DNA from: Sulfuricella denitrificans
Lineage (GTDB): Bacteria; Pseudomonadota; Gammaproteobacteria; Burkholderiales; Sulfuricellaceae
Length of the DNA: 64,000 nt
Reading direction: 5' to 3'
Assembly: GCA_002632355.1 (NCBI GenBank)
Contig: NSJJ01000012.1
Span: 1 to 64,000, forward strand
Positions 1-64,000 of the stretch are shown here, in pieces. Every line of letters starts with the position of its first letter. The stretch's first letter is position 1. A program made the position numbers and the translations under genes. The notes under the pieces were generated by a model that had not been told where the DNA came from, did no database searches, and worked only from the letters and a program-made list of their open reading frames with translations.

Positions 1-111
1 ACCGACTGGATGTGGACCTACAATCACGAACGCCCCAATATGGCACTGGGCGGCATTACCCCAAAACAGAAGTTAGCGCTTTTAACCAACTCTACTTCTG
101 ACCGCCGCTAA
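1..111 (+). pseudogene. IS3-family transposase OrfB, C-terminal fragment
   Basis: The window opens inside a reading frame ending at the TAA at 109-111. Its 36 visible residues include YNHERPNMALGGITP, the conserved C-terminal signature of IS3-family OrfB (DDE integrase fold) close to the end of the protein. Only the tail is visible, so the rest may lie left of the window. Directly after the stop comes a second, differently truncated IS3 fragment with no recognisable terminal inverted repeat between them, so this looks like debris from a rearranged insertion sequence, not a complete element. Confidence 0.75.
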
Positions 112-118
112 AAATGGG

Positions 119-549
119 GGGATTACCAAGGAACTGTGCCGTAACGGTGGTTTTAGCGACGCCACCTTCTATAAGTGGCGGTCGAAGTTTGGCGGGGTGG
201 AGGTTTCTGACGCCCGGCGGCTGAAGGAATTGGAAGGCGAGAACGCCAAGCTCAAGAAATTGCTGGCGGAAGCGCACTTGGACATCCATGCCTTGAAGAG
301 CGTATTCGGGGTAAAGCGTTAGCCCCACAGGCCAAGCGTGAAGGCATCGGGCAGATGATCACGCAGTTTGATCTGTCCGAGCGCCATGCATGTCGTCTTG
401 TGGGGCTTTCCCGAGACAGCTACCGCCATCCGCCGGTTCTGGATCAGCAAACCCAGGATCTGAGCGCGGCAATTATCGAGATTGCCTTGGTAAGAAGACG
501 GTTTGGCTACCGGCGCATCCATCGTCACACCTCATATCAACTGTGCTGA
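119..549 (+). pseudogene. IS3-family (IS407-like) orfA/orfB remnant
   Basis: Frame 119-322 encodes an OrfA fragment without its N-terminal helix-turn-helix start: it has FSDATFYKWRSKFGG followed by a leucine-zipper-like stretch (RLKELEGENAKLKKLLAEA), typical of IS407-group OrfA. The reading then passes in the -1 frame into OrfB N-terminal sequence (GIGQMITQFDLSERHACRLVGLSR, then RRRFGYRRIH at about 505-525), the arrangement used for programmed -1 frameshifting in IS3 elements. Homology stops at RRIH, ahead of the DDE catalytic core, so no active transposase can be made. It was probably left by deletion between IS copies. Confidence 0.75.
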
Positions 550-617
550 AATTGTGACGAAGCAGGTATTCGCAGAAATTAGATCTGGTAAGAAATGCTC
601 TAAGCCTTTGTTTTATA

Positions 618-693
618 TGGCGCCCCGAAGACGAATCGAACGTCCGACCTACCCCTTAGGAGGGGGTTGCTCTATCCACTGAGCTACCGGGGC
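618..693 (-). tRNA. tRNA-Arg(CCT)
   Basis: Read on the minus strand, this 76-nt gene folds as a cloverleaf. The acceptor stem GCCCCGG pairs with TCGGGGC (one G-T pair), the D arm contains AGCTCAGTGGATAGAGC, the anticodon stem ACCCC/GGGGT encloses loop CTCCTAA with anticodon CCT, and the T arm is GGACG-TTCGATT-CGTCT. Discriminator G and an encoded CCA end the gene. It reads the AGG codon. Its 3' end faces the IS debris at 1-549, the side where integrative elements insert. Confidence 0.95.
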
Positions 694-962
694 ATTAGCT
701 TTACAACTTCACGTTATATTGAATTTTGGTAGCTTTCGTTTGCCTAGTTTTGCATAGGACTGGTCTCAGCTTGTCACAAAATCACTACCAAAAAAGCTGT
801 TTCACATTATAACGAATGGATTCAATGATTGGGGCATAAAGCGCAGTAATTAATGAGGGTTTGTCTTGATTGATGAAATTCTGCGCTTATGCAAGTCACA
901 ATTTCAAATCCATATTGAGCAATAAATCGCTCAAATCTGAGTGATAGTGAGATAATGCCTGT
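694..962. other. Non-coding stretch between tRNA-Arg and the next gene
   Basis: No credible coding frame. It is AT-rich relative to its surroundings. Two weak inverted repeats are visible: TTTTGGTAG (724-732) against CTACCAAAA (785-793), and TTGAGC (915-920) against GCTCAA (929-934). A GATAAT hexamer at 951-956 lies only 7 bases before the ATG at 963 and could be a -10 box, but no matching -35 is evident. The interval 550-617 on the other side of the tRNA likewise shows nothing recognisable. Confidence 0.5.
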
Positions 963-1247
963 ATGAACGATCAACAACCGATTTCCCCGCGGCGGCGTCA
1001 ACAGGAACTTCTGGCCATACCGGAAAGACAGCGAACCGATGCAGAGTGGGATGAGCTTAACGAGCTGGAGATTACGCTATCTTCTGTGAATCGCGTGGAG
1101 GCGCGAGAGCAGGGTAACCGCCGTCCCGTAGCCCAGCCGCCCTCTGACCGGCCAAAGCCAGCAGCTGGCATGCAAGGCAAAAAGCCGGCGAGAAAATTCC
1201 ACAAACGACCCCCCAAGGGGAATCCTCCGTCAGGGCAGCCTGGATAA
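963..1247 (+). CDS. Small hypothetical protein, basic Pro-rich C-terminus
   Basis: A 94-residue frame. The N-terminal half is predicted helical and highly charged (RRRQQELLAIPERQRTDAEWDELNELEI). The C-terminal half is low complexity, rich in Pro, Lys, Arg and Gly, probably disordered and possibly nucleic-acid binding. No transmembrane segment, signal peptide or catalytic motif is visible. The Shine-Dalgarno signal is poor. I do not recognise a named family; the two-part composition and a clean ATG suggest a real gene, but it could be spurious. Confidence 0.5.
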   Translation: MNDQQPISPRRRQQELLAIPERQRTDAEWDELNELEITLSSVNRVEAREQGNRRPVAQPPSDRPKPAAGMQGKKPARKFHKRPPKGNPPSGQPG

Positions 1248-1334
1248 ATTCATCGTCTCACCTCCTGAGGCACAAGCCCAGCGCACTGTTTTTTGCATGC
1301 CGGGTGTTCAACCCGACTCCGAAAGCCCTCTGGC

Positions 1335-2261
1335 ATGAACAAGGAATCCAGACTTCACGCAGCCCTCCAGCATTCCGGCGCGATTGCAGCGACCCATTCA
1401 GGCTCCTTTCATGCTGACGAGGTCCTGGCCGCAGCCGTTTTGCGGCTGGCGAGCCCGTCCATCCCCATATTGCGCACCCGCGATCCAGCTGAACTGGATG
1501 CAGCGGATATCGTATTCGACGTAGGCCGGATATTCGATCAGGAAACCTGCCGGTTTGATCACCATCAACTGGAGTTCAGCGAAACACGCGAGAATGGGAT
1601 TCCTTTCAGTTCGTTCGGGCTGATCTGGCGCGAGTTGGGAGCTGAACTTTGTGGCTCGACCATTACGTCATCCAGGGTCGATCGGCTCCTGGTGCAAGGC
1701 GTGGATGCAGTGGATTGCGGAATCAGCCTAAGCAAGGAAACGCCATCGGTAAATGTGATGTCCATTTCCTCGATCATTGGCGGATTCAACCCCGGATGGC
1801 AGGATGACACCGGCCCGGAAGCCAGGAACGCGGCATTCGAACGGGCTGTCGCCTGTGCCATATCCATCCTGCAAAACGTCATCCGCGAAGCCCGAGGACT
1901 GGAGGCAGCCCAGGCTGTTGTTGAACAGGGTATTTTGTTGGAAGCAGGACGAATATTGGTGCTGGATCGCAGCGTGCCCTGGCATGAGGCTGTATTGGGA
2001 TCATCCAGGTACGCTCAGCTTTTGTATGTCGTTTCCCCGGATACGCAGACGAAATGGCATGTGCATACCGTTCCGGGTCATGCGGGCAGCTTCAGTAACC
2101 GGAAATCCCTGCCGGCAGCCTGGGCGGGGCTGGATAATGAAGAACTGGACAGGGTCACTGGCTTAACAGGATGCGTGTTCTGCCACCGTGCACGCTTTGT
2201 CGCAGGGCACGGGACGAAAAGCGGCGCAGTGGAACTGGCGCGTCTGGCGTTGCGGGATTAG
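1335..2261 (+). CDS. MYG1 family protein (UPF0160), putative metal-dependent hydrolase/exonuclease
   Basis: A 308-residue protein of the MYG1/UPF0160 family, related to DHH-type phosphoesterases; the eukaryotic member has been described as a 3'-5' RNA exonuclease. Visible hallmarks are ATHSGSFHADEVLA near residue 20 (metal-binding His and Asp), IVFDVGRIFD, RFDHHQ near residue 75, GIPFSSFGLIWRELG, and LVQGVDAVDCG. Length fits bacterial homologues. The frame is open upstream to a TTG at 1293, but the ATG at 1335 (MNKESRLHAALQHSG) begins where family similarity begins. It stands alone between a small hypothetical gene and a convergent operon. The substrate in bacteria is not established. Confidence 0.85.
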   Translation: MNKESRLHAALQHSGAIAATHSGSFHADEVLAAAVLRLASPSIPILRTRDPAELDAADIVFDVGRIFDQETCRFDHHQLEFSETRENGIPFSSFGLIWRELGAELCGSTITSSRVDRLLVQGVDAVDCGISLSKETPSVNVMSISSIIGGFNPGWQDDTGPEARNAAFERAVACAISILQNVIREARGLEAAQAVVEQGILLEAGRILVLDRSVPWHEAVLGSSRYAQLLYVVSPDTQTKWHVHTVPGHAGSFSNRKSLPAAWAGLDNEELDRVTGLTGCVFCHRARFVAGHGTKSGAVELARLALRD

Positions 2262-2308
2262 AACGGGCCTAAACAGGCGAAAAAGCCCATAAACAGGAAT
2301 CACACGCG

Positions 2309-2626
2309 CTACTGCTGCCGGTTCCACCAGTCGTCAACAGTGCGTTCATGCCATCCCCTGCGCGCCCGCGACATGAGCCAGCCGACATAAAAAAAAACCT
2401 CGAACATCAGGAGTGCCAGCCCCCACAGCAGCACGCTCCCCGGTGAATAGTCGCCCACCTGCCCTACCCCCCAAGCCTGGGTGGGATTGATCCAGGCGAC
2501 CACCATCGGCCCAAGCCATGGCCCCAGCAGGCCGGCTGAACCGACCAGCAAAAAGATGTCCCGCAACAACTGCCTCCGGTTGGGGAGGAAATTCAACAGT
2601 GTTTTTTCAGCATCGCCCGGTGTCAT
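2309..2626 (-). CDS. Small membrane protein, unknown function
   Basis: A 105-residue protein with two probable transmembrane segments (about residues 21-46, and 65-84 in LLWGLALLMFEVFFYVGWLM) and a basic, Trp-rich C-terminal tail (RARRGWHERTVDDWWNRQQ). The ATG at 2626 is preceded by a GGAAAA-type ribosome site. It is the last gene of a three-gene minus-strand set: the S4-domain gene, the DUF6164 gene, then this, with only 3 bases to the preceding stop. I do not recognise a family. Co-transcription with another small membrane-anchored protein suggests a shared envelope role, which is inference. Confidence 0.7.
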   Translation of the reverse strand: MTPGDAEKTLLNFLPNRRQLLRDIFLLVGSAGLLGPWLGPMVVAWINPTQAWGVGQVGDYSPGSVLLWGLALLMFEVFFYVGWLMSRARRGWHERTVDDWWNRQQ

Positions 2627-2629
2627 GTT

Positions 2630-2995
2630 CTATTTTCCGATATCCAGAAATGGTTTGATGGAGAAATAAAGAATCGTGACGATCACCGCAATGTAGGAAA
2701 AAAAACGTAGCGGATGTTCCCTGAACACATCCGCCAGGGTGCGCTGTCTCCCTTCCTGGCACAGTTGTTCGTATTCAGCCCTTGCACGCGACTGCCGCTC
2801 GCGCTGATAAGCAGCGATCAGCGAGTGCGCATCATCCAGCCGGGAATCGTCCTGCAGCCAGATGGCCGCGGAGTTGATGCCCCAGTTTCCTGCCGAGGTT
2901 TCACGAAATTCGATGTTTTGCGATTCCAGCAGGTTGCGTACTTCTTCCGCCTCGTCATCGGGCACGCCATTCAGGGGAAACAGTTTAACCGGCAT
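2630..2995 (-). CDS. DUF6164 family membrane-anchored protein
   Basis: A 121-residue protein. Residues 1-60 resemble a small alpha/beta domain (MPVKLFPLNGVPDDEAEEVRNLLES, then GNWGINSAAIWL), of the kind found in proteins with a DUF2007-like signal-transducing fold. A charged helical linker follows (residues 66-90), then one C-terminal transmembrane helix (about 98-115, FSYIAVIVTILYFSIKPFL). The DUF6164 assignment is from memory of the N-terminal pattern. It lies between the S4 RNA-binding gene (15 bases upstream) and another small membrane protein. Function is unknown. Confidence 0.7.
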   Translation of the reverse strand: MPVKLFPLNGVPDDEAEEVRNLLESQNIEFRETSAGNWGINSAAIWLQDDSRLDDAHSLIAAYQRERQSRARAEYEQLCQEGRQRTLADVFREHPLRFFSYIAVIVTILYFSIKPFLDIGK

Positions 2996-3010
2996 GAATA
3001 AAACCCAGGC

Positions 3011-3232
3011 TCAGGATGCGGCAAGTACGCTGATACGCACGTCGCCCAGTGTGACCACCTGGCCCGCACGTATCTTGCAGGTTTTGCGCAGCTCCACTTT
3101 GCCGTCCACCGAAACCTCGCCTGCAGCGACCATCTGTTTTCCCATGCCACCGCTGTCACATACGCCGGTTAGCTTGAGCAGATTATCGAGCTCGACGAAT
3201 TCACGGGTCAAAATAAATTCATGTTCTTGCAT
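3011..3232 (-). CDS. RNA-binding S4 domain protein (YbcJ-like)
   Basis: A 73-residue stand-alone S4 domain. The S4 core is visible: EFVELDNLLKLTGVCDSGGMGKQM, then EVSVDGKVELRKTCKIRAGQVV, matching the YbcJ group of small RNA-binding proteins in which a Gly-Gly-x-x-K segment precedes the VxVDG turn. Such proteins bind structured RNA, and a role in ribosome or tRNA metabolism is usually assumed. The ATG at 3232 has a close AGGA-type ribosome site. First gene of the minus-strand trio, divergent from the methyltransferase gene that starts about 110 bases away. Confidence 0.88.
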   Translation of the reverse strand: MQEHEFILTREFVELDNLLKLTGVCDSGGMGKQMVAAGEVSVDGKVELRKTCKIRAGQVVTLGDVRISVLAAS

Positions 3233-3341
3233 GGGGTCCTTAGCGGGGTTTGCCTGAAGCCTGTCATCTTATCATTCCGGCAAGGGCTTCACCCTGCCAG
3301 GAGTGTTAAAATGCGAGTCATCAGCTCTTCAGGATCCCGCA

Positions 3342-4166
3342 GTGAACTTCATTATTCCCGAAATCAAACCTGAGCAATCCGTCGAATTGCTGAAGGAACT
3401 GCACATCCTGACACGTGATGGCAAGCTCAATCAGGACACTCGGCGCAAGCTGAAGCAGGTCTATCACCTTTTCAATTTTATCGAGCCCTTGCTGAATGAA
3501 GTCCTGGCGCAGCAGGAAAATCTATCGCTGGCCGATCACGGTGCGGGAAAATCCTATCTCGGTTTCATTATTTACGACCTGTTTTTCAAGAGCAGGCGGG
3601 CAGGCCACATTTTCGGTATAGAAACCCGCGAGGAACTGGTCAGCAAATCGCGCGAACTGGCGGAACGTCTGGGATTCGATCGCATGTCCTTCCTCAACAT
3701 CTCGGTTGAGGAATCCATTCATTCTTCGGCACTACCGGATAAAATCGATGTTGTCACTGCGCTGCATGCCTGCAACACTGCGACCGATGATGCGATTAAA
3801 TTTGCCCTTAACAAAGGGGCCAGATTCATCGTTCTGGCGCCCTGCTGTCAGGCCGAGGTCGCCGCGCTGCTGCGCAAGAACAAGAACCAGTCTTTCTCCA
3901 GGACCCCCCTTTCAGAAATTTGGCGCCACCCCATCCATACCCGAGAATTCGGCAGCGTGATCACCAATGTACTGCGCTGCCTGCTGCTTGAGTCGCACGG
4001 CTACAAGGTGACTGTGACCGAACTGGTCGGCTGGGAGCATTCCATGAAAAATGAGCTGATCATTGCCAGCTATACTGGCGAACCGAGGAAAAACGCGCGG
4101 GAGCGACTCGAACATATCCTGCACGAACTGAATCTGGAAGAATTAAGGAACCGGTTCGCTTACTGA
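3342..4166 (+). CDS. SAM-dependent methyltransferase (Methyltransf_32-like)
   Basis: About 274 residues. The SAM-binding motif I is LADHGAGKSYLGFIIYDLF, where the usual D-x-G-x-G appears as DHGAGKS, followed by an acidic end of strand 2 (IFGIETREELV) and a motif IV-like stretch VVTALHACNTATDDAI. ALHACNTATD and FIVLAPCCQ are typical of the Methyltransf_32 group (eukaryotic GSTCD and tRNA methyltransferase-like proteins). The frame is open to a GTG at 3303, but GTG 3342 is preceded by CAGGA at good spacing and begins VNFIIPEIKP, so I prefer it. The substrate, perhaps RNA, is not deducible. Confidence 0.8.
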   Translation: MNFIIPEIKPEQSVELLKELHILTRDGKLNQDTRRKLKQVYHLFNFIEPLLNEVLAQQENLSLADHGAGKSYLGFIIYDLFFKSRRAGHIFGIETREELVSKSRELAERLGFDRMSFLNISVEESIHSSALPDKIDVVTALHACNTATDDAIKFALNKGARFIVLAPCCQAEVAALLRKNKNQSFSRTPLSEIWRHPIHTREFGSVITNVLRCLLLESHGYKVTVTELVGWEHSMKNELIIASYTGEPRKNARERLEHILHELNLEELRNRFAY

Positions 4167-4216
4167 AATGAAGATGAACGCTTCAATCCCGACTAACCAC
4201 ACACAAGGTTTTCCAA

Positions 4217-4414
4217 ATGAATGAAGTCAAACACGGCCCCCGCTTCTGGATCGGCAACGGCCTGCTGGCCCTGGCCCTCGCCTCTCTGCTTTTCATGGGT
4301 CCTTTATCGGAAAACCTTGGCGTTTGGGCCATGGTACTCTGGATGGTACTGGCTGGAGTGGGAATGTATTTCCTGATGACGGACAAGGGCGGCGAACCGG
4401 GGATGCCCGACTAA
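4217..4414 (+). CDS. Small two-helix membrane protein
   Basis: A 65-residue protein with two predicted transmembrane helices (about residues 12-30, NGLLALALASLLFMGPLSE, and 35-53, VWAMVLWMVLAGVGMYFLM), a charged N-terminus and a polar Gly-rich tail. An AAGG ribosome site precedes the ATG. It converges on the DUF2189 gene, their 3' ends overlapping by 4 bases. No family is recognised with certainty; similar short membrane proteins are common in betaproteobacteria. Confidence 0.7.
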   Translation: MNEVKHGPRFWIGNGLLALALASLLFMGPLSENLGVWAMVLWMVLAGVGMYFLMTDKGGEPGMPD

Positions 4415-5163
4415 ACAGGAAAGATTTCGCGGTAGGCTTGCCTGCTGGCATAAGCCAGCACCGGAAATACCACCGGAAACATCGGCAACAAGAACAGTAT
4501 CACCGTAAACATCGCCACCGACAGGACCACCCCCCAGCCCAGCATTGCAGGGAAATTTGAAAATATGGCCCGCACGCTCGCGCTCACTGCACCCGCCAGA
4601 TTTGCGCGCCGGTAATATAGCAATGGAACGGCAAAGGCGGAAGTGGTGTAGATGATGAAGGCCAGCAGTGTGCCCATCAGACCGCTAAAGAAGAGATAAG
4701 ACCAGGTATCGCCCTCCCCGGCCAGGCCAGCAAGAAATTCGGGCAAACCCATTTCGCGCGTCACGCCAAAATAGAGACCGTAAACCACGCCTGCATCCGT
4801 CAGCCAGATCAGGAACAGAAACATCTCGATCAGCGCCACCACCCATAGCGCTGGCGGGACCAGACCAAACCCGGCAAAAAAATGCCCCAGGCTCACGTGT
4901 TCTCGACGCTCCAGATGATCGGCCACATTGAAAAAGCCACACAACAAAGCCGGCCCCAGCAACATGAACCCCCCCGCCAGCGCCACTACCAGCGGCGTCA
5001 ACCCGGCCACAATCACGGCAAAGAACTGAATAAAACCCAGCAGCGCGAAGATGCCCGCGTAGGCAGCACTCAAACCCTTCGCCTGCACAAAAACCTGCCA
5101 GCCCTCCCGCAGCCAGCGACGCAGACTTAAAATCCCAACCACATTTGGCGTAAGAGCGCTCAT
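4411..5163 (-). CDS. DUF2189 family integral membrane protein
   Basis: A 250-residue polytopic inner-membrane protein. The N-terminal RRWLREGWQVFVQAKGLSAAY is the amphipathic entry typical of DUF2189 proteins, followed by about six hydrophobic segments, one containing ALAGGFMLLGPALLCGFFNVADHLE, the best-conserved DUF2189 block. A strong GAGGAG ribosome site precedes the ATG at 5163. The family is annotated only as an integral membrane protein, sometimes found near cytochrome oxidase genes in other genomes; no such neighbour is present here. Function unknown. Confidence 0.8.
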   Translation of the reverse strand: MSALTPNVVGILSLRRWLREGWQVFVQAKGLSAAYAGIFALLGFIQFFAVIVAGLTPLVVALAGGFMLLGPALLCGFFNVADHLERREHVSLGHFFAGFGLVPPALWVVALIEMFLFLIWLTDAGVVYGLYFGVTREMGLPEFLAGLAGEGDTWSYLFFSGLMGTLLAFIIYTTSAFAVPLLYYRRANLAGAVSASVRAIFSNFPAMLGWGVVLSVAMFTVILFLLPMFPVVFPVLAYASRQAYREIFPV

Positions 5164-5264
5164 GAGGCAGCTCCTCGATCAGTTTTCAAGAACGGAAAGC
5201 ACCCCGCCATTCAGGAAAGGCCGGTAGTGCGCAAGGCCCCGGTAATAAAGCCATACGTGACAGC

Positions 5265-5290
5265 AAAAAAACGCAGAAAGCTGCGCTTTT
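5265..5290 (-). terminator. Rho-independent terminator
   Basis: On the minus strand, CGCAG-CTTT-CTGCG (5285-5272) forms a 5-bp hairpin with a 4-base loop and is followed by seven T residues (5271-5265). It starts 9 bases past the stop codon of the small minus-strand gene 5294-5494. The stem is short but the U-tract is strong. The plus strand also has a T-run after the hairpin, so it could act both ways, though no plus-strand gene leads into it. Confidence 0.65.
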
Positions 5291-5293
5291 TAC

Positions 5294-5494
5294 CTACCCT
5301 TCACTGCATTTTGCCAAATCCTGTCGCTTCAACCATTGGACAGCCTCAGCTGGGGATATCCCCAGTCCGAAACAATGCTCAATCATCTCGATTGAGGGCC
5401 CTCCCGCATCGTACACACCCATGTTGAAAACATGCCGGTACCAGCGATCGAAAATCTTTTCCCACTGCTCCCGGGACATTGTCATTACGTCCAT
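5294..5494 (-). CDS. Small hypothetical protein
   Basis: A 66-residue soluble protein beginning MDVMTMSREQWEKIFDRWYRHVF and ending AEAVQWLKRQDLAKC. The frame is open upstream to an ATG at 5572, but the ATG at 5494 has a clear AGGAG 6-7 bases before it and the upstream extension looks random (many Trp, Phe and Cys). A terminator hairpin follows the stop. It contains two Trp-rich helices separated by a Gly-rich linker. No family is recognised and there is no operon partner, as nrdB downstream of its 5' side is transcribed separately on the same strand. Confidence 0.6.
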   Translation of the reverse strand: MDVMTMSREQWEKIFDRWYRHVFNMGVYDAGGPSIEMIEHCFGLGISPAEAVQWLKRQDLAKCSEG

Positions 5495-5651
5495 CCCCAG
5501 CTCCTTGATTAGTTGAAGGAAACGCCAGAAAAACACCCATTGCCAAACGCATAATTCACAATAATCAGACACTTACCGAATCAGCTTGGCCTGATTGAAT
5601 AGACGCAATACTACCCAAAAACTGCCCGCCAGAGGAACATTTCTGCAATAT

Positions 5652-6794
5652 TCAGTCCCAGCTCAAAGCCCCTCCGGTCTGATATTCGGTCACGCGCGTT
5701 TCGAAGAAATTTTTCTCTTTTTTCAGATCGATCATCTCGCTCATCCACGGGAACGGGTTGGTCGCACCGGCGTACTGCTCGTCCAGCCCGATCTGCTGGC
5801 AGCGGCGGTTGGCGATGAAGCGCAGATATTCCTTGAACTGGGCCGCATTCAGGCCCAGCACGCCGCGCGGCATGGTGTCCTCGGCGTAGCGGTATTCCAG
5901 CTCCACGCCCTTGCGAATCAGGCCGGTAATTTCATTGCGGAATTCAGCGGTCCACAGGCCGGGATTTTCCAGCTTGATGGTGTTGATCAGGTCCACACCG
6001 AAATTGAGGTGCATGGATTCGTCGCGCAGGATGTACTGGTACTGCTCGGCGGCGCCGGTCATCTTGTTCTGACGGCCCAGCGCGAGGATCTGCACAAAGC
6101 CGACATAGAAGAAGATGCCTTCCATGATGCAGGCAAAGACGATCAGGGACTTGAGCAGTTTCTGGTCATTCTCTGGTGTACCGGTCTTGAATTCCGGATT
6201 GGTCAGGGTGTCGATGAAGGGGATCAGGAACTCGTCCTTGTCGCGGATGGACGGGATCTCGTGATACATGTTGAAGATCTCGCCCTCGTCCAGCCCCAGG
6301 CTTTCCACGATGTACTGGTAGGCGTGGGTGTGGATCGCTTCCTCGAAGGCTTGGCGCAGCAGGTACTGGCGGCATTCCGGCGCGGTGATGTGACGATAGG
6401 TGCCGAGCACGATATTGTTGGCGGCCAGGGAGTCGGCAGTGACGAAGAAACCCAGATTGCGCTTGACGATCAGGCGCTCGTCCGCAGTCAGACCGTTGGG
6501 GTCTTTCCAGGTCGCGATATCGCGGCTCATGTTCACTTCCTGCGGCATCCAGTGGTTGGCGCAGCCGGCAAGATATTTTTCCCACGCCCACTTGTACTTG
6601 AACGGCACCAGCTGGTTCACGTCGGCGCCGCCGTTGATCACGCGCTTGTCCTCGACGCGCACGCGGCGCAGGTTGTTGATGCCGGTCAGAGCGCTGGAAT
6701 GCACTTCCTGAGCCGAGGGCGCAGGCGGTGCGTCGCCAAAACGCGCGGGTTGCGCGAACAGGTCAGGCGTGTAGTCTTCTTCAAAATTCAGCAT
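5652..6794 (-). CDS. nrdB: Ribonucleoside-diphosphate reductase class Ia, beta subunit
   Basis: A 380-residue R2 subunit that holds the di-iron tyrosyl-radical centre used by NrdA to reduce ribonucleoside diphosphates to deoxyribonucleotides. Metal-ligand helices are visible: [16 protein letters not shown] (Glu and His ligands) and [13 protein letters not shown] (Glu and His). I place the start at 6794 ([10 protein letters not shown]) because GGAGGAG lies 8 bases before it; an in-frame ATG at 6812 lacks such a signal. It follows nrdA by 24 bases on the same strand, so both are probably co-transcribed from the NrdR-box region near 9790. Confidence 0.96.
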
Positions 6795-6818
6795 CGTATT
6801 TTTCTCCTCCATTCATTC

Positions 6819-9701
6819 TTATTGGCAGGCTTCGCATTCTTCGAAACCATCATCACCCGGACGCATGGTGCAAGCCTTGCCGACAATTTCCGGCTCGGGC
6901 AGATTGGCGGCGCTCATGCCACCGCTCACTGGCACGGCATTGAGTTCGCCGCCCTTGCCGGTGGATTTCTCGGCGCTGGTGGCACCCAGGGTGCGCAGGT
7001 AATAGGTCGTCTTGAGGCCGCGCAGCCAGGCCAGCTTGTAGGTTTCGTCGAGCGTCTTGCCGGAAGCGCCGGCCATGTAGATATTCAGGCTCTGCGCCTG
7101 GTCGATCCACTTCTGACGGCGCGATGCGGCCTCCACCAGCCATTTCGGCTCCACCTCGAAGGCGGTGGCGTAGAGCTGGCGCAGTTCCGCAGGCACGCGG
7201 TCGATCTTGGACAGTGAACCGTCGAAGTATTTCAGATCGCCAATCATCACCTCGTCCCACATGCCCAGCTGCTTCAGGTCGCGCACCAGATACTGGTTGG
7301 CGACGGTGAATTCGCCCGAGAGGTTGGATTTCACGTAAATGTTCTGGTAGGTCGGTTCGATCGAGGCCGACACGCCGACGATATTGGCGATGGTGGCCGT
7401 CGGCGCAATCGCCAGGCAGTTGGAGTTACGCATGCCGTGCTTCTTGATGCGGGTACGCAGCTTGTCCCAGTCCATGGCGGCAGACTGGTCCACTTCCAGG
7501 TAACCGCCGCGTTGTTCGCCCAGCAGCTTGTTGCTGTCGTGCGGCAGGACACCCTTGTCCCACAGGCTGCCGGTGAAGCTGCTGTAGCGGCCGCGTTCCT
7601 GGGCCAGTTCGCTGGATGCCGAGTAAGCGTAATAAGCCACCGCTTCCATGGAGCGGTCGGCGAATTCCACTGCGGCTTCCGAAGCGTAGGGAATGCGCAT
7701 GTTCAACAGGCAGTCCTGGAAGCCCATGATACCCATGCCCACCGGGCGATGCTTGAGGTTGGCGTTGCGCGCCTTGCCCACGGTATAGAAATTGACGTCC
7801 ACCACGTTGTCCAGCATGCGCATGGCAGTGCTGATGGTGCGCTTGAGCTTGTCGTGATCCAGTTGACCATCTTTCAAGTGGTTCACCAGATTGACCGAGC
7901 CCAGGTTGCACACCGCAATTTCGTGATCGTTGGTATTGAGCGTGATCTCGGTACACAGGTTGGAGCTGTGCACTACGCCGACATGCTGCTGCGGAGAACG
8001 CACATTGCACGGATCCTTGAAAGTGATCCAGGGATGGCCGGTTTCGAACAGCATGGAGAGCATCTTGCGCCACAGCTGCACCGCGGGCATCTTCTTGAAC
8101 AGCTTGATCTCGCCACGTGCGGCCTTGTCTTCATAGGCGGTGTAAGCAGTCTCGAAATCCATGCCGAAGCGGTCGTGCAGGTCGGGCACGTCGTTGGGCG
8201 AGAACAGCGTCCAGTCCTTGTTTTCCATCACGCGCTTCATGAACAGGTCGGGGATCCAGTTGGAGGTGTTCATGTCGTGCGTGCGACGGCGGTCGTCGCC
8301 GGTGTTCTTGCGCAGCTCGAGGAACTCTTCCATGTCCAGGTGCCAGGTTTCCAGGTAGGCGCACACCGCGCCCTTGCGCTTGCCGCCCTGGTTCACCGCC
8401 ACGGCGGTGTCGTTGACCACCTTGAGGAAGGGAATCACGCCCTGCGATTTGCCGTTGGTGCCCTTGATACGGGCGCCGAGGGCGCGCACATTGGTCCAGT
8501 CGTTGCCCAGGCCGCCGGCAAACTTCTGCAGCATGGCGTTTTCCTTGATCGCCTGATAGATGCCGTCGAGGTCGTCGGAAACGGTGGTCAGGTAGCAGGA
8601 GGAAAGCTGGCTGTGGCGCGTACCGGAATTGAACAGCGTGGGTGTCGAGCTCATGAAATCAAAGCTCGAAAGCACGTTGTAGAACTCGATGGCACGTGCT
8701 TCGCGGTCGATCTCGTTGAGGGACAGGCCCATCGCCACACGCATGAAGAAAGCTTGTGGCAGCTCGATGCGGCGGTCTTCAATATGCAGGAAATAGCGGT
8801 CGTAAAGAGTTTGCAGGCCGAGGTAGCCGAACTGCTCATCACGCTCGACCTTAAGTGCAGCGCCCAGACGCGGCAGATCAAACTGCATCAGCTTCTCGTC
8901 CAGCAGTTCTGCGGCAATGCCCTTCTTGATGAATTCCGGGAAGTATTCTGCGTAGCGGGTTGCCATATCGGCCTGTGCCACTTCCTCGCCCAGCACTTCA
9001 TGGCGCACGGTATTCAGCAGCAGGCGTGCGGTAACAAAGGAATAGGCAGGATCTTTTTCGATCAGGGAACGAGCGGAAAGAATAACGGACTTGCGCACTT
9101 CATCCATCGGCACGCCGTCATACAGATCGCGCAGCGTCGGCTCGATGATGGCTTTGGCACTCACCTGCTCACCCAGGCCGGTGCAGGCCGATTCCACCAG
9201 AGTGGCCAGTTTCGCCTCATCAAGCGGCACGCGCACACCGTTTTCAATCGCATGCAGCATCGCTTCGGCACTTGCCGGCGCCATTGCCTTGGCCTGGGCG
9301 CGTTCCTGGGAGCGCTTCTCGCGGTACAGCACATAGGCGCGTGCCACGTCATGCTCGCCGGAGCGCATCAGGGAGAGTTCCACCTGATCCTGAATATCTT
9401 CGATATGGAAGGTGCCGCCATGCGGCTGGCGGCGCATCAGCGCATTCACCACTGCATTGGTCAACGCTTCCACCTGCTCGCGAATCCGCGCCGAAGCTGC
9501 CGCCTGACCGCCATTGACGGCGATGAAAGCCTTGGTCATGGCGATAGCGATTTTAGCCGGCTCGAAGGGAACCACGCTGCCATTACGACGGATGATCTTG
9601 TAATCGGCGTAAGAAGCTTCGGCAGCAGGTGCTGCAGATTGAGCGCCAAAATCCGAACCAGGGAAAGCGCTATGGGAGACAGTATCGGTAGCCAGTTGCA
9701 T
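6819..9701 (-). CDS. nrdA: Ribonucleoside-diphosphate reductase class Ia, alpha subunit
   Basis: A 960-residue catalytic R1 subunit. The N-terminus (about residues 33-125) is an ATP-cone allosteric domain (YKIIRRNGSVVPFEPAKIA), and a second cone-like segment follows near residues 145-215. Active-site elements are SSCYLTTVSDDLDGI (substrate-side Cys), SNLCTEITLNT (radical Cys and Glu), AVCNLGSVNL (redox Cys), and NSNCLAIAPTATIANI. The C-terminal FEECEACQ supplies the mobile Cys pair that relays electrons from thioredoxin or glutaredoxin. AGGAGG lies 9-10 bases before the ATG. It heads the nrdAB operon, with operator-like sequences upstream. Confidence 0.97.
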   Translation of the reverse strand: MQLATDTVSHSAFPGSDFGAQSAAPAAEASYADYKIIRRNGSVVPFEPAKIAIAMTKAFIAVNGGQAAASARIREQVEALTNAVVNALMRRQPHGGTFHIEDIQDQVELSLMRSGEHDVARAYVLYREKRSQERAQAKAMAPASAEAMLHAIENGVRVPLDEAKLATLVESACTGLGEQVSAKAIIEPTLRDLYDGVPMDEVRKSVILSARSLIEKDPAYSFVTARLLLNTVRHEVLGEEVAQADMATRYAEYFPEFIKKGIAAELLDEKLMQFDLPRLGAALKVERDEQFGYLGLQTLYDRYFLHIEDRRIELPQAFFMRVAMGLSLNEIDREARAIEFYNVLSSFDFMSSTPTLFNSGTRHSQLSSCYLTTVSDDLDGIYQAIKENAMLQKFAGGLGNDWTNVRALGARIKGTNGKSQGVIPFLKVVNDTAVAVNQGGKRKGAVCAYLETWHLDMEEFLELRKNTGDDRRRTHDMNTSNWIPDLFMKRVMENKDWTLFSPNDVPDLHDRFGMDFETAYTAYEDKAARGEIKLFKKMPAVQLWRKMLSMLFETGHPWITFKDPCNVRSPQQHVGVVHSSNLCTEITLNTNDHEIAVCNLGSVNLVNHLKDGQLDHDKLKRTISTAMRMLDNVVDVNFYTVGKARNANLKHRPVGMGIMGFQDCLLNMRIPYASEAAVEFADRSMEAVAYYAYSASSELAQERGRYSSFTGSLWDKGVLPHDSNKLLGEQRGGYLEVDQSAAMDWDKLRTRIKKHGMRNSNCLAIAPTATIANIVGVSASIEPTYQNIYVKSNLSGEFTVANQYLVRDLKQLGMWDEVMIGDLKYFDGSLSKIDRVPAELRQLYATAFEVEPKWLVEAASRRQKWIDQAQSLNIYMAGASGKTLDETYKLAWLRGLKTTYYLRTLGATSAEKSTGKGGELNAVPVSGGMSAANLPEPEIVGKACTMRPGDDGFEECEACQ

Positions 9702-9723
9702 GGGGTTGAATCCTCCTTGTTTT

Positions 9724-9740
9724 TGTTCATTTTATGAACA
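9724..9740 (-). promoter_or_regulatory. Inverted repeat in the nrdA leader
   Basis: TGTTCAT-TTT-ATGAACA is a perfect 7-bp inverted repeat with a 3-base spacer, starting 23 bases upstream of the nrdA start codon and just 5' of its ribosome site. It does not match the NrdR-box consensus, so it may bind a second regulator or form a small RNA hairpin near the translation start. Its function is inferred from position alone. Confidence 0.4.
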
Positions 9741-9780
9741 GTTTATCCGACTCTTATCCACAACATATCCCATGAGATAT

Positions 9781-9796
9781 ACACAACATATTGTGT
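9781..9796 (-). promoter_or_regulatory. NrdR box upstream of nrdAB
   Basis: ACACAACATATTGTGT matches the NrdR-box consensus acaCwAtATaTwGtgt almost perfectly and is nearly palindromic. NrdR is the ATP/dATP-sensing repressor of ribonucleotide reductase operons. NrdR usually binds two boxes. A partial second copy, CCACAACATATCCCAT, lies at about 9758-9773, so the two centres are about 21-22 bases (two helical turns) apart. The site lies about 80 bases before the nrdA start. Confidence 0.75.
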
Positions 9797-10166
9797 TCGG
9801 CCGTGCATGATTCCACTAATTCTAGTTAGCGAGTTGACAAAATGCAACTTAATTTTCATAAGCAATCGGCATTATCACGAAAGCTGTTCTGTCGCCAGTT
9901 GCCTGTCCGCTCTGCCATTCAACAAGCAGGCCGACCTCTTCAAAACCCGCCATGGAAAATCGCGACTTGATGCCCGATTCGACCGAAGACTGGAGCGGTT
10001 TGACAAGCGTGGCCCTCGTTGCAAAAAAAGCGGGCGCCGCTACAGAGCCCGAGCAGGCAAAGCAGGTATTTCTGGCAATCTTTGTCTGTCTGTTCTGTTC
10101 TCGGCACTCTATGGCATACTGTCACGAAAACGCATAACGCATAGCACACCTCAGCGAGAAATCCGT
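9797..10166. other. Non-coding stretch between nrdA and the flavoprotein gene
   Basis: About 370 bases between the NrdR box and the next start codon. The frame of the downstream flavoprotein stays open through it, but the translated sequence (Cys/Arg-rich, no family resemblance) and the clear dinucleotide-binding start at 10167 argue against coding. An antisense frame and a 61-codon plus frame (9952-10137) have no supporting features. I see no tRNA, small RNA fold or convincing promoter. Confidence 0.5.
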
Positions 10167-11531
10167 ATGCAATACGATGCAATCATCATCGGTGGCGGCC
10201 CCGCAGGGCTGGCCATCGCTTCGGAACTATCCCTCACGCGGCGCGTGCTGGTGGTTGAAAAAGGGATCGCAGGCAACACCAACCGCAGTTGGTTTGTGCC
10301 ACTCGACGTGGTGGACGACTCTGTTCGACCCTTCACCTATGGCGGCGTGACACGCTTTCTTGCCAACACCTATTCGGGAGGCAAGGCGCAGTGGAATGCC
10401 CGGCAATTTCCACGCTATCCCTACGTTGACGAAAAACGCCTGCTGCCGCACTGGGTCGATACCATCCGCGTCAACGGCTCCGAAGTGCTGGATCAGTGCG
10501 AGTACCGTTCACACCAGGTCGATGCGGACGGGGTGCTTGTTGATACGGCGCGAGGCAAATTCGCGGCACGCCTGCTGATCGATTGCACCGGTTACAACTC
10601 CATGATCGCCAGGCAGTATGGCATCAGCCGCGCAAGCTACTACTGGTGGTCGGTGTACGGCGCCATTGGCGACCATCCCAATGGCCTTGACGGGATGCAG
10701 GTGGGCGACTACATGTTGTGGCAGACATTTGCCGACACCACGGCGAGCGCCGATACCTCCCTGCAGCAGGGACGGCCGCTGTTCGAATACGAGATTCTGG
10801 ACGAGCGGACTTCGTTTTCGCTGATTCTTTACTTGCGCCGGGAAATCATGACGCGCGAGTTCATGGAACCGGTCTACAACCGCATCATCCGGGAAGAGGC
10901 CTCGACCTCCGCCTTCCACGGCATGGCGGTCAAGGAGATCAAGTATGGCTGGTATCCTTCGGCCAGCGTATCGCAGGAGCTGGCGCGTGAACGGGTGATT
11001 TTTGCAGGTGACGCCGCATGCTGGACCACACCATGCGGCTGGGGCATGTCCTTCATTCTCAATAACTACCGGGATTTCACGGCCAGGCTGGAGCAGGCGC
11101 TATCCGCCGACCGGCTTGGCCGGGCGGAACTGGCTGCCATCCCCCACTTCCGCTTCCGGGAGCGGGGTGAAATCGTTCTCAACGCCCTGATGACCCATTT
11201 TTTGTCCAATGCGTCCGCGCCAATGCTGGATCGCTTCATCAATCTGTTCAATGAAACCAGTCCCAACCATATTGACCCCATCTATTGCGAGAAAGTCTTC
11301 ACCCTGGACATCACCCCTGCCGAGGTACACACGGTGCTGGCGACCTTGCTCAAGGAATTCCATCTGAAAGAGTTGTTTGGCATCTTGCAGCCGGATGATT
11401 ACAAACTTCTGGTGGAAGAAGCGGCGGCTTATGTTGGCGAATCCGTCGTCGAGGAAGTGCGCCACTGGCTCCACTTCGGGGGCGACAAACCGCAAAACCC
11501 CGAGCGTAATTCCGGCTTCGATTTTGCGTGA
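10167..11531 (+). CDS. FAD-dependent oxidoreductase, lycopene-cyclase/geranylgeranyl-reductase-like
   Basis: A 454-residue flavoprotein. Residues 4-35 are a Rossmann dinucleotide-binding motif (DAIIIGGGPAGLAIASELSL, then LVVEKG). Near residue 275 comes the second FAD motif, VIFAGDAACWTTPCGWG, with a helix after it. The pattern matches the broad lycopene cyclase / halogenase / geranylgeranyl reductase superfamily. No carotenoid or quinone genes flank it, so the substrate cannot be named. The C-terminal third (after about 340) is helical and not typical of lycopene cyclases. The histidine kinase gene follows after 22 bases, so a shared transcript is plausible. Translation starts at ATG 10167, where the flavin fold begins. 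Confidence 0.75.
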   Translation: MQYDAIIIGGGPAGLAIASELSLTRRVLVVEKGIAGNTNRSWFVPLDVVDDSVRPFTYGGVTRFLANTYSGGKAQWNARQFPRYPYVDEKRLLPHWVDTIRVNGSEVLDQCEYRSHQVDADGVLVDTARGKFAARLLIDCTGYNSMIARQYGISRASYYWWSVYGAIGDHPNGLDGMQVGDYMLWQTFADTTASADTSLQQGRPLFEYEILDERTSFSLILYLRREIMTREFMEPVYNRIIREEASTSAFHGMAVKEIKYGWYPSASVSQELARERVIFAGDAACWTTPCGWGMSFILNNYRDFTARLEQALSADRLGRAELAAIPHFRFRERGEIVLNALMTHFLSNASAPMLDRFINLFNETSPNHIDPIYCEKVFTLDITPAEVHTVLATLLKEFHLKELFGILQPDDYKLLVEEAAAYVGESVVEEVRHWLHFGGDKPQNPERNSGFDFA

Positions 11532-11553
11532 AACATCGTTGTGAGGAACGGCT

Positions 11554-14465
<2,912 letters not shown>

Positions 14466-14469
<4 letters not shown>

Positions 14470-15389
14470 ACCATGTTGCCGCACCGGAAGACCGGCCACG
14501 AATCCTGATTGTTGATGACGAACGCATCAACATCAACCTGCTCAACGCTTTGCTCAAGTCAGATTACAAGATCATGGTCGCCACCGATGGCGAGCAGGCG
14601 CTCAAAGCTGCCATGACGGGCAAACCCGAATTGATTCTGCTCGATATCGTGATGCCCGGCATCGATGGCTACGAGGTTTGCCGACGACTCAAAGCGACGG
14701 CGGCAACACAGACCATTCCAGTCATTTTCATCACCGCCATGGGCGAAGTTGAAAACGAAGCCATGGGCTTTGCGCTGGGTGCGGTCGACTATATTGCGAA
14801 GCCATTCAACAGCGCCGTGGTCAAGGCCCGCGTCGGCGTACACATGAAGCTGAAACGGAACGGCGACATTCTGGAGAACCTGGCATCGATGGACGCGCTG
14901 ACCGAAGTTCCCAATCGCCGGGCTTTCGATCAGACACGCAAGCAAGAATGGGCGCGGAGTTTGCGCGACGGACTGCCGATCTCATTTGTCATGATCGATA
15001 TCGACATGTTCAAGCAGTTCAACGACAACTACGGCCACGGCGCGGGCGACGCGTGCCTGATACGCATTGCCAAGGCGCTAAACGGCTGTGTGCAACGACC
15101 CGGCGATCTCCTGGCGCGTTATGGCGGCGAGGAGTTTGCCGCTATCCTGGTCAATACGCCTGAGGAAGGCGCCCAGCGTATGGCAGAGTCGATTCAGGCT
15201 ACCGTCGCGGCGCTACAGATACCCCATGCTTTTTCTGCAGCGGCACCTCATGTAAGCGTCAGCATTGGCATCGCAACAGCCATTCCTTCACCTTCACTGA
15301 CAGCGGACATGCTCTCCGAAGCAGCCGACAACATGCTTTATCAGGCAAAGAATGCCGGTCGTAACACGACCCGCAGCACCCAGCTTTAG
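14466..15389 (+). CDS. Response regulator with GGDEF domain, diguanylate cyclase (PleD-like)
   Basis: A 307-residue two-domain protein that would make cyclic di-GMP when phosphorylated. The REC domain (about residues 14-130) has Asp60 in [14 protein letters not shown] and the conserved late Lys in IAKPF. The GGDEF domain (about 140-305) carries an intact active site GGEEF at 220-224. RPGD at 211-214, five residues ahead, is a product-inhibition I-site (RxxD). The start codon overlaps the kinase stop codon (ATGA), implying translational coupling and stoichiometric production. The kinase Hpt domain is the probable phosphate donor. Confidence 0.95.
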
Positions 15390-15630
15390 CGCCTCGCAGG
15401 ATAAGCGGTTCTCCTTTGCCGAAGCGCTTTATCACATCACCTCGCGGGATCAGCACCGCCATAAAAGGGGGTCGGGCTCGATATATTGCAAACCCTTAAC
15501 CAAATGACGATTATTAATGGCACCAGAGGCCCTTGATCAGGCACTCTGGCAGATTTCAGGTAGCACTTATCCCTGCTCGCAACATCAGGGCACTGCGAAA
15601 CAAGCGGGACAAGGACTACATGCGGCTTTT

Positions 15631-16512
15631 CTAGCAGGCGTTTACCCGGTCGTAGAAGCGGGTTCTGAAAAGCAGGCGTTTCTTTGCTGCATCGTCGCTA
15701 TCCACCAGGGTTTCGCGGGTATGGAGCACATTGTTCGAAATCAGGCCCAGGCCGGACTCCAGACGCCCTTCGATCACATGTTCAGGATCATTTAACAGAA
15801 AGGATTCCAGCACATTCCTGGCGGCGACAACATCCGCATCATCCGACCATGCCATGTCAGTTTTCCTGAATGAAAAACGATGGCACAGATGGCCTTCGGG
15901 ATTTGTCCAGAATACTTTTCCGCCCAGGTTTTCGACAATCTCGCCCGTTTTCGGATTTTTGAACTTGAAGCACTCCCTGTTCATCAAAACGCCTAGCGCT
16001 TCCGGATCCTTGTCGCGCAGCAGGATGTACAGTATCTCCTGGTCGAGAACCTTGTTGCTCCCGCCTTCGACAGCCGGCTGCTTGCACAGCAGGAACAGCG
16101 CCTGGATGGTCTTGTCAGAGCCATAATAAGTCGCATCGGTGTGCCAGCGGACGTGCCGGGTCGTGAACGGGATGGCACGGTTCAGGATGCCGGAATCGGT
16201 CAGTTCGTCAGAATTGTTGTGGCGGCTGGATTTGTCCGTATGGCTTACGCCCAGTTGCCTGCCCAGCGCCGCCAGGGAGTCCATGCTCAGGTCGGCAGAC
16301 CCGGCTGTATACACGCACATATTGGCCAGCTCCACCAGCTCCTTGATTTTGTTTTTTTCGGCGCTGGTAATCGCCGTCATGTCGCCCAGCTCGACGACCA
16401 GATCACCAACGTTTCCTGGGTAGGCTGCCAGTTTTTCGTCGCGCCATCTTTTGTAGTCCGCATCCGATTCCAGATCGAAACGGTTCGGGTATCGGGTATT
16501 CCAGTGCTTCAT
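15631..16512 (-). CDS. TauD/TfdA-like Fe(II)/2-oxoglutarate-dependent dioxygenase
   Basis: A 293-residue protein with the clavaminate synthase/TauD jelly-roll signature: His124 and Asp126 in RWHTDATYYG as proximal iron ligands, His264 in NNVLHTRETLVD as the distal ligand, and RLLFRTRFYD near the C-terminus providing the Arg that binds 2-oxoglutarate. It therefore oxidises some small organic substrate. No sulfonate, taurine or herbicide transport genes are nearby, so I do not assign TauD. An ATG at 16557 is in frame, but ATG 16512 has GGAG at good spacing and begins MKHWNTRYPNRFDLE. A perfect inverted repeat lies 78 bases upstream. Confidence 0.8.
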   Translation of the reverse strand: MKHWNTRYPNRFDLESDADYKRWRDEKLAAYPGNVGDLVVELGDMTAITSAEKNKIKELVELANMCVYTAGSADLSMDSLAALGRQLGVSHTDKSSRHNNSDELTDSGILNRAIPFTTRHVRWHTDATYYGSDKTIQALFLLCKQPAVEGGSNKVLDQEILYILLRDKDPEALGVLMNRECFKFKNPKTGEIVENLGGKVFWTNPEGHLCHRFSFRKTDMAWSDDADVVAARNVLESFLLNDPEHVIEGRLESGLGLISNNVLHTRETLVDSDDAAKKRLLFRTRFYDRVNAC

Positions 16513-16589
16513 GATTTTTTCTCCAGCCTGAATTGGGCAAATTTTGAAATGATTCAAATTTTATCGGCGGAATTTTACGCCACTTTCAG

Positions 16590-16617
16590 AAATACAGGAG
16601 TTCATTATCCTGTATTT
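16590..16617. promoter_or_regulatory. Perfect 10-bp inverted repeat between the dioxygenase and purU genes
   Basis: AAATACAGGA (16590-16599) and TCCTGTATTT (16608-16617) are perfect reverse complements separated by 8 bases. The repeat sits in the divergent intergenic region, 78 bases upstream of the dioxygenase start and about 110 upstream of purU. It looks like an operator for a dimeric regulator; no regulator gene is adjacent. As RNA it could also form a hairpin, but there is no T-run long enough for a classical terminator. Confidence 0.5.
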
Positions 16618-16665
16618 ATACTGCCTTATTTGAAGGCTGAACAGGCCAAGCCCTTTCTTCAAATC

Positions 16666-16694
16666 CTCACATATGCGCTCAAAGCCTCTATAAT
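16666..16694 (+). promoter_or_regulatory. Probable sigma-70 promoter of purU
   Basis: A consensus -10 box TATAAT at 16689-16694 is preceded, with a 17-base spacer, by CTCACA at 16666-16671, which matches 4 of 6 positions of TTGACA. Initiation near 16701 would give a leader of about 27 bases before the purU ATG at 16728. Assignment is by pattern only. Confidence 0.5.
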
Positions 16695-16727
16695 TTGGAT
16701 ATTGATCCGAATCAACGACCACCAGAC

Positions 16728-17582
16728 ATGAAAAACACTGCGACCCTGCTCATCAGTTGCCCCGACCGCAAAGGCCTGGTGGCGACCATCGCCGAATTTC
16801 TTTTCCGCCATAACGCCAACATCCTGCATGCCGACCAGCATCAGGACAGCGAGAACAAGCTGTTTCTGATGCGGGTGGAGTGGGATCTGGAAGAATTCAA
16901 TCTGGAAATTTCCGATTTCGAGCGGCTGTTCGCCCCCATCGCCGCCCAGTTCGAAATGCAGTGGCGCCTGGCCCTTTCCAGCCACCGCCCGAAAGTGGCG
17001 ATCTTCGTCTCGCGCTACGATCACTGCCTGGCAGACCTGCTTTACCGCCATCAGGCCGGCGAACTGCACTGCGAAATTCCGCTCATTCTCAGCAATCACC
17101 CTGATAACAAATGGCTGGCCGATGCCTACCGCATCCCTTTCCAGCACATCGAAGTGGTCAAGGATGCCAAGGCGGAGGCCGAAAAAACCCAGCTCGCACT
17201 GCTGCGTCACCACCATGTGGAACTGGTCGTGCTGGCGCGCTACATGCAGGTACTGTCGTCCGACTTCATCCGCCATTACCCCAACCGCATCATCAACATC
17301 CACCACTCCTTCCTGCCCGCCTTCCACGGCGCCAAACCCTATCACCGGGCATTCGAGCGGGGGGTGAAGCTGATCGGGGCAACCAGCCATTACGTCACCG
17401 AAACGCTGGACGACGGCCCGATCATCGAGCAGGACGTGGCGCGCATCTCACACCGCGATGCACTGGAAGACCTGCTTCAGAAAGGTGCGGACCTGGAAAA
17501 GATCGTGCTCTCGCGCGCCGTGCGCTGGCACATCGAGAACCGCGTGCTGGTGTATGCCAACAAGACCGTCGTCTTCGATTGA
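16728..17582 (+). CDS. purU: Formyltetrahydrofolate deformylase
   Basis: A 284-residue enzyme that hydrolyses 10-formyltetrahydrofolate to formate and tetrahydrofolate, balancing one-carbon pools and supplying formate for purine synthesis. The N-terminus is an ACT domain (about residues 5-80, LLISCPDRKGLVATIAEFL). The C-terminal formyl-transferase fold has LSNHPD, INIHHSFLPAFHGAKPYHRA, and DDGPIIEQ, carrying the catalytic Asn, His and Asp. The ATG at 16728 is the first family-consistent Met; a TTG-type extension to 16695 runs into the promoter. The stop overlaps the SemiSWEET start by 4 bases. Confidence 0.95.
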   Translation: MKNTATLLISCPDRKGLVATIAEFLFRHNANILHADQHQDSENKLFLMRVEWDLEEFNLEISDFERLFAPIAAQFEMQWRLALSSHRPKVAIFVSRYDHCLADLLYRHQAGELHCEIPLILSNHPDNKWLADAYRIPFQHIEVVKDAKAEAEKTQLALLRHHHVELVVLARYMQVLSSDFIRHYPNRIINIHHSFLPAFHGAKPYHRAFERGVKLIGATSHYVTETLDDGPIIEQDVARISHRDALEDLLQKGADLEKIVLSRAVRWHIENRVLVYANKTVVFD

Positions 17583-17842
17583 CACCCGAGCTGAGCGAAC
17601 TGGTCGGCTACCCGGCCGCCATCCTTACCACCATCGCCTTCGTGCCGCAGGCGTGGAAGTCTTGGCGCACACGCGACATGTCAGGCATCTCCCTGCCCAT
17701 GTACGCCCTGTTCACGCTCGGCGTGGCACTATGGCTGACCTACGGCCTGATCATTGCAAGCACGCCGATCATCATCGGAAACGGCATCACCCTGGTCCTG
17801 GCCGCAATGGTGCTGTGGCTCAAGCTGGACGAGAAACGCTAA
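17579..17842 (+). CDS. SemiSWEET family sugar transporter, TTG start
   Basis: An 87-residue membrane protein with three helices, the size of a SemiSWEET half-transporter that dimerises to move sugars across the inner membrane. The diagnostic PQ motif is present in the first helix (TTIAFVPQAWKSWRTRDMSGIS), followed by MYALFTLGVALWLTYGLI and a third helix ending LWLKLDEKR. There is no ATG; the TTG at 17579 overlaps the purU stop as TTGA and gives the expected N-terminus (TPELSELVGYPAAIL). Translation is probably coupled to purU. The 3' end overlaps convergent ampD by 23 bases. Confidence 0.85.
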   Translation: MTPELSELVGYPAAILTTIAFVPQAWKSWRTRDMSGISLPMYALFTLGVALWLTYGLIIASTPIIIGNGITLVLAAMVLWLKLDEKR

Positions 17843-18365
17843 CCAGATATTTGTCCCAGTCGAACATTGGCCCGGGGTCCGTCTTGCGATCCGGGGCGAT
17901 GTTGTGGTGGCCGGTAATGTCCTCAATGGGATAGGATTTTTTCAGCGCCTGCGTCAGTTCCACCAGTTTTTCGTATTGCACGTCGGTATAGGCGTCGAAA
18001 TCGCTGCCTTCCAGTTCGATGCCGATGGAGAAGTCGTTGCAGCGCTCGCGCTCCTTCCACCTTGAAATGCCCGCGTGCCAGGCACGCAGGTTGCAGTTCA
18101 CGAACTGGATGATTTCTCCGTCGCGGCGGATGAAAAAATGACTGGACACCTTCAGGTCCGCAATCGCGCGGTAATAATCGTGTGTATTCGGGTCGAGCCG
18201 GTTGGTGAAAAATTCGATCACGCCATCCCCGCCATATTCACGCGGAGGCAGGCTGATGTTGTGGATTACCAGCAGGCTGACCGGCTCCTCCGGCGGCCGT
18301 TCATCGAAATTGGGAGACGGGATGAAACGCACCCCTTTCAGGAATCCTGACTGGTCAATTTCCAC
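17820..18365 (-). CDS. ampD: 1,6-anhydro-N-acetylmuramyl-L-alanine amidase AmpD
   Basis: A 181-residue cytosolic amidase, the usual AmpD length (E. coli AmpD has 183). It cleaves the peptide from anhydro-muropeptides during cell-wall recycling. The zinc ligands are visible: His in LLVIHNISLPP (near residue 35), and His and Asp in ITGHHNIAPDRKTDPG. Also typical are SSHFFIRRDGEIIQFV, WHAGIS and SIGIELEG. The start is GTG at 18365 with AGAGGG at proper spacing. No ampE or ampR is adjacent. Its 3' end overlaps the SemiSWEET gene on the other strand. Confidence 0.95.
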   Translation of the reverse strand: MEIDQSGFLKGVRFIPSPNFDERPPEEPVSLLVIHNISLPPREYGGDGVIEFFTNRLDPNTHDYYRAIADLKVSSHFFIRRDGEIIQFVNCNLRAWHAGISRWKERERCNDFSIGIELEGSDFDAYTDVQYEKLVELTQALKKSYPIEDITGHHNIAPDRKTDPGPMFDWDKYLVSVSRPA

Positions 18366-18465
18366 GGCTGTACCCTCTGTTGATTGTTGTCATCGCGACG
18401 GCAGCCATTATAACCGCAGCGGGGCGATGTTATAATTGCAGTCTTTCCTCCGCCCGGATCTTCCC

Positions 18466-19467
18466 ATGATTTTCGCCGAACTTTTTCTCATGCTCATCAT
18501 CATCCTGGTCGCTGCGGAGGTCTTTACCAATGCACTCGAGCATCTGGGCGAAAAACTGAAAATTTCCGAAGGTGTCACCGGCTCGCTGTTCGCTGCAGTC
18601 GGGACTGCCCTGCCTGAAACCCTGGTGCCGCTGCTGGCGATTTTCGCCGGCACCACCAACACCCACGTCAATGAGGAGATCGGTGTCGGCGCGATTCTTG
18701 GCGCGCCCCTGATGCTATCCACTCTCTCTATTTCCCTGATGGCCGTGGCCGTGCTGAAAAAGCGCGGCTGGCAAGGCCACCTCACGCCGGAACATAGCGG
18801 CCTGACGCGCGACCTCAATTTTTTCCTCGCGTCCTTTTCACTTTCCGCCATCGCCCTGTTCGTGCCGCACGACACGCCGCTGTTCCGTGCTTTGCTGGCA
18901 TTCGGCATGGTGATGATCTATTTCTTTTACATCATGCTCACGCTGCGCGCCTCCGCCAAACTGGTGAACGAGGGCCACGGCACGGAAGCAGAAGGCACGA
19001 TGATGCTGTGCAAACTCGGCCTGCCGGAAAACATGGTGATGATCCTGCTCCAGTTGCTGCTCGGCCTGGGCCTGCTGGTGGCAGGCGCCAAGGGCTTTAT
19101 TCATGGCGTGGATGGCGCTTCGCAGATTCTGGGCATTTCTCCCCTGCTGCTGTCGCTGCTGATCATCCCGATCGCCACCGAGCTACCGGAGAAGGTCAAC
19201 AGCATTTTGTGGATCCGCCGCCACAAGGATACGCTGGCCTTCGGCAACATCACCGGCGCCATGGTGTTCCAGGGCACGTTGCTGCCCGCCATCGGCATCA
19301 TGCTGACCCCGTGGACGCCACAGCGCGAAGTGCTGGCCGGCATCGTCATCACCCTGATCGCCGCAAGCTGGCTGCGCTGGATGTCCTCACGCGGCCAGCT
19401 CAGGGTGTGGCATCTGGCGCTCAATGGCGCGCTCTACGCGACTTACCTCGGCATCGTACTGGCGTAA
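18466..19467 (+). CDS. Sodium/calcium exchanger family (CaCA) membrane protein
   Basis: A 333-residue inner-membrane antiporter-like protein with about ten hydrophobic segments and the duplicated alpha repeat of the CaCA superfamily. Repeat 1 has SEGVTGSLFAAVGTALPETLV and repeat 2 has ISPLLLSLLIIPIATELPEKV; the conserved acidic residue follows Pro in each (PET, PEK). Most members exchange Ca2+ or other cations for Na+ or H+. I choose ATG 18466 because the upstream in-frame ATG at 18436 adds only polar residues. Glycogen phosphorylase follows on the same strand after 85 bases. Confidence 0.85.
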   Translation: MIFAELFLMLIIILVAAEVFTNALEHLGEKLKISEGVTGSLFAAVGTALPETLVPLLAIFAGTTNTHVNEEIGVGAILGAPLMLSTLSISLMAVAVLKKRGWQGHLTPEHSGLTRDLNFFLASFSLSAIALFVPHDTPLFRALLAFGMVMIYFFYIMLTLRASAKLVNEGHGTEAEGTMMLCKLGLPENMVMILLQLLLGLGLLVAGAKGFIHGVDGASQILGISPLLLSLLIIPIATELPEKVNSILWIRRHKDTLAFGNITGAMVFQGTLLPAIGIMLTPWTPQREVLAGIVITLIAASWLRWMSSRGQLRVWHLALNGALYATYLGIVLA

Positions 19468-19552
19468 AGTGAAGGGGATGGCCGGCCCCTTCACCCTTTA
19501 CCCAAAATCACCAAAACGCTATGCTGGCATATCGCTCACAAGGAGATGCGCC

Positions 19553-22024
19553 GTGCCCAAAAAGCCCCAGTCCCGCGACGAACATGCCCCGCTGAATCTC
19601 AGCCTGAATTCGGTCAAGCAATCCCTAACCAACCACCTCATTTTCTCCATCGGCAAGGACCCGATCACCGCCACCGACCGCGACTGGTTCTTTACACTTG
19701 CCAATGTAGTGCGAGACCGGCTGATCGAACGCTGGATGGAAACCATGCGGCGCTATTACCAGCATGACGCCAAGCGCGTCTACTACCTGTCGATGGAATT
19801 CCTTATCGGGCGCAGCCTGATGAACAGCATACTCAATATCGGTTTTATAGATGAAGTCCGTCAGGCCTGTATCGATGCAGGTATCCAGATGGACAAGGTG
19901 CAGGAGCTGGAATTCGACGCCGCACTGGGCAATGGCGGGCTAGGGCGGCTGGCTGCCTGTTTCCTCGACTCCATGGCGACCATCGGCCTGCCCGGCTACG
20001 GCATGGGTATCCGCTACGAATATGGCATGTTCAACCAGAAAATCGAAAGCGGCTGGCAAGTGGAGCACCCGGACAACTGGCTGCGCTACGGCAACCCATG
20101 GGAGTTTCCCCGACCTGAAGTGCTCTATCCGGTCAAATTCGGAGGAAAGGTTGTTGAATACAGTGACGAAAGCGGCAGGACCTGTCACCACTGGGTCAAT
20201 ACAGACGAGGTCATGGCGATGGCCTACGACACGCCCATTCCTGGATTCGGCCTGAAAACAGTCAACAACATGAGGCTATGGTCGGCCAAGGCCTCGCGCG
20301 ATTTCGACCTCAAATACTTCAACGAGGGAAATTACATCAAGGCGGTAGAGGACAAGAACGAGTCGGAAAACCTTTCCAAGGTCCTTTACCCTGACGACAC
20401 CACCGCAATGGGACGCGAACTGCGCCTGAAACAGCAGTATTTCTTCGTCAGCGCATCGTTGCAGGACATCCTCTACCGCTACCTCAAGCATCACGAAGCC
20501 TTCGAAGAACTGCCGGACAAAGTGGCCGTCCAGCTCAACGATACCCACCCTTCCATCGCCATTCCCGAACTGATGCGCCTGCTGATCGATACCCACAGGC
20601 TGGACTGGGAGCAGGCATGGAGCATCACCACCCGGACCTTCGCCTATACCAACCACACCCTCATGCCGGAAGCGCTGGAAACCTGGCCGGTAGCACTGTT
20701 CGAGTCCGTGTTGCCACGTCATCTGCAGATCATTTATGAAATCAACCACCGCTTCCTGCAGGACGTGATCCATCACTTTCCCGGAGATACCGAGCGCTTG
20801 CGGCGCATGTCCATCATCGATGAAAGCCATGGACGCCGCGTACGCATGGCGCATCTGGCCATCGTCGGCAGCCATCACGTCAACGGTGTGGCGCAAATCC
20901 ATTCCGAGCTGATGAAGCGCACTATTTTTGCCGATTTCGACCAGTATCAGCCGGGCAAACTGACCAACATCACCAATGGCATCACCCCTCGCCTGTGGCT
21001 GAATCAGGCCAATCCCGGGCTGGCGCAACTGATTACCCGCAACATCGGCAAGGGCTGGATCACGGACCTCGCGCAACTGCGCAAACTGGTACCGCTCGCC
21101 GACGACCCCGCCTTTCAGACCGAATTCCGCGCCGTAAAACGTGCCAACAAGGAAAAACTGGCCGCCATCATTGCGCAGAAACTGAAGATCGAAGTCTCCC
21201 CGGACAGCCTGTTCGATGTGCAGGTCAAACGCATCCACGAATACAAGCGCCAGCTCCTCAACGTGCTGCATGTCGTCACTCTTTATAACCGAATCCGTTC
21301 CAATTTAGCGCTGGAAGTGGTGCCGCGCACCGTGATCATCGCCGGCAAGGCCGCACCGGGTTACGCCCTTGCCAAGCTGGTCATCAAGCTTATCAACGAC
21401 GTTGCCGATATCGTCAACAATGATCCTGCAGTACGCGGACGGCTCAAACTGGTATTCCTGCCCAATTACGATGTCTCTACCGCCAGCGAGATCATTCCTG
21501 CCGCCGATCTGTCAGAGCAGATTTCCACCGCGGGCACCGAAGCTTCCGGCACCGGCAACATGAAACTGGCACTCAACGGCGCGCTCACCATCGGTACGCT
21601 GGATGGGGCAAATATCGAGATCATGGAAGAAGTGGGAAGCGACAATATCTTCATCTTCGGCCTCACGGCAGCAGAAGTTGCCAAAGTGAAGCGCGAAGGC
21701 TATAACCCATGGGCTTATTACCAGGGCAACAATGAGCTGAAATATGCGCTGGATATGATTGCATCGGGCTATTTTTCACCCGACCAGCTCGAGCGCTTCC
21801 AGCCCATTGTCCACGCTCTGACCCGGGGTGGTGATCATTACCTGCTGCTGGCGGACTATGCCGCCTATGTCGCGGCCCAGGAAAAGGTGGACGCCCTCTA
21901 CCGCACACCTCATCAATGGACGCGGAGGGCTATCCTCAACGTGGCCGGCATGGGCAAGTTTTCAAGCGACCGCACCATTTCAGAATATGCACAAAAAATC
22001 TGGGATGCAAAATCTGTGCTGTAG
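19553..22024 (+). CDS. glgP: Glycogen/alpha-glucan phosphorylase
   Basis: An 823-residue GT35 enzyme releasing glucose-1-phosphate from storage glucan. The pyridoxal-phosphate site is EASGTGNMKLALNGALTIGT, with Schiff-base Lys671. Other family blocks are YLSMEFLIGRSLMN, ALGNGGLGRLAACFLDS, GYGMGIRYEYG, VAVQLNDTHPSIAIPELMR, and VQVKRIHEYKRQLLNVLH. The start is GTG 19553 with AAGGAG 7-8 bases upstream; the longer frame to 19424 overlaps the antiporter gene and is not family-like. No other glycogen genes are in the window. Confidence 0.96.
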   Translation: MPKKPQSRDEHAPLNLSLNSVKQSLTNHLIFSIGKDPITATDRDWFFTLANVVRDRLIERWMETMRRYYQHDAKRVYYLSMEFLIGRSLMNSILNIGFIDEVRQACIDAGIQMDKVQELEFDAALGNGGLGRLAACFLDSMATIGLPGYGMGIRYEYGMFNQKIESGWQVEHPDNWLRYGNPWEFPRPEVLYPVKFGGKVVEYSDESGRTCHHWVNTDEVMAMAYDTPIPGFGLKTVNNMRLWSAKASRDFDLKYFNEGNYIKAVEDKNESENLSKVLYPDDTTAMGRELRLKQQYFFVSASLQDILYRYLKHHEAFEELPDKVAVQLNDTHPSIAIPELMRLLIDTHRLDWEQAWSITTRTFAYTNHTLMPEALETWPVALFESVLPRHLQIIYEINHRFLQDVIHHFPGDTERLRRMSIIDESHGRRVRMAHLAIVGSHHVNGVAQIHSELMKRTIFADFDQYQPGKLTNITNGITPRLWLNQANPGLAQLITRNIGKGWITDLAQLRKLVPLADDPAFQTEFRAVKRANKEKLAAIIAQKLKIEVSPDSLFDVQVKRIHEYKRQLLNVLHVVTLYNRIRSNLALEVVPRTVIIAGKAAPGYALAKLVIKLINDVADIVNNDPAVRGRLKLVFLPNYDVSTASEIIPAADLSEQISTAGTEASGTGNMKLALNGALTIGTLDGANIEIMEEVGSDNIFIFGLTAAEVAKVKREGYNPWAYYQGNNELKYALDMIASGYFSPDQLERFQPIVHALTRGGDHYLLLADYAAYVAAQEKVDALYRTPHQWTRRAILNVAGMGKFSSDRTISEYAQKIWDAKSVL

Positions 22025-22070
22025 GATTTTTCCGTCACGTTGCCAGCCCGATTCCAGCTAGAATAACCAA

Positions 22071-24071
22071 ATGATCACGAAAACCACGCTATGCCTCGCC
22101 CTCACCCTGGGCATCGTCCACGCTGCTGCGTCTGATGAAATCACTTCGGCCTACCTGCTCGACGATCTGGGCGACCAGACCACCATCGCCACACGCACCC
22201 GGCTGCGCGTCGATTATGCGCCGGGCACCATCAATATCCTGCAGAGTGATGATCTCATGACCCAGGGCGCACGCACGGTTTGGGAAGCGCTGGCCCTGGT
22301 GCCCGGATTCGAGCAATCCATCGATGAAACCGGGACACGCCAGATCGTTGTTCGCGGCGTGGGAAAATCCTATTCCTCCGGCGCCATCAAGATTCTGGTG
22401 AACGACATCGCCCTGAATTCAGAGCTGATGAGCCTCGCCAACCCGGTGCTCAACATGCCGGTGGAACAGATTGAGCGTATCGAAGTCATCCGCGGCCCGG
22501 GTTCCGCCATATATGGCGAATCCGCCTATATGGGGGTGATCAACGTGATCACACGCAAACAGGGGCAGCGTCTTTTCGCGGCAGCAGGTAACGCCGGGGT
22601 GATGGCTGGCGGCGGGGTGATGTCATTCAACAATGCGGAAACCGGCCTCAGTTACAACCTCAACCTGGCCGGCTGGAAAGCCAATGGCGGCGGCAAGGCA
22701 GGTCAGGATCAGCTTTATGCGGACGGCTTTGGCGAGTTGTCACATGCGCCGGGATCGGTCAACGACAAACTGGATTACCGTTCCGCCCTGTTCGGCCTGA
22801 ATTACCGGAAGCTAACGCTCTCAGCCCTGTGGCTGGAGGATGGCGCGGGGGATCATTACGGCATCAACAATGTTCTCCCGCCGGACGAGAAACGCATCGT
22901 CACCCGCCACCGGCACCGCGCTTTTGAAATCAAGCAGGGGCTTGAGCTCGCCCCGGCGTTGCAGGCCGAATTCAAACTCGGCTGGCAGGATTTCACCCAT
23001 ATTCGCGACCACCTCTATCTTGCGCCGGGCGCCAGCTATGATCCGGCCATCGACGGCCCGGTCTGGCTGAGCCGTGATTACAAGGAAAATCGTCTCACCG
23101 CAGGCGCCGATTTGGCATGGGAGCATGGCAGGCACACCCTGTTGCTGGGCTGGAGTTTCAACCAGAGCAGGATCGACTCGGCCAGCTGGGACTGGAATTA
23201 CCCTTACTACGACATTGGCTCGAGCTTTATCCGTACCAGCATGGAACGCACGATCAACAGCTTCACCGCCCAGGACGAATTCCGCGTCAATCCGTACTTC
23301 ACCCTCACGGCCGGACTGCGTCACGACCATTACGACGATATCGGCAACAGCACCACCCCCCGGCTGGCGGCTGTCTGGCAGATGGCGTCCAGGCACGTTA
23401 TAAAAGCCCAATATGCCGAAGCCTTCCGCGCACCCACCTTCTATGAGCTGCACAACGGCGGCCAGCCCGCCAGTATCCGCCCCGAGACCGTCGCCACCAG
23501 CGAACTGGGCTACATCTACAAAGGCGATGGCAGCCGTGCCGGAATCACCCTGTTTCACTCCAGCCTCAAGAATCTGATTGTCTTTGAAGATACCCCCGAC
23601 TATATCGGCTACAGCAATAGCAGAAGCGCCCGGTCACAGGGCATGGAACTGGAGGGGGAACACTGGCTGACCAGGAATATGAAATTTTCCGGCAACCTGA
23701 CCTGGCTGGATACACGCGACGCCACCACAAACCAGCCCATTTCCGGTGCTGGCCACTGGCTGGCCAATGCCGGCCTGGAATACCGCTTCAACCAGGATCT
23801 GGCCTTCAGTATCAGGTTGCGGGAAGTGGGAGAACGGAGCCGTGAAACAGGCGACCTGCGCCCTGCCCTAGCCGGCTACAACGTGACCGACATTTCCGCC
23901 CGTTTGTTCAATTTTGCCAGCACCCGGGGACTGACGCTGCGTGCAGGGATTCGCAATGTATTTGACCAGGATGTGCGCTATCCGGCGATGAGCATACACA
24001 ATGGCCTTTATCCAGACGACTATCCGCGCGGATCGCGGCAGTGGTGGTCGATGCTGACTTACAGCTTCTGA
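22071..24071 (+). CDS. TonB-dependent outer-membrane receptor
   Basis: A 666-residue receptor with signal peptide (MITKTTLCLALTLGIVHAAA). The plug domain occupies about residues 45-165 (ARTVWEALALVPGFEQSIDE, IRGPGSAIYGESAYMGVINVITRK), followed by a beta-barrel with many alternating aromatic strands and the C-terminal Phe (SMLTYSF) recognised by the BAM machinery. Barrel features include YAEAFRAPTFYELHNGG and IRNVFDQDVRYP. The plug is most like those of BtuB/CirA-type receptors for vitamins or siderophores, but ligand specificity cannot be read. No tonB, ABC uptake or regulator gene is next to it. Confidence 0.9.
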   Translation: MITKTTLCLALTLGIVHAAASDEITSAYLLDDLGDQTTIATRTRLRVDYAPGTINILQSDDLMTQGARTVWEALALVPGFEQSIDETGTRQIVVRGVGKSYSSGAIKILVNDIALNSELMSLANPVLNMPVEQIERIEVIRGPGSAIYGESAYMGVINVITRKQGQRLFAAAGNAGVMAGGGVMSFNNAETGLSYNLNLAGWKANGGGKAGQDQLYADGFGELSHAPGSVNDKLDYRSALFGLNYRKLTLSALWLEDGAGDHYGINNVLPPDEKRIVTRHRHRAFEIKQGLELAPALQAEFKLGWQDFTHIRDHLYLAPGASYDPAIDGPVWLSRDYKENRLTAGADLAWEHGRHTLLLGWSFNQSRIDSASWDWNYPYYDIGSSFIRTSMERTINSFTAQDEFRVNPYFTLTAGLRHDHYDDIGNSTTPRLAAVWQMASRHVIKAQYAEAFRAPTFYELHNGGQPASIRPETVATSELGYIYKGDGSRAGITLFHSSLKNLIVFEDTPDYIGYSNSRSARSQGMELEGEHWLTRNMKFSGNLTWLDTRDATTNQPISGAGHWLANAGLEYRFNQDLAFSIRLREVGERSRETGDLRPALAGYNVTDISARLFNFASTRGLTLRAGIRNVFDQDVRYPAMSIHNGLYPDDYPRGSRQWWSMLTYSF

Positions 24072-24090
24072 AACAGGACGAAACAGGCGC

Positions 24091-25449
24091 TTAGTCGATA
24101 CCCAGTCGCGCCAGACGATATCGCAAGGCACGGAAGGTAATCCCCAGCAACTTGGCTGCGGCGGTCTTGTTGTAACGGGTTTTTTCCAGTGCCTCCTGCA
24201 ACGCCTCCTTTTCTACCCGGTCGAGATAATCCGGCAACGGCCATTTTGCACCCGGCTCATGGCTGGCGGGGTCATCACTCTCGTCAGGTCCGGTCAGATA
24301 GAGATCTCCCTTGTGTATCCGGCTCCCTCCGCACAAGGCCAGCGCACGTTCGAGGATATTCTCCAGTTCGCGCACGTTGCCGGGAAAATCGTAGCGCTGC
24401 AGCGCCTCAATCGCATCCGGTGCCAATTCCGGGTCCGCACCTCCGGCCTGACGCGAGAGCCGGACAAGGATACTCCCGGCGATCAGCGGTACGTCATCGC
24501 TCATTTCGCGCAGTGCCGGCATCTTGAGTTCGATCACATTGAGCCGGTAGAAAAGATCCTGGCGAAAACTTCCGTTCGTCACGCAATCCGCCAGTTTCTG
24601 GTGCGTGGCGCTGATGATGCGTACGTCTACTGGGTCTTCCTGGGTAGCACCGACCTTGCGCACCTTTTTTTCCTGGATCGCACGTAACAGCTTGACCTGC
24701 ATGGGCAACGGCAGGTCGGCCACTTCATCGAGAAACAGCGTGCCACCACTGGCAGCCTGAAAGAAGCCGTCCCGGTCCTGATCCGCTCCGGTAAAAGCCC
24801 CCTTGCGATAGCCGAAGAACTCGCTTTCCATCAGGTTCTCGGGAATCGCGCCGCAATTCACCGGCACGAAGGGTTTGTCGCGACGCGCGCTTTTTTCGTG
24901 GATCAGGCGCGCGGCAAGCTCCTTCCCGCTGCCCGATTCACCCGTGACGTAGACCGGCGCCTGGCTGCGCGCGAGCTTTTCGATCAGCTCGCCGACCTGC
25001 TGAATGGCAACGGATTGTCCCAGTAATGCATAGCCTTCCGGGGCCGATGGCTCGGCCGCAACGGGCAGTTTGAGCGCTGACTTGACCACGGCGCGCAACT
25101 GATCGAGTGCAACCGGCTTGGAAAGATAATCAAATGCCCCGGCTTTTAATGCTGCAACTGCGTTCTCTGTGCTGCCATGTGCGGTAATCACCGCCACCGG
25201 CAAATCCGGGCAGTTGGCCCCGATATAGCGCACGATTTCCAGACCCTCGCCATCCGGCAAACGCATATCGGTCAGGCACAGATCGAATTCATGCTCCTGC
25301 ACCTTCTGCAATGCCCCCTTCACCGTGGAAGCGCGCTCGACCTGTAATCCCATTTTCAGCAGGGTCAACTCCAGCAGCTCAAGAATATCAGCTTCGTCGT
25401 CCACGATCAGGGCAAGAAAATTTGCCGCGTTGGCTCTGGAACGTTTCAA
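24091..25449 (-). CDS. pilR: Sigma-54-dependent response regulator PilR
   Basis: A 452-residue NtrC-type activator. The REC domain (1-120) has the phospho-acceptor Asp in CLTDMRLPDG. The AAA+ sigma-54 interaction domain (about 145-375) has Walker A GESGSGKE, the GAFTGA loop that contacts sigma-54, and Walker B GGTLFLDEVAD. The Fis-type helix-turn-helix is at the C-terminus (NKTAAAKLLGITFRALRYRL). It is assigned as PilR, activator of type IV pilin transcription, because of its partner pilS. The start is TTG 25449 overlapping the pilS stop (TTGA), preceded by AAAGGGGG. No pilA lies in the window. Confidence 0.9.
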   Translation of the reverse strand: MKRSRANAANFLALIVDDEADILELLELTLLKMGLQVERASTVKGALQKVQEHEFDLCLTDMRLPDGEGLEIVRYIGANCPDLPVAVITAHGSTENAVAALKAGAFDYLSKPVALDQLRAVVKSALKLPVAAEPSAPEGYALLGQSVAIQQVGELIEKLARSQAPVYVTGESGSGKELAARLIHEKSARRDKPFVPVNCGAIPENLMESEFFGYRKGAFTGADQDRDGFFQAASGGTLFLDEVADLPLPMQVKLLRAIQEKKVRKVGATQEDPVDVRIISATHQKLADCVTNGSFRQDLFYRLNVIELKMPALREMSDDVPLIAGSILVRLSRQAGGADPELAPDAIEALQRYDFPGNVRELENILERALALCGGSRIHKGDLYLTGPDESDDPASHEPGAKWPLPDYLDRVEKEALQEALEKTRYNKTAAAKLLGITFRALRYRLARLGID

Positions 25450-27077
25450 CAGGGACCCCCTTTAATACAAATCCTGAACTGCCCGCCTGGTGCCACCTCA
25501 ATAAAATCCAGACTGGCGTTATTAGCCTCGCATATTTCACGGGCGATGTACAAGCCCAGCCCGGTGCCGCTGCTGAAAGTGGTGAAGAACGGCTCGAACA
25601 ACTGCCCCGCCAGAGTCTTGTCGACACCGGGTCCATCGTCGATAACATCGATCTGCACCACATTGTCCAGATGCGCGGCGGAAACGTAAATCCGGATGCA
25701 GGAATCATCCTGCCGGCTATGCCGCCAGGCATTCCGGCACAGGTTCCATAGCACCTGATGCAGGTGGGAACGATCGAAACAGATGCTGGGGTAAGTATCC
25801 ATTTCCAGCGAAATCGCGGTAACCGGGATTTTCTCCGCCAGGCAGAATTGTTCGATGAAACCGCCCAGAAAAACATCCAGCTTGATGGTTTCGCGCTGCG
25901 CCCGGTCGCGCCGGTTGAGCTGCAATACGTCCTGCACCATGCGATCGAGGCGTAAGGTATTGTCACGGATGATCTGCAACAGGCGCGCTTCGGTCTGGTC
26001 ATGCTCCTCTTCCTGCAAGAGCTGGGTTGCGTGACCGATGGCGGAAAGCGGGTTGCGGATTTCATGCGCGATATTGGCAGTCAGACGACCCAGTGCAGCC
26101 AGCTTGATCTGTTGCGCCTGGGCCTGTTGCTGGCTGACATCTTCAATAAAGACAACCGCTCCTGCTCCGGTCTCGGCACCGCTATCAATCGGACTGAAAC
26201 GGGTAGCGATTTTTTTCCCGGTTGCAGAGACGTGCAGCGGAGAAAAACCGAGTGTCCGGTCGCCACGCCAGCGCACCAGGCGCTCCGCTATGGCGGGCGC
26301 GTAATCATATAAGCGCAGATCGTGCCGGAAACGCGGCGGATTGCCCAGCAAACGTTCACACTGGGCATTATGGCTGCGTACCCGCCCCAGTTCATCCACC
26401 ACCATCACGCCATGTTGCATGGCCTGAATCACCAGTGCATTGACCTGGGAGAGATTCTCCAGATCGATGCTTTTCTGTTCGACCAGACGCTCGCTTTCCT
26501 TCACCTGCCGGGCAAGAAAATATCCCATGCCCGCCGTGGCAAAGAAACCCATGCTCAGGAGCGCCGCCTGAAAATAGTCGTCCTTCGCGCCAAGCACGAA
26601 CAACTGGTAGCTCTGCTCCAGCAGCACGGCGATGCTTGCCATTGCCGCATAGAACATTGCCTGCCGCCCCTTGCAGATCAGGCTGCTGGCTGCAAGCGCC
26701 ACCACCAGCAGCAGGCCGATCCCGCTCTTGATGCCACCGCTGGCATGCATCAGGAGAACGATGAACACCACATCTCCCAGTGTCTGGAAGGTCAACTGGA
26801 AATTGAAATCTGGCCAGCGGGTGCTGATTGCAAGCGTCATCAGCGCACTGAAGAGCACGTACAGCAGGCTGACGATCAGGAACATTCCCGGCTGTTGCTC
26901 GCCGTATACCGGCATCGCTCCAAAGAAAATGAATACGGTTACGAACAGGCCGGATACCGTAAGCCGGTAAAGATTGAAGTAATGCAGCGATTTCCAGAAG
27001 GCATCCGGAGACAAGGAACGGTACTGTCTGAAGTAGGACCAGAGCGGATCAAGCTTGCGAAGCAGAAAAGCGTTCAT
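25446..27077 (-). CDS. pilS: Sensor histidine kinase PilS
   Basis: A 543-residue kinase with six predicted N-terminal transmembrane helices (about residues 35-190), a PAS-like region (about 205-310, ALVIQAMQHGVMVVDELGRV), HisKA with phospho-acceptor His in TANIAHEIRNPLSAIGHA, and HATPase_c (DGPGVD, SSGTGLGLYIAREI). Six helices followed by PAS is the PilS layout; the protein senses pilin levels in the membrane in Pseudomonas. I place the start at ATG 27077 (MNAFLLRKLDPLWSYFRQYRSL), as residues upstream overlap the PP0621 gene. The stop overlaps pilR by 4 bases. Confidence 0.9.
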   Translation of the reverse strand: MNAFLLRKLDPLWSYFRQYRSLSPDAFWKSLHYFNLYRLTVSGLFVTVFIFFGAMPVYGEQQPGMFLIVSLLYVLFSALMTLAISTRWPDFNFQLTFQTLGDVVFIVLLMHASGGIKSGIGLLLVVALAASSLICKGRQAMFYAAMASIAVLLEQSYQLFVLGAKDDYFQAALLSMGFFATAGMGYFLARQVKESERLVEQKSIDLENLSQVNALVIQAMQHGVMVVDELGRVRSHNAQCERLLGNPPRFRHDLRLYDYAPAIAERLVRWRGDRTLGFSPLHVSATGKKIATRFSPIDSGAETGAGAVVFIEDVSQQQAQAQQIKLAALGRLTANIAHEIRNPLSAIGHATQLLQEEEHDQTEARLLQIIRDNTLRLDRMVQDVLQLNRRDRAQRETIKLDVFLGGFIEQFCLAEKIPVTAISLEMDTYPSICFDRSHLHQVLWNLCRNAWRHSRQDDSCIRIYVSAAHLDNVVQIDVIDDGPGVDKTLAGQLFEPFFTTFSSGTGLGLYIAREICEANNASLDFIEVAPGGQFRICIKGGPC

Positions 27078-27096
27078 GGGAAGAAAAACAGGCGCT

Positions 27097-27327
27097 TCAG
27101 TCCGGATGATGCTGGCGGCGATGTTCATCACAGCAGAAAAACTCGCCCCCGGACAAGATTGCCTCGCTGCGCGGCAGGTGAACCCCGCACTGGGCGCAGC
27201 GCACCATGTCCTCACCTGTTTCAGCAGGCGGGGCGGCCTTTTCATCCTGATCCACGCTACGGCCGTAATTTTTCAGCAGAGTAATGATCAGCCAAACCCC
27301 AACCGCCAGCAATAATATCTTGATCAA
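27097..27327 (-). CDS. PP0621 family protein, membrane-anchored zinc-ribbon-like
   Basis: A 76-residue protein: one N-terminal transmembrane helix (IKILLLAVGVWLIITLLK), a polar linker, then a treble-clef-like motif CAQCGVHLPRSEAI with a second pair in FFCCDEHRRQH. This is the PP0621 pattern (MVxCxxCGVHLPxxEA). The start is TTG 27327 with a GGGGAAG signal. It lies 19 bases upstream of pilS and is commonly found next to pilSR in proteobacteria. Function is unknown; the Cys and His residues suggest metal binding. Confidence 0.8.
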   Translation of the reverse strand: MIKILLLAVGVWLIITLLKNYGRSVDQDEKAAPPAETGEDMVRCAQCGVHLPRSEAILSGGEFFCCDEHRRQHHPD

Positions 27328-27348
27328 GTGCTTCCCCGAATGATGCTG

Positions 27349-28602
27349 TTAATGCTCCGGATTATCAGGCTGCGAGCTGCGCTTGTCCACTTCCCCGTCC
27401 CCAAGCGCGCGGAAGGAACGCCACAGTGCCAGGTCGTAAGCGATCTTGAGCAGGCCGCAGGCCAGCAGCGGCGCCGCCAGCCATCCGGCGGCAAAGAGAG
27501 CACCGCCAAGCGAGGGGCTGAGTGCCGAGGCAAGGCTGCGCGGCACCGCTGTAAAGCTGGCCGCGGCAGCCCGTTCAGGTGGTGTCACCACGGCCATTAC
27601 ATATGCAGAGCGGGTCGGCACGTCCATCTGGGACAAGGCCGCACGCATCAGCAGCAAGCCCAGCGCCAGAGGCAGTCCCGGTGCCAGCGCTGCCAGAATC
27701 AGGCAGATACTGGCGGGGATATGGGTGAAGACCATGGTATTGAGCAGGCCGATACGCCTTGCCAGCAGCGGTGCGACCAGTTGCGAGGCAGCAGTCAGCA
27801 GGCCTGCCCAGAAAAAGAAAGCCCCGGCAGCAGAGAGCGAAAGACCAAAGCGTTCGAACAGCCACAAAGCCAGCAGCGAATTGACTACCAGTCCTCCGGC
27901 AAAGGCATCAACCGAGAACAGGGCCGCAAGGCGCAACACGATGCCACGCGAAGTGCCCAGAGGCGCCGGCGGCGGTGGAAGCTCATGGGATGGCGGCTCT
28001 GGCAAGCGCAGATACAGCAGCCAGACCGCCATCCCGACCACGGCATAAAACACAAACATGCCGCGTAATGCAGACAGCCGGTCAATTCCGTAAGCCGCCA
28101 CCCCATCCGGCACGGCAGCAGCCAGCGCCCCCAGCGCGGCACACAAGGCGCCGGTCAGACTGTAATGCGCGAACAGGGAAGTCCGGGCTTCGCCCTGTGC
28201 CGCCTCGGCCAGCCGTGCATGTTCAAGGGGCAAAAACACGCTGACATCACCGGAACTGGGATTGAGGGTGCCGACAAAAGCGATCAGCAGCAGCGGCCAG
28301 AAGCTTGAAGCCCCGGCAAATCCGGCCCCGGTTGCCGCCATCAGCAAGGCTGCTGCAAGCAGCAGGCGACGGGAATGAAAACGGTGTCCCCATGCGCCCA
28401 CCGCCAGCGTTGCCAAAGCCGAACCCAGCAAGGTTGCCGTGCTCAGCAGCCCGACCATCCAGACATCCATGCCCAGCGCCAGCAGGTAAGCGGGCAGGAG
28501 CACTGCCACATAGCCGTCGGTAAAAGCGCGCAGGGCGCGTGCTCCCAGCAGGGTCAGCGCCGACCGGTTCGCCCCCGGCGGCAAAATCAGACGCGCGATC
28601 AC
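27349..28602 (-). CDS. MFS permease of the chromate operon
   Basis: A 417-residue transporter with about twelve hydrophobic helices in two halves. The first half contains LLSTATLLGSALATLAVGAWGHRFHSRR, resembling the MFS loop 2-3 region. Start is GTG 28602, overlapping the stop of the ChrB C-terminal-domain gene by GTGA; the open frame further upstream is out-of-frame overlap with that gene. MFS permeases are repeatedly found at the end of chr operons and are presumed efflux proteins, but the substrate is not shown. PP0621 begins 21 bases after its stop on the same strand, so readthrough into pilSR is possible. Confidence 0.8.
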   Translation of the reverse strand: MIARLILPPGANRSALTLLGARALRAFTDGYVAVLLPAYLLALGMDVWMVGLLSTATLLGSALATLAVGAWGHRFHSRRLLLAAALLMAATGAGFAGASSFWPLLLIAFVGTLNPSSGDVSVFLPLEHARLAEAAQGEARTSLFAHYSLTGALCAALGALAAAVPDGVAAYGIDRLSALRGMFVFYAVVGMAVWLLYLRLPEPPSHELPPPPAPLGTSRGIVLRLAALFSVDAFAGGLVVNSLLALWLFERFGLSLSAAGAFFFWAGLLTAASQLVAPLLARRIGLLNTMVFTHIPASICLILAALAPGLPLALGLLLMRAALSQMDVPTRSAYVMAVVTPPERAAAASFTAVPRSLASALSPSLGGALFAAGWLAAPLLACGLLKIAYDLALWRSFRALGDGEVDKRSSQPDNPEH

Positions 28603-29054
28603 TTCAGGCCAAGCAACCTCGCCACCTTTCTCAGCGGCGTGTCCGCGCACCAGGCGTAAAGCGCATCGTAAATCACCATGCCGTGCCTGAGCATTTCGTG
28701 GTCGTCTTCGAAGTTGAGCGACAAGCCCTTCGAGATCGCCAGCAGTCCGGCGGCTTCTTTCGCGAGTTCCGGACAGCTGGTATCGGCCGCACGCACGATG
28801 CGGGCAAGCTTGTCCAGCGCAGGGTCTCTGAGTTGATATCGGACGACGAAGGCATCGAAGCTGCACTCCGGGCCATGATGACCCAGCTCCACTCCGGGAA
28901 CATCGTAAGGCGTGGCACCGGCTTCACGGGCTACTTTCATGACCTCGCCGCCGGGCACATAAAGAAACTCGGGCGCATCGTCGATAAAGCGTGCGATCAG
29001 CCAGGGGCAGGCGATGCGATCGATCTTGGGGCGCTCGCGCGTGACCCATTTCAC
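28599..29054 (-). CDS. Stand-alone ChrB C-terminal domain protein
   Basis: A 151-residue protein corresponding only to the C-terminal half of ChrB: WVTRERPKIDRIACPWLIARFIDD, then GVELGHHGPECSFDAFVVRY, and LVPLRKV-like helices at the end. It lacks the N-terminal DNA-binding half found in the full-length ChrB encoded at 30722-31696. The start GTG 29054 overlaps the rhodanese stop (GTGA). In chromate operons such lone domains are annotated as chromate resistance proteins; conserved Cys, His, Asp and Glu suggest chromate or metal sensing. The function is inferred. Confidence 0.85.
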   Translation of the reverse strand: MKWVTRERPKIDRIACPWLIARFIDDAPEFLYVPGGEVMKVAREAGATPYDVPGVELGHHGPECSFDAFVVRYQLRDPALDKLARIVRAADTSCPELAKEAAGLLAISKGLSLNFEDDHEMLRHGMVIYDALYAWCADTPLRKVARLLGLK

Positions 29055-29365
29055 CTGGAGCTTACCTCGCCGCCAGCGACCTTCCAGCCCTCGATGCCAC
29101 CCTCGATGAAGCGGGCCCTCAGCCCCCTGGCCTGCAGTGCGTCGACCACGCTGTTGGATACCGAGCCGCCGCGCACGCAATAAAGAACGATATCACTCTC
29201 CTTCGGCAGTTCATCGGCCCATTCCGTCAGTTTCTCAGGATCTTTCCAGCTGGCGCCTGCAAGTTGCTCGGTTGATGCGTCGCGGTCGCTGCCGCGACGC
29301 ACATCGAGAATGAGTTTCCCGGCTTTTTCAGCTTGCAGAATTTCAGGTTTGATCGTGCGTTCCAT
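29051..29365 (-). CDS. Rhodanese-like sulfurtransferase domain protein
   Basis: A 104-residue single rhodanese domain with active-site loop YCVRGGSVS, where Cys63 would carry a persulfide, and the CH2-like ILDVRRGSDRDAS near residue 20. GAGGAAATAAC precedes the ATG. It lies between chrA and the ChrB C-terminal-domain gene, coupled to the latter by a GTGA overlap, so it belongs to the chromate operon. A role in thiol-linked chromate reduction or repair is plausible but only inferred. The loop is CVRGGS, not the CRxGxR of thiosulfate sulfurtransferases. Confidence 0.88.
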   Translation of the reverse strand: MERTIKPEILQAEKAGKLILDVRRGSDRDASTEQLAGASWKDPEKLTEWADELPKESDIVLYCVRGGSVSNSVVDALQARGLRARFIEGGIEGWKVAGGEVSSR

Positions 29366-29374
29366 GTTATTTCC

Positions 29375-30721
29375 TCAAATCGCAAAGGTATAAATCAGTC
29401 CCAGCGCCGCGCAGGCACCAATCACGCGCATGATGTCCTGCTTGTATTTCCATAGCGCAATAAAGGCGGCGATGGAAATCAGGGCGTAGAACCATTCGAA
29501 GCTGCCGCTGAATGGCGCGGCTTCGGTCGCTCTGGGCCATAGCACATGCCAGCCGAAGAAGATGGCGAGGTTCAGAATCACCCCCACTACGGCAGCAGTA
29601 ATGCCGGTCAGCGGTGCAGTGAACTTGAGATCTCCATGGGTGGATTCCACCAGCGGCGCGCCTGCCAGAATGAACAGGAAGGACGGCAGAAAAGTAAAGA
29701 AAGTGGCCACGCTGGCACCGGCGAAACCGGCCAGAAACAGGGCATCCGGGCCAAAAATCTGTTTTGTCCACGCGCCCACGAAGCCGACGAAGGAAACCAC
29801 CATGATCAGCGGCCCCGGCGTGGTTTCGCCCAGAGCCAGGCCGTCGATCATCTGGGTGCCCGTGAGCCAGTGGTAATGCTCGACACCGCCCTGATAGACG
29901 TAAGGCAGGACGGCATACGCGCCACCAAAGGTGACCAGCGCGGCCTTGGTGAAGAACTCGCCCATGTCGCGCAGGGTCGGCTCGGTCAGCAGCAGCATCG
30001 CAGCACCCCACAACACCAGGCAGGACAGCAGCAACACGGCCAGCCGGGCCGCGCTGAATTTGACGTGATCCGGAGGCGGCGTGTCGTCGTCGATCAGCGC
30101 CGGGCCATATTGCTTGTTGCTTGCACCATGGCCGCCGCCCACCCTGAATTTCTCCGGCATGAGCTTGCCGCCGATGAAGCCCAGCAGCCCCGCCCCCAGC
30201 ACGATGTAGGGAAACGGGATTTTCAGCGCGAAGATGGCGATGAAGGAAAGTGCGGCCATCGCCCACAACAGATTGTTCTTCAGGGCGCGCGATCCGATGC
30301 GCCAGGCAGCGAATACCACGATGGCCACCACCGCGGGCTTGATGCCGTTGAACACGCCCTGGACAAATTTCACGTCGCCAAACGCCATATATACATAAGT
30401 CAATCCCGCCAGGATAAACAGCGAGGGCAGCACAAACAGCGTCCCGGCGACGATGCCACCCCAGGTACGGTGCAGCAGCCAACCGATATAGATGGCCAGT
30501 TGCTGGGCCTCCGGCCCCGGCAACACCATGCAGAAATTGAGCGCATGCAGGAAGCGCCGTTCGGATATCCAGCGTTTTTTCTCCACCAGTTCCTGATGCA
30601 TGATGGATATCTGCCCTGCGGGGCCGCCGAAACTGATGAACCCGAGTTTCAGCCAGTATTTGAATGCCTCTCCGAACGATACCGGCGCAGGATGAGACAG
30701 ATTTTCATTATTTTCAGACAT
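29375..30721 (-). CDS. chrA: Chromate efflux transporter ChrA
   Basis: A 448-residue CHR-family transporter of the long, two-domain type that expels chromate. Both homologous halves are visible. The N-terminal half has LGFISFGGPAGQISIMH and MVLPGPEAQQLAIYIG; the C-terminal half has TFGGAYAVLPYVYQGG and ALGETTPGPLIMVVSFVGF. The FGGP and PGP motifs are the signature of the family. About ten hydrophobic segments. It follows chrB with no spacer (the TAA of chrB is directly before ATG 30721) and is followed by the rhodanese gene after 9 bases. Confidence 0.95.
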   Translation of the reverse strand: MSENNENLSHPAPVSFGEAFKYWLKLGFISFGGPAGQISIMHQELVEKKRWISERRFLHALNFCMVLPGPEAQQLAIYIGWLLHRTWGGIVAGTLFVLPSLFILAGLTYVYMAFGDVKFVQGVFNGIKPAVVAIVVFAAWRIGSRALKNNLLWAMAALSFIAIFALKIPFPYIVLGAGLLGFIGGKLMPEKFRVGGGHGASNKQYGPALIDDDTPPPDHVKFSAARLAVLLLSCLVLWGAAMLLLTEPTLRDMGEFFTKAALVTFGGAYAVLPYVYQGGVEHYHWLTGTQMIDGLALGETTPGPLIMVVSFVGFVGAWTKQIFGPDALFLAGFAGASVATFFTFLPSFLFILAGAPLVESTHGDLKFTAPLTGITAAVVGVILNLAIFFGWHVLWPRATEAAPFSGSFEWFYALISIAAFIALWKYKQDIMRVIGACAALGLIYTFAI

Positions 30722-31696
30722 TTACTTTCCTTCTTTTTCGTAAACCGCATATAAATCATCAAAAATCTTCGCGGCCTCCGCCAGCAGGGCCTCGTCATCC
30801 ACGCATCGCTGTCTGACTCCTCCCAGCAGCATTTCGATACCGGCAGCTTCCGCAACCGGGAAACCGCCCACATCCAGGTTATGTACCAGCGCCGCAAGCT
30901 TCTCCAAAGCGGGGTTCTTTTCCAGTGCAAAACTTGCCAGCAACACCTCGAAAGTCACCCGATTGCCGACATGGGTAAACTCGGCTCCGTCAAAATCGAA
31001 ACCCAAAGCCTCCGCAGGGCAATCGTCGGGTTTTTCCAGCCACAGGAAACGGGCTTCGCGATCAACAAAACGGAGGATCAGCCAGGCACTTGCCATACGA
31101 TCGACCCAGAGATGCTTTCGCGTTGCCCAAAGACGTTGCTGGTACTCATTCAAAACTCGCCGTGTCACCTCCCCCTCTCCCGATTGAGGCTCGCCAGCGG
31201 CGAGGCTGGCAAAAAATGCCGCCTCAGCCTGTGCCAGCATGGCATCGGCTTCGACCTTGCCTTCGCTCGAAAAATAATCCAGCGCCACCAATGTCTCGAA
31301 ATCCCGAGATAAAACCTTAAGCTGCCGTCTTCCGGCCGCTACATCCAGCGATCCAAGTGCAGCCATGAATTCCCCGATGCGCTCCATCAGCCTGAGATAC
31401 TCATTTCTCCGGTCGAACAAACCCTGAAAATCGGTCCTTTCCTCCACAGAGGGATTGGCCACATTCAGCAGATAAGCATTGCCGCCTCCCTGCTTGATTT
31501 CCTCCGCGTGCATACGCAACGCCTGGCGCAATCCACGTCCTGCTGGCAGTAAATACACGCCATCGCGCAGCACGGCGCATCCAAGCGCCTTTGTCGCGCG
31601 CCAGATTCGCATGCGCAAGGTTGCATTGGATGCAGGCAGGCTAACAACGAGCACCAGCCATTTGTCTGCGCTATAAGAAGAGGGCTTCAAGATCAT
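30722..31696 (-). CDS. chrB: Chromate resistance regulator ChrB
   Basis: A 324-residue full-length ChrB. The N-terminal half (to about 170) begins LVLVVSLPASNATLRMRIWRATKALGCAVLRDGVYLLP, the conserved DNA-binding part that acts as a chromate-responsive repressor in Ochrobactrum tritici. The C-terminal half (about 180-320) matches the ChrB_C domain (LWVDRMASAWLILRFVDREARFLWL). ATG 31696 has GGGAG at proper spacing; the preceding TTG is less likely. It is first in the operon chrB-chrA-rhodanese-ChrB_C-MFS, and its own promoter overlaps a 24-bp palindrome, consistent with autoregulation. Confidence 0.93.
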   Translation of the reverse strand: MILKPSSYSADKWLVLVVSLPASNATLRMRIWRATKALGCAVLRDGVYLLPAGRGLRQALRMHAEEIKQGGGNAYLLNVANPSVEERTDFQGLFDRRNEYLRLMERIGEFMAALGSLDVAAGRRQLKVLSRDFETLVALDYFSSEGKVEADAMLAQAEAAFFASLAAGEPQSGEGEVTRRVLNEYQQRLWATRKHLWVDRMASAWLILRFVDREARFLWLEKPDDCPAEALGFDFDGAEFTHVGNRVTFEVLLASFALEKNPALEKLAALVHNLDVGGFPVAEAAGIEMLLGGVRQRCVDDEALLAEAAKIFDDLYAVYEKEGK

Positions 31697-31718
31697 CAAT
31701 CTCCCGAATAACTATATT

Positions 31719-31742
31719 ATTGTTACATATAATTGTAACAAT
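31719..31742. promoter_or_regulatory. 24-bp palindrome, probable ChrB operator
   Basis: Arms ATTGTTACA (31719-31727) and TGTAACAAT (31734-31742) are perfect reverse complements around TATAAT. On the minus strand the repeat is followed closely by TATAGT, and TTACAA within the repeat stands 16 bases before it, so the palindrome overlaps a candidate promoter for chrB, whose start codon is 23 bases downstream. It is also upstream of the divergent SulP gene at 31883. Repression by ChrB is inferred from the position and the family. Confidence 0.65.
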
Positions 31743-31882
31743 ATGAACAGTAATGAATAATAAACTATTTCATTCAAGGCATAAGTCCCTGTAAAATCAG
31801 CGCCCATATAAAACATTAGTAAATACTAATTTTATCGCTATTAATATTTAGCCTATTTCTAAAAACATATTTAGGAACACTC

Positions 31883-33673
31883 TTGGAAAACTGCCCCTCC
31901 TGCAAACTCTGGCTCTTTCGTGTTTTTCCCTTCCTGCGCTGGTGGCCGATGGTCAACCGTAGTTCGGCCAAATCAGACCTGATCGCCGGTATCACCGGCG
32001 CCATGATCGTGCTGCCGCAGGGTGTAGCCTTTGCCACCATTGCAGGCATGCCCCCCGAATACGGACTTTACGCCGCCATGGTGCCGGCTATCATTGCTGC
32101 TCTGTTCGGCTCCAGCTGGCACCTGGTGTCAGGTCCTACCACTGCAATTTCAATTGCAGTGTTTGCTGCAGTAAGCAATCTGGCGCCACCGGGTTCACCG
32201 CAGTTTGTCAGCATGGTATTGACACTGACCTTTCTCACCGGCCTGTTTCAGCTCATTCTCGGATTGGCGCGCATGGGCGTACTGGTCAACTTCATTTCCC
32301 ATACGGTGGTGATCGGCTTTACCGCCGGTGCGGCATTGCTAATTGCCGCGAGTCAGGTGAAAAGTTTTTTTGGCATTGCAATCGAGCGGGGATCGCATTT
32401 CCACGTCGTAATCGAGCAGCTTTTTCTGCAAATTGGCAACCTCAACCCCTATGTCACGTCTGTCGGCGTGGTCACATTGGCAACGGGGATCCTGTCCAAA
32501 AAATTCATTCCCAAATTTCCCTATATGATCGTCGCTATGGTGGCCGGCAGTATTGTGGCCTACCTCATCAACATGGAATTCGGCGCAGAGGTCACAAAGA
32601 TCAAGACGGTGGGTGCACTGCCTTCTCATTTGCCGCCACTTTCCCTGCCTGACTTTTCCTATGGCACGATTCACAAGGTCATTTTCCCGGCGCTGGTGGT
32701 CACCATGCTTGCGTTGACAGAAGCCGTGTCCATTAGCCGTGCCATTGCCACAAGGTCGGAGCAGCGCATCGACGGCAACCAGGAGTTCATCGGCCAGGGA
32801 CTGGCCAACCTGATCGGCAGCTTCTTCTCCGGTTATGCTTCCGCTGGCTCTTTCAACCGCAGCGGCGTCAACTATGCCTCAGGTGCACAAACACCGCTTG
32901 CAACAGTTTACGCCTCGATTTTCCTGGTACTGATACTGCTGCTGGTCGCCCCGCTCGCCTCATATCTCCCGAATGCTGCCATGGCGGGCATTCTGTTCCT
33001 GGTCGCGTGGGGTCTGATCGATTTTCATCACATCGCCGCCATCGGGAAGACCAGCAAAGCCGAGACCGTGGTGTTGTGGGTAACCTTGCTAGGCACTCTG
33101 GTTGATCTGGAGAAAGGCATTTTCTTCGGTATTCTGCTTTCGCTCACCCTTTACCTCTATCGCGTCTCCCGCCCCGCAATCAACCCAGAGGTGCCGGCAA
33201 AAGAGGAAGGCGCTTACCACCTCATGGATGCCCACGGCCATCACGAATGCCCGCAATTCCGCATCGTGCGCATCAACGGCTCGATTTTCTTCGGTGCTGT
33301 CGATCATATACAGAACAGTCTGCTGCAAATCGACGAAGCCAATCCGGACCAGAAAACGGTGATGATCGTTGCCAGCGGCATCAATTTTATCGATGTGGCA
33401 GGCGCGGAAATGCTGGCCCAGGAAGCACGCCGCCGTCGCAAATTGGGTGGTGGTCTGTATTTCTACCGCTGCAAGGATTCCATCAAAAAATTCCTGCGCA
33501 AGTCCGACAAACTGGATGACATCGGCGAGGGTGGATTTTTTCCTGCCATGTCGAACTGGATTCATCCGATTTATGACACGCTTAACCCCGAAATCTGCCG
33601 TACCTGCAAGTACCGCATTTTCAGTGAATGTCACAAACGCCTGCCGGGCGGCGAATTGAGAACCGAACCATGA
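31883..33673 (+). CDS. SulP family anion transporter 1 with STAS domain, probable bicarbonate transporter
   Basis: A 596-residue SLC26/SulP transporter. Core signatures are ITGAMIVLPQGVAFATIAGMPPEYGLYAAMVPAIIAALFGSS cut across helices 1-3, and FSGYASAGSFNRSGVNYASGA near helix 10. A STAS domain follows (about residues 455-560, VRINGSIFFGAV, VIVASGINFIDVAGAEML). The extreme C-terminus carries CRTCKYRIFSECH, a Cys-rich tail not usual for SulP. Start TTG 31883 has AGGA 7 bases before it. The stop overlaps the carbonic anhydrase ATG (ATGA), which argues for bicarbonate as substrate. Sulfate is the alternative, since chromate genes lie next door. Confidence 0.88.
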   Translation: MENCPSCKLWLFRVFPFLRWWPMVNRSSAKSDLIAGITGAMIVLPQGVAFATIAGMPPEYGLYAAMVPAIIAALFGSSWHLVSGPTTAISIAVFAAVSNLAPPGSPQFVSMVLTLTFLTGLFQLILGLARMGVLVNFISHTVVIGFTAGAALLIAASQVKSFFGIAIERGSHFHVVIEQLFLQIGNLNPYVTSVGVVTLATGILSKKFIPKFPYMIVAMVAGSIVAYLINMEFGAEVTKIKTVGALPSHLPPLSLPDFSYGTIHKVIFPALVVTMLALTEAVSISRAIATRSEQRIDGNQEFIGQGLANLIGSFFSGYASAGSFNRSGVNYASGAQTPLATVYASIFLVLILLLVAPLASYLPNAAMAGILFLVAWGLIDFHHIAAIGKTSKAETVVLWVTLLGTLVDLEKGIFFGILLSLTLYLYRVSRPAINPEVPAKEEGAYHLMDAHGHHECPQFRIVRINGSIFFGAVDHIQNSLLQIDEANPDQKTVMIVASGINFIDVAGAEMLAQEARRRRKLGGGLYFYRCKDSIKKFLRKSDKLDDIGEGGFFPAMSNWIHPIYDTLNPEICRTCKYRIFSECHKRLPGGELRTEP

Positions 33674-34230
33674 TACGAAAAAACCCCAGTGGTGATTTGC
33701 CATTCATCCACGAATCCGCCTATGTGGACAATACGGCCATACTTTGCGGCAAGATCGTCGTCGAGGAAAACGTCTTCATCGGCCCCTATGCCGTGATCCG
33801 CGCCGATGAAGTCAATGAACTGGGCGAGATGGAAGCCATCATCATTGGCGCCAACTCCAACATTCAGGATGGCGTAGTAATTCACTCCAAGGCGGGAGGT
33901 CTGGTCAAAATTGGCGCAAACACTTCAATTGCCCACCGCTCCATCGTGCATGGTCCGTGCATCGTCGGCGAAAATGTCTTTATTGGCTTCAACTCGGTGC
34001 TTTTTGACTGCCTGGTTGGCAATGGCTCGGTAGTGCGACATAACTCAGTCGTGGAACACTGCGAAATTCCAGAGAATTTTCATATTCCTTCCACCACCAA
34101 TGTCCACTCCAACCAGGAACTGAGCAACATCACCCAGGTTTCAGCGCAAGCCAGCGACTTCTCTGAATCAGTACTGAAAGCCAATCTCGAGCTGGTCAAA
34201 GGATATAAAAAACTGCAAAACGAGTTTTGA
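33670..34230 (+). CDS. Gamma-class carbonic anhydrase
   Basis: A 186-residue left-handed beta-helix protein of the CcmM/CamH group. Hexapeptide repeats are seen throughout (ENVFIGPYAVIRA, ANSNIQDGVVI, IGANTSIAHRSIVHGPCIVGENVFIGF). The three zinc-binding histidines are present as His72, His89 and His94, the last two five apart as in Cam, so it is probably catalytic. No acidic loop between the first two ligands, as in CcmM. Interconversion of CO2 and bicarbonate would link it to the SulP transporter encoded by the overlapping gene (ATGA). It has no RuBisCO-small-subunit-like tail. Confidence 0.9.
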   Translation: MIRKNPSGDLPFIHESAYVDNTAILCGKIVVEENVFIGPYAVIRADEVNELGEMEAIIIGANSNIQDGVVIHSKAGGLVKIGANTSIAHRSIVHGPCIVGENVFIGFNSVLFDCLVGNGSVVRHNSVVEHCEIPENFHIPSTTNVHSNQELSNITQVSAQASDFSESVLKANLELVKGYKKLQNEF

Positions 34231-34406
34231 TGACCCATCAAAATTCCAAAACAGGCTGAATTTAACCTTAACTTAACCAAAAATTAACATGGCGTATGCC
34301 TTTATAAAGTGTTTTTATCCAAGTAATCCTTTCTCCCTGTTATGATTAATGGCTTTGTCAATCTGGCCCAGTCAGCCGAATAAACCGTTATTCCGGGGTA
34401 AGTAAC

Positions 34407-36521
34407 ATGAATCAAATCGCTCGTTTTTTTCCTTTCCTGAGCTGGTTTCCATCAAACCGGGAAAATATCAAAGCCGATTTGATCGCCGGCCTCACCGTTG
34501 CGCTGGTTCTCATTCCCCAATCCATGGCCTACGCCCAACTGGCTGGCCTTCCCCCTTATTACGGCCTTTATGCCTCGTTCCTGCCGGTGATGATCGCCGC
34601 CATGTGGGGTTCGTCGGCCCAGCTTGCCACCGGTCCGGTAGCTGTGGTTTCACTGCTGACCGCATCAGCCCTGGCCCCACTTGCCGCAGTCGGCTCCGAT
34701 CAATTCGTCGCGCTGGCCATTCTCCTCGCCCTGCTGGTGGGATGTATTCAACTCCTGCTCGGCCTGTTCAAGCTTGGCGTGATCGTCAACTTTCTTTCCC
34801 ACCCGGTCATTGTCGGCTTTACCAATGCTGCCGCCATCATTATCGGCCTGTCCCAGCTCAACAAGATTTTTGGCGTATCGATGGGGCGCAGTGAACACTT
34901 CATCAATGATATCTGGGGTGTAGTGCAACAGATTGGTGATACCCACATCCCGACCCTGATCATGGGTGTTGCTGCCTTTGCCATCATGTGGGGCCTGAAG
35001 AAATACCTGCCCAAGCTTCCTGGCGTACTGATTGCAGTCGCAATTACTACGGCAGTCAGCTGGGCCATCGGCTTCGAACAGAATGCCAAGGTAAAAGTCG
35101 ATCAACTGATGGACCCTGACGTTCTCGACGTAGTCGAGCGAGTCGCCCAGAGCGATGCCAGAATCGTTGCAATCAACAATCAGATCAGCACCCGTTCGAT
35201 CCGTATCAAAAAACTTGAGAAAGATCCAGGTGATAATGATCGCCTTGTTGCCGCACTGCACTACGAGATCGACCTGTTGCAGAACACGCTCAAGGATATT
35301 GAAGACGAAAACGTCAAAGCGCGGCGTACAGCGCGCAAATTCGTGCTGGAAATGGTGCCCGCCAGCGAAAGCCAGCCCGCCAGACTTTACCTGAAAAGCC
35401 GAACCCCTGATGGCGCAACATCCGATGGCCACCGCTGGCGCATCAGGAAAATCAGCAATGGTGAGCTCAAGCTCTCCGGCGGCGGGGAAGTAGTAGGCAG
35501 CATTCCATCCGGCCTGCCCCGCATGGAAGTGCCAAAACTGAACTCGGAAAGCATTATGGCCCTGCTCAGCAGCGCCCTGGTCATCTCGCTGGTTGGCTTC
35601 ATGGAAGCCATTTCCATCGCCAAGGCCATCGCCGCCAAGACCAAGCAGCGCCTCGACCCGAGCAAGGAACTGGTTGGTCAGGGTATCGCCAACATCGTCG
35701 GCAGCTTCAGCCAGGCTTTCCCGACATCCGGCTCGTTCTCGCGCTCGGCAGTCAACATGAATGCTGGCGCCAAGACCGGAATGTCTTCCGTCTTCACCGG
35801 ACTGATCGTACTGGTTACCCTGCTGTTCCTCACCCCGCTGCTGTACCACCTGCCGCAAGCGGTGCTGGCCGCAGTGATCATGATGGCGGTCATCGGACTG
35901 GTTAATTTCAAGGCCATCAAGCACGCCTGGCATGCGCACAAGCATGATGGCGCTGCTGCGATCGTCACATTTGTCGCCACCCTGGCTTTTGCGCCTCATC
36001 TCGATAATGGCATCATGATTGGTGCCGGTCTCGCCATTATTCTTTACCTCTACCGCACCATGTCCCCCCGTGTCGCCATTCTTGGCCGCTACCAGGACGG
36101 ATCCCTGCGCGACATCAGTGTGCACAAAGATCTGCCAACCGACGAAAATATCATCGTGTTGCGATTCGACGGCTCCCTATATTTCGCCAACGTACCTTTT
36201 TTTGAAGATGCCATTCTGGAAGCGGCTGCCAACAAGCCGAATGCAAAATATCTTGTGGTGGTAGGCGATGGCATCAACGAGCTCGATGCCTCTGGCGAGG
36301 AAGTCATCCACCATCTGGTGGAGCGTCTGCACGGCGTCGGCATGATTATGGTGTTCACCGGACTGAAGAAACAGGTGATCGACGTCATGCGCCATACCGG
36401 ACTGTTCGACCTGATTACACAGAACAACATCTTTGCTACCCAGGCCCAGGCCTTTGAAGCCATTTACAACTGCCTGGGTACGAACGAAGGCGCCTTCTGC
36501 CAGCTCCGCCGTCAGACATGA
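34407..36521 (+). CDS. SulP family anion transporter 2 with large cytoplasmic-type insert and STAS domain
   Basis: A 704-residue SulP protein. Helices 1-3 read IAGLTVALVLIPQSMAYAQ and LPPYYGLYASFLPVMIAAMWGSS, and the late core has FSQAFPTSGSFSRSAVNMNAGA. Between the membrane segment ending near residue 225 and that starting near 375 there is an extra stretch of about 130 residues (229-361), highly charged, with a heptad-like coiled-coil portion (about 245-310, ISTRSIRIKKLEKDPGDN) and a basic beta-like part. STAS occupies about 590-695. It precedes the DAB-like genes by 60 bases, so it is probably co-expressed with them for bicarbonate uptake. Confidence 0.87.
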   Translation: MNQIARFFPFLSWFPSNRENIKADLIAGLTVALVLIPQSMAYAQLAGLPPYYGLYASFLPVMIAAMWGSSAQLATGPVAVVSLLTASALAPLAAVGSDQFVALAILLALLVGCIQLLLGLFKLGVIVNFLSHPVIVGFTNAAAIIIGLSQLNKIFGVSMGRSEHFINDIWGVVQQIGDTHIPTLIMGVAAFAIMWGLKKYLPKLPGVLIAVAITTAVSWAIGFEQNAKVKVDQLMDPDVLDVVERVAQSDARIVAINNQISTRSIRIKKLEKDPGDNDRLVAALHYEIDLLQNTLKDIEDENVKARRTARKFVLEMVPASESQPARLYLKSRTPDGATSDGHRWRIRKISNGELKLSGGGEVVGSIPSGLPRMEVPKLNSESIMALLSSALVISLVGFMEAISIAKAIAAKTKQRLDPSKELVGQGIANIVGSFSQAFPTSGSFSRSAVNMNAGAKTGMSSVFTGLIVLVTLLFLTPLLYHLPQAVLAAVIMMAVIGLVNFKAIKHAWHAHKHDGAAAIVTFVATLAFAPHLDNGIMIGAGLAIILYLYRTMSPRVAILGRYQDGSLRDISVHKDLPTDENIIVLRFDGSLYFANVPFFEDAILEAAANKPNAKYLVVVGDGINELDASGEEVIHHLVERLHGVGMIMVFTGLKKQVIDVMRHTGLFDLITQNNIFATQAQAFEAIYNCLGTNEGAFCQLRRQT

Positions 36522-36581
36522 TTCCGGAAAATACATCAACGCCATCTCTCAAGACAGGCGGCATGGAATTCTGATACAGGT

Positions 36582-38033
36582 ATGCTGAGGATACTTCTTC
36601 TTATGCCCATCCTGGGCGCGGTTATCATTGCACTGCTGCCCACGGCCAACCCGCGCCTGATCCGCTTTTCCGCTCTCCTTGCTGCGGGCGGCGCCATGGG
36701 CATGGCATGGGGATTGCTAACCCAGTTCGACCCTGCCATAGCCGGCATCCAGCTATTTGAGACTCACGTATGGAATCCGCGACTGGGCAGCGCATTTTCC
36801 CTCGGGGTGGACGGCTTTTCTTTTCCCATGGTGCTGCTCGGCACACTGCTTACCGTTGTCACTATCCTTGCTTCCAGCTGCATCGCAAAACATGTCAGAG
36901 GCTATTTTGCGCTGATCCTGCTGCTGGAATCCGGCATGCTGGGTGTATTCATGGCACGAGACTGGTCATTGTTCTACGTGTTCTGGGAGCTGACCCTGAT
37001 CCCGCTTTTTTTCCTCATTGACCGCTGGGGTGGCGCAAACAAGCACCGCGCAGCGCTGAATTTCGTGCTTTACACCATGGGTGGCTCGGTATTCATGCTG
37101 GTCGCCCTGTTGCTGCTATACGACGCCAATCCCGGCCACAGCTTCGATATCGCCTCCATTGCACAGGGTGCGCGCACCCTGACTCAGGAAGCACAGATAC
37201 TGATCTTCCTCGGCCTGCTGATCGGCTTTGGCGTCAAGGTCCCGATCTTCCCGCTTCACGGCTGGCTGCCACTGGCCTACGTGGAAGCGCCTAGCCCTAT
37301 CCCTATCCTGCTCTCGGGCATTCTTGCCAAGATGGGAAGCTACGGCCTGATTCGCGCCGCCGAAATGCTGCCGCTGGCGGTACAGGCGCTGCAGGGCTGG
37401 CTTGCCGCTTTAGGCATGATCAGCATGATTTATGGCGGAGTGCTGGCCTGGCACCAGCGCGACCTGAAAAAAATGGTGGCCTACTCTTCCATGTCCCACA
37501 TGGGTGTTGTACTGCTGGGCATCGCCACGCTGAATGAAGCCGGGCTCACGGGCGCAGTAATGCAGATGGTAGCTCACGGGCTGGTGGCCGGCTCTCTGTT
37601 CCTGCTCATCGGTCTGCTCTACGAACGGACCCATACGCGTGACATCGCCGACTACAGCTCGCTGGTGCAAGTCATGCCGCGCTTTGCCTTTTTTAGCGTA
37701 CTGGCACTGGTCGCCGCAGTAGGTTTTCCCGGCACTGCAGGCTTTGTTGCGGAAATTCATGTTCTTGTCGGCGGTTTTGCACGCTGGAGTGGTTGGGTCA
37801 TCATTCTGTCCCTCAGCGTACTGATCAGTGCCGCCTACGCCTTCAGGACAGTAGGGCGGCTATTTACCGGGCCGGTGCGCGAGGAAATGCGTCAGATTCC
37901 CGACCTGAGTCGGGCCGAATTTGCTGCAGTCGGCGTGCTTGCCAGCGGCATCCTGTTGGTGGGCATATTTCCTACAGCGGTACTGGGGCTGATTTCAGCC
38001 TCGGTCAAGCATTTGAGCAAGGCATTTGCCTGA
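36582..38033 (+). CDS. NuoM-like antiporter subunit, DAB locus subunit 1
   Basis: A 483-residue membrane protein of the complex I / Mrp antiporter family with about fourteen helices. Key proton-path residues remain: Glu136 in FYVFWELTLIP, Lys219 in GVKVPIFPLHGWLP, and the Lys of LLSGILAKMGSYGLIR, with helix-breaking HG and AP motifs. No complex I peripheral-arm genes are present anywhere nearby, so this is not respiratory complex I. It lies 1 base upstream of dabA in the same direction, after the SulP 2 gene. It probably provides a cation-coupled path for the DAB machine; this is inference. Confidence 0.85.
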   Translation: MLRILLLMPILGAVIIALLPTANPRLIRFSALLAAGGAMGMAWGLLTQFDPAIAGIQLFETHVWNPRLGSAFSLGVDGFSFPMVLLGTLLTVVTILASSCIAKHVRGYFALILLLESGMLGVFMARDWSLFYVFWELTLIPLFFLIDRWGGANKHRAALNFVLYTMGGSVFMLVALLLLYDANPGHSFDIASIAQGARTLTQEAQILIFLGLLIGFGVKVPIFPLHGWLPLAYVEAPSPIPILLSGILAKMGSYGLIRAAEMLPLAVQALQGWLAALGMISMIYGGVLAWHQRDLKKMVAYSSMSHMGVVLLGIATLNEAGLTGAVMQMVAHGLVAGSLFLLIGLLYERTHTRDIADYSSLVQVMPRFAFFSVLALVAAVGFPGTAGFVAEIHVLVGGFARWSGWVIILSLSVLISAAYAFRTVGRLFTGPVREEMRQIPDLSRAEFAAVGVLASGILLVGIFPTAVLGLISASVKHLSKAFA

Positions 38034-38034
38034 C

Positions 38035-41000
38035 ATGCACTCAGACGACATGGACAAGGATATCCGCGCCCGTTTGCTCGAACTGATGCATCATTTCGAG
38101 CACGTCCTTCCTGCACAGGCTCCAATCCGGGATTTCGTCCATCACAATACACTGCACGGCTTTCAGCACCTGCCTTTCGATCAGGCGCTCGCAACCGCGC
38201 GCAAGCTGACCGGCGCCCAGGGCTACCTCCCCGAAGAACGCTACCGTGCCTGGTTTGCGGAGGGCCGCATCACTCATGAGGACCTGGTTGCAGCACTGGA
38301 TAGCATGGTGCAGCTCGATGCCGCTGCTGTTGTCGTTGAAACCAACTCCGGCCCGCTAACCCGCCGTGATGTTTTGATACCAGGCCTGCTTCACTCGTTC
38401 AAGCGACTGTCACGCAGCCAGCTCAAATGGCAGGTCGAGGAACTGAAAGCGCTGGATCGTTTCCAGCCCACGATAAGTGACAATGCCAGAAGCCGCCTGC
38501 TTGCAGCCGGTGCGGATGAAAAATCCGCATTGAACCAGCTGTGGACTGCCTGTCTTGCGACTCTGGGGCTGGAGCATGAACTGCGCCACCCGGAGGAACT
38601 GCTCAATCCCTCACCCGACCACGTTCAGGCACTGGCAGCTCACATTGCAGCGGAAACCGGTCACTCCGGCGACGGCCCCTTGGTCGAACGACTGATACGC
38701 AAGGATGCAATACATCTACTCGACAGCCTGCTGGACAAGGTGGGAAGCGAATGGACTTTGCGCGGCCTGCTGCTGGCCCTGACCGGCGAAGATCTGATGG
38801 ACGACGTCAGGCCACTGTTGATTCGCTATCTTTCCGCTCACCTCGACCATGGCATGGCTGCGTGGCACAACCCGGCCCGGTCAAAAGGGTTCTACGCCGC
38901 CTGCCGCGAAAGTGCTGAAAACGATCTGTCCTGGGTACTCAACGACCTTTCCGACTGGCGCATGCTGGCCGATCGCCTGCCATCGGACCCGGTCGACACC
39001 ATCATTCAGGAATTGCGCCTGTTCGGCCTGCCGGAGGATCGCTGGGAAGGCTATCTGGAACGGCTTGCGCTGGAGATTCCAGGTTGGTCCGGCATGGCTT
39101 TGTGGCGCCACAATCATCCAGGTTACGGCGCCATGACCACGCCGGTTAACATGATGGACTACCTCGCCGTGCGACTGGTTCTGGAGCGTCTTTTCGCCCA
39201 GCGCTTGTGCCGCCGCCACTGGAGAGTCGAGGCCACGCTCTCGGCTCTGCGCTGGTATTTCCGCCATCTTCCGGCTGAACTGGTGGTGCGCCACGCCCTG
39301 TTCGAAGGCCGCATGCCGGAATATCTCATCAGCTTCGCAGAGCAGCTTACACGCGAAGCGCCCAACCGCAAGGAAAATATCCACGACGAAGGCTGGCAGA
39401 CCATGGCCCAGCTGCTGTGGAGCTGGCAGCAGACCCCTGCCGGCGACCGACGCGGCGGTGTCAGCGTTTCCGGGTCCGCTTGGCCGCTGTTCTGTCTTGC
39501 CCAGCATCTCGGCCTGACGGGCAACGACATCACGGGCATGGGACGCGCCGGGGTGGATGCCCTGCTCGACAACCTTACACTGCTGGATAGCGATCAACGC
39601 GGTCATGTCTGGCTGCTGGCTTACGAACGCAATTACCGCGAGCAGATATTTTCCGCCCTCACGGCCAATCACCAGCGCGGGCCGTGGAAGACACGCGAAA
39701 ACCTGCCCGAAGCCCAGCTGGTTTTCTGTCTGGATGACCGCGAGGAAGGCCTGCGCCGCCATGTAGAAGAAGTCAATCCACGGCTTGAAACGCTGGGCGC
39801 AGCAGCCCATTACGGCATTTTCATGAACTGGCGCGGGCTGGACGATAAAGAAGCAGGTCCACTGTGCCCGGTCATTCCCGTGGTCATCATTCCGGCCCAT
39901 GAAGTCAGGGAAATTGAAAAAGCAGGATATGAACGACAACGCGAGACGCATGATCAGCGTCATGATTTGCGCATGCGCTGGGCCAGGCGCCTGCATCAGG
40001 ATACGCGCCGCGGCCTGATCCTGCCGGCGCTGCTGGCTGCTGCCGCTGCGCCAGCAGCGCTGGCCGTGCTGGGTGGAAAGCTGCTGGCGCCTGCGCGCAT
40101 GGGACAATGGGCAAAAAAACTCGCTGCTACGTTCGACCGGCCCATTCCCACCCGTGTCGCCCTGACTGCTCCCGCCGACAGTCCCGCCGCAACGCCGGAA
40201 TCCCCCCGGCTCGGCTTTACCGACAGCGAGCAGGTCGAACGCATGTACGGATTCCTGCGCGGCATGGGCCTGGCATCCGGTTTTGCGCCGCTGGTTGTCA
40301 TCGCAGGCCACGGCTCTAACAGCCAGAACAACCCGCACATGGCCGCCTATGACTGCGGCGCCTGCTCTGGCCGACACAGCGGCCCCAATGCACGGACTTT
40401 CGCCGCCATGGTCAACCGCCCTGAAATTCGGGCGCAACTGGCAGCAAAGGGCATCAGCATCCCCGACACTACCTGGTTCCTTGCAGCAGAACACAATACC
40501 TGCGACGACATCGTGACCTGGTACGATGAAGATCTTGTTCCAGAAGCGCTGCAGACCGCCTTTGCCAAACTTCAGGAGGAAGTGGCGCAAGCCGCCCGCC
40601 TTCATGCACAGGAACGCTGCCGCCGTTTCGCCTCTGCTCCCGACAACCTCCCCCTGAGGAAAGCCTGGCACCACATCCAGAATCGTCGTCATGACTTCTC
40701 GCAGCCGCGCCCGGAACTGGGACACGCCACCAATGCCTGCGCTTTCATAGGGCGGCGTTCCATGAGCCGTGGAGCGTTCTTCGACCGGCGCGCTTTCCTG
40801 ATTTCATACGACACGACCATCGACCCGGAAGGGCTGATCCTCGAGCGACATTTGCTGATCAACGGCCCGGTGGGTGCAGGGATTTCGCTCGAGTACTATT
40901 TTTCCATGGTGGATAACGAATACTACGGCTGCAGCAGCAAGATCATGCACAACATCTCAGGTCTGTTCGGCGTCATGGAGGGCGCGTCTTCCGACCTGCG

Positions 41001-41331
41001 TACCGGCCTGCCACGCCAGATGATCGAGATCCACGAACCGATGCGCCTGCTGGTGGTTGTTGAGGCAAAAACAGAGCTCATCACTGCCATCTACCAGCGT
41101 CAGCCGGCATTGCAGGAACTGGTCGGCAAGGAATGGATGGTGGTCGCAGCCAAGGACCCGGACAGCACCGATATTCAACTTTTTGATCCCGCCAGGGGAT
41201 GGCTGCCGTGGAAAGGAAACATGGAAACCTTGCCCTCCGTGGAACGCTCCCTCGACTGGTTCGCTGGCAAACGTGATCCGCTCCCTCCCGCGCTGTTGCA
41301 ACAGCCGGTCACAATGGAGGTTGGAACGTGA
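38035..41331 (+). CDS. dabA: DabA, beta-carbonic-anhydrase-like subunit of the inorganic-carbon accumulator (DUF2309)
   Basis: A 1098-residue DUF2309/UPF0753 protein. In Halothiobacillus, DabA captures CO2 and hydrates it one-way to bicarbonate, energised by its membrane partner DabB. The zinc site reported there (C351, D353, H524, C539) is conserved: Cys565 and Asp567 in VFCLDDREEG, His759 in VIAGHGSNSQNNP and Cys774 in YDCGACSGRHSGPNA, with identical 2- and 15-residue spacings. The zinc site lies about 210 residues further from the N-terminus, so this is a long form. ATG 38035 follows the subunit-1 stop by one base. The end overlaps the NuoL-like start (GTGA). Confidence 0.95.
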   Translation: MHSDDMDKDIRARLLELMHHFEHVLPAQAPIRDFVHHNTLHGFQHLPFDQALATARKLTGAQGYLPEERYRAWFAEGRITHEDLVAALDSMVQLDAAAVVVETNSGPLTRRDVLIPGLLHSFKRLSRSQLKWQVEELKALDRFQPTISDNARSRLLAAGADEKSALNQLWTACLATLGLEHELRHPEELLNPSPDHVQALAAHIAAETGHSGDGPLVERLIRKDAIHLLDSLLDKVGSEWTLRGLLLALTGEDLMDDVRPLLIRYLSAHLDHGMAAWHNPARSKGFYAACRESAENDLSWVLNDLSDWRMLADRLPSDPVDTIIQELRLFGLPEDRWEGYLERLALEIPGWSGMALWRHNHPGYGAMTTPVNMMDYLAVRLVLERLFAQRLCRRHWRVEATLSALRWYFRHLPAELVVRHALFEGRMPEYLISFAEQLTREAPNRKENIHDEGWQTMAQLLWSWQQTPAGDRRGGVSVSGSAWPLFCLAQHLGLTGNDITGMGRAGVDALLDNLTLLDSDQRGHVWLLAYERNYREQIFSALTANHQRGPWKTRENLPEAQLVFCLDDREEGLRRHVEEVNPRLETLGAAAHYGIFMNWRGLDDKEAGPLCPVIPVVIIPAHEVREIEKAGYERQRETHDQRHDLRMRWARRLHQDTRRGLILPALLAAAAAPAALAVLGGKLLAPARMGQWAKKLAATFDRPIPTRVALTAPADSPAATPESPRLGFTDSEQVERMYGFLRGMGLASGFAPLVVIAGHGSNSQNNPHMAAYDCGACSGRHSGPNARTFAAMVNRPEIRAQLAAKGISIPDTTWFLAAEHNTCDDIVTWYDEDLVPEALQTAFAKLQEEVAQAARLHAQERCRRFASAPDNLPLRKAWHHIQNRRHDFSQPRPELGHATNACAFIGRRSMSRGAFFDRRAFLISYDTTIDPEGLILERHLLINGPVGAGISLEYYFSMVDNEYYGCSSKIMHNISGLFGVMEGASSDLRTGLPRQMIEIHEPMRLLVVVEAKTELITAIYQRQPALQELVGKEWMVVAAKDPDSTDIQLFDPARGWLPWKGNMETLPSVERSLDWFAGKRDPLPPALLQQPVTMEVGT

Positions 41332-42881
41332 ACAAGTTACTTGAACTGGCACCCAGACTGGCCTGGCTGATTCCCCTGTTACCCCTGTTGGGCGCAGCAG
41401 GTATTGCCCTGCGTATTCTCGGCGGACACGACAAGGGGGATCTGGCTGAATTTCCCAGTGCGCGTATCGCCATTTCTTGCACTGGATCCGCGCTGTTGCT
41501 GCTGCTTGGCCTTGACGTTCTCGCTATCGTCATGGGTGTACCGGACCATGTACGCAGTGGCGTATGGTTTTCCAGCGGCTCCGTTGTCCTGCCTCTCAGC
41601 TTCACCCTTGATGCGCTGTCGCTCTCCATCGCCACGCTGGTCGCCTTTATTGCCACTCTTACCCTGCAGTTTTCCCGCAACTACCTGCACCGTGAAGCCG
41701 GGTTCCACCGATTTTTCTTCGGCATGTGTCTATTTACCGCAGGGATGCTGCTGATTGTATTGTCGGGCAATGTTGCACTGACTTTCGTCGGCTGGGAGAT
41801 GGCCGGCATCAGTTCGTGGATGCTGATCGGCTATGCTTATGATCGCCCCACCGCCAGTATCAATGCGCTGCGTGCGATTGTCACCAACCGCATCGGCGAT
41901 GCCGGTTTTATCCTCGGCATTTCGCTGGCATTCATCTGGCTCGGCAGCGTGGAATGGTCTGATGTGCTACATGCCAACCAGCTTGGTACGCTCTCCGCCG
42001 GTTTGCTGGCGCTTGGTTTCGTGGTGGCCTCTCTGGCCAAATCGGCACAGGTGCCATTCTCGCCCTGGATCGCCCGCGCGCTGGAAGGCCCGACGCCTTC
42101 CTCTGCCATTTTCTACGGCGCCCTGATGGTGCACGCCGGCGTGTATTTACTAATCCGTATGGAACCTCTGCTACGCCAGGCGCCCGCCCTCATGTCCCTG
42201 ATCGCCATATTGGGGTTGCTCACCGCGCTGTATGGCTATTTCAGCGGTCTTACCCAGGCTGATGTAAAAAGCGCACTGATGTTCGCCACCACCACCCAGG
42301 TCGGACTGATGTTCCTGGCCTGCGGAATGGGATGGTTCACGCTCGCCTCCTGGCACCTTGGACTGCATGCCAGCTGGCGCGCCTGGCAGTTCCTCGCCTC
42401 ACCTTCATACATGCACCTGATGGGCGGCCCGACACGCGCCGCTCCCTCATGGCTGCGCAACAGACAAAGCCTCTACACTGCCGCGATGCAGCGCTTCTGG
42501 CTGGAGCCCTTGAGCGACTGGCTTCTGGTGCGGCCGACTCGCCAGATGGCGCGTGACGTACGCAATCTGGACGACAACGTGATCAGCCGCCTGGTTGGCC
42601 TGCCGGAATCCGCTGGTGTCCCGGCCTTTCTTGTCGCGAGCGGAGAAGAAATGAACCGGGATGAAGTGGTGCGCGGTAGCGGGCTTGCCGGCGCATTTCT
42701 GGAGTGGCTTGCACTCAAATTGCACCGCTTCGAATCACGCCTGCTGTTCCAGGGCGGCAACAGCCTTCTGAGCCGCACACTGGCAAAGGTGGGAACCTAT
42801 CTGCTGGCAATGGAAAACCTGCTATCTCAGCCGCGCTATCTGCTACTGCTGATCATGGCAACCATGGTGGTGATTATCTAA
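41328..42881 (+). CDS. dabB: NuoL-like membrane subunit, DabB
   Basis: A 517-residue NuoL/MrpA-related protein, the type that partners DabA. Conserved elements are Glu157 in FVGWEMAGISSWMLIGYAYDR, Lys238 in VVASLAKSAQVPFSPWIARALEGPTPSS, and the Lys in GLTQADVKSALMFATTTQVG. After about residue 345 the transmembrane core ends and a long C-terminal segment of amphipathic and soluble character follows (to one last helix near 505), so the later channel Lys of NuoL and its lateral helix are missing. GTG 41328 overlaps dabA (GTGA), with GGAGG upstream. Coupling to dabA and the family identify it as DabB. Confidence 0.88.
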   Translation: MNKLLELAPRLAWLIPLLPLLGAAGIALRILGGHDKGDLAEFPSARIAISCTGSALLLLLGLDVLAIVMGVPDHVRSGVWFSSGSVVLPLSFTLDALSLSIATLVAFIATLTLQFSRNYLHREAGFHRFFFGMCLFTAGMLLIVLSGNVALTFVGWEMAGISSWMLIGYAYDRPTASINALRAIVTNRIGDAGFILGISLAFIWLGSVEWSDVLHANQLGTLSAGLLALGFVVASLAKSAQVPFSPWIARALEGPTPSSAIFYGALMVHAGVYLLIRMEPLLRQAPALMSLIAILGLLTALYGYFSGLTQADVKSALMFATTTQVGLMFLACGMGWFTLASWHLGLHASWRAWQFLASPSYMHLMGGPTRAAPSWLRNRQSLYTAAMQRFWLEPLSDWLLVRPTRQMARDVRNLDDNVISRLVGLPESAGVPAFLVASGEEMNRDEVVRGSGLAGAFLEWLALKLHRFESRLLFQGGNSLLSRTLAKVGTYLLAMENLLSQPRYLLLLIMATMVVII

Positions 42882-44387
42882 ATGATCGTTAACGAAATTC
42901 ACTGGACCCAGCAGGCCGCCTATCCCATCCTCGGCATGCTGCAACTAGTACCACTACTGGGCGCCGGTTTGGTGCTACTCCTCGGCGAGCAGCGTAACAC
43001 GGTGGTCATAGGCCGGGGGATTGCACTGATCGAGCTACTGCTGGCGATCGATCTGTTCGGCACCATCAAGGCTGCTTCTCCCGGCCTGCAGCTGGCGGAA
43101 AGACTGGTTCTGCTTGACCCCTTCGCCTATCACGCTGCAGCCGACGGCATTACCGTGCTGTTCGTCCTGCTTACTGCGTTGCTGGTGCTGCTGCTTACCA
43201 TTTACAGCCTGGTGCGCGGACTGGCCGATCCGGGGCGTCTGCTGGCAGTGATACTGGCTGCAGAGAGCGTACTGATGTCTCAACTGGTTACCACCAATCT
43301 GTTGTGGTTCGTGCTCGCCTCCCTGCTGGAACTGGGTCTGGTCGGCTACCTGCTGTGGAACTGGGCCACCTCGCCGGAAAAAGACATGATGCTGGCGCGC
43401 TTCTACCAGTTCCAGGGTACCGGACTGCTGCTGATGCTGATCGGCACCATGCTGCTGGGCTGGTTTCACGCAGAGGCAACCGGAGGCAACTGGAGTTTTG
43501 AACTGGCTGACCTGAGCACCGTGCCCACCAGCGGAACAGTCGGTTCGGTCATTTTCTTTTTTCTGTTTTTCGGTTTTGGCATCCGCACACCGATCTTTCC
43601 CCTGCACGGCTGGCTGCCCTGGGTCGCACAGCACGGCAACGTCGCCATTGCTCCCGCCCTTCTCCTTGGCATCAAGGTCGGCATCTACGGTCTGGTGCGT
43701 TTCGTGTTTCCCATTCTTCCGGGTGCGGTGGTGCAATGGAGCAGTTTCGCTGTGGCATTTGCGGCGACAGGGGTTTTTTATGCGGCCTTCCTCGCCTTTC
43801 TGCAAAGTGATTTGCGCCGTCTGATGGCCTTCGCAGTGGTGAGCCATACCGGCCTGCTGATCATCGGCCTGTTTTCCCTGCAAGCCGAAGGCTTCCAGGG
43901 CAGCATTCTGCTGGCGGTCAATTTCGGCCTGGCCATGACGGTCATGCTGTTCATCGTCGGTTTTGTCTACCGCCGGACCCGAACCACTGTTCTCGACCAA
44001 CTGGGCGGCCTGTTCGACCGCATCCCTTTCATCGGTGCAAGTTTTCTGCTTGGCGGCCTGGCAATTGTAGGCATGCCAGGCACGCCTGGGTTCGATGCAG
44101 CTCACTTGCTGCTGGAGGCTTCCATCGAACGTCTCGGCGCTCTGCTCACCGTGGCGGTAGCTCTGGGCAACGTACTGGCAGCGGGTTTTCTGCTATGGGC
44201 CTTCCAGCGTGCCTTCCTCGCACCACGTAGCGAAGGGTCAAGAGGCGGCGCTATCGAACGCACACTGCCCATGGAATATCTGGTGGCCGGCAGTGCCGTG
44301 GCCGTGCTGCTCATCGCCGGTTTCTATCTCGAACCCTGGATGAAGCTGATTGAAGCGCCCCTGCATGCGCTCGCGGAAAGATTTTGA
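42882..44387 (+). CDS. NuoM-like antiporter subunit with Lys-to-Arg change, DAB locus subunit 3
   Basis: A 501-residue membrane protein, about fourteen helices. The glutamate of helix 5 is kept (Glu150 in LASLLELGLVGYLLW) and so is the Lys in LLLGIKVGIYGLVRF, but the helix 7 lysine of the proton path is Arg235 (FGIRTPIFPLHGWLPWV). The following segment reads AQHGNVAIAP in place of the usual acidic A/T-E-A/G-P. The ATG abuts the preceding stop (TAAATG), so it is in one transcription unit with dabAB. It may be a catalytically modified or structural antiporter subunit; the biochemical consequence is not known. Confidence 0.8.
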   Translation: MIVNEIHWTQQAAYPILGMLQLVPLLGAGLVLLLGEQRNTVVIGRGIALIELLLAIDLFGTIKAASPGLQLAERLVLLDPFAYHAAADGITVLFVLLTALLVLLLTIYSLVRGLADPGRLLAVILAAESVLMSQLVTTNLLWFVLASLLELGLVGYLLWNWATSPEKDMMLARFYQFQGTGLLLMLIGTMLLGWFHAEATGGNWSFELADLSTVPTSGTVGSVIFFFLFFGFGIRTPIFPLHGWLPWVAQHGNVAIAPALLLGIKVGIYGLVRFVFPILPGAVVQWSSFAVAFAATGVFYAAFLAFLQSDLRRLMAFAVVSHTGLLIIGLFSLQAEGFQGSILLAVNFGLAMTVMLFIVGFVYRRTRTTVLDQLGGLFDRIPFIGASFLLGGLAIVGMPGTPGFDAAHLLLEASIERLGALLTVAVALGNVLAAGFLLWAFQRAFLAPRSEGSRGGAIERTLPMEYLVAGSAVAVLLIAGFYLEPWMKLIEAPLHALAERF

Positions 44388-44389
44388 AC

Positions 44390-45853
44390 ATGCCCCTGTT
44401 AAGCCTGCTTTTCCTCACTCTGCCACTTGGCGCCGCACTTACCTGGCTATTGCCGCGCCCGGAATGGGCAAAACGCATTGCCCTCGCAACAGCCCTGATA
44501 GATCTGGCCATTGCACTGGCCGTCGTGATCAGCTTCGATCCCAGCCAGCCCGGATTTCAGCTGGTTGAGCAGGCGCGCTGGATTCCCAGCCTCAATATCC
44601 AGTATCTGGTGGGTGTGGATGGAATTTCCCTGCTGTTTCTGCCATCCAGCATCCTGCTGTTCATCGGCGTCATTCTGGCCTCATGGAACAGTGTCACCAC
44701 TTTGCCGCGCCTTTACTACAGCCTGCTGCTGGTGCTGGAAACAGCAACCCTGGGCATTTTCTGCTCGCTCGACACCATGCTGTTTTTCTTTTTCTGGGAA
44801 CTGTCGCTGATTCCGATCTACTTTCTGGTCAGCCTGTGGGGTATGGGACCAAACCGGCGTTATGCCGCAGTCAAATACATTCTGGTCATGGTGGCCGGCG
44901 GCGTCCCGTTACTATTTGGCTTCATCCTGCTCGCCTTCGGTCATGCGACGAATGGAGGTGAACTGGTATTTGATCTGCCTACGCTACTGGCAACGCCGCT
45001 GCCTGCCAAAATGCAACTTGCGGTGTTCCTGCTGCTGCTGCTCGGTTTTGCCGTCAAGATCCCAGTCTTTCCGCTCCATACCTGGTTGCCGCTGGTGGCT
45101 ATGGAAGGCCCGGCAGCCGTCATCGCACTGCTGGTTGGCATTAAACTTGGCGCCTATGGCTTGATCCGTTTCGCCATTCCGCTGGCACCAGAAGCAGCAC
45201 AGCAGATGCACTGGCTGCTAGTAGCGCTTGGAACAGTGGGCGTGATATACGGTGCGATCGCTGCGCTGGCACAGACCAACCTGCGCAGAATGCTGGCTTA
45301 TGCCAGCCTGTCGCATGTGGGACTGGTGGTGTTGGGGATCGCCTCTTTCGACCTGCAGGGATTGCAGGGATCGGTGCTGCAATTGCTCAATTTCACCCTG
45401 GCCGCAGGCGGCGGCTTCCTGCTCATCAGCGCCCTCCACCATCGCATCGGCTCGACCGACCTGTTGAGTCTGGGCGGCGCAGCACGCTCAATGCCCTTAC
45501 TGGCGAGTTTTTTTCTGCTGTTCGGTTTCACTGGCATGGGAATGCCGGGAACCAGCGGCTTTCCTGCTGAACTGCTGATTCTGATTTCGATTTTCAATCA
45601 CCATATTGGTGCCGGGCTTGCAGCTCTGTTCTCCATGGTGCTGGGTGCAGCCTATTTCCTCGGCCTCTACCGTCAGGCTTTCTTCGGCCCGGCCACCAAC
45701 CCGGTCGTGGCGGATGCAATGGACCTTCGGCCACGCGAACTGGGCATAGCCATGCTGTTCGCACTGATCATTCTGATCGTCGGTTTTTATCCCGCTGCAG
45801 TGCTGGATGTGATTCAACCCGCAGGTGAGGCTTGGGCGGCAAGGCTGAAATAG
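44390..45853 (+). CDS. NuoM-like antiporter subunit, DAB locus subunit 4
   Basis: A 487-residue membrane protein with fourteen or so helices. The canonical residues are present: Glu137 in FFWELSLIPIYFLVSLWG, Lys223 in GFAVKIPVFPLHTWLPLVAMEGP, and Lys in VGIKLGAYGLIRFA. LGGAARSMPLLASFFLLFGFTGMGMPGTSGF matches the second half of NuoM, close to the discontinuous helix 12. ATG 44390 lies 2 bases past the subunit-3 stop; a TTG at 44384 overlaps that stop and is the alternative start. It ends the carbon locus, converging with era after 3 bases. With subunits 1 and 3 it makes three NuoM-type partners for DabA/DabB. Confidence 0.85.
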   Translation: MPLLSLLFLTLPLGAALTWLLPRPEWAKRIALATALIDLAIALAVVISFDPSQPGFQLVEQARWIPSLNIQYLVGVDGISLLFLPSSILLFIGVILASWNSVTTLPRLYYSLLLVLETATLGIFCSLDTMLFFFFWELSLIPIYFLVSLWGMGPNRRYAAVKYILVMVAGGVPLLFGFILLAFGHATNGGELVFDLPTLLATPLPAKMQLAVFLLLLLGFAVKIPVFPLHTWLPLVAMEGPAAVIALLVGIKLGAYGLIRFAIPLAPEAAQQMHWLLVALGTVGVIYGAIAALAQTNLRRMLAYASLSHVGLVVLGIASFDLQGLQGSVLQLLNFTLAAGGGFLLISALHHRIGSTDLLSLGGAARSMPLLASFFLLFGFTGMGMPGTSGFPAELLILISIFNHHIGAGLAALFSMVLGAAYFLGLYRQAFFGPATNPVVADAMDLRPRELGIAMLFALIILIVGFYPAAVLDVIQPAGEAWAARLK

Positions 45854-45856
45854 CTG

Positions 45857-46750
45857 TTATTCGTAGCCCAGGCTTTTCAACGCACGTTCATCATCTGCCC
45901 AGCCGCCCTTGACCTTGACCCAGATTTCCAGATAAACCTTGCTGTCGAACAGCTTTTCCATATCCTTGCGCGCCTGGGTGCCGATTTCCTTGAGGCGCTC
46001 ACCCTTGTTGCCGATCAGGATTGGTTTCTGGCTTTCCCGATCAACGATAATGGCCGCAAAAATCCGGCGCAGATTGCCGGCCGTTTCAAATTTCTCGATT
46101 TCGACGCTAACCGAATAAGGTACTTCGTCACCGGAAAGGCGAAATACTTTTTCGCGCACGATTTCAGCGGCAAGAAAGCGTTCGCTGCGATCGGTAATCT
46201 CATCCTCGCCGTAAACCGCCGTCCCATCCGGCAAATGGCGCCTGATTTCAACCAGCAGTTCATCCAGCTGCGTCCCCCCCTTGCGGGCACTGAGCGGAAC
46301 TGAAGCTGCGAAAGGAAACAGAGCGGCCATTTTCTCGATGAAAGGCAGCAGTTTTTCCTTGTCCTCGACGCGATCGATCTTGTTGAGCACCAGCAGTACC
46401 GGCTGGTTACGCGGCAGCAAGGCCAGCACTTTCTCGTCACGCTCATCGAAGCGCAAGGCTTCAACCACGAAGAGGACCACATCCACATCTGACAGCGCCT
46501 GCGTCACGGTTCGGTTCATCACCCGGTTCAGGGCGCTCTGGTGCTGCGTCTGGAATCCGGGGGTATCCACGAAGATATACTGCGTGTCTGCATCGGTGCG
46601 GATGCCAGTGATGCGATGACGAGTCGTCTGGGCCTTGCGGGAAGTAATGCTGACCTTCTGGCCGATCAGGTGATTGAGCAGTGTTGATTTGCCGACATTG
46701 GGGCGACCCACAATGGCGATATAACCGACCTTGACTGAATTTTCATTCAT
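45857..46750 (-). CDS. era: GTPase Era
   Basis: A 297-residue ribosome-assembly GTPase that binds the 3' end of 16S rRNA. G motifs: G1 GRPNVGKS, G3 VDTPG, G4 NKID. The C-terminal KH domain contains [25 protein letters not shown] 46750 begins [14 protein letters not shown]; residues further upstream overlap rnc. Its start overlaps the rnc stop by 8 bases in the standard lepB-DUF4845-rnc-era order. Confidence 0.97.
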
Positions 46751-47420
46751 GGGGGTGCAGGGCTCGCTGATATGCGTCAAGGGCGGCATTCTGTTCGGCA
46801 CTGCGGCGACTATGTCCGATACCCACAGTGCGGATATCGAGATCGGGGAGGATACATTCCACTTCAAACTCCTGGTCATGGGCCTCGCCACGGATGGCTA
46901 TCACATCATATTGAGGTAGCCCGTGTTTGCGGCTTTGCAGATATTCCTGCAACTGCGTTTTGGGATCCTTGGCGATTTTCTTTGGGTCGAGCGCCTGTAA
47001 CAGCGGTTCGTAAAGGGAAAGGATCATCGTTTCAGCCGTGACAAACCCATCATCGAGATAAGCTGCACCAATAATCGCTTCCAGCGCATCTGCAAGAATT
47101 GAAGGGCGTCGGAATCCACCACTTTTCAATTCTCCCTCGCCCAACATGAGATGGTTGCCCAAATCAAGCCGCCCCGCGATATCTGCCAGGGTCTGTTCCT
47201 TCACCAGCGCTGCGCGCATGCGACTCAGATCGCCTTCTGGCAAGCGCGGGTAGAGTTGATACAGGCGAGCTGCAATGACGCAATTCAGAATGCTGTCACC
47301 TAGAAACTCCAGCCGCTCATTATTGGGTGACCCGAAGCTGCGGTGGGTCAACGCCTGCTGCAACAACTCGGGACGGAAAAACTCACGCCCGAGCTGACGG
47401 CAAAGTGCCTGACGCTTCAT
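46743..47420 (-). CDS. rnc: Ribonuclease III
   Basis: A 225-residue double-strand-specific endoribonuclease that processes rRNA precursors. The RNase III signature [13 protein letters not shown] is near residue 40, with the catalytic Glu and Asp in [15 protein letters not shown]. The C-terminal dsRNA-binding domain is about 155-222 ([35 protein letters not shown]). Its 3' end overlaps era. ATG 47420 is chosen over TTG 47423 one codon earlier. Confidence 0.97.
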
Positions 47421-47452
47421 CAAAACCGGAATATGCTCAAGAATTTAGTCAA

Positions 47453-47824
47453 CTACCTGTTTTTGCTGTCTTGAGTAGAGGACTTAAATTCGAGAAATGC
47501 ACTCAGATTGCCAACTATGGGCACGAGCACTGTGTAATTTGCACTGACTACGGTTTGGCCGTGTTCCTTGGAAATTTCCAGATCCTTACCCTCGATCACT
47601 TTGATGTTATCGATGGATGAGCGTCTGCTGAAAGAAGTTCTGACTTCCTGCTGCGTCATACCGGGCAGCGCCGGATCCTTGGCCATCACACCGATCACTT
47701 TTTCCACCGACCAGAATTCAAGATAGGGAGGAATCAGTTTCATCATCAGGATGGCTCCGAACACTATGGCCATGCCAACAAAAGTTACGCCCCAAAAGGT
47801 CATCCCCTGCTGATTTTTCTTCAT
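47453..47824 (-). CDS. DUF4845 family membrane protein
   Basis: A 123-residue protein with one N-terminal transmembrane helix (QGMTFWGVTFVGMAIVFGAILMMK cut near residue 27), then a periplasmic-side alpha/beta domain (YLEFWSVEKVIGVMAKDPAL, RTSFSRRSSIDNI, VSANYTVLVPIVGNLSAFLEF). The pattern MIPPYLEFWSVEK with VLVPI is typical of DUF4845. A GGAGG site precedes the ATG. It sits between lepB and rnc, its usual place in beta- and gammaproteobacteria. Function is unknown; the pilin-like start helix and fold suggest an envelope role. Confidence 0.88.
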   Translation of the reverse strand: MKKNQQGMTFWGVTFVGMAIVFGAILMMKLIPPYLEFWSVEKVIGVMAKDPALPGMTQQEVRTSFSRRSSIDNIKVIEGKDLEISKEHGQTVVSANYTVLVPIVGNLSAFLEFKSSTQDSKNR

Positions 47825-47833
47825 CTTTGCCTC

Positions 47834-48640
47834 CTAGTTGATTGCCTGACCAATACGCTTGAAGTCGCTGAAATTCCACCAGATCATGAATGCCTTGCCG
47901 ACAATGTTGCGGTCCGGCACAAAGCCCCAGTAACGGCTATCGTTACTGTCATCCCGGTTATCGCCCATCATGAAATAATGCCCTTCGGGTACGGTACAAC
48001 TGAAACCGCTTTCATTGTAGTCACAGTTGGCGCGCGACGGAAAGGTCCTTACATCGCCCAGACGCACCGGCGGCAGGTCGCTTAGCAGCAGCACTGCATG
48101 CTGATGACTGCCCAACTGCTCGTAAGTACGCTGCGCGGTGACATAGTTAAGGCCGCTTTTGACGTAATTGAATTGCTCACCGCGATCTTCCATCGTCATC
48201 GGCTTGTCATTGATATAGAGATGTTTATCGCGGTACACCACGCGGTCTCCTGGCAACCCTACCACTCTTTTGATGTAGTCGAGCGAAGTATCCTCGGGGT
48301 AGCGAAAAACCATCACGTCGCCACGTTGCGGCTGACTGACATCGATGATCTTGGCATTGATCACTGGAAGACGAATACCGTAGGTGAATTTATTGACGAG
48401 AATGAAATCTCCTACCAGCAGGGTTGGCAGCATTGAGCCGGAAGGAATTTTGAACGGCTCCACCAGAAACGAACGCAGCAGAAACACGGCAAGAATAACC
48501 GGAAAAAAACTTCTGGCGTATTCCACCAGCACCGGCTCCTTGGCTTCCTTTACCCGGCGTGGTTTACCCAGATAGATATCGAACAACCAGATGGCGCCGG
48601 TAACCAGCAATGCTATCAGCATGATAAGTGCAAAATTCAT
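47834..48640 (-). CDS. lepB: Signal peptidase I
   Basis: A 268-residue membrane protease that cleaves Sec and Tat signal peptides. The N-terminal helix (residues 2-22) and a second hydrophobic stretch (45-60) anchor it. The catalytic dyad is Ser69 in IPSGSMLPTLLVGD and Lys124 in DYIKRVVGLPGD. Later boxes are MGDNRDDSNDSRYWGFVP. AAGGA precedes the ATG. It is between lepA and DUF4845 in the classic operon. Confidence 0.97.
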   Translation of the reverse strand: MNFALIMLIALLVTGAIWLFDIYLGKPRRVKEAKEPVLVEYARSFFPVILAVFLLRSFLVEPFKIPSGSMLPTLLVGDFILVNKFTYGIRLPVINAKIIDVSQPQRGDVMVFRYPEDTSLDYIKRVVGLPGDRVVYRDKHLYINDKPMTMEDRGEQFNYVKSGLNYVTAQRTYEQLGSHQHAVLLLSDLPPVRLGDVRTFPSRANCDYNESGFSCTVPEGHYFMMGDNRDDSNDSRYWGFVPDRNIVGKAFMIWWNFSDFKRIGQAIN

Positions 48641-48721
48641 TTCTATCCTTGGTAATGGAGGCGGGAAATGGGTGAAGGATGGGGGAATTTACCCATTACC
48701 GATCACTCATTCCCCTTCACA

Positions 48722-50515
48722 TTATTTATTATCAACCTGCAGAATGGCCAGGAAAGCCTCTTGCGGAATCTCCACATTGCCCACCTGCTTCATGCGTTTC
48801 TTGCCCGCCTTCTGTTTTTCCAGCAGCTTGCGTTTGCGCGAAACGTCGCCGCCGTAGCACTTGGCCAGCACATTCTTGCGCAGCGCCTTGACGTTCTCGC
48901 GTGCCAGAATCTGAGAGCCGATGGCCGCCTGCACAGCGATATCGAACATCTGGCGCGGGATCAGCTGGCGCATCTTGGCAGCAAGCTCGCGCCCACGGTA
49001 AATCGAGTTGGCACGGTGCACGATCACCGAGAGCGCATCCACTTTCTCGTTATTGATCAGGATATCCACCTTGACCAGATCGGCGCTGCGGAATTCCTTG
49101 AACTCGTAATCCAGTGAGGCATAACCGCGGCTGGTGGACTTGAGCTTGTCGAAAAGATCCATTACCACTTCGTTCATGGGCATGTCGTAGGTCAGCATCA
49201 CCTGCCGCCCCATGTACTGCATATTGGTCTGCGAGCCGCGTTTCTGAGTGCACAGGGTAATTACCGAGCCCACGTACTCCTGCGGTACCAGAATGGTAGC
49301 GGTAATAATCGGCTCGCGGATTTCCTCGATTTTGGACAGATCAGGCAGCTTGGACGGGTTCTCGATCTCCAGCACGGTACCGTCGCGCATCACGACCTCA
49401 TAAATCACCGTCGGCGCGGTGGTGATGAGGTCCATATCGTACTCGCGCTCCAGGCGCTCCTGCACGATCTCGAGATGCAACAGACCGAGGAAGCCGCAGC
49501 GGAAGCCAAATCCCAGTGCCTGCGAGGTTTCCGGCTCATATTGCAGCGAGGCGTCGTTGAGCTTGAGCTTTTCCAGCGCATCGCGAAGCGCTTCGTAGTC
49601 GTGCGACTCCACCGGATAAAGCCCCGCGAATACCTGCGGCTTGATTTCCTTGAAACCGGGCAGGGGCTCGACGGCAGGGTTATTTGCCAGCGTCACAGTG
49701 TCGCCGACCTTGGCAGATTTCAGCTCCTTGATGCCGGCAATGATAAAGCCCACATCACCAGCGGAAAGCTGCTTTCGCATCAGCGACTTGGGTGTGAACA
49801 CCCCGACCTGCTCGCATAGATGCACGTCGCCGGTCGCCATGAGGCGGATCTTGTCCTTGGGTTTGAGGATACCATCCACTACCCTCACCAGCATCACCAC
49901 GCCGACATAGTTATCGAACCAGGAGTCGATGATCAGCGCCTTGAGCGGCGCTTCGGGATCTCCCTTGGGCGGCGGGATGCGTGCGATGACTGCCTCAAGC
50001 GTATCCTGCACGCCCACACCGGTTTTGGCACTGGCGAGCACCGCATCCTTGGCATCGATGCCGATGATATCCTCGATTTCCTTGATCACGCGCTCCGGCT
50101 CGGCGCTGGGGAGATCGATCTTGTTCAGCACCGGCACCACCTCAACGCCCTGTTCGATGGCGGTGTAACAATTGGCCACGCTTTGCGCTTCCACGCCCTG
50201 GGAAGCGTCCACCACCAAGAGTGCACCCTCGCAGGCAGCCAGCGAGCGGCTGACTTCATAGGAAAAGTCCACATGGCCCGGGGTGTCGATCAGGTTGAGC
50301 TGGTAAATCTGGCCGTCACGCGCCTTGTATTCCAGCGCAGCGGTCTGTGCCTTGATGGTGATGCCACGTTCGCGCTCGATATCCATGGAATCCAGAACCT
50401 GGGCTTCCATTTCGCGGTCGGAAAGCCCGCCACAAAGATGAATGATGCGGTCTGCCAGGGTGGACTTGCCATGGTCGATATGGGCGATAATGGAAAAATT
50501 GCGTATTTGTTTCAT
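48722..50515 (-). CDS. lepA: Elongation factor 4 (LepA)
   Basis: A 597-residue translational GTPase that acts on the ribosome. G1 is AHIDHGKST (residues 11-19), G3 DTPGHVDF, G4 NKID. The LepA-specific C-terminal domain ends with [28 protein letters not shown] place the start at 50515 ([11 protein letters not shown]), the family-standard N-terminus; ATG 50527 is four codons upstream. Neither has a Shine-Dalgarno-like sequence, and a strong hairpin ends about 19 bases before this start, which is unusual. Confidence 0.97.
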
Positions 50516-50533
50516 ACTTGCTTGCATGCAGCA

Positions 50534-50559
50534 AAAAGGGCACGGTGATGTGCCCTTTT
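50534..50559 (-). terminator. Strong hairpin with T-run directly in front of lepA
   Basis: AAAAGGGCAC-ATCACC-GTGCCCTTTT on the minus strand is a perfect 10-bp stem with a 6-base loop (plus-strand 50534-50559), followed by a fifth T. It looks like a rho-independent terminator for the FimV-like gene upstream, yet lepA begins only 6-18 bases after it. It could be an attenuator or structured leader of the lepA operon. The stem works in both orientations. Confidence 0.65.
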
Positions 50560-50646
50560 CTGGTTAGGAAAGCTGAATTCTAACGGATTTTGATCCCAAG
50601 CGCATCAGCGCATGTTCCCGGCCATGAAACATTTCGCGGCAGTCTG

Positions 50647-51444
50647 CTACTGACCGGCTTTCTGTTCAAGAAGGCTGATCAGGAACATGACTTCCCGGAA
50701 GGCGTCCTCGTTAAAACCGGCGCGCCCGCCACTGCGATTGTCTTTTATCAGTGATTGCAAATATTCCAGGCCGGAAGAAGTCCCCCAGAAATCGGAAATT
50801 TTTTCCAGCAAATGCGGGAAATGCTCCAGCCCATGACGCCCTTCTGCCTGAAGCGTCCGATCCTCCCAGGTAGGGAGTGCAACATTGAAACGTACGCGGA
50901 TATCGTTTGCCAGCTTTTCGAAACTGGCACGATCTCCTCGTGAATGATAGATATCCAGCAACTTGAACCAGAGCCTGGGATCGCTCTCGTTTTCTTCCCC
51001 GATACGGGACAAAAGCATGCTGATCGCCACTTCATGACGCCCCAGCATCAGGAACAGATCAACCTGCTCAGCGATATCCGACACTTCTTCAACCGTTACC
51101 GTAGTGGCTTCATCCAGCGAGGTCAGATATTCCGAAAAATTTTCGTTTTGTCCGCCTGCCTCCATATCCCTGTTTTTCCTTCCAGCAGCAGAATTCTCCA
51201 CAGAAATGACTGTTGCAGGTTTCGGAGTGACCATTTTCGGAGGCACAACATGACGTCTGGGGCGCTTTTCCCACAAAAAAAGAACCAGCGCCCAACCAAG
51301 CGCCCCCATCAGCATCCAGACCAGACTATTCAAATCAAAGACCAGATCGGACCACACAGCCGCATGAGCTGGAACAAGTACGCCAGCGCCCAGGAAGGTC
51401 GCCAATACACGGGCAAGAAAAGCAAAAGACGCAGGGATGGTCAT
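50647..51444 (-). CDS. FimV-like TPR protein with signal peptide and membrane helix
   Basis: A 265-residue protein. An N-terminal signal-like segment (FLARVLATFLGAGVLVPAHA) is followed by a helix (SLVWMLMGALGWALVLFLW, residues 39-57) and a disordered linker. Residues 115-200 resemble the C-terminal FimV domain (VEEVSDIAEQVDLFLMLGRHEVAISMLLSRIGEE, then PRLWFKLLDIYHSRGDRASFEKLANDI). FimV organises polar type IV pilus assembly and cAMP signalling in Pseudomonas. This is much shorter than FimV and lacks LysM. It lies 215 bases upstream of lepA's hairpin side and near pilU, so a pilus-related role is plausible. Confidence 0.75.
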   Translation of the reverse strand: MTIPASFAFLARVLATFLGAGVLVPAHAAVWSDLVFDLNSLVWMLMGALGWALVLFLWEKRPRRHVVPPKMVTPKPATVISVENSAAGRKNRDMEAGGQNENFSEYLTSLDEATTVTVEEVSDIAEQVDLFLMLGRHEVAISMLLSRIGEENESDPRLWFKLLDIYHSRGDRASFEKLANDIRVRFNVALPTWEDRTLQAEGRHGLEHFPHLLEKISDFWGTSSGLEYLQSLIKDNRSGGRAGFNEDAFREVMFLISLLEQKAGQ

Positions 51445-51658
51445 GGGTTGGAAAACAGCATTATTATTATGGATATTCTAACCTGATTCGACGGACTCAA
51501 ACCGAGATTCATAAGCCTTGAAACTTCGAAGCAACCTGTTGGACAGACAAAGACAATGCCCGGCAACAGGCCATTCTGCTTCTTGTGCATGAAAAACTGG
51601 GTGCCCTCGATAACGAACCAGTTAGCCGGAATTCAGAACTATCGGGTGACGCCAGATT

Positions 51659-52876
51659 TCAGCGCTTCGGGAATCCTGGGGCAGAGGAGCCGATCTGATC
51701 AAGAAATTCCGGATTGATGGTAAAACCTTCGAGGCTTTCCCCTACGCTTTCCGGAGGCGCCTTGATATCGACCTGAGTATTGCCGTGCGCCCCGCCCTTG
51801 CCCTTTTCCTGCGAGACATTGCTGATCAGCCATTCCATGTCGGTACGCGAATCCGCGTTAACGAGCGCTTCTTCGCGGCTGATCCTGCCGGCGGCATAAA
51901 GCTCCAGCAAAGAACGTTCGAACGTCCTGGAGCCTGCACTCAAACTTTGTTCGATGGCATCCTTGAGCTTGTCTACCTCCCCTTTCTGGATCAACTCTGA
52001 GACATAGAAGGTATTGAGCAATATTTCCACTGCAGCCACACGCTTGCCGTCCACGCCTTTGACAAGACGCTGGGAAACGATCCCCTTCAGTGTCATGGAA
52101 AGGTCGAGCAGGAGGGATTCTCGCTCGTCTTCCGGGAAGAAACTCACGATACGGTTAATGGCGTGATAGGCGTTATTGGCATGCAGGGTTCCGAGACATA
52201 AATGTCCGGTCTGGGTAATGATCAATGCCTGCTTCATGGTAGCGGTATCGCGTATTTCGCCGATCAGCAGCACGTCGGGTGCTTCACGCAGGGAATTGAG
52301 CAGGGCAGAGGCGTAGGTTTCGGTGTCGATTCCGATTTCTCGCTGGTTCACCAGCGATTTGTTGTGCCGGTGCACGAATTCGATCGGATCCTCGATGGTA
52401 AGGATATGCCCCGTCTTATTGGCATTGCGGTGATCGATCATGGAGGCGAGCGTGGTGGATTTGCCGGAACCCGTGGCACCAACCACCAGAATCAGGCCAC
52501 GTTTCTCCAGCACCAGATCCTTCAGTACGGGGGGAAGGCCGTTGCTTTCAAGCGAAGGAATCTTGTTGGTGATGTAACGAGCCACCATGGCGACACTGCC
52601 ACGCTGACGAAATACGTTGATACGGAAACGCCCGGCATCCGGCACAGAAAACCCGAAATTCAGTTCCGAATGGGCCTCGAAAGTCTGGATCTGCGCTTCT
52701 GTCATGAGGGCATAGATCGCCTTCTTGACCATGGCCACATCCAGAACCTGACCGTTGATGGCTCTAAGCTCGCCTTCCATCTTGATATAGACCGGAGCGC
52801 CGGCGGAAATAAACAGATCAGAAGCCTGCTTCTCTGCCATGAATTTGAAAACCGGGGAAAGATCCACTGATATCAC
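51659..52876 (-). CDS. pilU: Type IV pilus retraction ATPase, PilU type
   Basis: A 405-residue secretion ATPase of the PilT/PilU family powering pilus retraction. N-terminal PAS-like domain (1-110, SDLFISAGAPVYIKMEGEL), Walker A GATGSGKST, the Asp box with LTIEDPIEF, Walker B VLLIGEIRD, and the His box GHLCLGTLHANNA. REIGIDTETYASAL and the long C-terminal tail (about 40 residues past the PilT end) favour PilU over PilT. GTG 52876 abuts the stop of the upstream unknown gene; a GTG three codons later is an alternative. No pilT lies in the window. Confidence 0.9.
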   Translation of the reverse strand: MISVDLSPVFKFMAEKQASDLFISAGAPVYIKMEGELRAINGQVLDVAMVKKAIYALMTEAQIQTFEAHSELNFGFSVPDAGRFRINVFRQRGSVAMVARYITNKIPSLESNGLPPVLKDLVLEKRGLILVVGATGSGKSTTLASMIDHRNANKTGHILTIEDPIEFVHRHNKSLVNQREIGIDTETYASALLNSLREAPDVLLIGEIRDTATMKQALIITQTGHLCLGTLHANNAYHAINRIVSFFPEDERESLLLDLSMTLKGIVSQRLVKGVDGKRVAAVEILLNTFYVSELIQKGEVDKLKDAIEQSLSAGSRTFERSLLELYAAGRISREEALVNADSRTDMEWLISNVSQEKGKGGAHGNTQVDIKAPPESVGESLEGFTINPEFLDQIGSSAPGFPKR

Positions 52877-53707
52877 CTAATCCTTGGAAAGGAGCGATTT
52901 GAGCGTACCGAACAGTCCTTTCCTGCGTTCTGCTGGCGGCGCATCCGAAGTTTCGCTCGGCCTGGCTGTATGTTCGGCAACATTTTTTGCATAAGCGGGC
53001 TCTGCGCTCATGCGCCGAGCAGACACTTTTTGTTTAAGCTCTTGCTGGTAGCGACCCAACTCCATGAAACTGCTCGGCTTTCCGACCAGATACTTGGCGA
53101 ACTCATCCAGCATTTTTTCATCAATTTCATCGGCATCATAAGTGAATTCATTGACGGTCAGACCGTTGAAATTTTTAATCGAAAGAAAAATCTTTGCCTG
53201 CTCGAAATCGGCTCCAAATTTGATATGCACCGGAATTTCATTTGCCACGTTAAAAGTTGCACGATCCACCACGCCCTTTTCATTTTTGAAATCGGTGCAC
53301 TGAAACTTGAGATTGGCCTGCCACAGATATTGGCGCTGCATTTCTATCATGGACGGCACATTCTTGTTGATCACGATTTCCTGATCCGTCTTGCAGGCAA
53401 AGCGCAGATAGATGGTCTTGATGAATTCTTTTTCGTTGATGCTGAAGCGGTCGGTATTCACCACGAACCGTTCCGGACGAAAATCATCTATCGTTCCGAA
53501 GCCATCGATGTAATAGGATCTTGTAAGGTTGGCGGCAATCGTGTTGAGGTGTTTCACCAGCTCCTGTAAATAAAGCCTGATCATTTTGAGCCTGGACTGA
53601 ACCAGCAGAAAGCTTTGCGTCACTTCCTGCGCACGCGCCTGTGTCAGGTTTTGCTCCAGTTCCTGGAGCGCCTGCGCTTCCTTTTTCAATTCATCCAGAA
53701 AAGCCAT
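52877..53707 (-). CDS. Unknown protein encoded just upstream of pilU
   Basis: A 276-residue soluble protein. The N-terminal 60 residues form a charged helical, coiled-coil-like segment (ELKKEAQALQELEQNLTQAR). The middle (about 65-215) alternates beta-like strands (YYIDGFGTIDDFRPERFVV, AKIFLSIKNFNGLTVNEFTYDADEID). The tail is polar and ends RKGLFGTLKSLLSKD. No transmembrane or catalytic motif. The stop directly abuts the pilU start, so the two are co-transcribed. I do not recognise the family; a role in pilus function is suggested only by context. ATG 53707 is preferred to a 24-residue upstream extension. Confidence 0.7.
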   Translation of the reverse strand: MAFLDELKKEAQALQELEQNLTQARAQEVTQSFLLVQSRLKMIRLYLQELVKHLNTIAANLTRSYYIDGFGTIDDFRPERFVVNTDRFSINEKEFIKTIYLRFACKTDQEIVINKNVPSMIEMQRQYLWQANLKFQCTDFKNEKGVVDRATFNVANEIPVHIKFGADFEQAKIFLSIKNFNGLTVNEFTYDADEIDEKMLDEFAKYLVGKPSSFMELGRYQQELKQKVSARRMSAEPAYAKNVAEHTARPSETSDAPPAERRKGLFGTLKSLLSKD

Positions 53708-53823
53708 AATACACTGCCCCGATATATGCAAAACCCGCTTAATTGTATGCCAAAAAACGGGAAGGGTTAACTGGTGCAATCAAGTATAATTCTTCTCTAA
53801 TATTCCTTTTTCATGAACGCCTG

Positions 53824-55626
53824 ATGCGCCACTCCTCTTACGGCACTGATCCCCGACAGAATCGCAGCGACTGGAAGACCATTCGCACCCTGCTGCCCTA
53901 CCTGTGGGAATTCAGGGGCCGGGTCATTTTCGCGGTCTTATTACTGATTCTTGCCAAGATCGCCAACGTGGCCGTGCCGCTGGTGCTCAAGGATATTGTC
54001 GACGCCCTCGACCAGCCTCGTGCCATGCTGGCGCTACCGGTATTCCTGCTGGTGGCTTATGGTGCGCTGCGCTTCATGTCCACACTGTTTGGCGAATTGC
54101 GCGATGCGGTTTTTGCCAAGGCGGCCCAGCGCTCCGTCCGGCGCGTGGCTCTCAAGGTTTTCCGCCACCTGCATGAACTGGCGCTACGCTTTCATCTTGA
54201 ACGTCAAACCGGCGGCATTTCGCGCGACATCGAGCGCGGCACGCGCGGCATCGGCTTTCTGCTCAACTTCATGCTCTTCAACATTCTGCCCACCATTGTG
54301 GAAATCGGCCTGATCGCCGTCATTCTGCTGGCAAAATATGACATCTGGTTCTCCGTCATCACCTTCAGTACCCTGGTGATTTACATCGCCTTCACCCTGA
54401 TCATCACCGAATGGCGCATGGTGTTCCGCCGCACCATGAACGACATGGACTCCAAGGCCAACACCCGGGCCATCGACAGCCTGCTTAACTATGAAACGGT
54501 GAAATACTTCAGCAACGAGGAATTCGAAACCCGGCGCTACGATGAGAGCCTGCAGGTGTGGGAACAGGCAGCGATCCGCAACACCACCTCGCTCGCCACG
54601 CTCAATGCCGGGCAGAGCCTCATCATCGCCATCGGCGTCACCGCGCTGATGCTGCTGGCCGGGCAAGGGGTGGTGGACGGCACCATGACGCTGGGCGATC
54701 TGGTGCTGGTCAACGCCTATATGATCCAGATCTACATCCCGCTGCACTTTCTCGGCTTCGTCTACCGCGAAATCAAGCATTCCCTCGCCGACATGGAAAA
54801 GATGTTCGCCCTCGTGGAACAGCATGCCGAGGTGCAGGATCAACCCGGCGCACCGGACCTGAAATTGCAACAGGGCGCCATCCGGTTTGAGGGGGTATAT
54901 TTCCATTACGACGAAAAACGCCCGATCCTGCATGGCGTCAGTTTCGACGTGCCTGCAGGACAGACCGTCGCCGTAGTCGGCGCTTCCGGCGCGGGCAAAT
55001 CCACCCTGTCGCGGCTATTGTTTCGTTTTTACGATGTCAGCGCAGGACGCATCCTGATCGACGGACAGGACCTCCGTGCGGTGACGCAGAAATCCCTGCG
55101 CCAGGCCATCGGCATCGTGCCGCAGGATACCGTGCTGTTCAACGACAGCATTTACTACAACATCGCCTATGGCCGCCCGGACGCAACGCGCGAGGAAGTC
55201 ATCCAGGCGGCGCGCCACGCGCATATCCACGACTTCGTCGAATCCTTGCCGGATCAATACGAATCCCTGGTGGGCGAGCGCGGACTGAAACTCTCAGGCG
55301 GAGAGAAACAGCGCGTCGCCATCGCCCGCGCCATCCTGAAAAACCCGCGCATCCTGATTTTTGACGAGGCCACCTCGGCACTCGATTCCAAATCGGAAAA
55401 AGCCATCCAGGCTGAACTAAGACAGATCGCCCGGAACCGAACCACGCTGGTGGTCGCCCACCGGCTTTCCACCATCATCGAGGCCAACCAGATCCTGGTC
55501 ATGGAACATGGCCGCATCATCGAACGCGGCACCCACCATGAACTTCTGGCGCTGAACAGTGCCTACGCCCACATGTGGGCATTGCAGCAGCAGGAAGAAT
55601 CCGAACAATCCCCCAACGCCATTTAA
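53824..55626 (+). CDS. ABC exporter of the Atm1/HMT1 type, fused permease-ATPase
   Basis: A 600-residue half-transporter. Six helices (about 25-320) are followed by the nucleotide-binding domain with Walker A GASGAGKST, Q-loop region GIVPQDTVLFND, signature LSGGEKQ, and Walker B ILIFDEATSALD. MNDMDSKANTRAIDSLLNYETVKYFSNE is the conserved Atm1/ABCB7 block. Those exporters carry glutathione or glutathione-metal/sulfur compounds. ATG 53824 begins MRHSSYGTD. A TATAAT at 53785-53790 may be its -10 box, without an obvious -35. A thioredoxin gene follows after 12 bases. Confidence 0.9.
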   Translation: MRHSSYGTDPRQNRSDWKTIRTLLPYLWEFRGRVIFAVLLLILAKIANVAVPLVLKDIVDALDQPRAMLALPVFLLVAYGALRFMSTLFGELRDAVFAKAAQRSVRRVALKVFRHLHELALRFHLERQTGGISRDIERGTRGIGFLLNFMLFNILPTIVEIGLIAVILLAKYDIWFSVITFSTLVIYIAFTLIITEWRMVFRRTMNDMDSKANTRAIDSLLNYETVKYFSNEEFETRRYDESLQVWEQAAIRNTTSLATLNAGQSLIIAIGVTALMLLAGQGVVDGTMTLGDLVLVNAYMIQIYIPLHFLGFVYREIKHSLADMEKMFALVEQHAEVQDQPGAPDLKLQQGAIRFEGVYFHYDEKRPILHGVSFDVPAGQTVAVVGASGAGKSTLSRLLFRFYDVSAGRILIDGQDLRAVTQKSLRQAIGIVPQDTVLFNDSIYYNIAYGRPDATREEVIQAARHAHIHDFVESLPDQYESLVGERGLKLSGGEKQRVAIARAILKNPRILIFDEATSALDSKSEKAIQAELRQIARNRTTLVVAHRLSTIIEANQILVMEHGRIIERGTHHELLALNSAYAHMWALQQQEESEQSPNAI

Positions 55627-55638
55627 AAAGGAGACCCC

Positions 55639-56010
55639 ATGGCCACCGTAGACCTGAACAAAGAAAATTTTTCCGACATCATCACCGGCAACGACGTGGT
55701 CGTGGTGGACTTCTGGGCCCCATGGTGTGGTCCATGCAAGTCCTTTGCGCCGACTTATGAAGCGGTTTCGGAGAAAATCCCTGACGTGGTATTCGCCAAG
55801 GTCAACACCGAAGTGGAACAGGAACTGGCGCACCATTTCCAGATCCGCTCCATTCCCACCCTGATGATTTTCCGCGAACAGGTCATCATCTTTTCCGAAC
55901 CTGGCGCCATGCCCGGCCAGGCGCTGGAAAGCGTCCTGGAACAGGCGAAAGCACTGGACATGGCTGAAGTTCACCAGCAAATCGCAGAAGAAGCCAAGCA
56001 GCAAGGGTAA
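55639..56010 (+). CDS. Thioredoxin family protein
   Basis: A 123-residue thioredoxin. Active site WAPWCGPCK gives Cys30 and Cys33, and the cis-Pro loop is RSIPTLMIF. There is no signal peptide, so it acts in the cytosol as a dithiol reductant. AAGGAG is well placed before the ATG. It is 12 bases downstream of the Atm1-like ABC gene; the pairing suggests a link to thiol or sulfur export, which is inference. The C-terminal helix (about 95-123) is slightly longer than in TrxA. Confidence 0.92.
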   Translation: MATVDLNKENFSDIITGNDVVVVDFWAPWCGPCKSFAPTYEAVSEKIPDVVFAKVNTEVEQELAHHFQIRSIPTLMIFREQVIIFSEPGAMPGQALESVLEQAKALDMAEVHQQIAEEAKQQG

Positions 56011-56036
56011 ACTCTCGATGTGGCGGGGCTACCGGC

Positions 56037-56453
56037 CTACTCGCTCACCGCCCCTCGCCCGCGCTTGACTTCACCACGCTGCTTCTTGGCTTCCAGGCGA
56101 CGCTTTTTTGATGCCAGCGTGGGCCGTGTGGCAACACGCGGCTTGGGCTTTTCGGTCGCGCGGCGAATCAGCTCTACCAGGCGCCCGATCGCGTCCTCGC
56201 GGTTGCGTTCCTGGGAGCGAAAACGCTTCGCCTCGATCACCAGCTCACCCTCGACCGTCAGGCGGCTGCCTGCAAGGCGCTTCAGTCGCTCACACACGTC
56301 TTCAGGCAAACTCGGCGAATGAGCCACATCGAAGCGCAACTGCACCGCCGTCGACACCTTGTTGACGTTCTGCCCGCCCGGCCCGGAAGCGCGGATGAAC
56401 TGCAGCACAATTTCACGCTCATCGATGGCGAGCTGTGGTGTAATTCGGATCAT
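56037..56453 (-). CDS. arfB: Alternative ribosome-rescue factor ArfB (peptidyl-tRNA hydrolase)
   Basis: A 138-residue release-factor-like protein that frees stalled ribosomes. It has the catalytic GGQ at 26-28 in ASGPGGQNVNKVST, the RF domain 3 core (QLRFDVAHSPSLPEDV, LTVEGELVIEAKRFRSQERN), and a strongly basic C-terminal tail (residues 105-134) that enters the empty mRNA channel. Size and lack of domains 1 and 2 separate it from RF1 and RF2. It converges with the thioredoxin gene. Confidence 0.95.
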   Translation of the reverse strand: MIRITPQLAIDEREIVLQFIRASGPGGQNVNKVSTAVQLRFDVAHSPSLPEDVCERLKRLAGSRLTVEGELVIEAKRFRSQERNREDAIGRLVELIRRATEKPKPRVATRPTLASKKRRLEAKKQRGEVKRGRGAVSE

Positions 56454-56541
56454 GGCCGCAGTTTAGGGCCGGGCTTGCTTCAGCTCAAGCAGATACAAAC
56501 GTAAAATCGCATATTTGACGCATTATTTCGGAGAGAGAAAC

Positions 56542-57111
56542 ATGAAACTGCTTCGCCTATTCACCCTGATTCTCGCCTGTGCCCTGAGTTTCGGCGCGCA
56601 TGCTGCCAACCCGATGGTTGAAATGAAAACCAATCTCGGCAGCTTCACCCTTGAGCTGTATCCGGACAAGGCGCCCAAAACCGTGGAAAACTTTCTTCGC
56701 TATGTGAAGGGCGGCTTTTACAAGGAAACGATATTTCATCGCGTGATCGACAACTTCATGATCCAGGGCGGCGGCTTCGACAAGAATCTGCACGAAAAAG
56801 AAACCTTCATGCCCATCCAGAACGAAGCCGGCAACGGTCTCAAGAACGAGATCTACACCATCGCCATGGCACGCACCATGAAACCTCACTCCGCTGCCGC
56901 GCAATTCTTCATCAATGTAAAAGACAATGCCTTCTTGAACCACACTTCACCCACCCCGCGCGGCTGGGGCTATGCCGTGTTCGGCAAGGTGGTGAAAGGC
57001 CAGGAAGTGGTGATGAAAATCTCGAAAGTCGGCACCGGCCCGCGGGACCCCATCCCTTCTGACGTGCCGCTGGAAAACGTGGTCATCGAGGATGCCAAAT
57101 TGCTGCCGTAA
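56542..57111 (+). CDS. ppiA: Periplasmic peptidyl-prolyl cis-trans isomerase A (cyclophilin)
   Basis: A 189-residue cyclophilin. A signal peptide (MKLLRLFTLILACALSFGAHA, cleavage after residue 21) leads to the cyclophilin fold with FHRVIDNFMIQGG (catalytic Arg) and AAQFFINVKDN; the position of Trp in eukaryotic CypA is not conserved. It accelerates proline isomerisation in exported proteins. ATG 56542 has GAGAGAG upstream; a start at 56515 would spoil the signal peptide. Divergent from arfB. Confidence 0.93.
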   Translation: MKLLRLFTLILACALSFGAHAANPMVEMKTNLGSFTLELYPDKAPKTVENFLRYVKGGFYKETIFHRVIDNFMIQGGGFDKNLHEKETFMPIQNEAGNGLKNEIYTIAMARTMKPHSAAAQFFINVKDNAFLNHTSPTPRGWGYAVFGKVVKGQEVVMKISKVGTGPRDPIPSDVPLENVVIEDAKLLP

Positions 57112-57154
57112 ACGAGGTGATCCAGCCTGGAAACTTACTTATTCAGTGCAATTA

Positions 57155-58156
57155 ATGAAGATCACCATGCCTGGGCGCATTTTACTGGCCATTACACTGG
57201 CTGCTGCCGCACCGGCCTACAGTGCTTCTCTTTGCTACGATGTCGAGCAACTTCCAGTCGTTGTCAAAATCAGGGATGAAGGCCATCAAATCCGCGTGTT
57301 TCCTCTGGCAAAAGCCAGCGGAAACCAATATCTGTCGAGTACGCTGGTTTTTTCGGAGACCGGCGGCTGGCGGCAGGGCGGGCAAATTTCCTGTCCGAAC
57401 GCAGTCTGCGACGATACGCCACTGAAATATCCAGGGCTTTCAGGCGAAACCGTCACTGATTGCCAGATTCGCAACTTTCCTGTTGAGCGAGTACGAAAGG
57501 ATGCGGAAAAACACACTTCCCTGAGAGGAGATCAACTTGAACAAAATACGGCTTCCTGTATCCGGCAAGGCGGAAAGTTCTGGTTTGGCATCAGCTATTA
57601 CGCAGGCGAGGGCATAGGCGGGGTTGGCGGAGTCGGTCGCTACGACCCGAATACCGGAAGACTGGAAATCCGTCGTCCGAAAGTGCTGAGAGAAACCTCC
57701 GTTCACCACGTAGCGCATGACGGAAAGTCCTTATGGCTGGGAACTGCGGGGTTCTACGAATGTATCGGTGATGCCCCGACTCAGGGCTTGCTGCGTTACG
57801 AATGGGATAGTGGACGCTTCGAATCGTTCAAGGGAAAAAGGGGCGGGCCTTGCGGCTTCGTGGTCAACGACCTGCTCTGGCGCGCTGGCCAGCTTTGGGT
57901 GGCAACCGAACTGGGCTTGGCACAATGGAATGCCAAGAACGATACCTGGATTAACTACCTACCTGCACCAGGCGCATCGCCGCCGATCCGTGAAACGCGT
58001 TGTGAAGACCTCTATGCGGCCTCATTGGATAAACTGAAACCTGGCTCAGGCGAGTACGAACGCCTTGGCCTCGACTCGCCCTATTTTCTGTTTTATGAAA
58101 CCCTGAAAGCATTCCGACCCGATTTTATTCATACATACCGTAATAACCACCCTTGA
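57155..58156 (+). CDS. Exported protein with beta-propeller-like repeats, unknown function
   Basis: A 333-residue protein starting MKITMPGRILLAITLAAAAPAYSASLC, a likely signal peptide cut after AYSA. The mature part has ten or so cysteines (probable disulfides) and short repeats of the kind found in propeller proteins: KSLWLGTAGF and GQLWVATELGLAQWNAKNDTWINY. Gly-rich strand FGISYYAGEGIGGVGGVGRYD. ATG 57167 is an alternative start. It lies between ppiA (44 bases) and an ABC exporter (22 bases), same strand. No family recognised. Confidence 0.7.
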   Translation: MKITMPGRILLAITLAAAAPAYSASLCYDVEQLPVVVKIRDEGHQIRVFPLAKASGNQYLSSTLVFSETGGWRQGGQISCPNAVCDDTPLKYPGLSGETVTDCQIRNFPVERVRKDAEKHTSLRGDQLEQNTASCIRQGGKFWFGISYYAGEGIGGVGGVGRYDPNTGRLEIRRPKVLRETSVHHVAHDGKSLWLGTAGFYECIGDAPTQGLLRYEWDSGRFESFKGKRGGPCGFVVNDLLWRAGQLWVATELGLAQWNAKNDTWINYLPAPGASPPIRETRCEDLYAASLDKLKPGSGEYERLGLDSPYFLFYETLKAFRPDFIHTYRNNHP

Positions 58157-58178
58157 TACGATAAGAAATGTTTTTAAA

Positions 58179-59960
58179 ATGAATACCGCCTACACCTGGC
58201 CCTACATCCTCGGTATTGCCCGGGAGCACAGGAAGGAGCTGATCACCGCACACATCATCGCCGTTTTCGCGGCGCTGATGAGCGTGCCGATTCCCTTGCT
58301 CATGCCCCTGCTGGTGGACGAGGTGCTGCTGCACAAGCCTGGCGTTATGGTCGGCTGGATCAATGGCCATTTCCCCGTGCCGTGGCATGGACCGCTGCTG
58401 TACATTGGCATGATTCTGGCTCTCACCGTGGTGCTGCGTCTGATTGCCGCGCTGCTGGGCGTATGGCAGGCGCGCAATTTCACCCTCATCGCCAAGGATG
58501 TTGCCTACCGCCTGCGTGAAGGGCTGCTCGCGCGCCTCAAGCGCATTGCCATGTCGGAGTACGAAACCCTGGGCAGCGGCGCAGTGGCCTCGCATTTTGT
58601 CACCGATCTCAATTCGGTAGATGATTTTATCGGCGCCTCCATCAGCAAATTTCTCGTCGCCCTGCTCTCCGTCATTGGCACCGCAGCCATCCTGCTGTGG
58701 ATGCACTGGCAGCTGGCACTGTTCATCCTGCTCATGAACCCGGTGGTGATCTACTTCACCACCGTGCTGGGCAAGAAGGTCAAAGCCCTCAAGAAAAAGG
58801 AAAACAGCGCTTTCGAACTATTCCAGCAGGCGCTCACCGAAACCCTCGACGCCATCCAGCAGATCCGCGCCGCCAACCGCGAAGAGCATTACATCAGCCG
58901 CGTGCTGGAACGGGCGCGCGGCATCCGCACCCACGCTGCGGCGTTCTCGTGGAAAAGCGATGCCGCCAGCCGCCTGTCATTCATGGTCTTCCTCATCGGC
59001 TTCGACATCTTCCGCGCCATCAGCATGCTGATGGTGGTGTTCTCCAGCCTCACTGTGGGCGAGATGATGGCGGTGTTCGGCTACCTCTGGTTCATGATGG
59101 CGCCGGTGCAGGAAATCCTCGGCATCCAGTATGCCTATTTCGGCGCCAAGGCCGCGCTGGGCCGTCTCAACCGCCTCATGGAACTGGACGAGGAACCGCA
59201 CTACCCCGCTCTGCACGATCCCTTCAGCGGCAAACATACCGTCGGCGTGCGCATGGAGAACATCTCCTTCCGCTACGGCGACGGCCCGCTGGTGCTCAAC
59301 GGCGTCAATCTCGACATTCGGCCGGGAGAAAAAATCGCCCTGGTGGGCGCCTCTGGCGGCGGAAAATCCACCCTGGTGCAGGTCATCCTCGGCCTCTACC
59401 CCACCGAGTCCGGCACGCTGTATTTCGATGAAGTGCCGGTGACGCAGATCGGCATGGATGTAGTGCGCCAGCACGTGGCCACGGTGTTGCAGCATCCTGC
59501 CATTTTCAACGACACGGTGCGCGCCAACCTCACCATGGGCTGCGACTGCCCGGATGAGGAGCTGTGGCAGGCGCTGGAAGTGGCGCAACTGAAGGACATG
59601 GTGGAACAGTTGCCCAAGGGTCTGGACACCATCGTCGGACTCCAGGGCGTGCGCATCTCCGGCGGCCAGCGCCAGCGCCTCGCCATCGCCCGCATGATCC
59701 TGGCCAGGCCCCAGGTGGTGATCCTGGACGAAGCCACCTCGGCCCTGGACGCGGAAACCGAGGCCAGGCTGCACGAAGCGCTGCGCGAATTTCTGAAAGA
59801 CCGCACCACGATTATTGTCGCCCACCGCCTCTCGGCGGTGAAGCAGGCCGACCGCATCTACGTGTTCGAGGATGGCCACATCATCGAGGAAGGCGCGCAC
59901 GAGGAACTGCTGCAAAGCGCGGGGCTGTACAGCCGCCTGTATGGGCAATTACAGCACTGA
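58179..59960 (+). CDS. ABC exporter, fused permease-ATPase (MsbA/LmrA-like)
   Basis: A 593-residue half-transporter. Five to six helices lie in the first 310 residues. ATPase motifs are Walker A GASGGGKST, Q-loop TVLQHPAIFND, signature ISGGQRQ, and Walker B VVILDEATSALD. It exports an unknown hydrophobic or peptide substrate. Compared with the Atm1-like transporter at 53824 it lacks the glutathione-type block. Unusual for this class, the first loop between helices 1 and 2 is about 30 residues long (VDEVLLHKPGVMVGWINGHF) and probably periplasmic. It follows the exported unknown protein by 22 bases, which could be its cargo or partner. Confidence 0.87.
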   Translation: MNTAYTWPYILGIAREHRKELITAHIIAVFAALMSVPIPLLMPLLVDEVLLHKPGVMVGWINGHFPVPWHGPLLYIGMILALTVVLRLIAALLGVWQARNFTLIAKDVAYRLREGLLARLKRIAMSEYETLGSGAVASHFVTDLNSVDDFIGASISKFLVALLSVIGTAAILLWMHWQLALFILLMNPVVIYFTTVLGKKVKALKKKENSAFELFQQALTETLDAIQQIRAANREEHYISRVLERARGIRTHAAAFSWKSDAASRLSFMVFLIGFDIFRAISMLMVVFSSLTVGEMMAVFGYLWFMMAPVQEILGIQYAYFGAKAALGRLNRLMELDEEPHYPALHDPFSGKHTVGVRMENISFRYGDGPLVLNGVNLDIRPGEKIALVGASGGGKSTLVQVILGLYPTESGTLYFDEVPVTQIGMDVVRQHVATVLQHPAIFNDTVRANLTMGCDCPDEELWQALEVAQLKDMVEQLPKGLDTIVGLQGVRISGGQRQRLAIARMILARPQVVILDEATSALDAETEARLHEALREFLKDRTTIIVAHRLSAVKQADRIYVFEDGHIIEEGAHEELLQSAGLYSRLYGQLQH

Positions 59961-59975
59961 GACCGCAACAGACGT

Positions 59976-60686
59976 CTATTCGGGCAGCTTGTCGCGCAGT
60001 ACATTCCGGTCGAACCACCATGCGTTGCCGACAATGGCATTCACGACCTGGCTCAGCCGGGGAAGAAACAGCTGCGGGTCGCGCAGCTCCAGCTTGTCCA
60101 TCCAGGCATTCAGGGCCTGCTGGTCCTGCACATTGCCATGGCGTGCCGCAACCCTAGCAATAAGATTATTCGCCAGCAAACTCAGGTTCTCGTGCTTTGC
60201 ATCATCCGCCCGGAGGTCGATGACATAACGTGTGGTCACAGCGGCAAGCGCAGCGCCATCGGAATGAGCGGGCGTTTCAGTCACGACATGCTCAAGCATG
60301 GCGTAGCTAAGCTCCGGTTCGACGGGAAAAGTGACTGCCAGCCAGACGCCCATGCCCAGAGCGGGGATCGAGAATGCCTGCTCCGTCTGGTAAAGCACAT
60401 TGCAGGCCTCTACTGCATCCTGCCAGGCTTCATTCTTCAGCGCCGTATCGAATGCTGCGCGCGCCAGATCCCAGGCTTCCTCCTTGCGCTCCAGCCAGAC
60501 CAGCAATTCTGCGGCATCAAGCTGCAGACGGGCACATGCCATCTCGTCGGTACCTGAGCAACCTGCCAGCTGAAGCTGCTTTTCACTCAACTGCCGTTCG
60601 AAATCCAGTTTCTCGCCTTCGGACAAACCGTCCGGCAGATCAGCCATATAGGCAAATGGGTCAGAATTTGAATTATTTTCAGTCAT
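59976..60686 (-). CDS. Unknown helical-repeat protein
   Basis: A 236-residue cytosolic protein, nearly all helix and rich in Ala, Leu and Glu, resembling a TPR or HEAT-like solenoid (LQLDAAELLVWLERKEEAWDLARAAFDTAL, then AWQDAVEACNVLYQTEQ). N-terminal 20 residues are polar and probably disordered. No catalytic motif or membrane segment. Upstream on the same strand lie the EAL/HDOD and DUF1631 genes, with a hairpin between. No family recognised. Confidence 0.75.
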   Translation of the reverse strand: MTENNSNSDPFAYMADLPDGLSEGEKLDFERQLSEKQLQLAGCSGTDEMACARLQLDAAELLVWLERKEEAWDLARAAFDTALKNEAWQDAVEACNVLYQTEQAFSIPALGMGVWLAVTFPVEPELSYAMLEHVVTETPAHSDGAALAAVTTRYVIDLRADDAKHENLSLLANNLIARVAARHGNVQDQQALNAWMDKLELRDPQLFLPRLSQVVNAIVGNAWWFDRNVLRDKLPE

Positions 60687-60740
60687 GCCTGCACTTCATG
60701 TGTGTGATCGAAAGACGCGATTTTAAATGATTTGCGAAAG

Positions 60741-60769
60741 ACCGGCTTGCATCATGCACCCGCGCCGGT
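60741..60769 (-). terminator. Hairpin between the EAL/HDOD gene and the helical-repeat gene
   Basis: ACCGGC (60769-60764) pairs with GCCGGT (60746-60741) on the minus strand around a 17-base loop holding a smaller TGC/GCA stem. It lies 28 bases past the EAL/HDOD stop. On this strand only CTTTC follows, so it is a weak terminator; the plus strand has TTTT. Low confidence. Confidence 0.35.
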
Positions 60770-60796
60770 TTTGATTATCTTAGGAAAAGAAGCGGC

Positions 60797-62197
60797 TCAA
60801 ACATCCACTTCTTCACCCCAGATCAGGGCTTTGACATGTGTCACATTCACTTCGTCCGCAGTCAGTCCGCAAGCAGCAGCGTGACGCGCAATGGCTTCCT
60901 GATCAAAATTTTCGCATGCGGTGGCCAGCAGAAGATAGGGCGCATATTGACCAGTGCGGTGCAACAGGGCTTCCACTACCGCGTCCGGCAAATTGAGGCG
61001 TGACAGGGCCTGCGCCATCGGCACGTTGAGCAAGGCATCCAGCAAGGAGAAGATGCCGACAATGAACAAACCACCGCGTTTGGAAGCTTCGAATCTGTTC
61101 TGCCCCAAAGTCTCGGTAAAACGTGCCCGCACCAGCGCATTCCTGAGCAAGGCTCTGCTGCGCCCATCCGCCTTACCGCTGGTAAACAGAAGCAGTGTCA
61201 GCCAACGGTAAAGCTGATCGTACCCCAGCAAAGTCAGGCCATGGCCGATGGAGCGGATTTTTTGCTGCAAGCCGTTTGCCGGTGAATTGATGAAATTGAG
61301 CAGTTTGTAGGAAAGTCCGGGATCGAGCTTGACCTTCTCTTCCAGCGCAGAAAGCTCGGCATGATTCATGACCAGATTAAGCATCTCGATCACGCGCATC
61401 CGGTCATGATCAAGCCGCTGCGGAGCTCCCGCCTGCAAACGGGAAAAATAAGCGCCCTGGAAAAATGGAAAGCCCAGCTTGCGACAAGCCTCGAAGGCAT
61501 CATCCAGCTCGACTTTCTGCGCGATGAGGCCAGGTTTTCCAGAATCCTGAATCGCGCCAACTAGCTGGCCAAGTGTCAAAGCATCATAACGGGAGGTGTC
61601 AATCTTTACCCAGGAACAGAGGGCAAGAAATGGCGCATATTCCACCCTGAATTCAAAGTCTTCCAGCGCCAGCGGAATCCCGAGCGCGACCAGTTCGCGA
61701 CAACGCTGCAATAAACTCTCGCCGGCTACGTCCTTGAGACATATGCCCACAACCACTTTCTGCTTCGGCAGGGATTCGATAATCGGATTATCCAGCATGC
61801 CGGGGGACACCTGAATGAATACCAGCCCACTACCCAGCACTTTCTGGAAATCAAGGTCAATCACGCTGATCACCAGCAGTTCATCCTGCACCTGGCGAAG
61901 CGCAGTTTCATCACCTACACAGGGAGGAAAATCCCGGTCCTGAAGTTTCAGCTCATAACCGATAAACTGGCTCACGTCGTCGAGTATGGGCTGACGACCA
62001 AGGAACAGGCGCCATTTTTCCGCTGCATCGCCTTCGTGAACTTGGTCGAGCGCATCCAGCGCAGTAATGGCATCTGCACCTGGTTGCATTCTGGGCTCAT
62101 CGGGAGCGTCAGACAAAACGTTCTCCGTGCCTGAAACACGATTTGCAGGGCCATCTTCCCGGCCACTCTTGAGAAACTTCAGATATTTTTCCAGCAT
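60797..62197 (-). CDS. EAL/HDOD (YuxH-type) signalling protein
   Basis: A 466-residue protein with a degenerate EAL-like domain (about residues 60-265: FLGRQPILDDVSQFIGYELKLQDRD, LALEDFEF) followed by an HDOD domain (about 270-460: LDPGLSYKLLNFINSPANGL, SIGHGLTLLGYDQLYRWL). The catalytic EAL and its metal-binding acids are largely missing (YELKLQ), so it probably binds or scaffolds instead of degrading cyclic di-GMP. The start ATG 62197 (MLEKYLKFLKSGRED) is preferred to ATGs upstream that extend the frame into the intergenic gap. Next to DUF1631. Confidence 0.88.
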   Translation of the reverse strand: MLEKYLKFLKSGREDGPANRVSGTENVLSDAPDEPRMQPGADAITALDALDQVHEGDAAEKWRLFLGRQPILDDVSQFIGYELKLQDRDFPPCVGDETALRQVQDELLVISVIDLDFQKVLGSGLVFIQVSPGMLDNPIIESLPKQKVVVGICLKDVAGESLLQRCRELVALGIPLALEDFEFRVEYAPFLALCSWVKIDTSRYDALTLGQLVGAIQDSGKPGLIAQKVELDDAFEACRKLGFPFFQGAYFSRLQAGAPQRLDHDRMRVIEMLNLVMNHAELSALEEKVKLDPGLSYKLLNFINSPANGLQQKIRSIGHGLTLLGYDQLYRWLTLLLFTSGKADGRSRALLRNALVRARFTETLGQNRFEASKRGGLFIVGIFSLLDALLNVPMAQALSRLNLPDAVVEALLHRTGQYAPYLLLATACENFDQEAIARHAAACGLTADEVNVTHVKALIWGEEVDV

Positions 62198-62302
62198 GCG
62201 CGCTCTCGCCGTTGGGAGATTAGGGAGCGCCATTCCACCAGTTAAACGCCCCACCTCCCTTCGAAGGATGCAACAAACAGGAACGATTGTAAATCGCTCC
62301 TG

Positions 62303-64000
62303 CTAGCCTGCTTCGACTGTATTCTGCTTGAGGCGCTCCATGAGGTTATTCACTGCGCGATCCACCAGGGCGACATCATCAATGACATGCGCCACGCCAT
62401 TGCGGAATTTCTCGGCAAGGCCTTCCGGCGTAATGGATACGGCTCTTTCTCCCAGGCGATTGGTGAACAGGAAGAGTCCCTTGAGGGGACTGACCCAAGC
62501 CAGTTTGACGCGGGTAGAGGTGCCTTTTTCCTGCTCGATCTCGATCCATGTGCCGCGCTTGAGGCGCTTGACCATAGCATCATAATCGTCGGACGCAGCG
62601 GAGGGAACACCCTGCCAGTTCGCATCTCCAATGGTGAAGGTTTGCCATCCTTCCTCGATCTCGATCACGGAATCGGCAACCAGCGTTTGCATGAAAACCG
62701 GGTCTGGTTCGGAAGCTTCCTGAGGCACGGAAATTTCGGCGAAATCTGCCGACGCTGTATCTTCGCGCTTCATTTCAGCAGCTTCCTCCGCAGCAAATTC
62801 CTGTTCCACGAATCCTGGCTGGCTTTCGTCCTGATGTTCGATTGGCTGCAAACCAGCCTTGACCACCACGGCATGGCACTGCACAAGGCGAGAAAAAAAT
62901 TGGTCACGTTCCTCATCCGGCAATCCCGCTTGCGCCATGCCTTCCTGCAAGCGCTTGAGCAAGCCGGGTAACAGGCCAACCAGTTTCTTGCGGTCTTCCG
63001 GCACACTCTTGGGTTCGACGCTCCAGACCAGTTCATCCATGGTGACAATCGCCTGGTTCCAGGAAGCGCCATCTTCGCCTGTCTGGATATAAGCGGCCGC
63101 AAGAACGTTTTCCCAGCAGCCGGCCAGAAAACCCCTGATCACTTCTGGCAAATGCGGCGCTTGAACACGGCGCCTGGCTTCATCATGCGCCATGATGCGT
63201 GAAATTTCCTCCTGCTCCCGCTGGTGCACAATATGGGCACTCAAGCCGGTTCGTTCATCGGTGCGCTTCTTCTCCTCTGCAAGATAATTTTCAAGGTTTT
63301 CCAGAACTTCGGCAAACATTCCAACCTTGTCATCGAACTCATTCAGAATACGCTGGATCAAGCCATCGACAGCCTGGTAAAGTCCGCACTGATGGCCTTC
63401 GGTTTCATCCCAGCCGATCGAAACTTCCGCCAGACGGTCCAGCAATTTCCTGGCCGGGTGTGATTTCTGGGAAAAGAAGGACTTGTCCAGCATCGCCACC
63501 TTGAGTACCGGAATCTGCAACCTGCCGATGAGCGCTTTCATGGCATCCGGAATTCGCCGGTCATCCAGGATGTAGTCGAACAGCATGGCAACGATATCCA
63601 GGGTCATGGCATCTACATGCCCCATGGAACTGGCTACAGGACTGGACCTGATCTCACGCAATACATTGACCTTTCCGTCCGTCAGCGCCGCTGCATCCAG
63701 CGCGCCGCCGGCGCCTCCCAGGCCATCCAGTTGCCCATGCTGCAATTGTGTCAGCGAACTCACCACAGCCAGGCTTTCAGCAGGCATGGCGATTTGCTGC
63801 AACCCACCATTCGCAGACGAAATTGAAACCGTATTCGCCCCGCCTCCAGAGCTTCCCCTGGCACCAGAACCCGGCATTCCACGAGCCAGAAGTTGCTGCA
63901 GAGCTGCAAACAGCCCACCCTCACTGGTCGTGCTTACTGCTGCCGCTTCATTCCGGGTCGGCTCAGACACTGCGGTTTCGCTGACCGCAACCTGTTTTTT
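62303..64000 (-). CDS. DUF1631 family protein (partial, runs off the right edge)
   Basis: At least 565 residues; the frame is open to position 64000, so the N-terminus lies outside the window (full DUF1631 proteins have about 700-760). GTG 63970 is in frame but there is no reason to start there. Visible DUF1631 blocks are VDAMTLDIVAMLFDYILDDRRIPDAMKALIGRLQIPVLKVAML, the pattern SHPARKLLDRLAEVSIGW, and the C-terminal LKRGTWIEIEQEKGTSTRVKLAWVSPLKGLFLFTNR cut here in parts, which resembles a PilZ-like beta segment. The last segment may bind c-di-GMP; this is inference. It precedes EAL/HDOD by about 100 bases. Confidence 0.85.
   Translation of the reverse strand, partial: KKQVAVSETAVSEPTRNEAAAVSTTSEGGLFAALQQLLARGMPGSGARGSSGGGANTVSISSANGGLQQIAMPAESLAVVSSLTQLQHGQLDGLGGAGGALDAAALTDGKVNVLREIRSSPVASSMGHVDAMTLDIVAMLFDYILDDRRIPDAMKALIGRLQIPVLKVAMLDKSFFSQKSHPARKLLDRLAEVSIGWDETEGHQCGLYQAVDGLIQRILNEFDDKVGMFAEVLENLENYLAEEKKRTDERTGLSAHIVHQREQEEISRIMAHDEARRRVQAPHLPEVIRGFLAGCWENVLAAAYIQTGEDGASWNQAIVTMDELVWSVEPKSVPEDRKKLVGLLPGLLKRLQEGMAQAGLPDEERDQFFSRLVQCHAVVVKAGLQPIEHQDESQPGFVEQEFAAEEAAEMKREDTASADFAEISVPQEASEPDPVFMQTLVADSVIEIEEGWQTFTIGDANWQGVPSAASDDYDAMVKRLKRGTWIEIEQEKGTSTRVKLAWVSPLKGLFLFTNRLGERAVSITPEGLAEKFRNGVAHVIDDVALVDRAVNNLMERLKQNTVEAG

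Follow-up and report, generated by a model that had tools for sequence, protein, structure and literature searches.

Closest described systems

DAB2 of Halothiobacillus neapolitanus (DabA2-DabB2, PDB 9rd0; PMC13144422) has in common with the locus described here the DabA zinc site and a NuoL-type DabB. It consists of two subunits, with a 15-TM DabB carrying Ile151 and an essential Glu444 in the DabA ‘finger’ (PMC13144422), whereas the present locus has five genes, with DabA preceding DabB, a shortened DabB that carries Glu, and no finger Glu. In a 2017 COGNAT paper, nuoL-like genes were described with DabA (ybcC/COG3002) located upstream and SulP and NuoM genes nearby, and it was suggested that the ion number depends on how many membrane subunits are present (PMC5700660). 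The present locus fits the COG3002 ‘clade C’ operons of that paper (DabA before a NuoL-like gene, NuoM and SulP nearby), and both the layout and the subunit-number idea are already known from it. The main text of PMC5700660 gives, for clade C, no NuoM gene count, residue analysis, fusion or dispersal, or CO2 function. New here are the gene order in 60/60 loci, broken operons that retain all parts, a DabB::M2 fusion, residue differences in DabA and DabB, and the channel sets of M1 and M3.

NDH-1MS of cyanobacteria also couples complex I-like antiporters to CO2 hydration (PMC13144422). It is coupled to ferredoxin oxidation, whereas the five-gene unit has no redox subunits. The hydration subunit of NDH-1MS is Cup, not DabA. 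The unit resembles the complex I membrane arm in that the DabB model is similar to NuoL, M1-M3 group with NuoM, and M1 and M3 hold channel residues, but differs from complex I in having a putative DabA catalytic arm, a DabB without TM12-15, and no neighbouring genes for a redox arm or for other complex I components. PF00361 subunits are shared with Mrp antiporters, but the small B, C, E, F and G subunits of the latter are not found beside the unit.

Organisation of the locus

The ORF list of the window (the whole 64-kb stretch of DNA analysed) contains five ORFs, all on the + strand, at the positions given by an earlier reading of the sequence alone (the sequence-only reading):

36582..38033, + strand: M1, NuoM-like antiporter subunit, 483 aa (ORF, Pfam, NCBIfam, alignment)
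38035..41331, + strand: DabA, long form, beta-carbonic-anhydrase-like zinc subunit (PF10070, 788 bits)
41328..42881, + strand: DabB, NuoL-like, shortened, 517 aa (Pfam, alignment, model)
42882..44387, + strand: M2, diverged NuoM-like subunit, 501 aa (Pfam, NCBIfam, alignment)
44390..45853, + strand: M3, NuoM-like subunit (Pfam, NCBIfam, alignment)

In the unit, Pfam recognised one DabA (788 bits) along with four Proton_antipo_M proteins. M1 and M3 score above the cut-off of the best NCBIfam NuoM model and M2 falls under it (259 vs 263.8 bits); the best NCBIfam models for DabB are those of NuoL, with scores under their cut-offs. The sequence-only reading had described a tight unit of a long DabA, a NuoL-like DabB and three NuoM-like proteins, which the five ORFs, Pfam and NCBIfam bear out. 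Its junctions (1-base gap, GTGA overlap, TAAATG abutment, 2-base gap) were likewise found, as TGA-C-ATG, GTGA, TAAATG and TGA-AC-ATG, with the NuoL-like DabB partner adjoining DabA through the GTGA overlap. The ORF list has DabA starting at TTG 38026 and M3 at TTG 44384, but the real starts are probably ATG 38035 and ATG 44390, respectively; DabA residue numbers are counted from TTG 38026. A promoter/terminator scan of 36300-46000 returned no more than was found in shuffled sequences.

Flanking genes leave little space. The start of era, on the opposite strand, lies 3 bases past the end of M3, and upstream of M1 are:

34407..36521, + strand: SulP/STAS transporter, accessory and outside the core, with 60 bases between it and M1 (Pfam, NCBIfam)
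33628..34230, + strand: hexapeptide protein like the gamma-carbonic-anhydrase-like domain of CcmM, neighbour (125 bits, cut-off 550)
31883..33673, + strand: second SulP/STAS transporter, neighbour (Pfam)

Peripheral-arm and small Mrp genes, which the sequence-only reading had reported missing, were not found beside the unit (ORF list, Pfam, NCBIfam). A complex I fragment was rejected, as the unit has no redox genes and a separate complex I set is present in the genome: three PF00361 proteins are encoded on a different contig (C33), next to further complex I genes, making seven in the genome with the four here. An Mrp module was also rejected, as no small subunits lie beside the unit and the abutting genes leave no room for them.

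Loci compared

A script using best BLAST labels classed 46 of 138 loci as five-gene, 73 as two-gene and 19 as other, and of 20 further loci from the phylum 18 were five-gene and two (L173, L180) were neither. Duplicates (L033, L035, L036, L038, L085) were removed, and L111, L112, L145 and L154 (fusion, NuoM-bearing or aberrant loci) were removed by hand from the two-gene set, giving final sets of 60 five-gene and 68 two-gene loci, with the window locus outside the 60. The 19 others are contig ends, frameshifts, L089, L128, L138 and L152. L128 is a two-gene locus that was dropped by the script for nearby antiporter genes, and its residues are in line with that set (His at the NuoL Glu144 position, Lys at the Lys342 position, finger Glu). 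Sampling was uneven, with 30 GTDB-scan, 18 phylum, 8 class and 4 relative loci in the five-gene set and 61 class and 7 relative loci in the two-gene set; the phylum sample comprised 20 of 69 matching genomes, picked for long DabAs, leaving out short-DabA phylum loci. DabA pairs of at least 97% identity number none in the five-gene set and one in the two-gene set. Trees came from quick searches, with SH-aLRT as the support measure; the one for DabA was midpoint-rooted. The five-gene loci form one clade, and each diagnostic residue may therefore stem from one event.

DabA retains the zinc site but not the finger glutamate

The best solved match to the window DabA sequence is 9rd0_A (E 1.3e-66), and its PF10070 match (788 bits) far exceeds the cut-off of 25, with all five zinc/dyad residues present:

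39727..39741, + strand: zinc Cys568 and Asp570-Arg572 dyad (DAB2 C351, D353, R355; alignment)
40012..40086, + strand: DabA ‘finger’ hydrophobic segment, residues 663-687, predicted helix 666-687 (alignment, model)
40309..40365, + strand: zinc His762 and Cys780 (DAB2 H524, C539; alignment)

Among the five-gene DabAs, Cys568, His762 and Cys780 are each conserved in 60/60, and the Asp and Arg of the dyad in 59/60 each. The structures closest to the DabA model (mean pLDDT 78) are carboxysomal beta-carbonic anhydrases, at a modest Z of 8.0-8.3. The absence of 9rd0_A among the model matches listed is uninformative, because the library ends at 2026-04-08 and only the Foldseek top 1000 chains were compared.

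The position of DAB2 Glu444 is Ala in the window DabA, and the finger Glu is found in 0/60 five-gene vs 68/68 two-gene DabAs. In DAB2, both E444A and E444Q abolish activity (PMC13144422), and loss of this residue could signal altered function. The clade might even have stopped hydrating CO2; DabA would then use the zinc site for another reaction, or carry bicarbonate, and Na+ or H+ would be moved by the membrane arm. Many of the loci are on Dechloromonas/Azonexus contigs, and a Na+/bicarbonate symporter function has been proposed for Staphylococcus MpsAB (PMC13144422). We consider this distinctly unlikely given the conservation of the zinc ligands and dyad, the beta-carbonic-anhydrase-like model, the two PF00016 (RuBisCO large) genes in the window genome, and the SulP and gamma-carbonic-anhydrase-like genes beside the unit. 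No CO2 hydration assay for the five-gene clade was found in the literature sources drawn on here.

DabB is a shortened NuoL-like subunit

DabB corresponds to NuoL TM1-11, without TM12-15, and probably also includes a piece of the NuoL lateral helix. The window DabB has one hydrophobic segment past TM11; 0-2 such segments are present in 60/60 five-gene vs 3-4 in 66/68 two-gene DabBs. The DabB model (mean pLDDT 75, with the tail at 424-478 largely below 60) matches E. coli NuoL with a Z of 39.5 over 383 residues (NuoL range 1-550). Three positions separate the two sets:

41796..41798, + strand: DabB Glu157, equivalent to NuoL Glu144 (Ile151 in DAB2; alignment)
42114..42116, + strand: DabB Tyr263 (NuoL His254, DAB2 His260; alignment)
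42378..42380, + strand: DabB Arg351 (NuoL Lys342, DAB2 Lys347; alignment)

At the Glu144 position (the coupling Glu of complex I, in TM5), Glu is found in 60/60 five-gene vs 0/68 two-gene DabBs, a count that would become 4/72 had the four hand-removed loci, whose DabBs all have Glu here (4/4), been kept. The His254 position is Tyr in 60/60 five-gene and His in 68/68 two-gene DabBs, and the Lys342 position Arg in 60/60 and Lys in 68/68, respectively. H260A and K347A impair the activity of DAB2, and I151E halves growth yield (PMC13144422).

The window DabB sequence matches complex I/NDH-1 (6hum_F, E 3.5e-60) better than DabB2 (9rd0_B, E 1e-32). Enforcing one clade of five-gene and canonical DabB gave p-AU 0.51 (quick tree searches, SH-aLRT support), and the trees accommodate descent of the five-gene DabB from either canonical DabB or NuoL.

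Channel residues of M1, M2 and M3

M1, M2 and M3 each form one clade that includes the treed orthologues, and all group with NuoM in a tree that has no Mrp reference. Among solved structures, M1 and M2 match complex I subunit M best, and M3 has NuoM as its top NCBIfam model. M1 retains TM5 Glu136, TM7 Lys219, TM8 Lys250 and TM12 Glu391, and M3 the equivalent TM5 Glu, TM7 Lys, TM8 Lys and TM12 Glu; the TM5 position is Glu in 59/60 M1 (1 gap) and 58/60 M3 (1 gap, 1 Arg). In M2 this position is nonacidic in 60/60 (A, L, G, V, T, I, F, M, 1 gap), contrary to the sequence-only reading that all of these proteins keep the channel glutamate. M2 also has Arg in place of the TM7 Lys (60/60; Arg235 in the window) and A/V/T/I/H in place of the TM12 Glu (60/60), with TM8 Lys265 retained and Asp405 and a His in TM12 conserved. 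With the canonical set absent from M2, and with DabB missing TM12-15 and altered at two channel positions important in DAB2, M1 and M3 are the only subunits that resemble complete proton channels; the role of M2 and DabB may be purely structural.

Conservation of the unit and broken operons

The order M1-DabA-DabB-M2-M3 on a single strand is found in 60/60 complete five-gene loci, a recurrence that lifts the layout above chance, with median gaps of about -8, -4, 3 and -1 bases (starts guessed by homology). Four genomes, representing three genera, have a broken operon yet encode all five parts. In G134, DabA is alone and M1-DabB-M2-M3 are at a separate site, and in G522 DabA has no antiporter neighbours and M1-M3-DabB-M2 are together elsewhere. 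In G128 and G259, from one genus, DabA lies beside a single DabB::M2 ORF (1048/1052 aa), and the M1 and M3 orthologues are each alone, away from DabA.

Two loci outside the five-gene set differ further. G308 (locus L154; genome 88% complete) has DabA, an E144-type DabB and just four PF00361 hits (the three of complex I plus DabB), suggesting that M1-M3 are dispensable in parts of the wider clade; the C-terminal extension of this DabB gave no M1, M2 or M3 HMM hit. In L089, DabA adjoins an Mrp/Mbh-type module (MbhD/E, MnhB, NuoM, NuoL-like, NuoM).

These arrangements bear on whether the unit could instead be a standard two-subunit DAB that is co-transcribed with an independent Mrp-like exchanger of M1-M3, handling the hydration proton or pH/Na+ balance. 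All four membrane proteins are PF00361 antiporter-like, the membrane genes lie away from DabA in G134 and G522, and L089 pairs DabA with an Mrp/Mbh-type module. However, where parted from DabA, DabB remains with M1-M2-M3, and it is fused to M2 in G128/G259; portions of the DAB2 proton path are missing from this DabA and DabB, M1-M3 cluster with NuoM (in the tree without Mrp reference), and no small Mrp-type gene is found amid or directly beside the five. A separate exchanger thus appears unlikely. On sequence grounds, a larger DabA complex that would be neither complex I nor Mrp, including the assembly of its parts, is well supported by the invariant order, the retention of five parts in broken operons and the DabB::M2 fusion. 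This much of the larger, multi-channel pump proposed in the sequence-only reading stands; the multi-channel part calls for revision, as only M1 and M3 look complete.

Proposed complex and mechanism

The products of the five genes probably form a single membrane complex that would act as a proton-driven (vectorial) carbonic anhydrase, with a catalytic DabA and a complex I-like arm. The well-studied two-part relative’s own proton path seems, from residue and helix comparisons, to have been exchanged for a four-protein membrane arm, which would probably make the unit a larger proton-driven CO2 pump. We infer membership of all five proteins in one complex, together with its coupling and ion stoichiometry. 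DabA would be the catalytic arm, and DabB, M2, M1 and M3 the membrane arm. Protons would run inward via M1 and M3, and a signal would be relayed laterally, via M2 and a Glu/ion-pair network of DabB, to DabA, where the relayed energy would power one-way hydration of CO2 to bicarbonate, as in complex I running in reverse.

Complex I homologues pump outward, a point in favour of the opposite direction, in which an exergonic step at DabA would drive ion export. Such a direction was proposed for COG3002 operons in 2017 (PMC5700660), but in the family member that has been studied, CO2 is taken up and an uncoupler is inhibitory (PMC13144422), and we regard export as very improbable.

More tentatively, the proton-driven complex may represent a second architecture: a reversed complex I-like machine with two NuoM-type channels, a re-patterned M2, a shortened DabB and a carbonic anhydrase without its own proton path. 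The multi-antiporter form is perhaps the older, and two-subunit DAB perhaps a simplified descendant with a proton path in the DabA finger and a decayed coupling Glu. If the five-protein complex exists as proposed, CO2 pumps of a single kind would have two alternative proton paths, and some proteins annotated as ‘NADH dehydrogenase subunit M’ would be CO2 pump parts. More protons may then be spent per CO2 than in two-subunit DAB, allowing a steeper bicarbonate gradient or work at low proton motive force. Long-distance energy transfer by antiporter-like subunits is a central unsolved problem of complex I, and here complex I-type membrane parts would be joined to a single zinc hydratase, with coupling testable by a simple growth assay.

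Genomic context

SulP, frequent near clade C operons (PMC5700660), was rejected as a core component, being found on the same strand <3 kb upstream in only 6/52 five-gene loci with room for it. A link to carboxysomes was rejected, the window genome having no PF00936 shell protein. The same genome also carries a beta-carbonic anhydrase gene, the product of which could waste bicarbonate pumped by the five-gene complex.

Gene organization and genomic context

By ORF listing the unit consists of five genes on one strand, with names backed by both Pfam and NCBIfam profile searches, M2 scoring under the curated NuoM cut-off and DabB under the curated NuoL cut-off of NCBIfam.

36582-45853, + strand: M1, DabA, DabB, M2 and M3 (M1 to M3, NuoM-like proteins; DabA, zinc subunit; DabB, NuoL-like)
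33628-34230: hexapeptide protein similar to the gamma-carbonic-anhydrase-like domain of CcmM, flanked by two SulP genes

The four junctions described in the sequence-only reading were found as claimed: a 1-base gap (M1/DabA), a GTGA overlap (DabA/DabB), a TAAATG abutment (DabB/M2) and a 2-base gap (M2/M3). Upstream lie the two SulP genes and the CcmM/gamma-carbonic-anhydrase-like gene; era, rnc, lepB and lepA follow downstream on the opposite strand. The closest named contigs in the GTDB species genome scan (a Nitrosomonadales, a Sulfurimicrobium, two ‘Gammaproteobacteria’ and a Sulfuricellaceae metagenome-assembled genome) encode DabAs with 73 to 88% identity. PF00361 matches number seven in the source genome because a separate complex I set (three) is present besides the five-gene unit (four). 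The genome also carries two PF00016 (RuBisCO large subunit) genes and one PF00484 beta-carbonic anhydrase; the profile search detected no PF00936 shell protein in it, so that the CcmM-like gene (33628-34230) stands in a genome with no detected carboxysome shell proteins.

Conservation of the five-gene unit

DabA loci were drawn from four samples, the first three including the source genome itself: 61 relatives (14 with a DabA match); 321 class-level genomes (75 with a match; 80 regions fetched); 398 phylum-level genomes (69 with a match; 20 loci fetched, picked for long DabAs); and 44 named loci from GTDB species genomes scanned with two peptide patterns of the five-gene clade. Once duplicates and loci that were incomplete or aberrant had been taken out, the set comprised 60 complete loci of the five-gene type and 68 DabB-DabA loci of the two-gene type. 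The order M1-DabA-DabB-M2-M3 on a single strand is constant in all 60 five-gene loci (median intergenic gaps about -8, -4, 3 and -1 bases), and free variation of the NuoM-like genes, named in the sequence-only reading as evidence against a joint complex, is therefore not seen in this clade. SulP is directly upstream in only 6 of the 52 five-gene loci with room for it.

The layout was already noted in a 2017 paper (PMC5700660), which finds SulP and NuoM genes to be frequent neighbours where ybcC (DabA) lies upstream of the nuoL homologue, and suggests that subunit number determines ion number. A Leptospirillum paper describes a NuoL-DUF2309 operon, and the report on DAB2, the DabA2-DabB2 pump of Halothiobacillus neapolitanus (PMC13144422; PDB 9rd0), gives that pump two subunits and mentions DAB1 as three-subunit. 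For the residue contrasts, shortened DabB, DabB::M2 fusion and dispersed gene sets described below, no prior description was found in the accessible parts of the DabA/DUF2309 literature searched; absence from all print is not claimed.

Dispersed and fused gene sets

In G134, DabA stands alone and an M1-DabB-M2-M3 run lies on a different contig. G522 likewise has a DabA with no antiporter neighbour, and M1-M3-DabB-M2 (assigned by tree and BLAST) on a different contig; its congener G526 (69% complete) has M3, DabB and M2 together with an unassigned first antiporter gene that is truncated by the contig end. In two genomes of one genus (G128 and G259), DabA adjoins one open reading frame, 1048 or 1052 residues long, that corresponds to DabB fused to M2 (87.5% identity between the two fusions); the M1 and M3 orthologues stand as single genes at other places in the genome.

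L111:11290-14433 and L112:3556-6711 (loci of this genus): natural fusion of DabB and M2 in one gene close to DabA; M1 and M3 orthologues dispersed in the genome

All five parts are kept despite break-up of the operon in four genomes from three genera, and where DabA has left, DabB remains with its membrane partners. These broken operons are the strongest evidence pointing to the five genes as one system.

Channel residues of M1, M2 and M3

The claim that all NuoM/NuoL proteins keep the channel glutamate stands for M1 (59/60), M3 (58/60) and DabB (60/60), and fails for M2 because its TM5 and TM12 places lack an acidic residue in all 60 loci. In M1, the TM5 Glu, TM7 Lys and TM8 Lys are each present in 59/60 (one gap) and the TM12 Glu in 60/60; M3 has the same residues in 58, 58, 59 and 57 of 60, respectively, with gaps, one Arg and one Val as exceptions. 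M2 retains the TM8 Lys (60/60), has Arg in place of the TM7 Lys (60/60), and has conserved TM12 residues of its own (Asp, 59/60; His, 60/60), with a TM5 acid two residues further on in 39/60. M1, M2 and M3 each form one clade inside the NuoM group, M2 grouping with M3 plus one diverged sequence.

Differences from DAB2 in DabB and DabA

In DAB2, Ile151 occupies the NuoL Glu144 position, and its change to Glu halved growth yield (PMC13144422). Glu is found here in 60/60 five-gene DabBs (window Glu157) versus 0/68 two-gene DabBs, a set from which four loci with Glu (L111, L112, L145 and L154) were removed by hand; the 68 have 13 other residue types, most commonly His and Ile. NuoL His254 and Lys342 are retained in 68/68 two-gene DabBs and are Tyr and Arg in 60/60 five-gene DabBs. 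After TM11, five-gene DabBs have no (25 loci), one (33) or two (2) hydrophobic segments, and two-gene DabBs three or four (66/68; the remaining two are over-long frames with 9 and 10). The DabB model, with pLDDT 75 and a poorly modelled tail, corresponds to complex I NuoL from the beginning up to NuoL residue 550-562, or to NdhF 613, a reach with which a weak second sequence match agrees; this is consistent with a shortened DabB that has TM1-11 and a leftover piece of the lateral helix. On these features the five-gene DabB is not a DAB2-type DabB; in a tree test a single clade of five-gene and canonical DabBs was neither rejected nor shown (p-AU 0.51).

The DAB2 zinc Cys, His and Cys are retained in 60/60 five-gene DabAs, and the dyad Asp and Arg in 59/60 each. 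DabA2 is the best solved sequence match of the window DabA; the structures nearest to its model (pLDDT 78) are carboxysomal beta-carbonic anhydrases, with a modest score (Z 8.0-8.3). According to PMC13144422, the DabA finger of DAB2 inserts into DabB, where Glu444 replaces NuoL residues at the periplasmic half-channel, and E444A or E444Q abolished activity. The corresponding segment of the window DabA is a predicted helix (residues 666-687). The finger Glu is present in 68/68 two-gene DabAs versus 0/60 five-gene DabAs (one has Asp), and 53/60 of the latter lack any acidic residue in the aligned segment.

At the level of sequence, then, DabA keeps its zinc site and DabB the complex I coupling Glu, parts of the DAB2 finger/DabB proton path are missing, and DabA is encoded together with two antiporter proteins whose channel sets are complete and a third whose set is re-patterned. 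In a putative complex of all five proteins, protons would probably enter via M1 and M3, a charge or conformational signal would travel laterally through M2 and DabB to DabA, and DabA would hydrate CO2 in one direction.

Other DabA arrangements

The five-gene loci form one clade in trees, and each diagnostic residue may therefore represent one event. L154 (G308:C8) encodes DabA and an E144-type DabB (Glu at the NuoL Glu144 position) in a genome (88% complete) with only four PF00361 matches, those of complex I (three) and DabB; no extra NuoM was detected there, and the long C-terminal region of this DabB had no match to M1, M2 or M3 profiles. Glu144 is therefore not strictly tied to NuoM partners. 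At L145, DabA and an E144-type DabB occur with a single, very diverged NuoM.

A separate DabA association was found at L089, with a module comprising MbhD/E, MnhB, NuoM, a NuoL-like protein (696 aa; Glu144, His254 and Lys342) and NuoM.

G085:C1:74000-93000: L089 DabA (979-aa frame; Asp in the finger), with a SulP gene on one side and the Mrp/Mbh-like module on the other

In the midpoint-rooted DabA tree it lies beside the two-gene clade, near the root; these traits and this position are compatible with an old origin of multi-antiporter forms, but do not demonstrate it. A canonical two-gene DAB (L108) is present in the L089 genome as well. In G232:C5, two DAB sets of different types, both two-gene (L076 and L085), are near each other. 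Clusters of three genes for antiporter proteins of unassigned type (NuoN-, NuoL- and NuoL/M-like) occur at L165 (G111:C89) and L168 (G085:C1:110000-127000).
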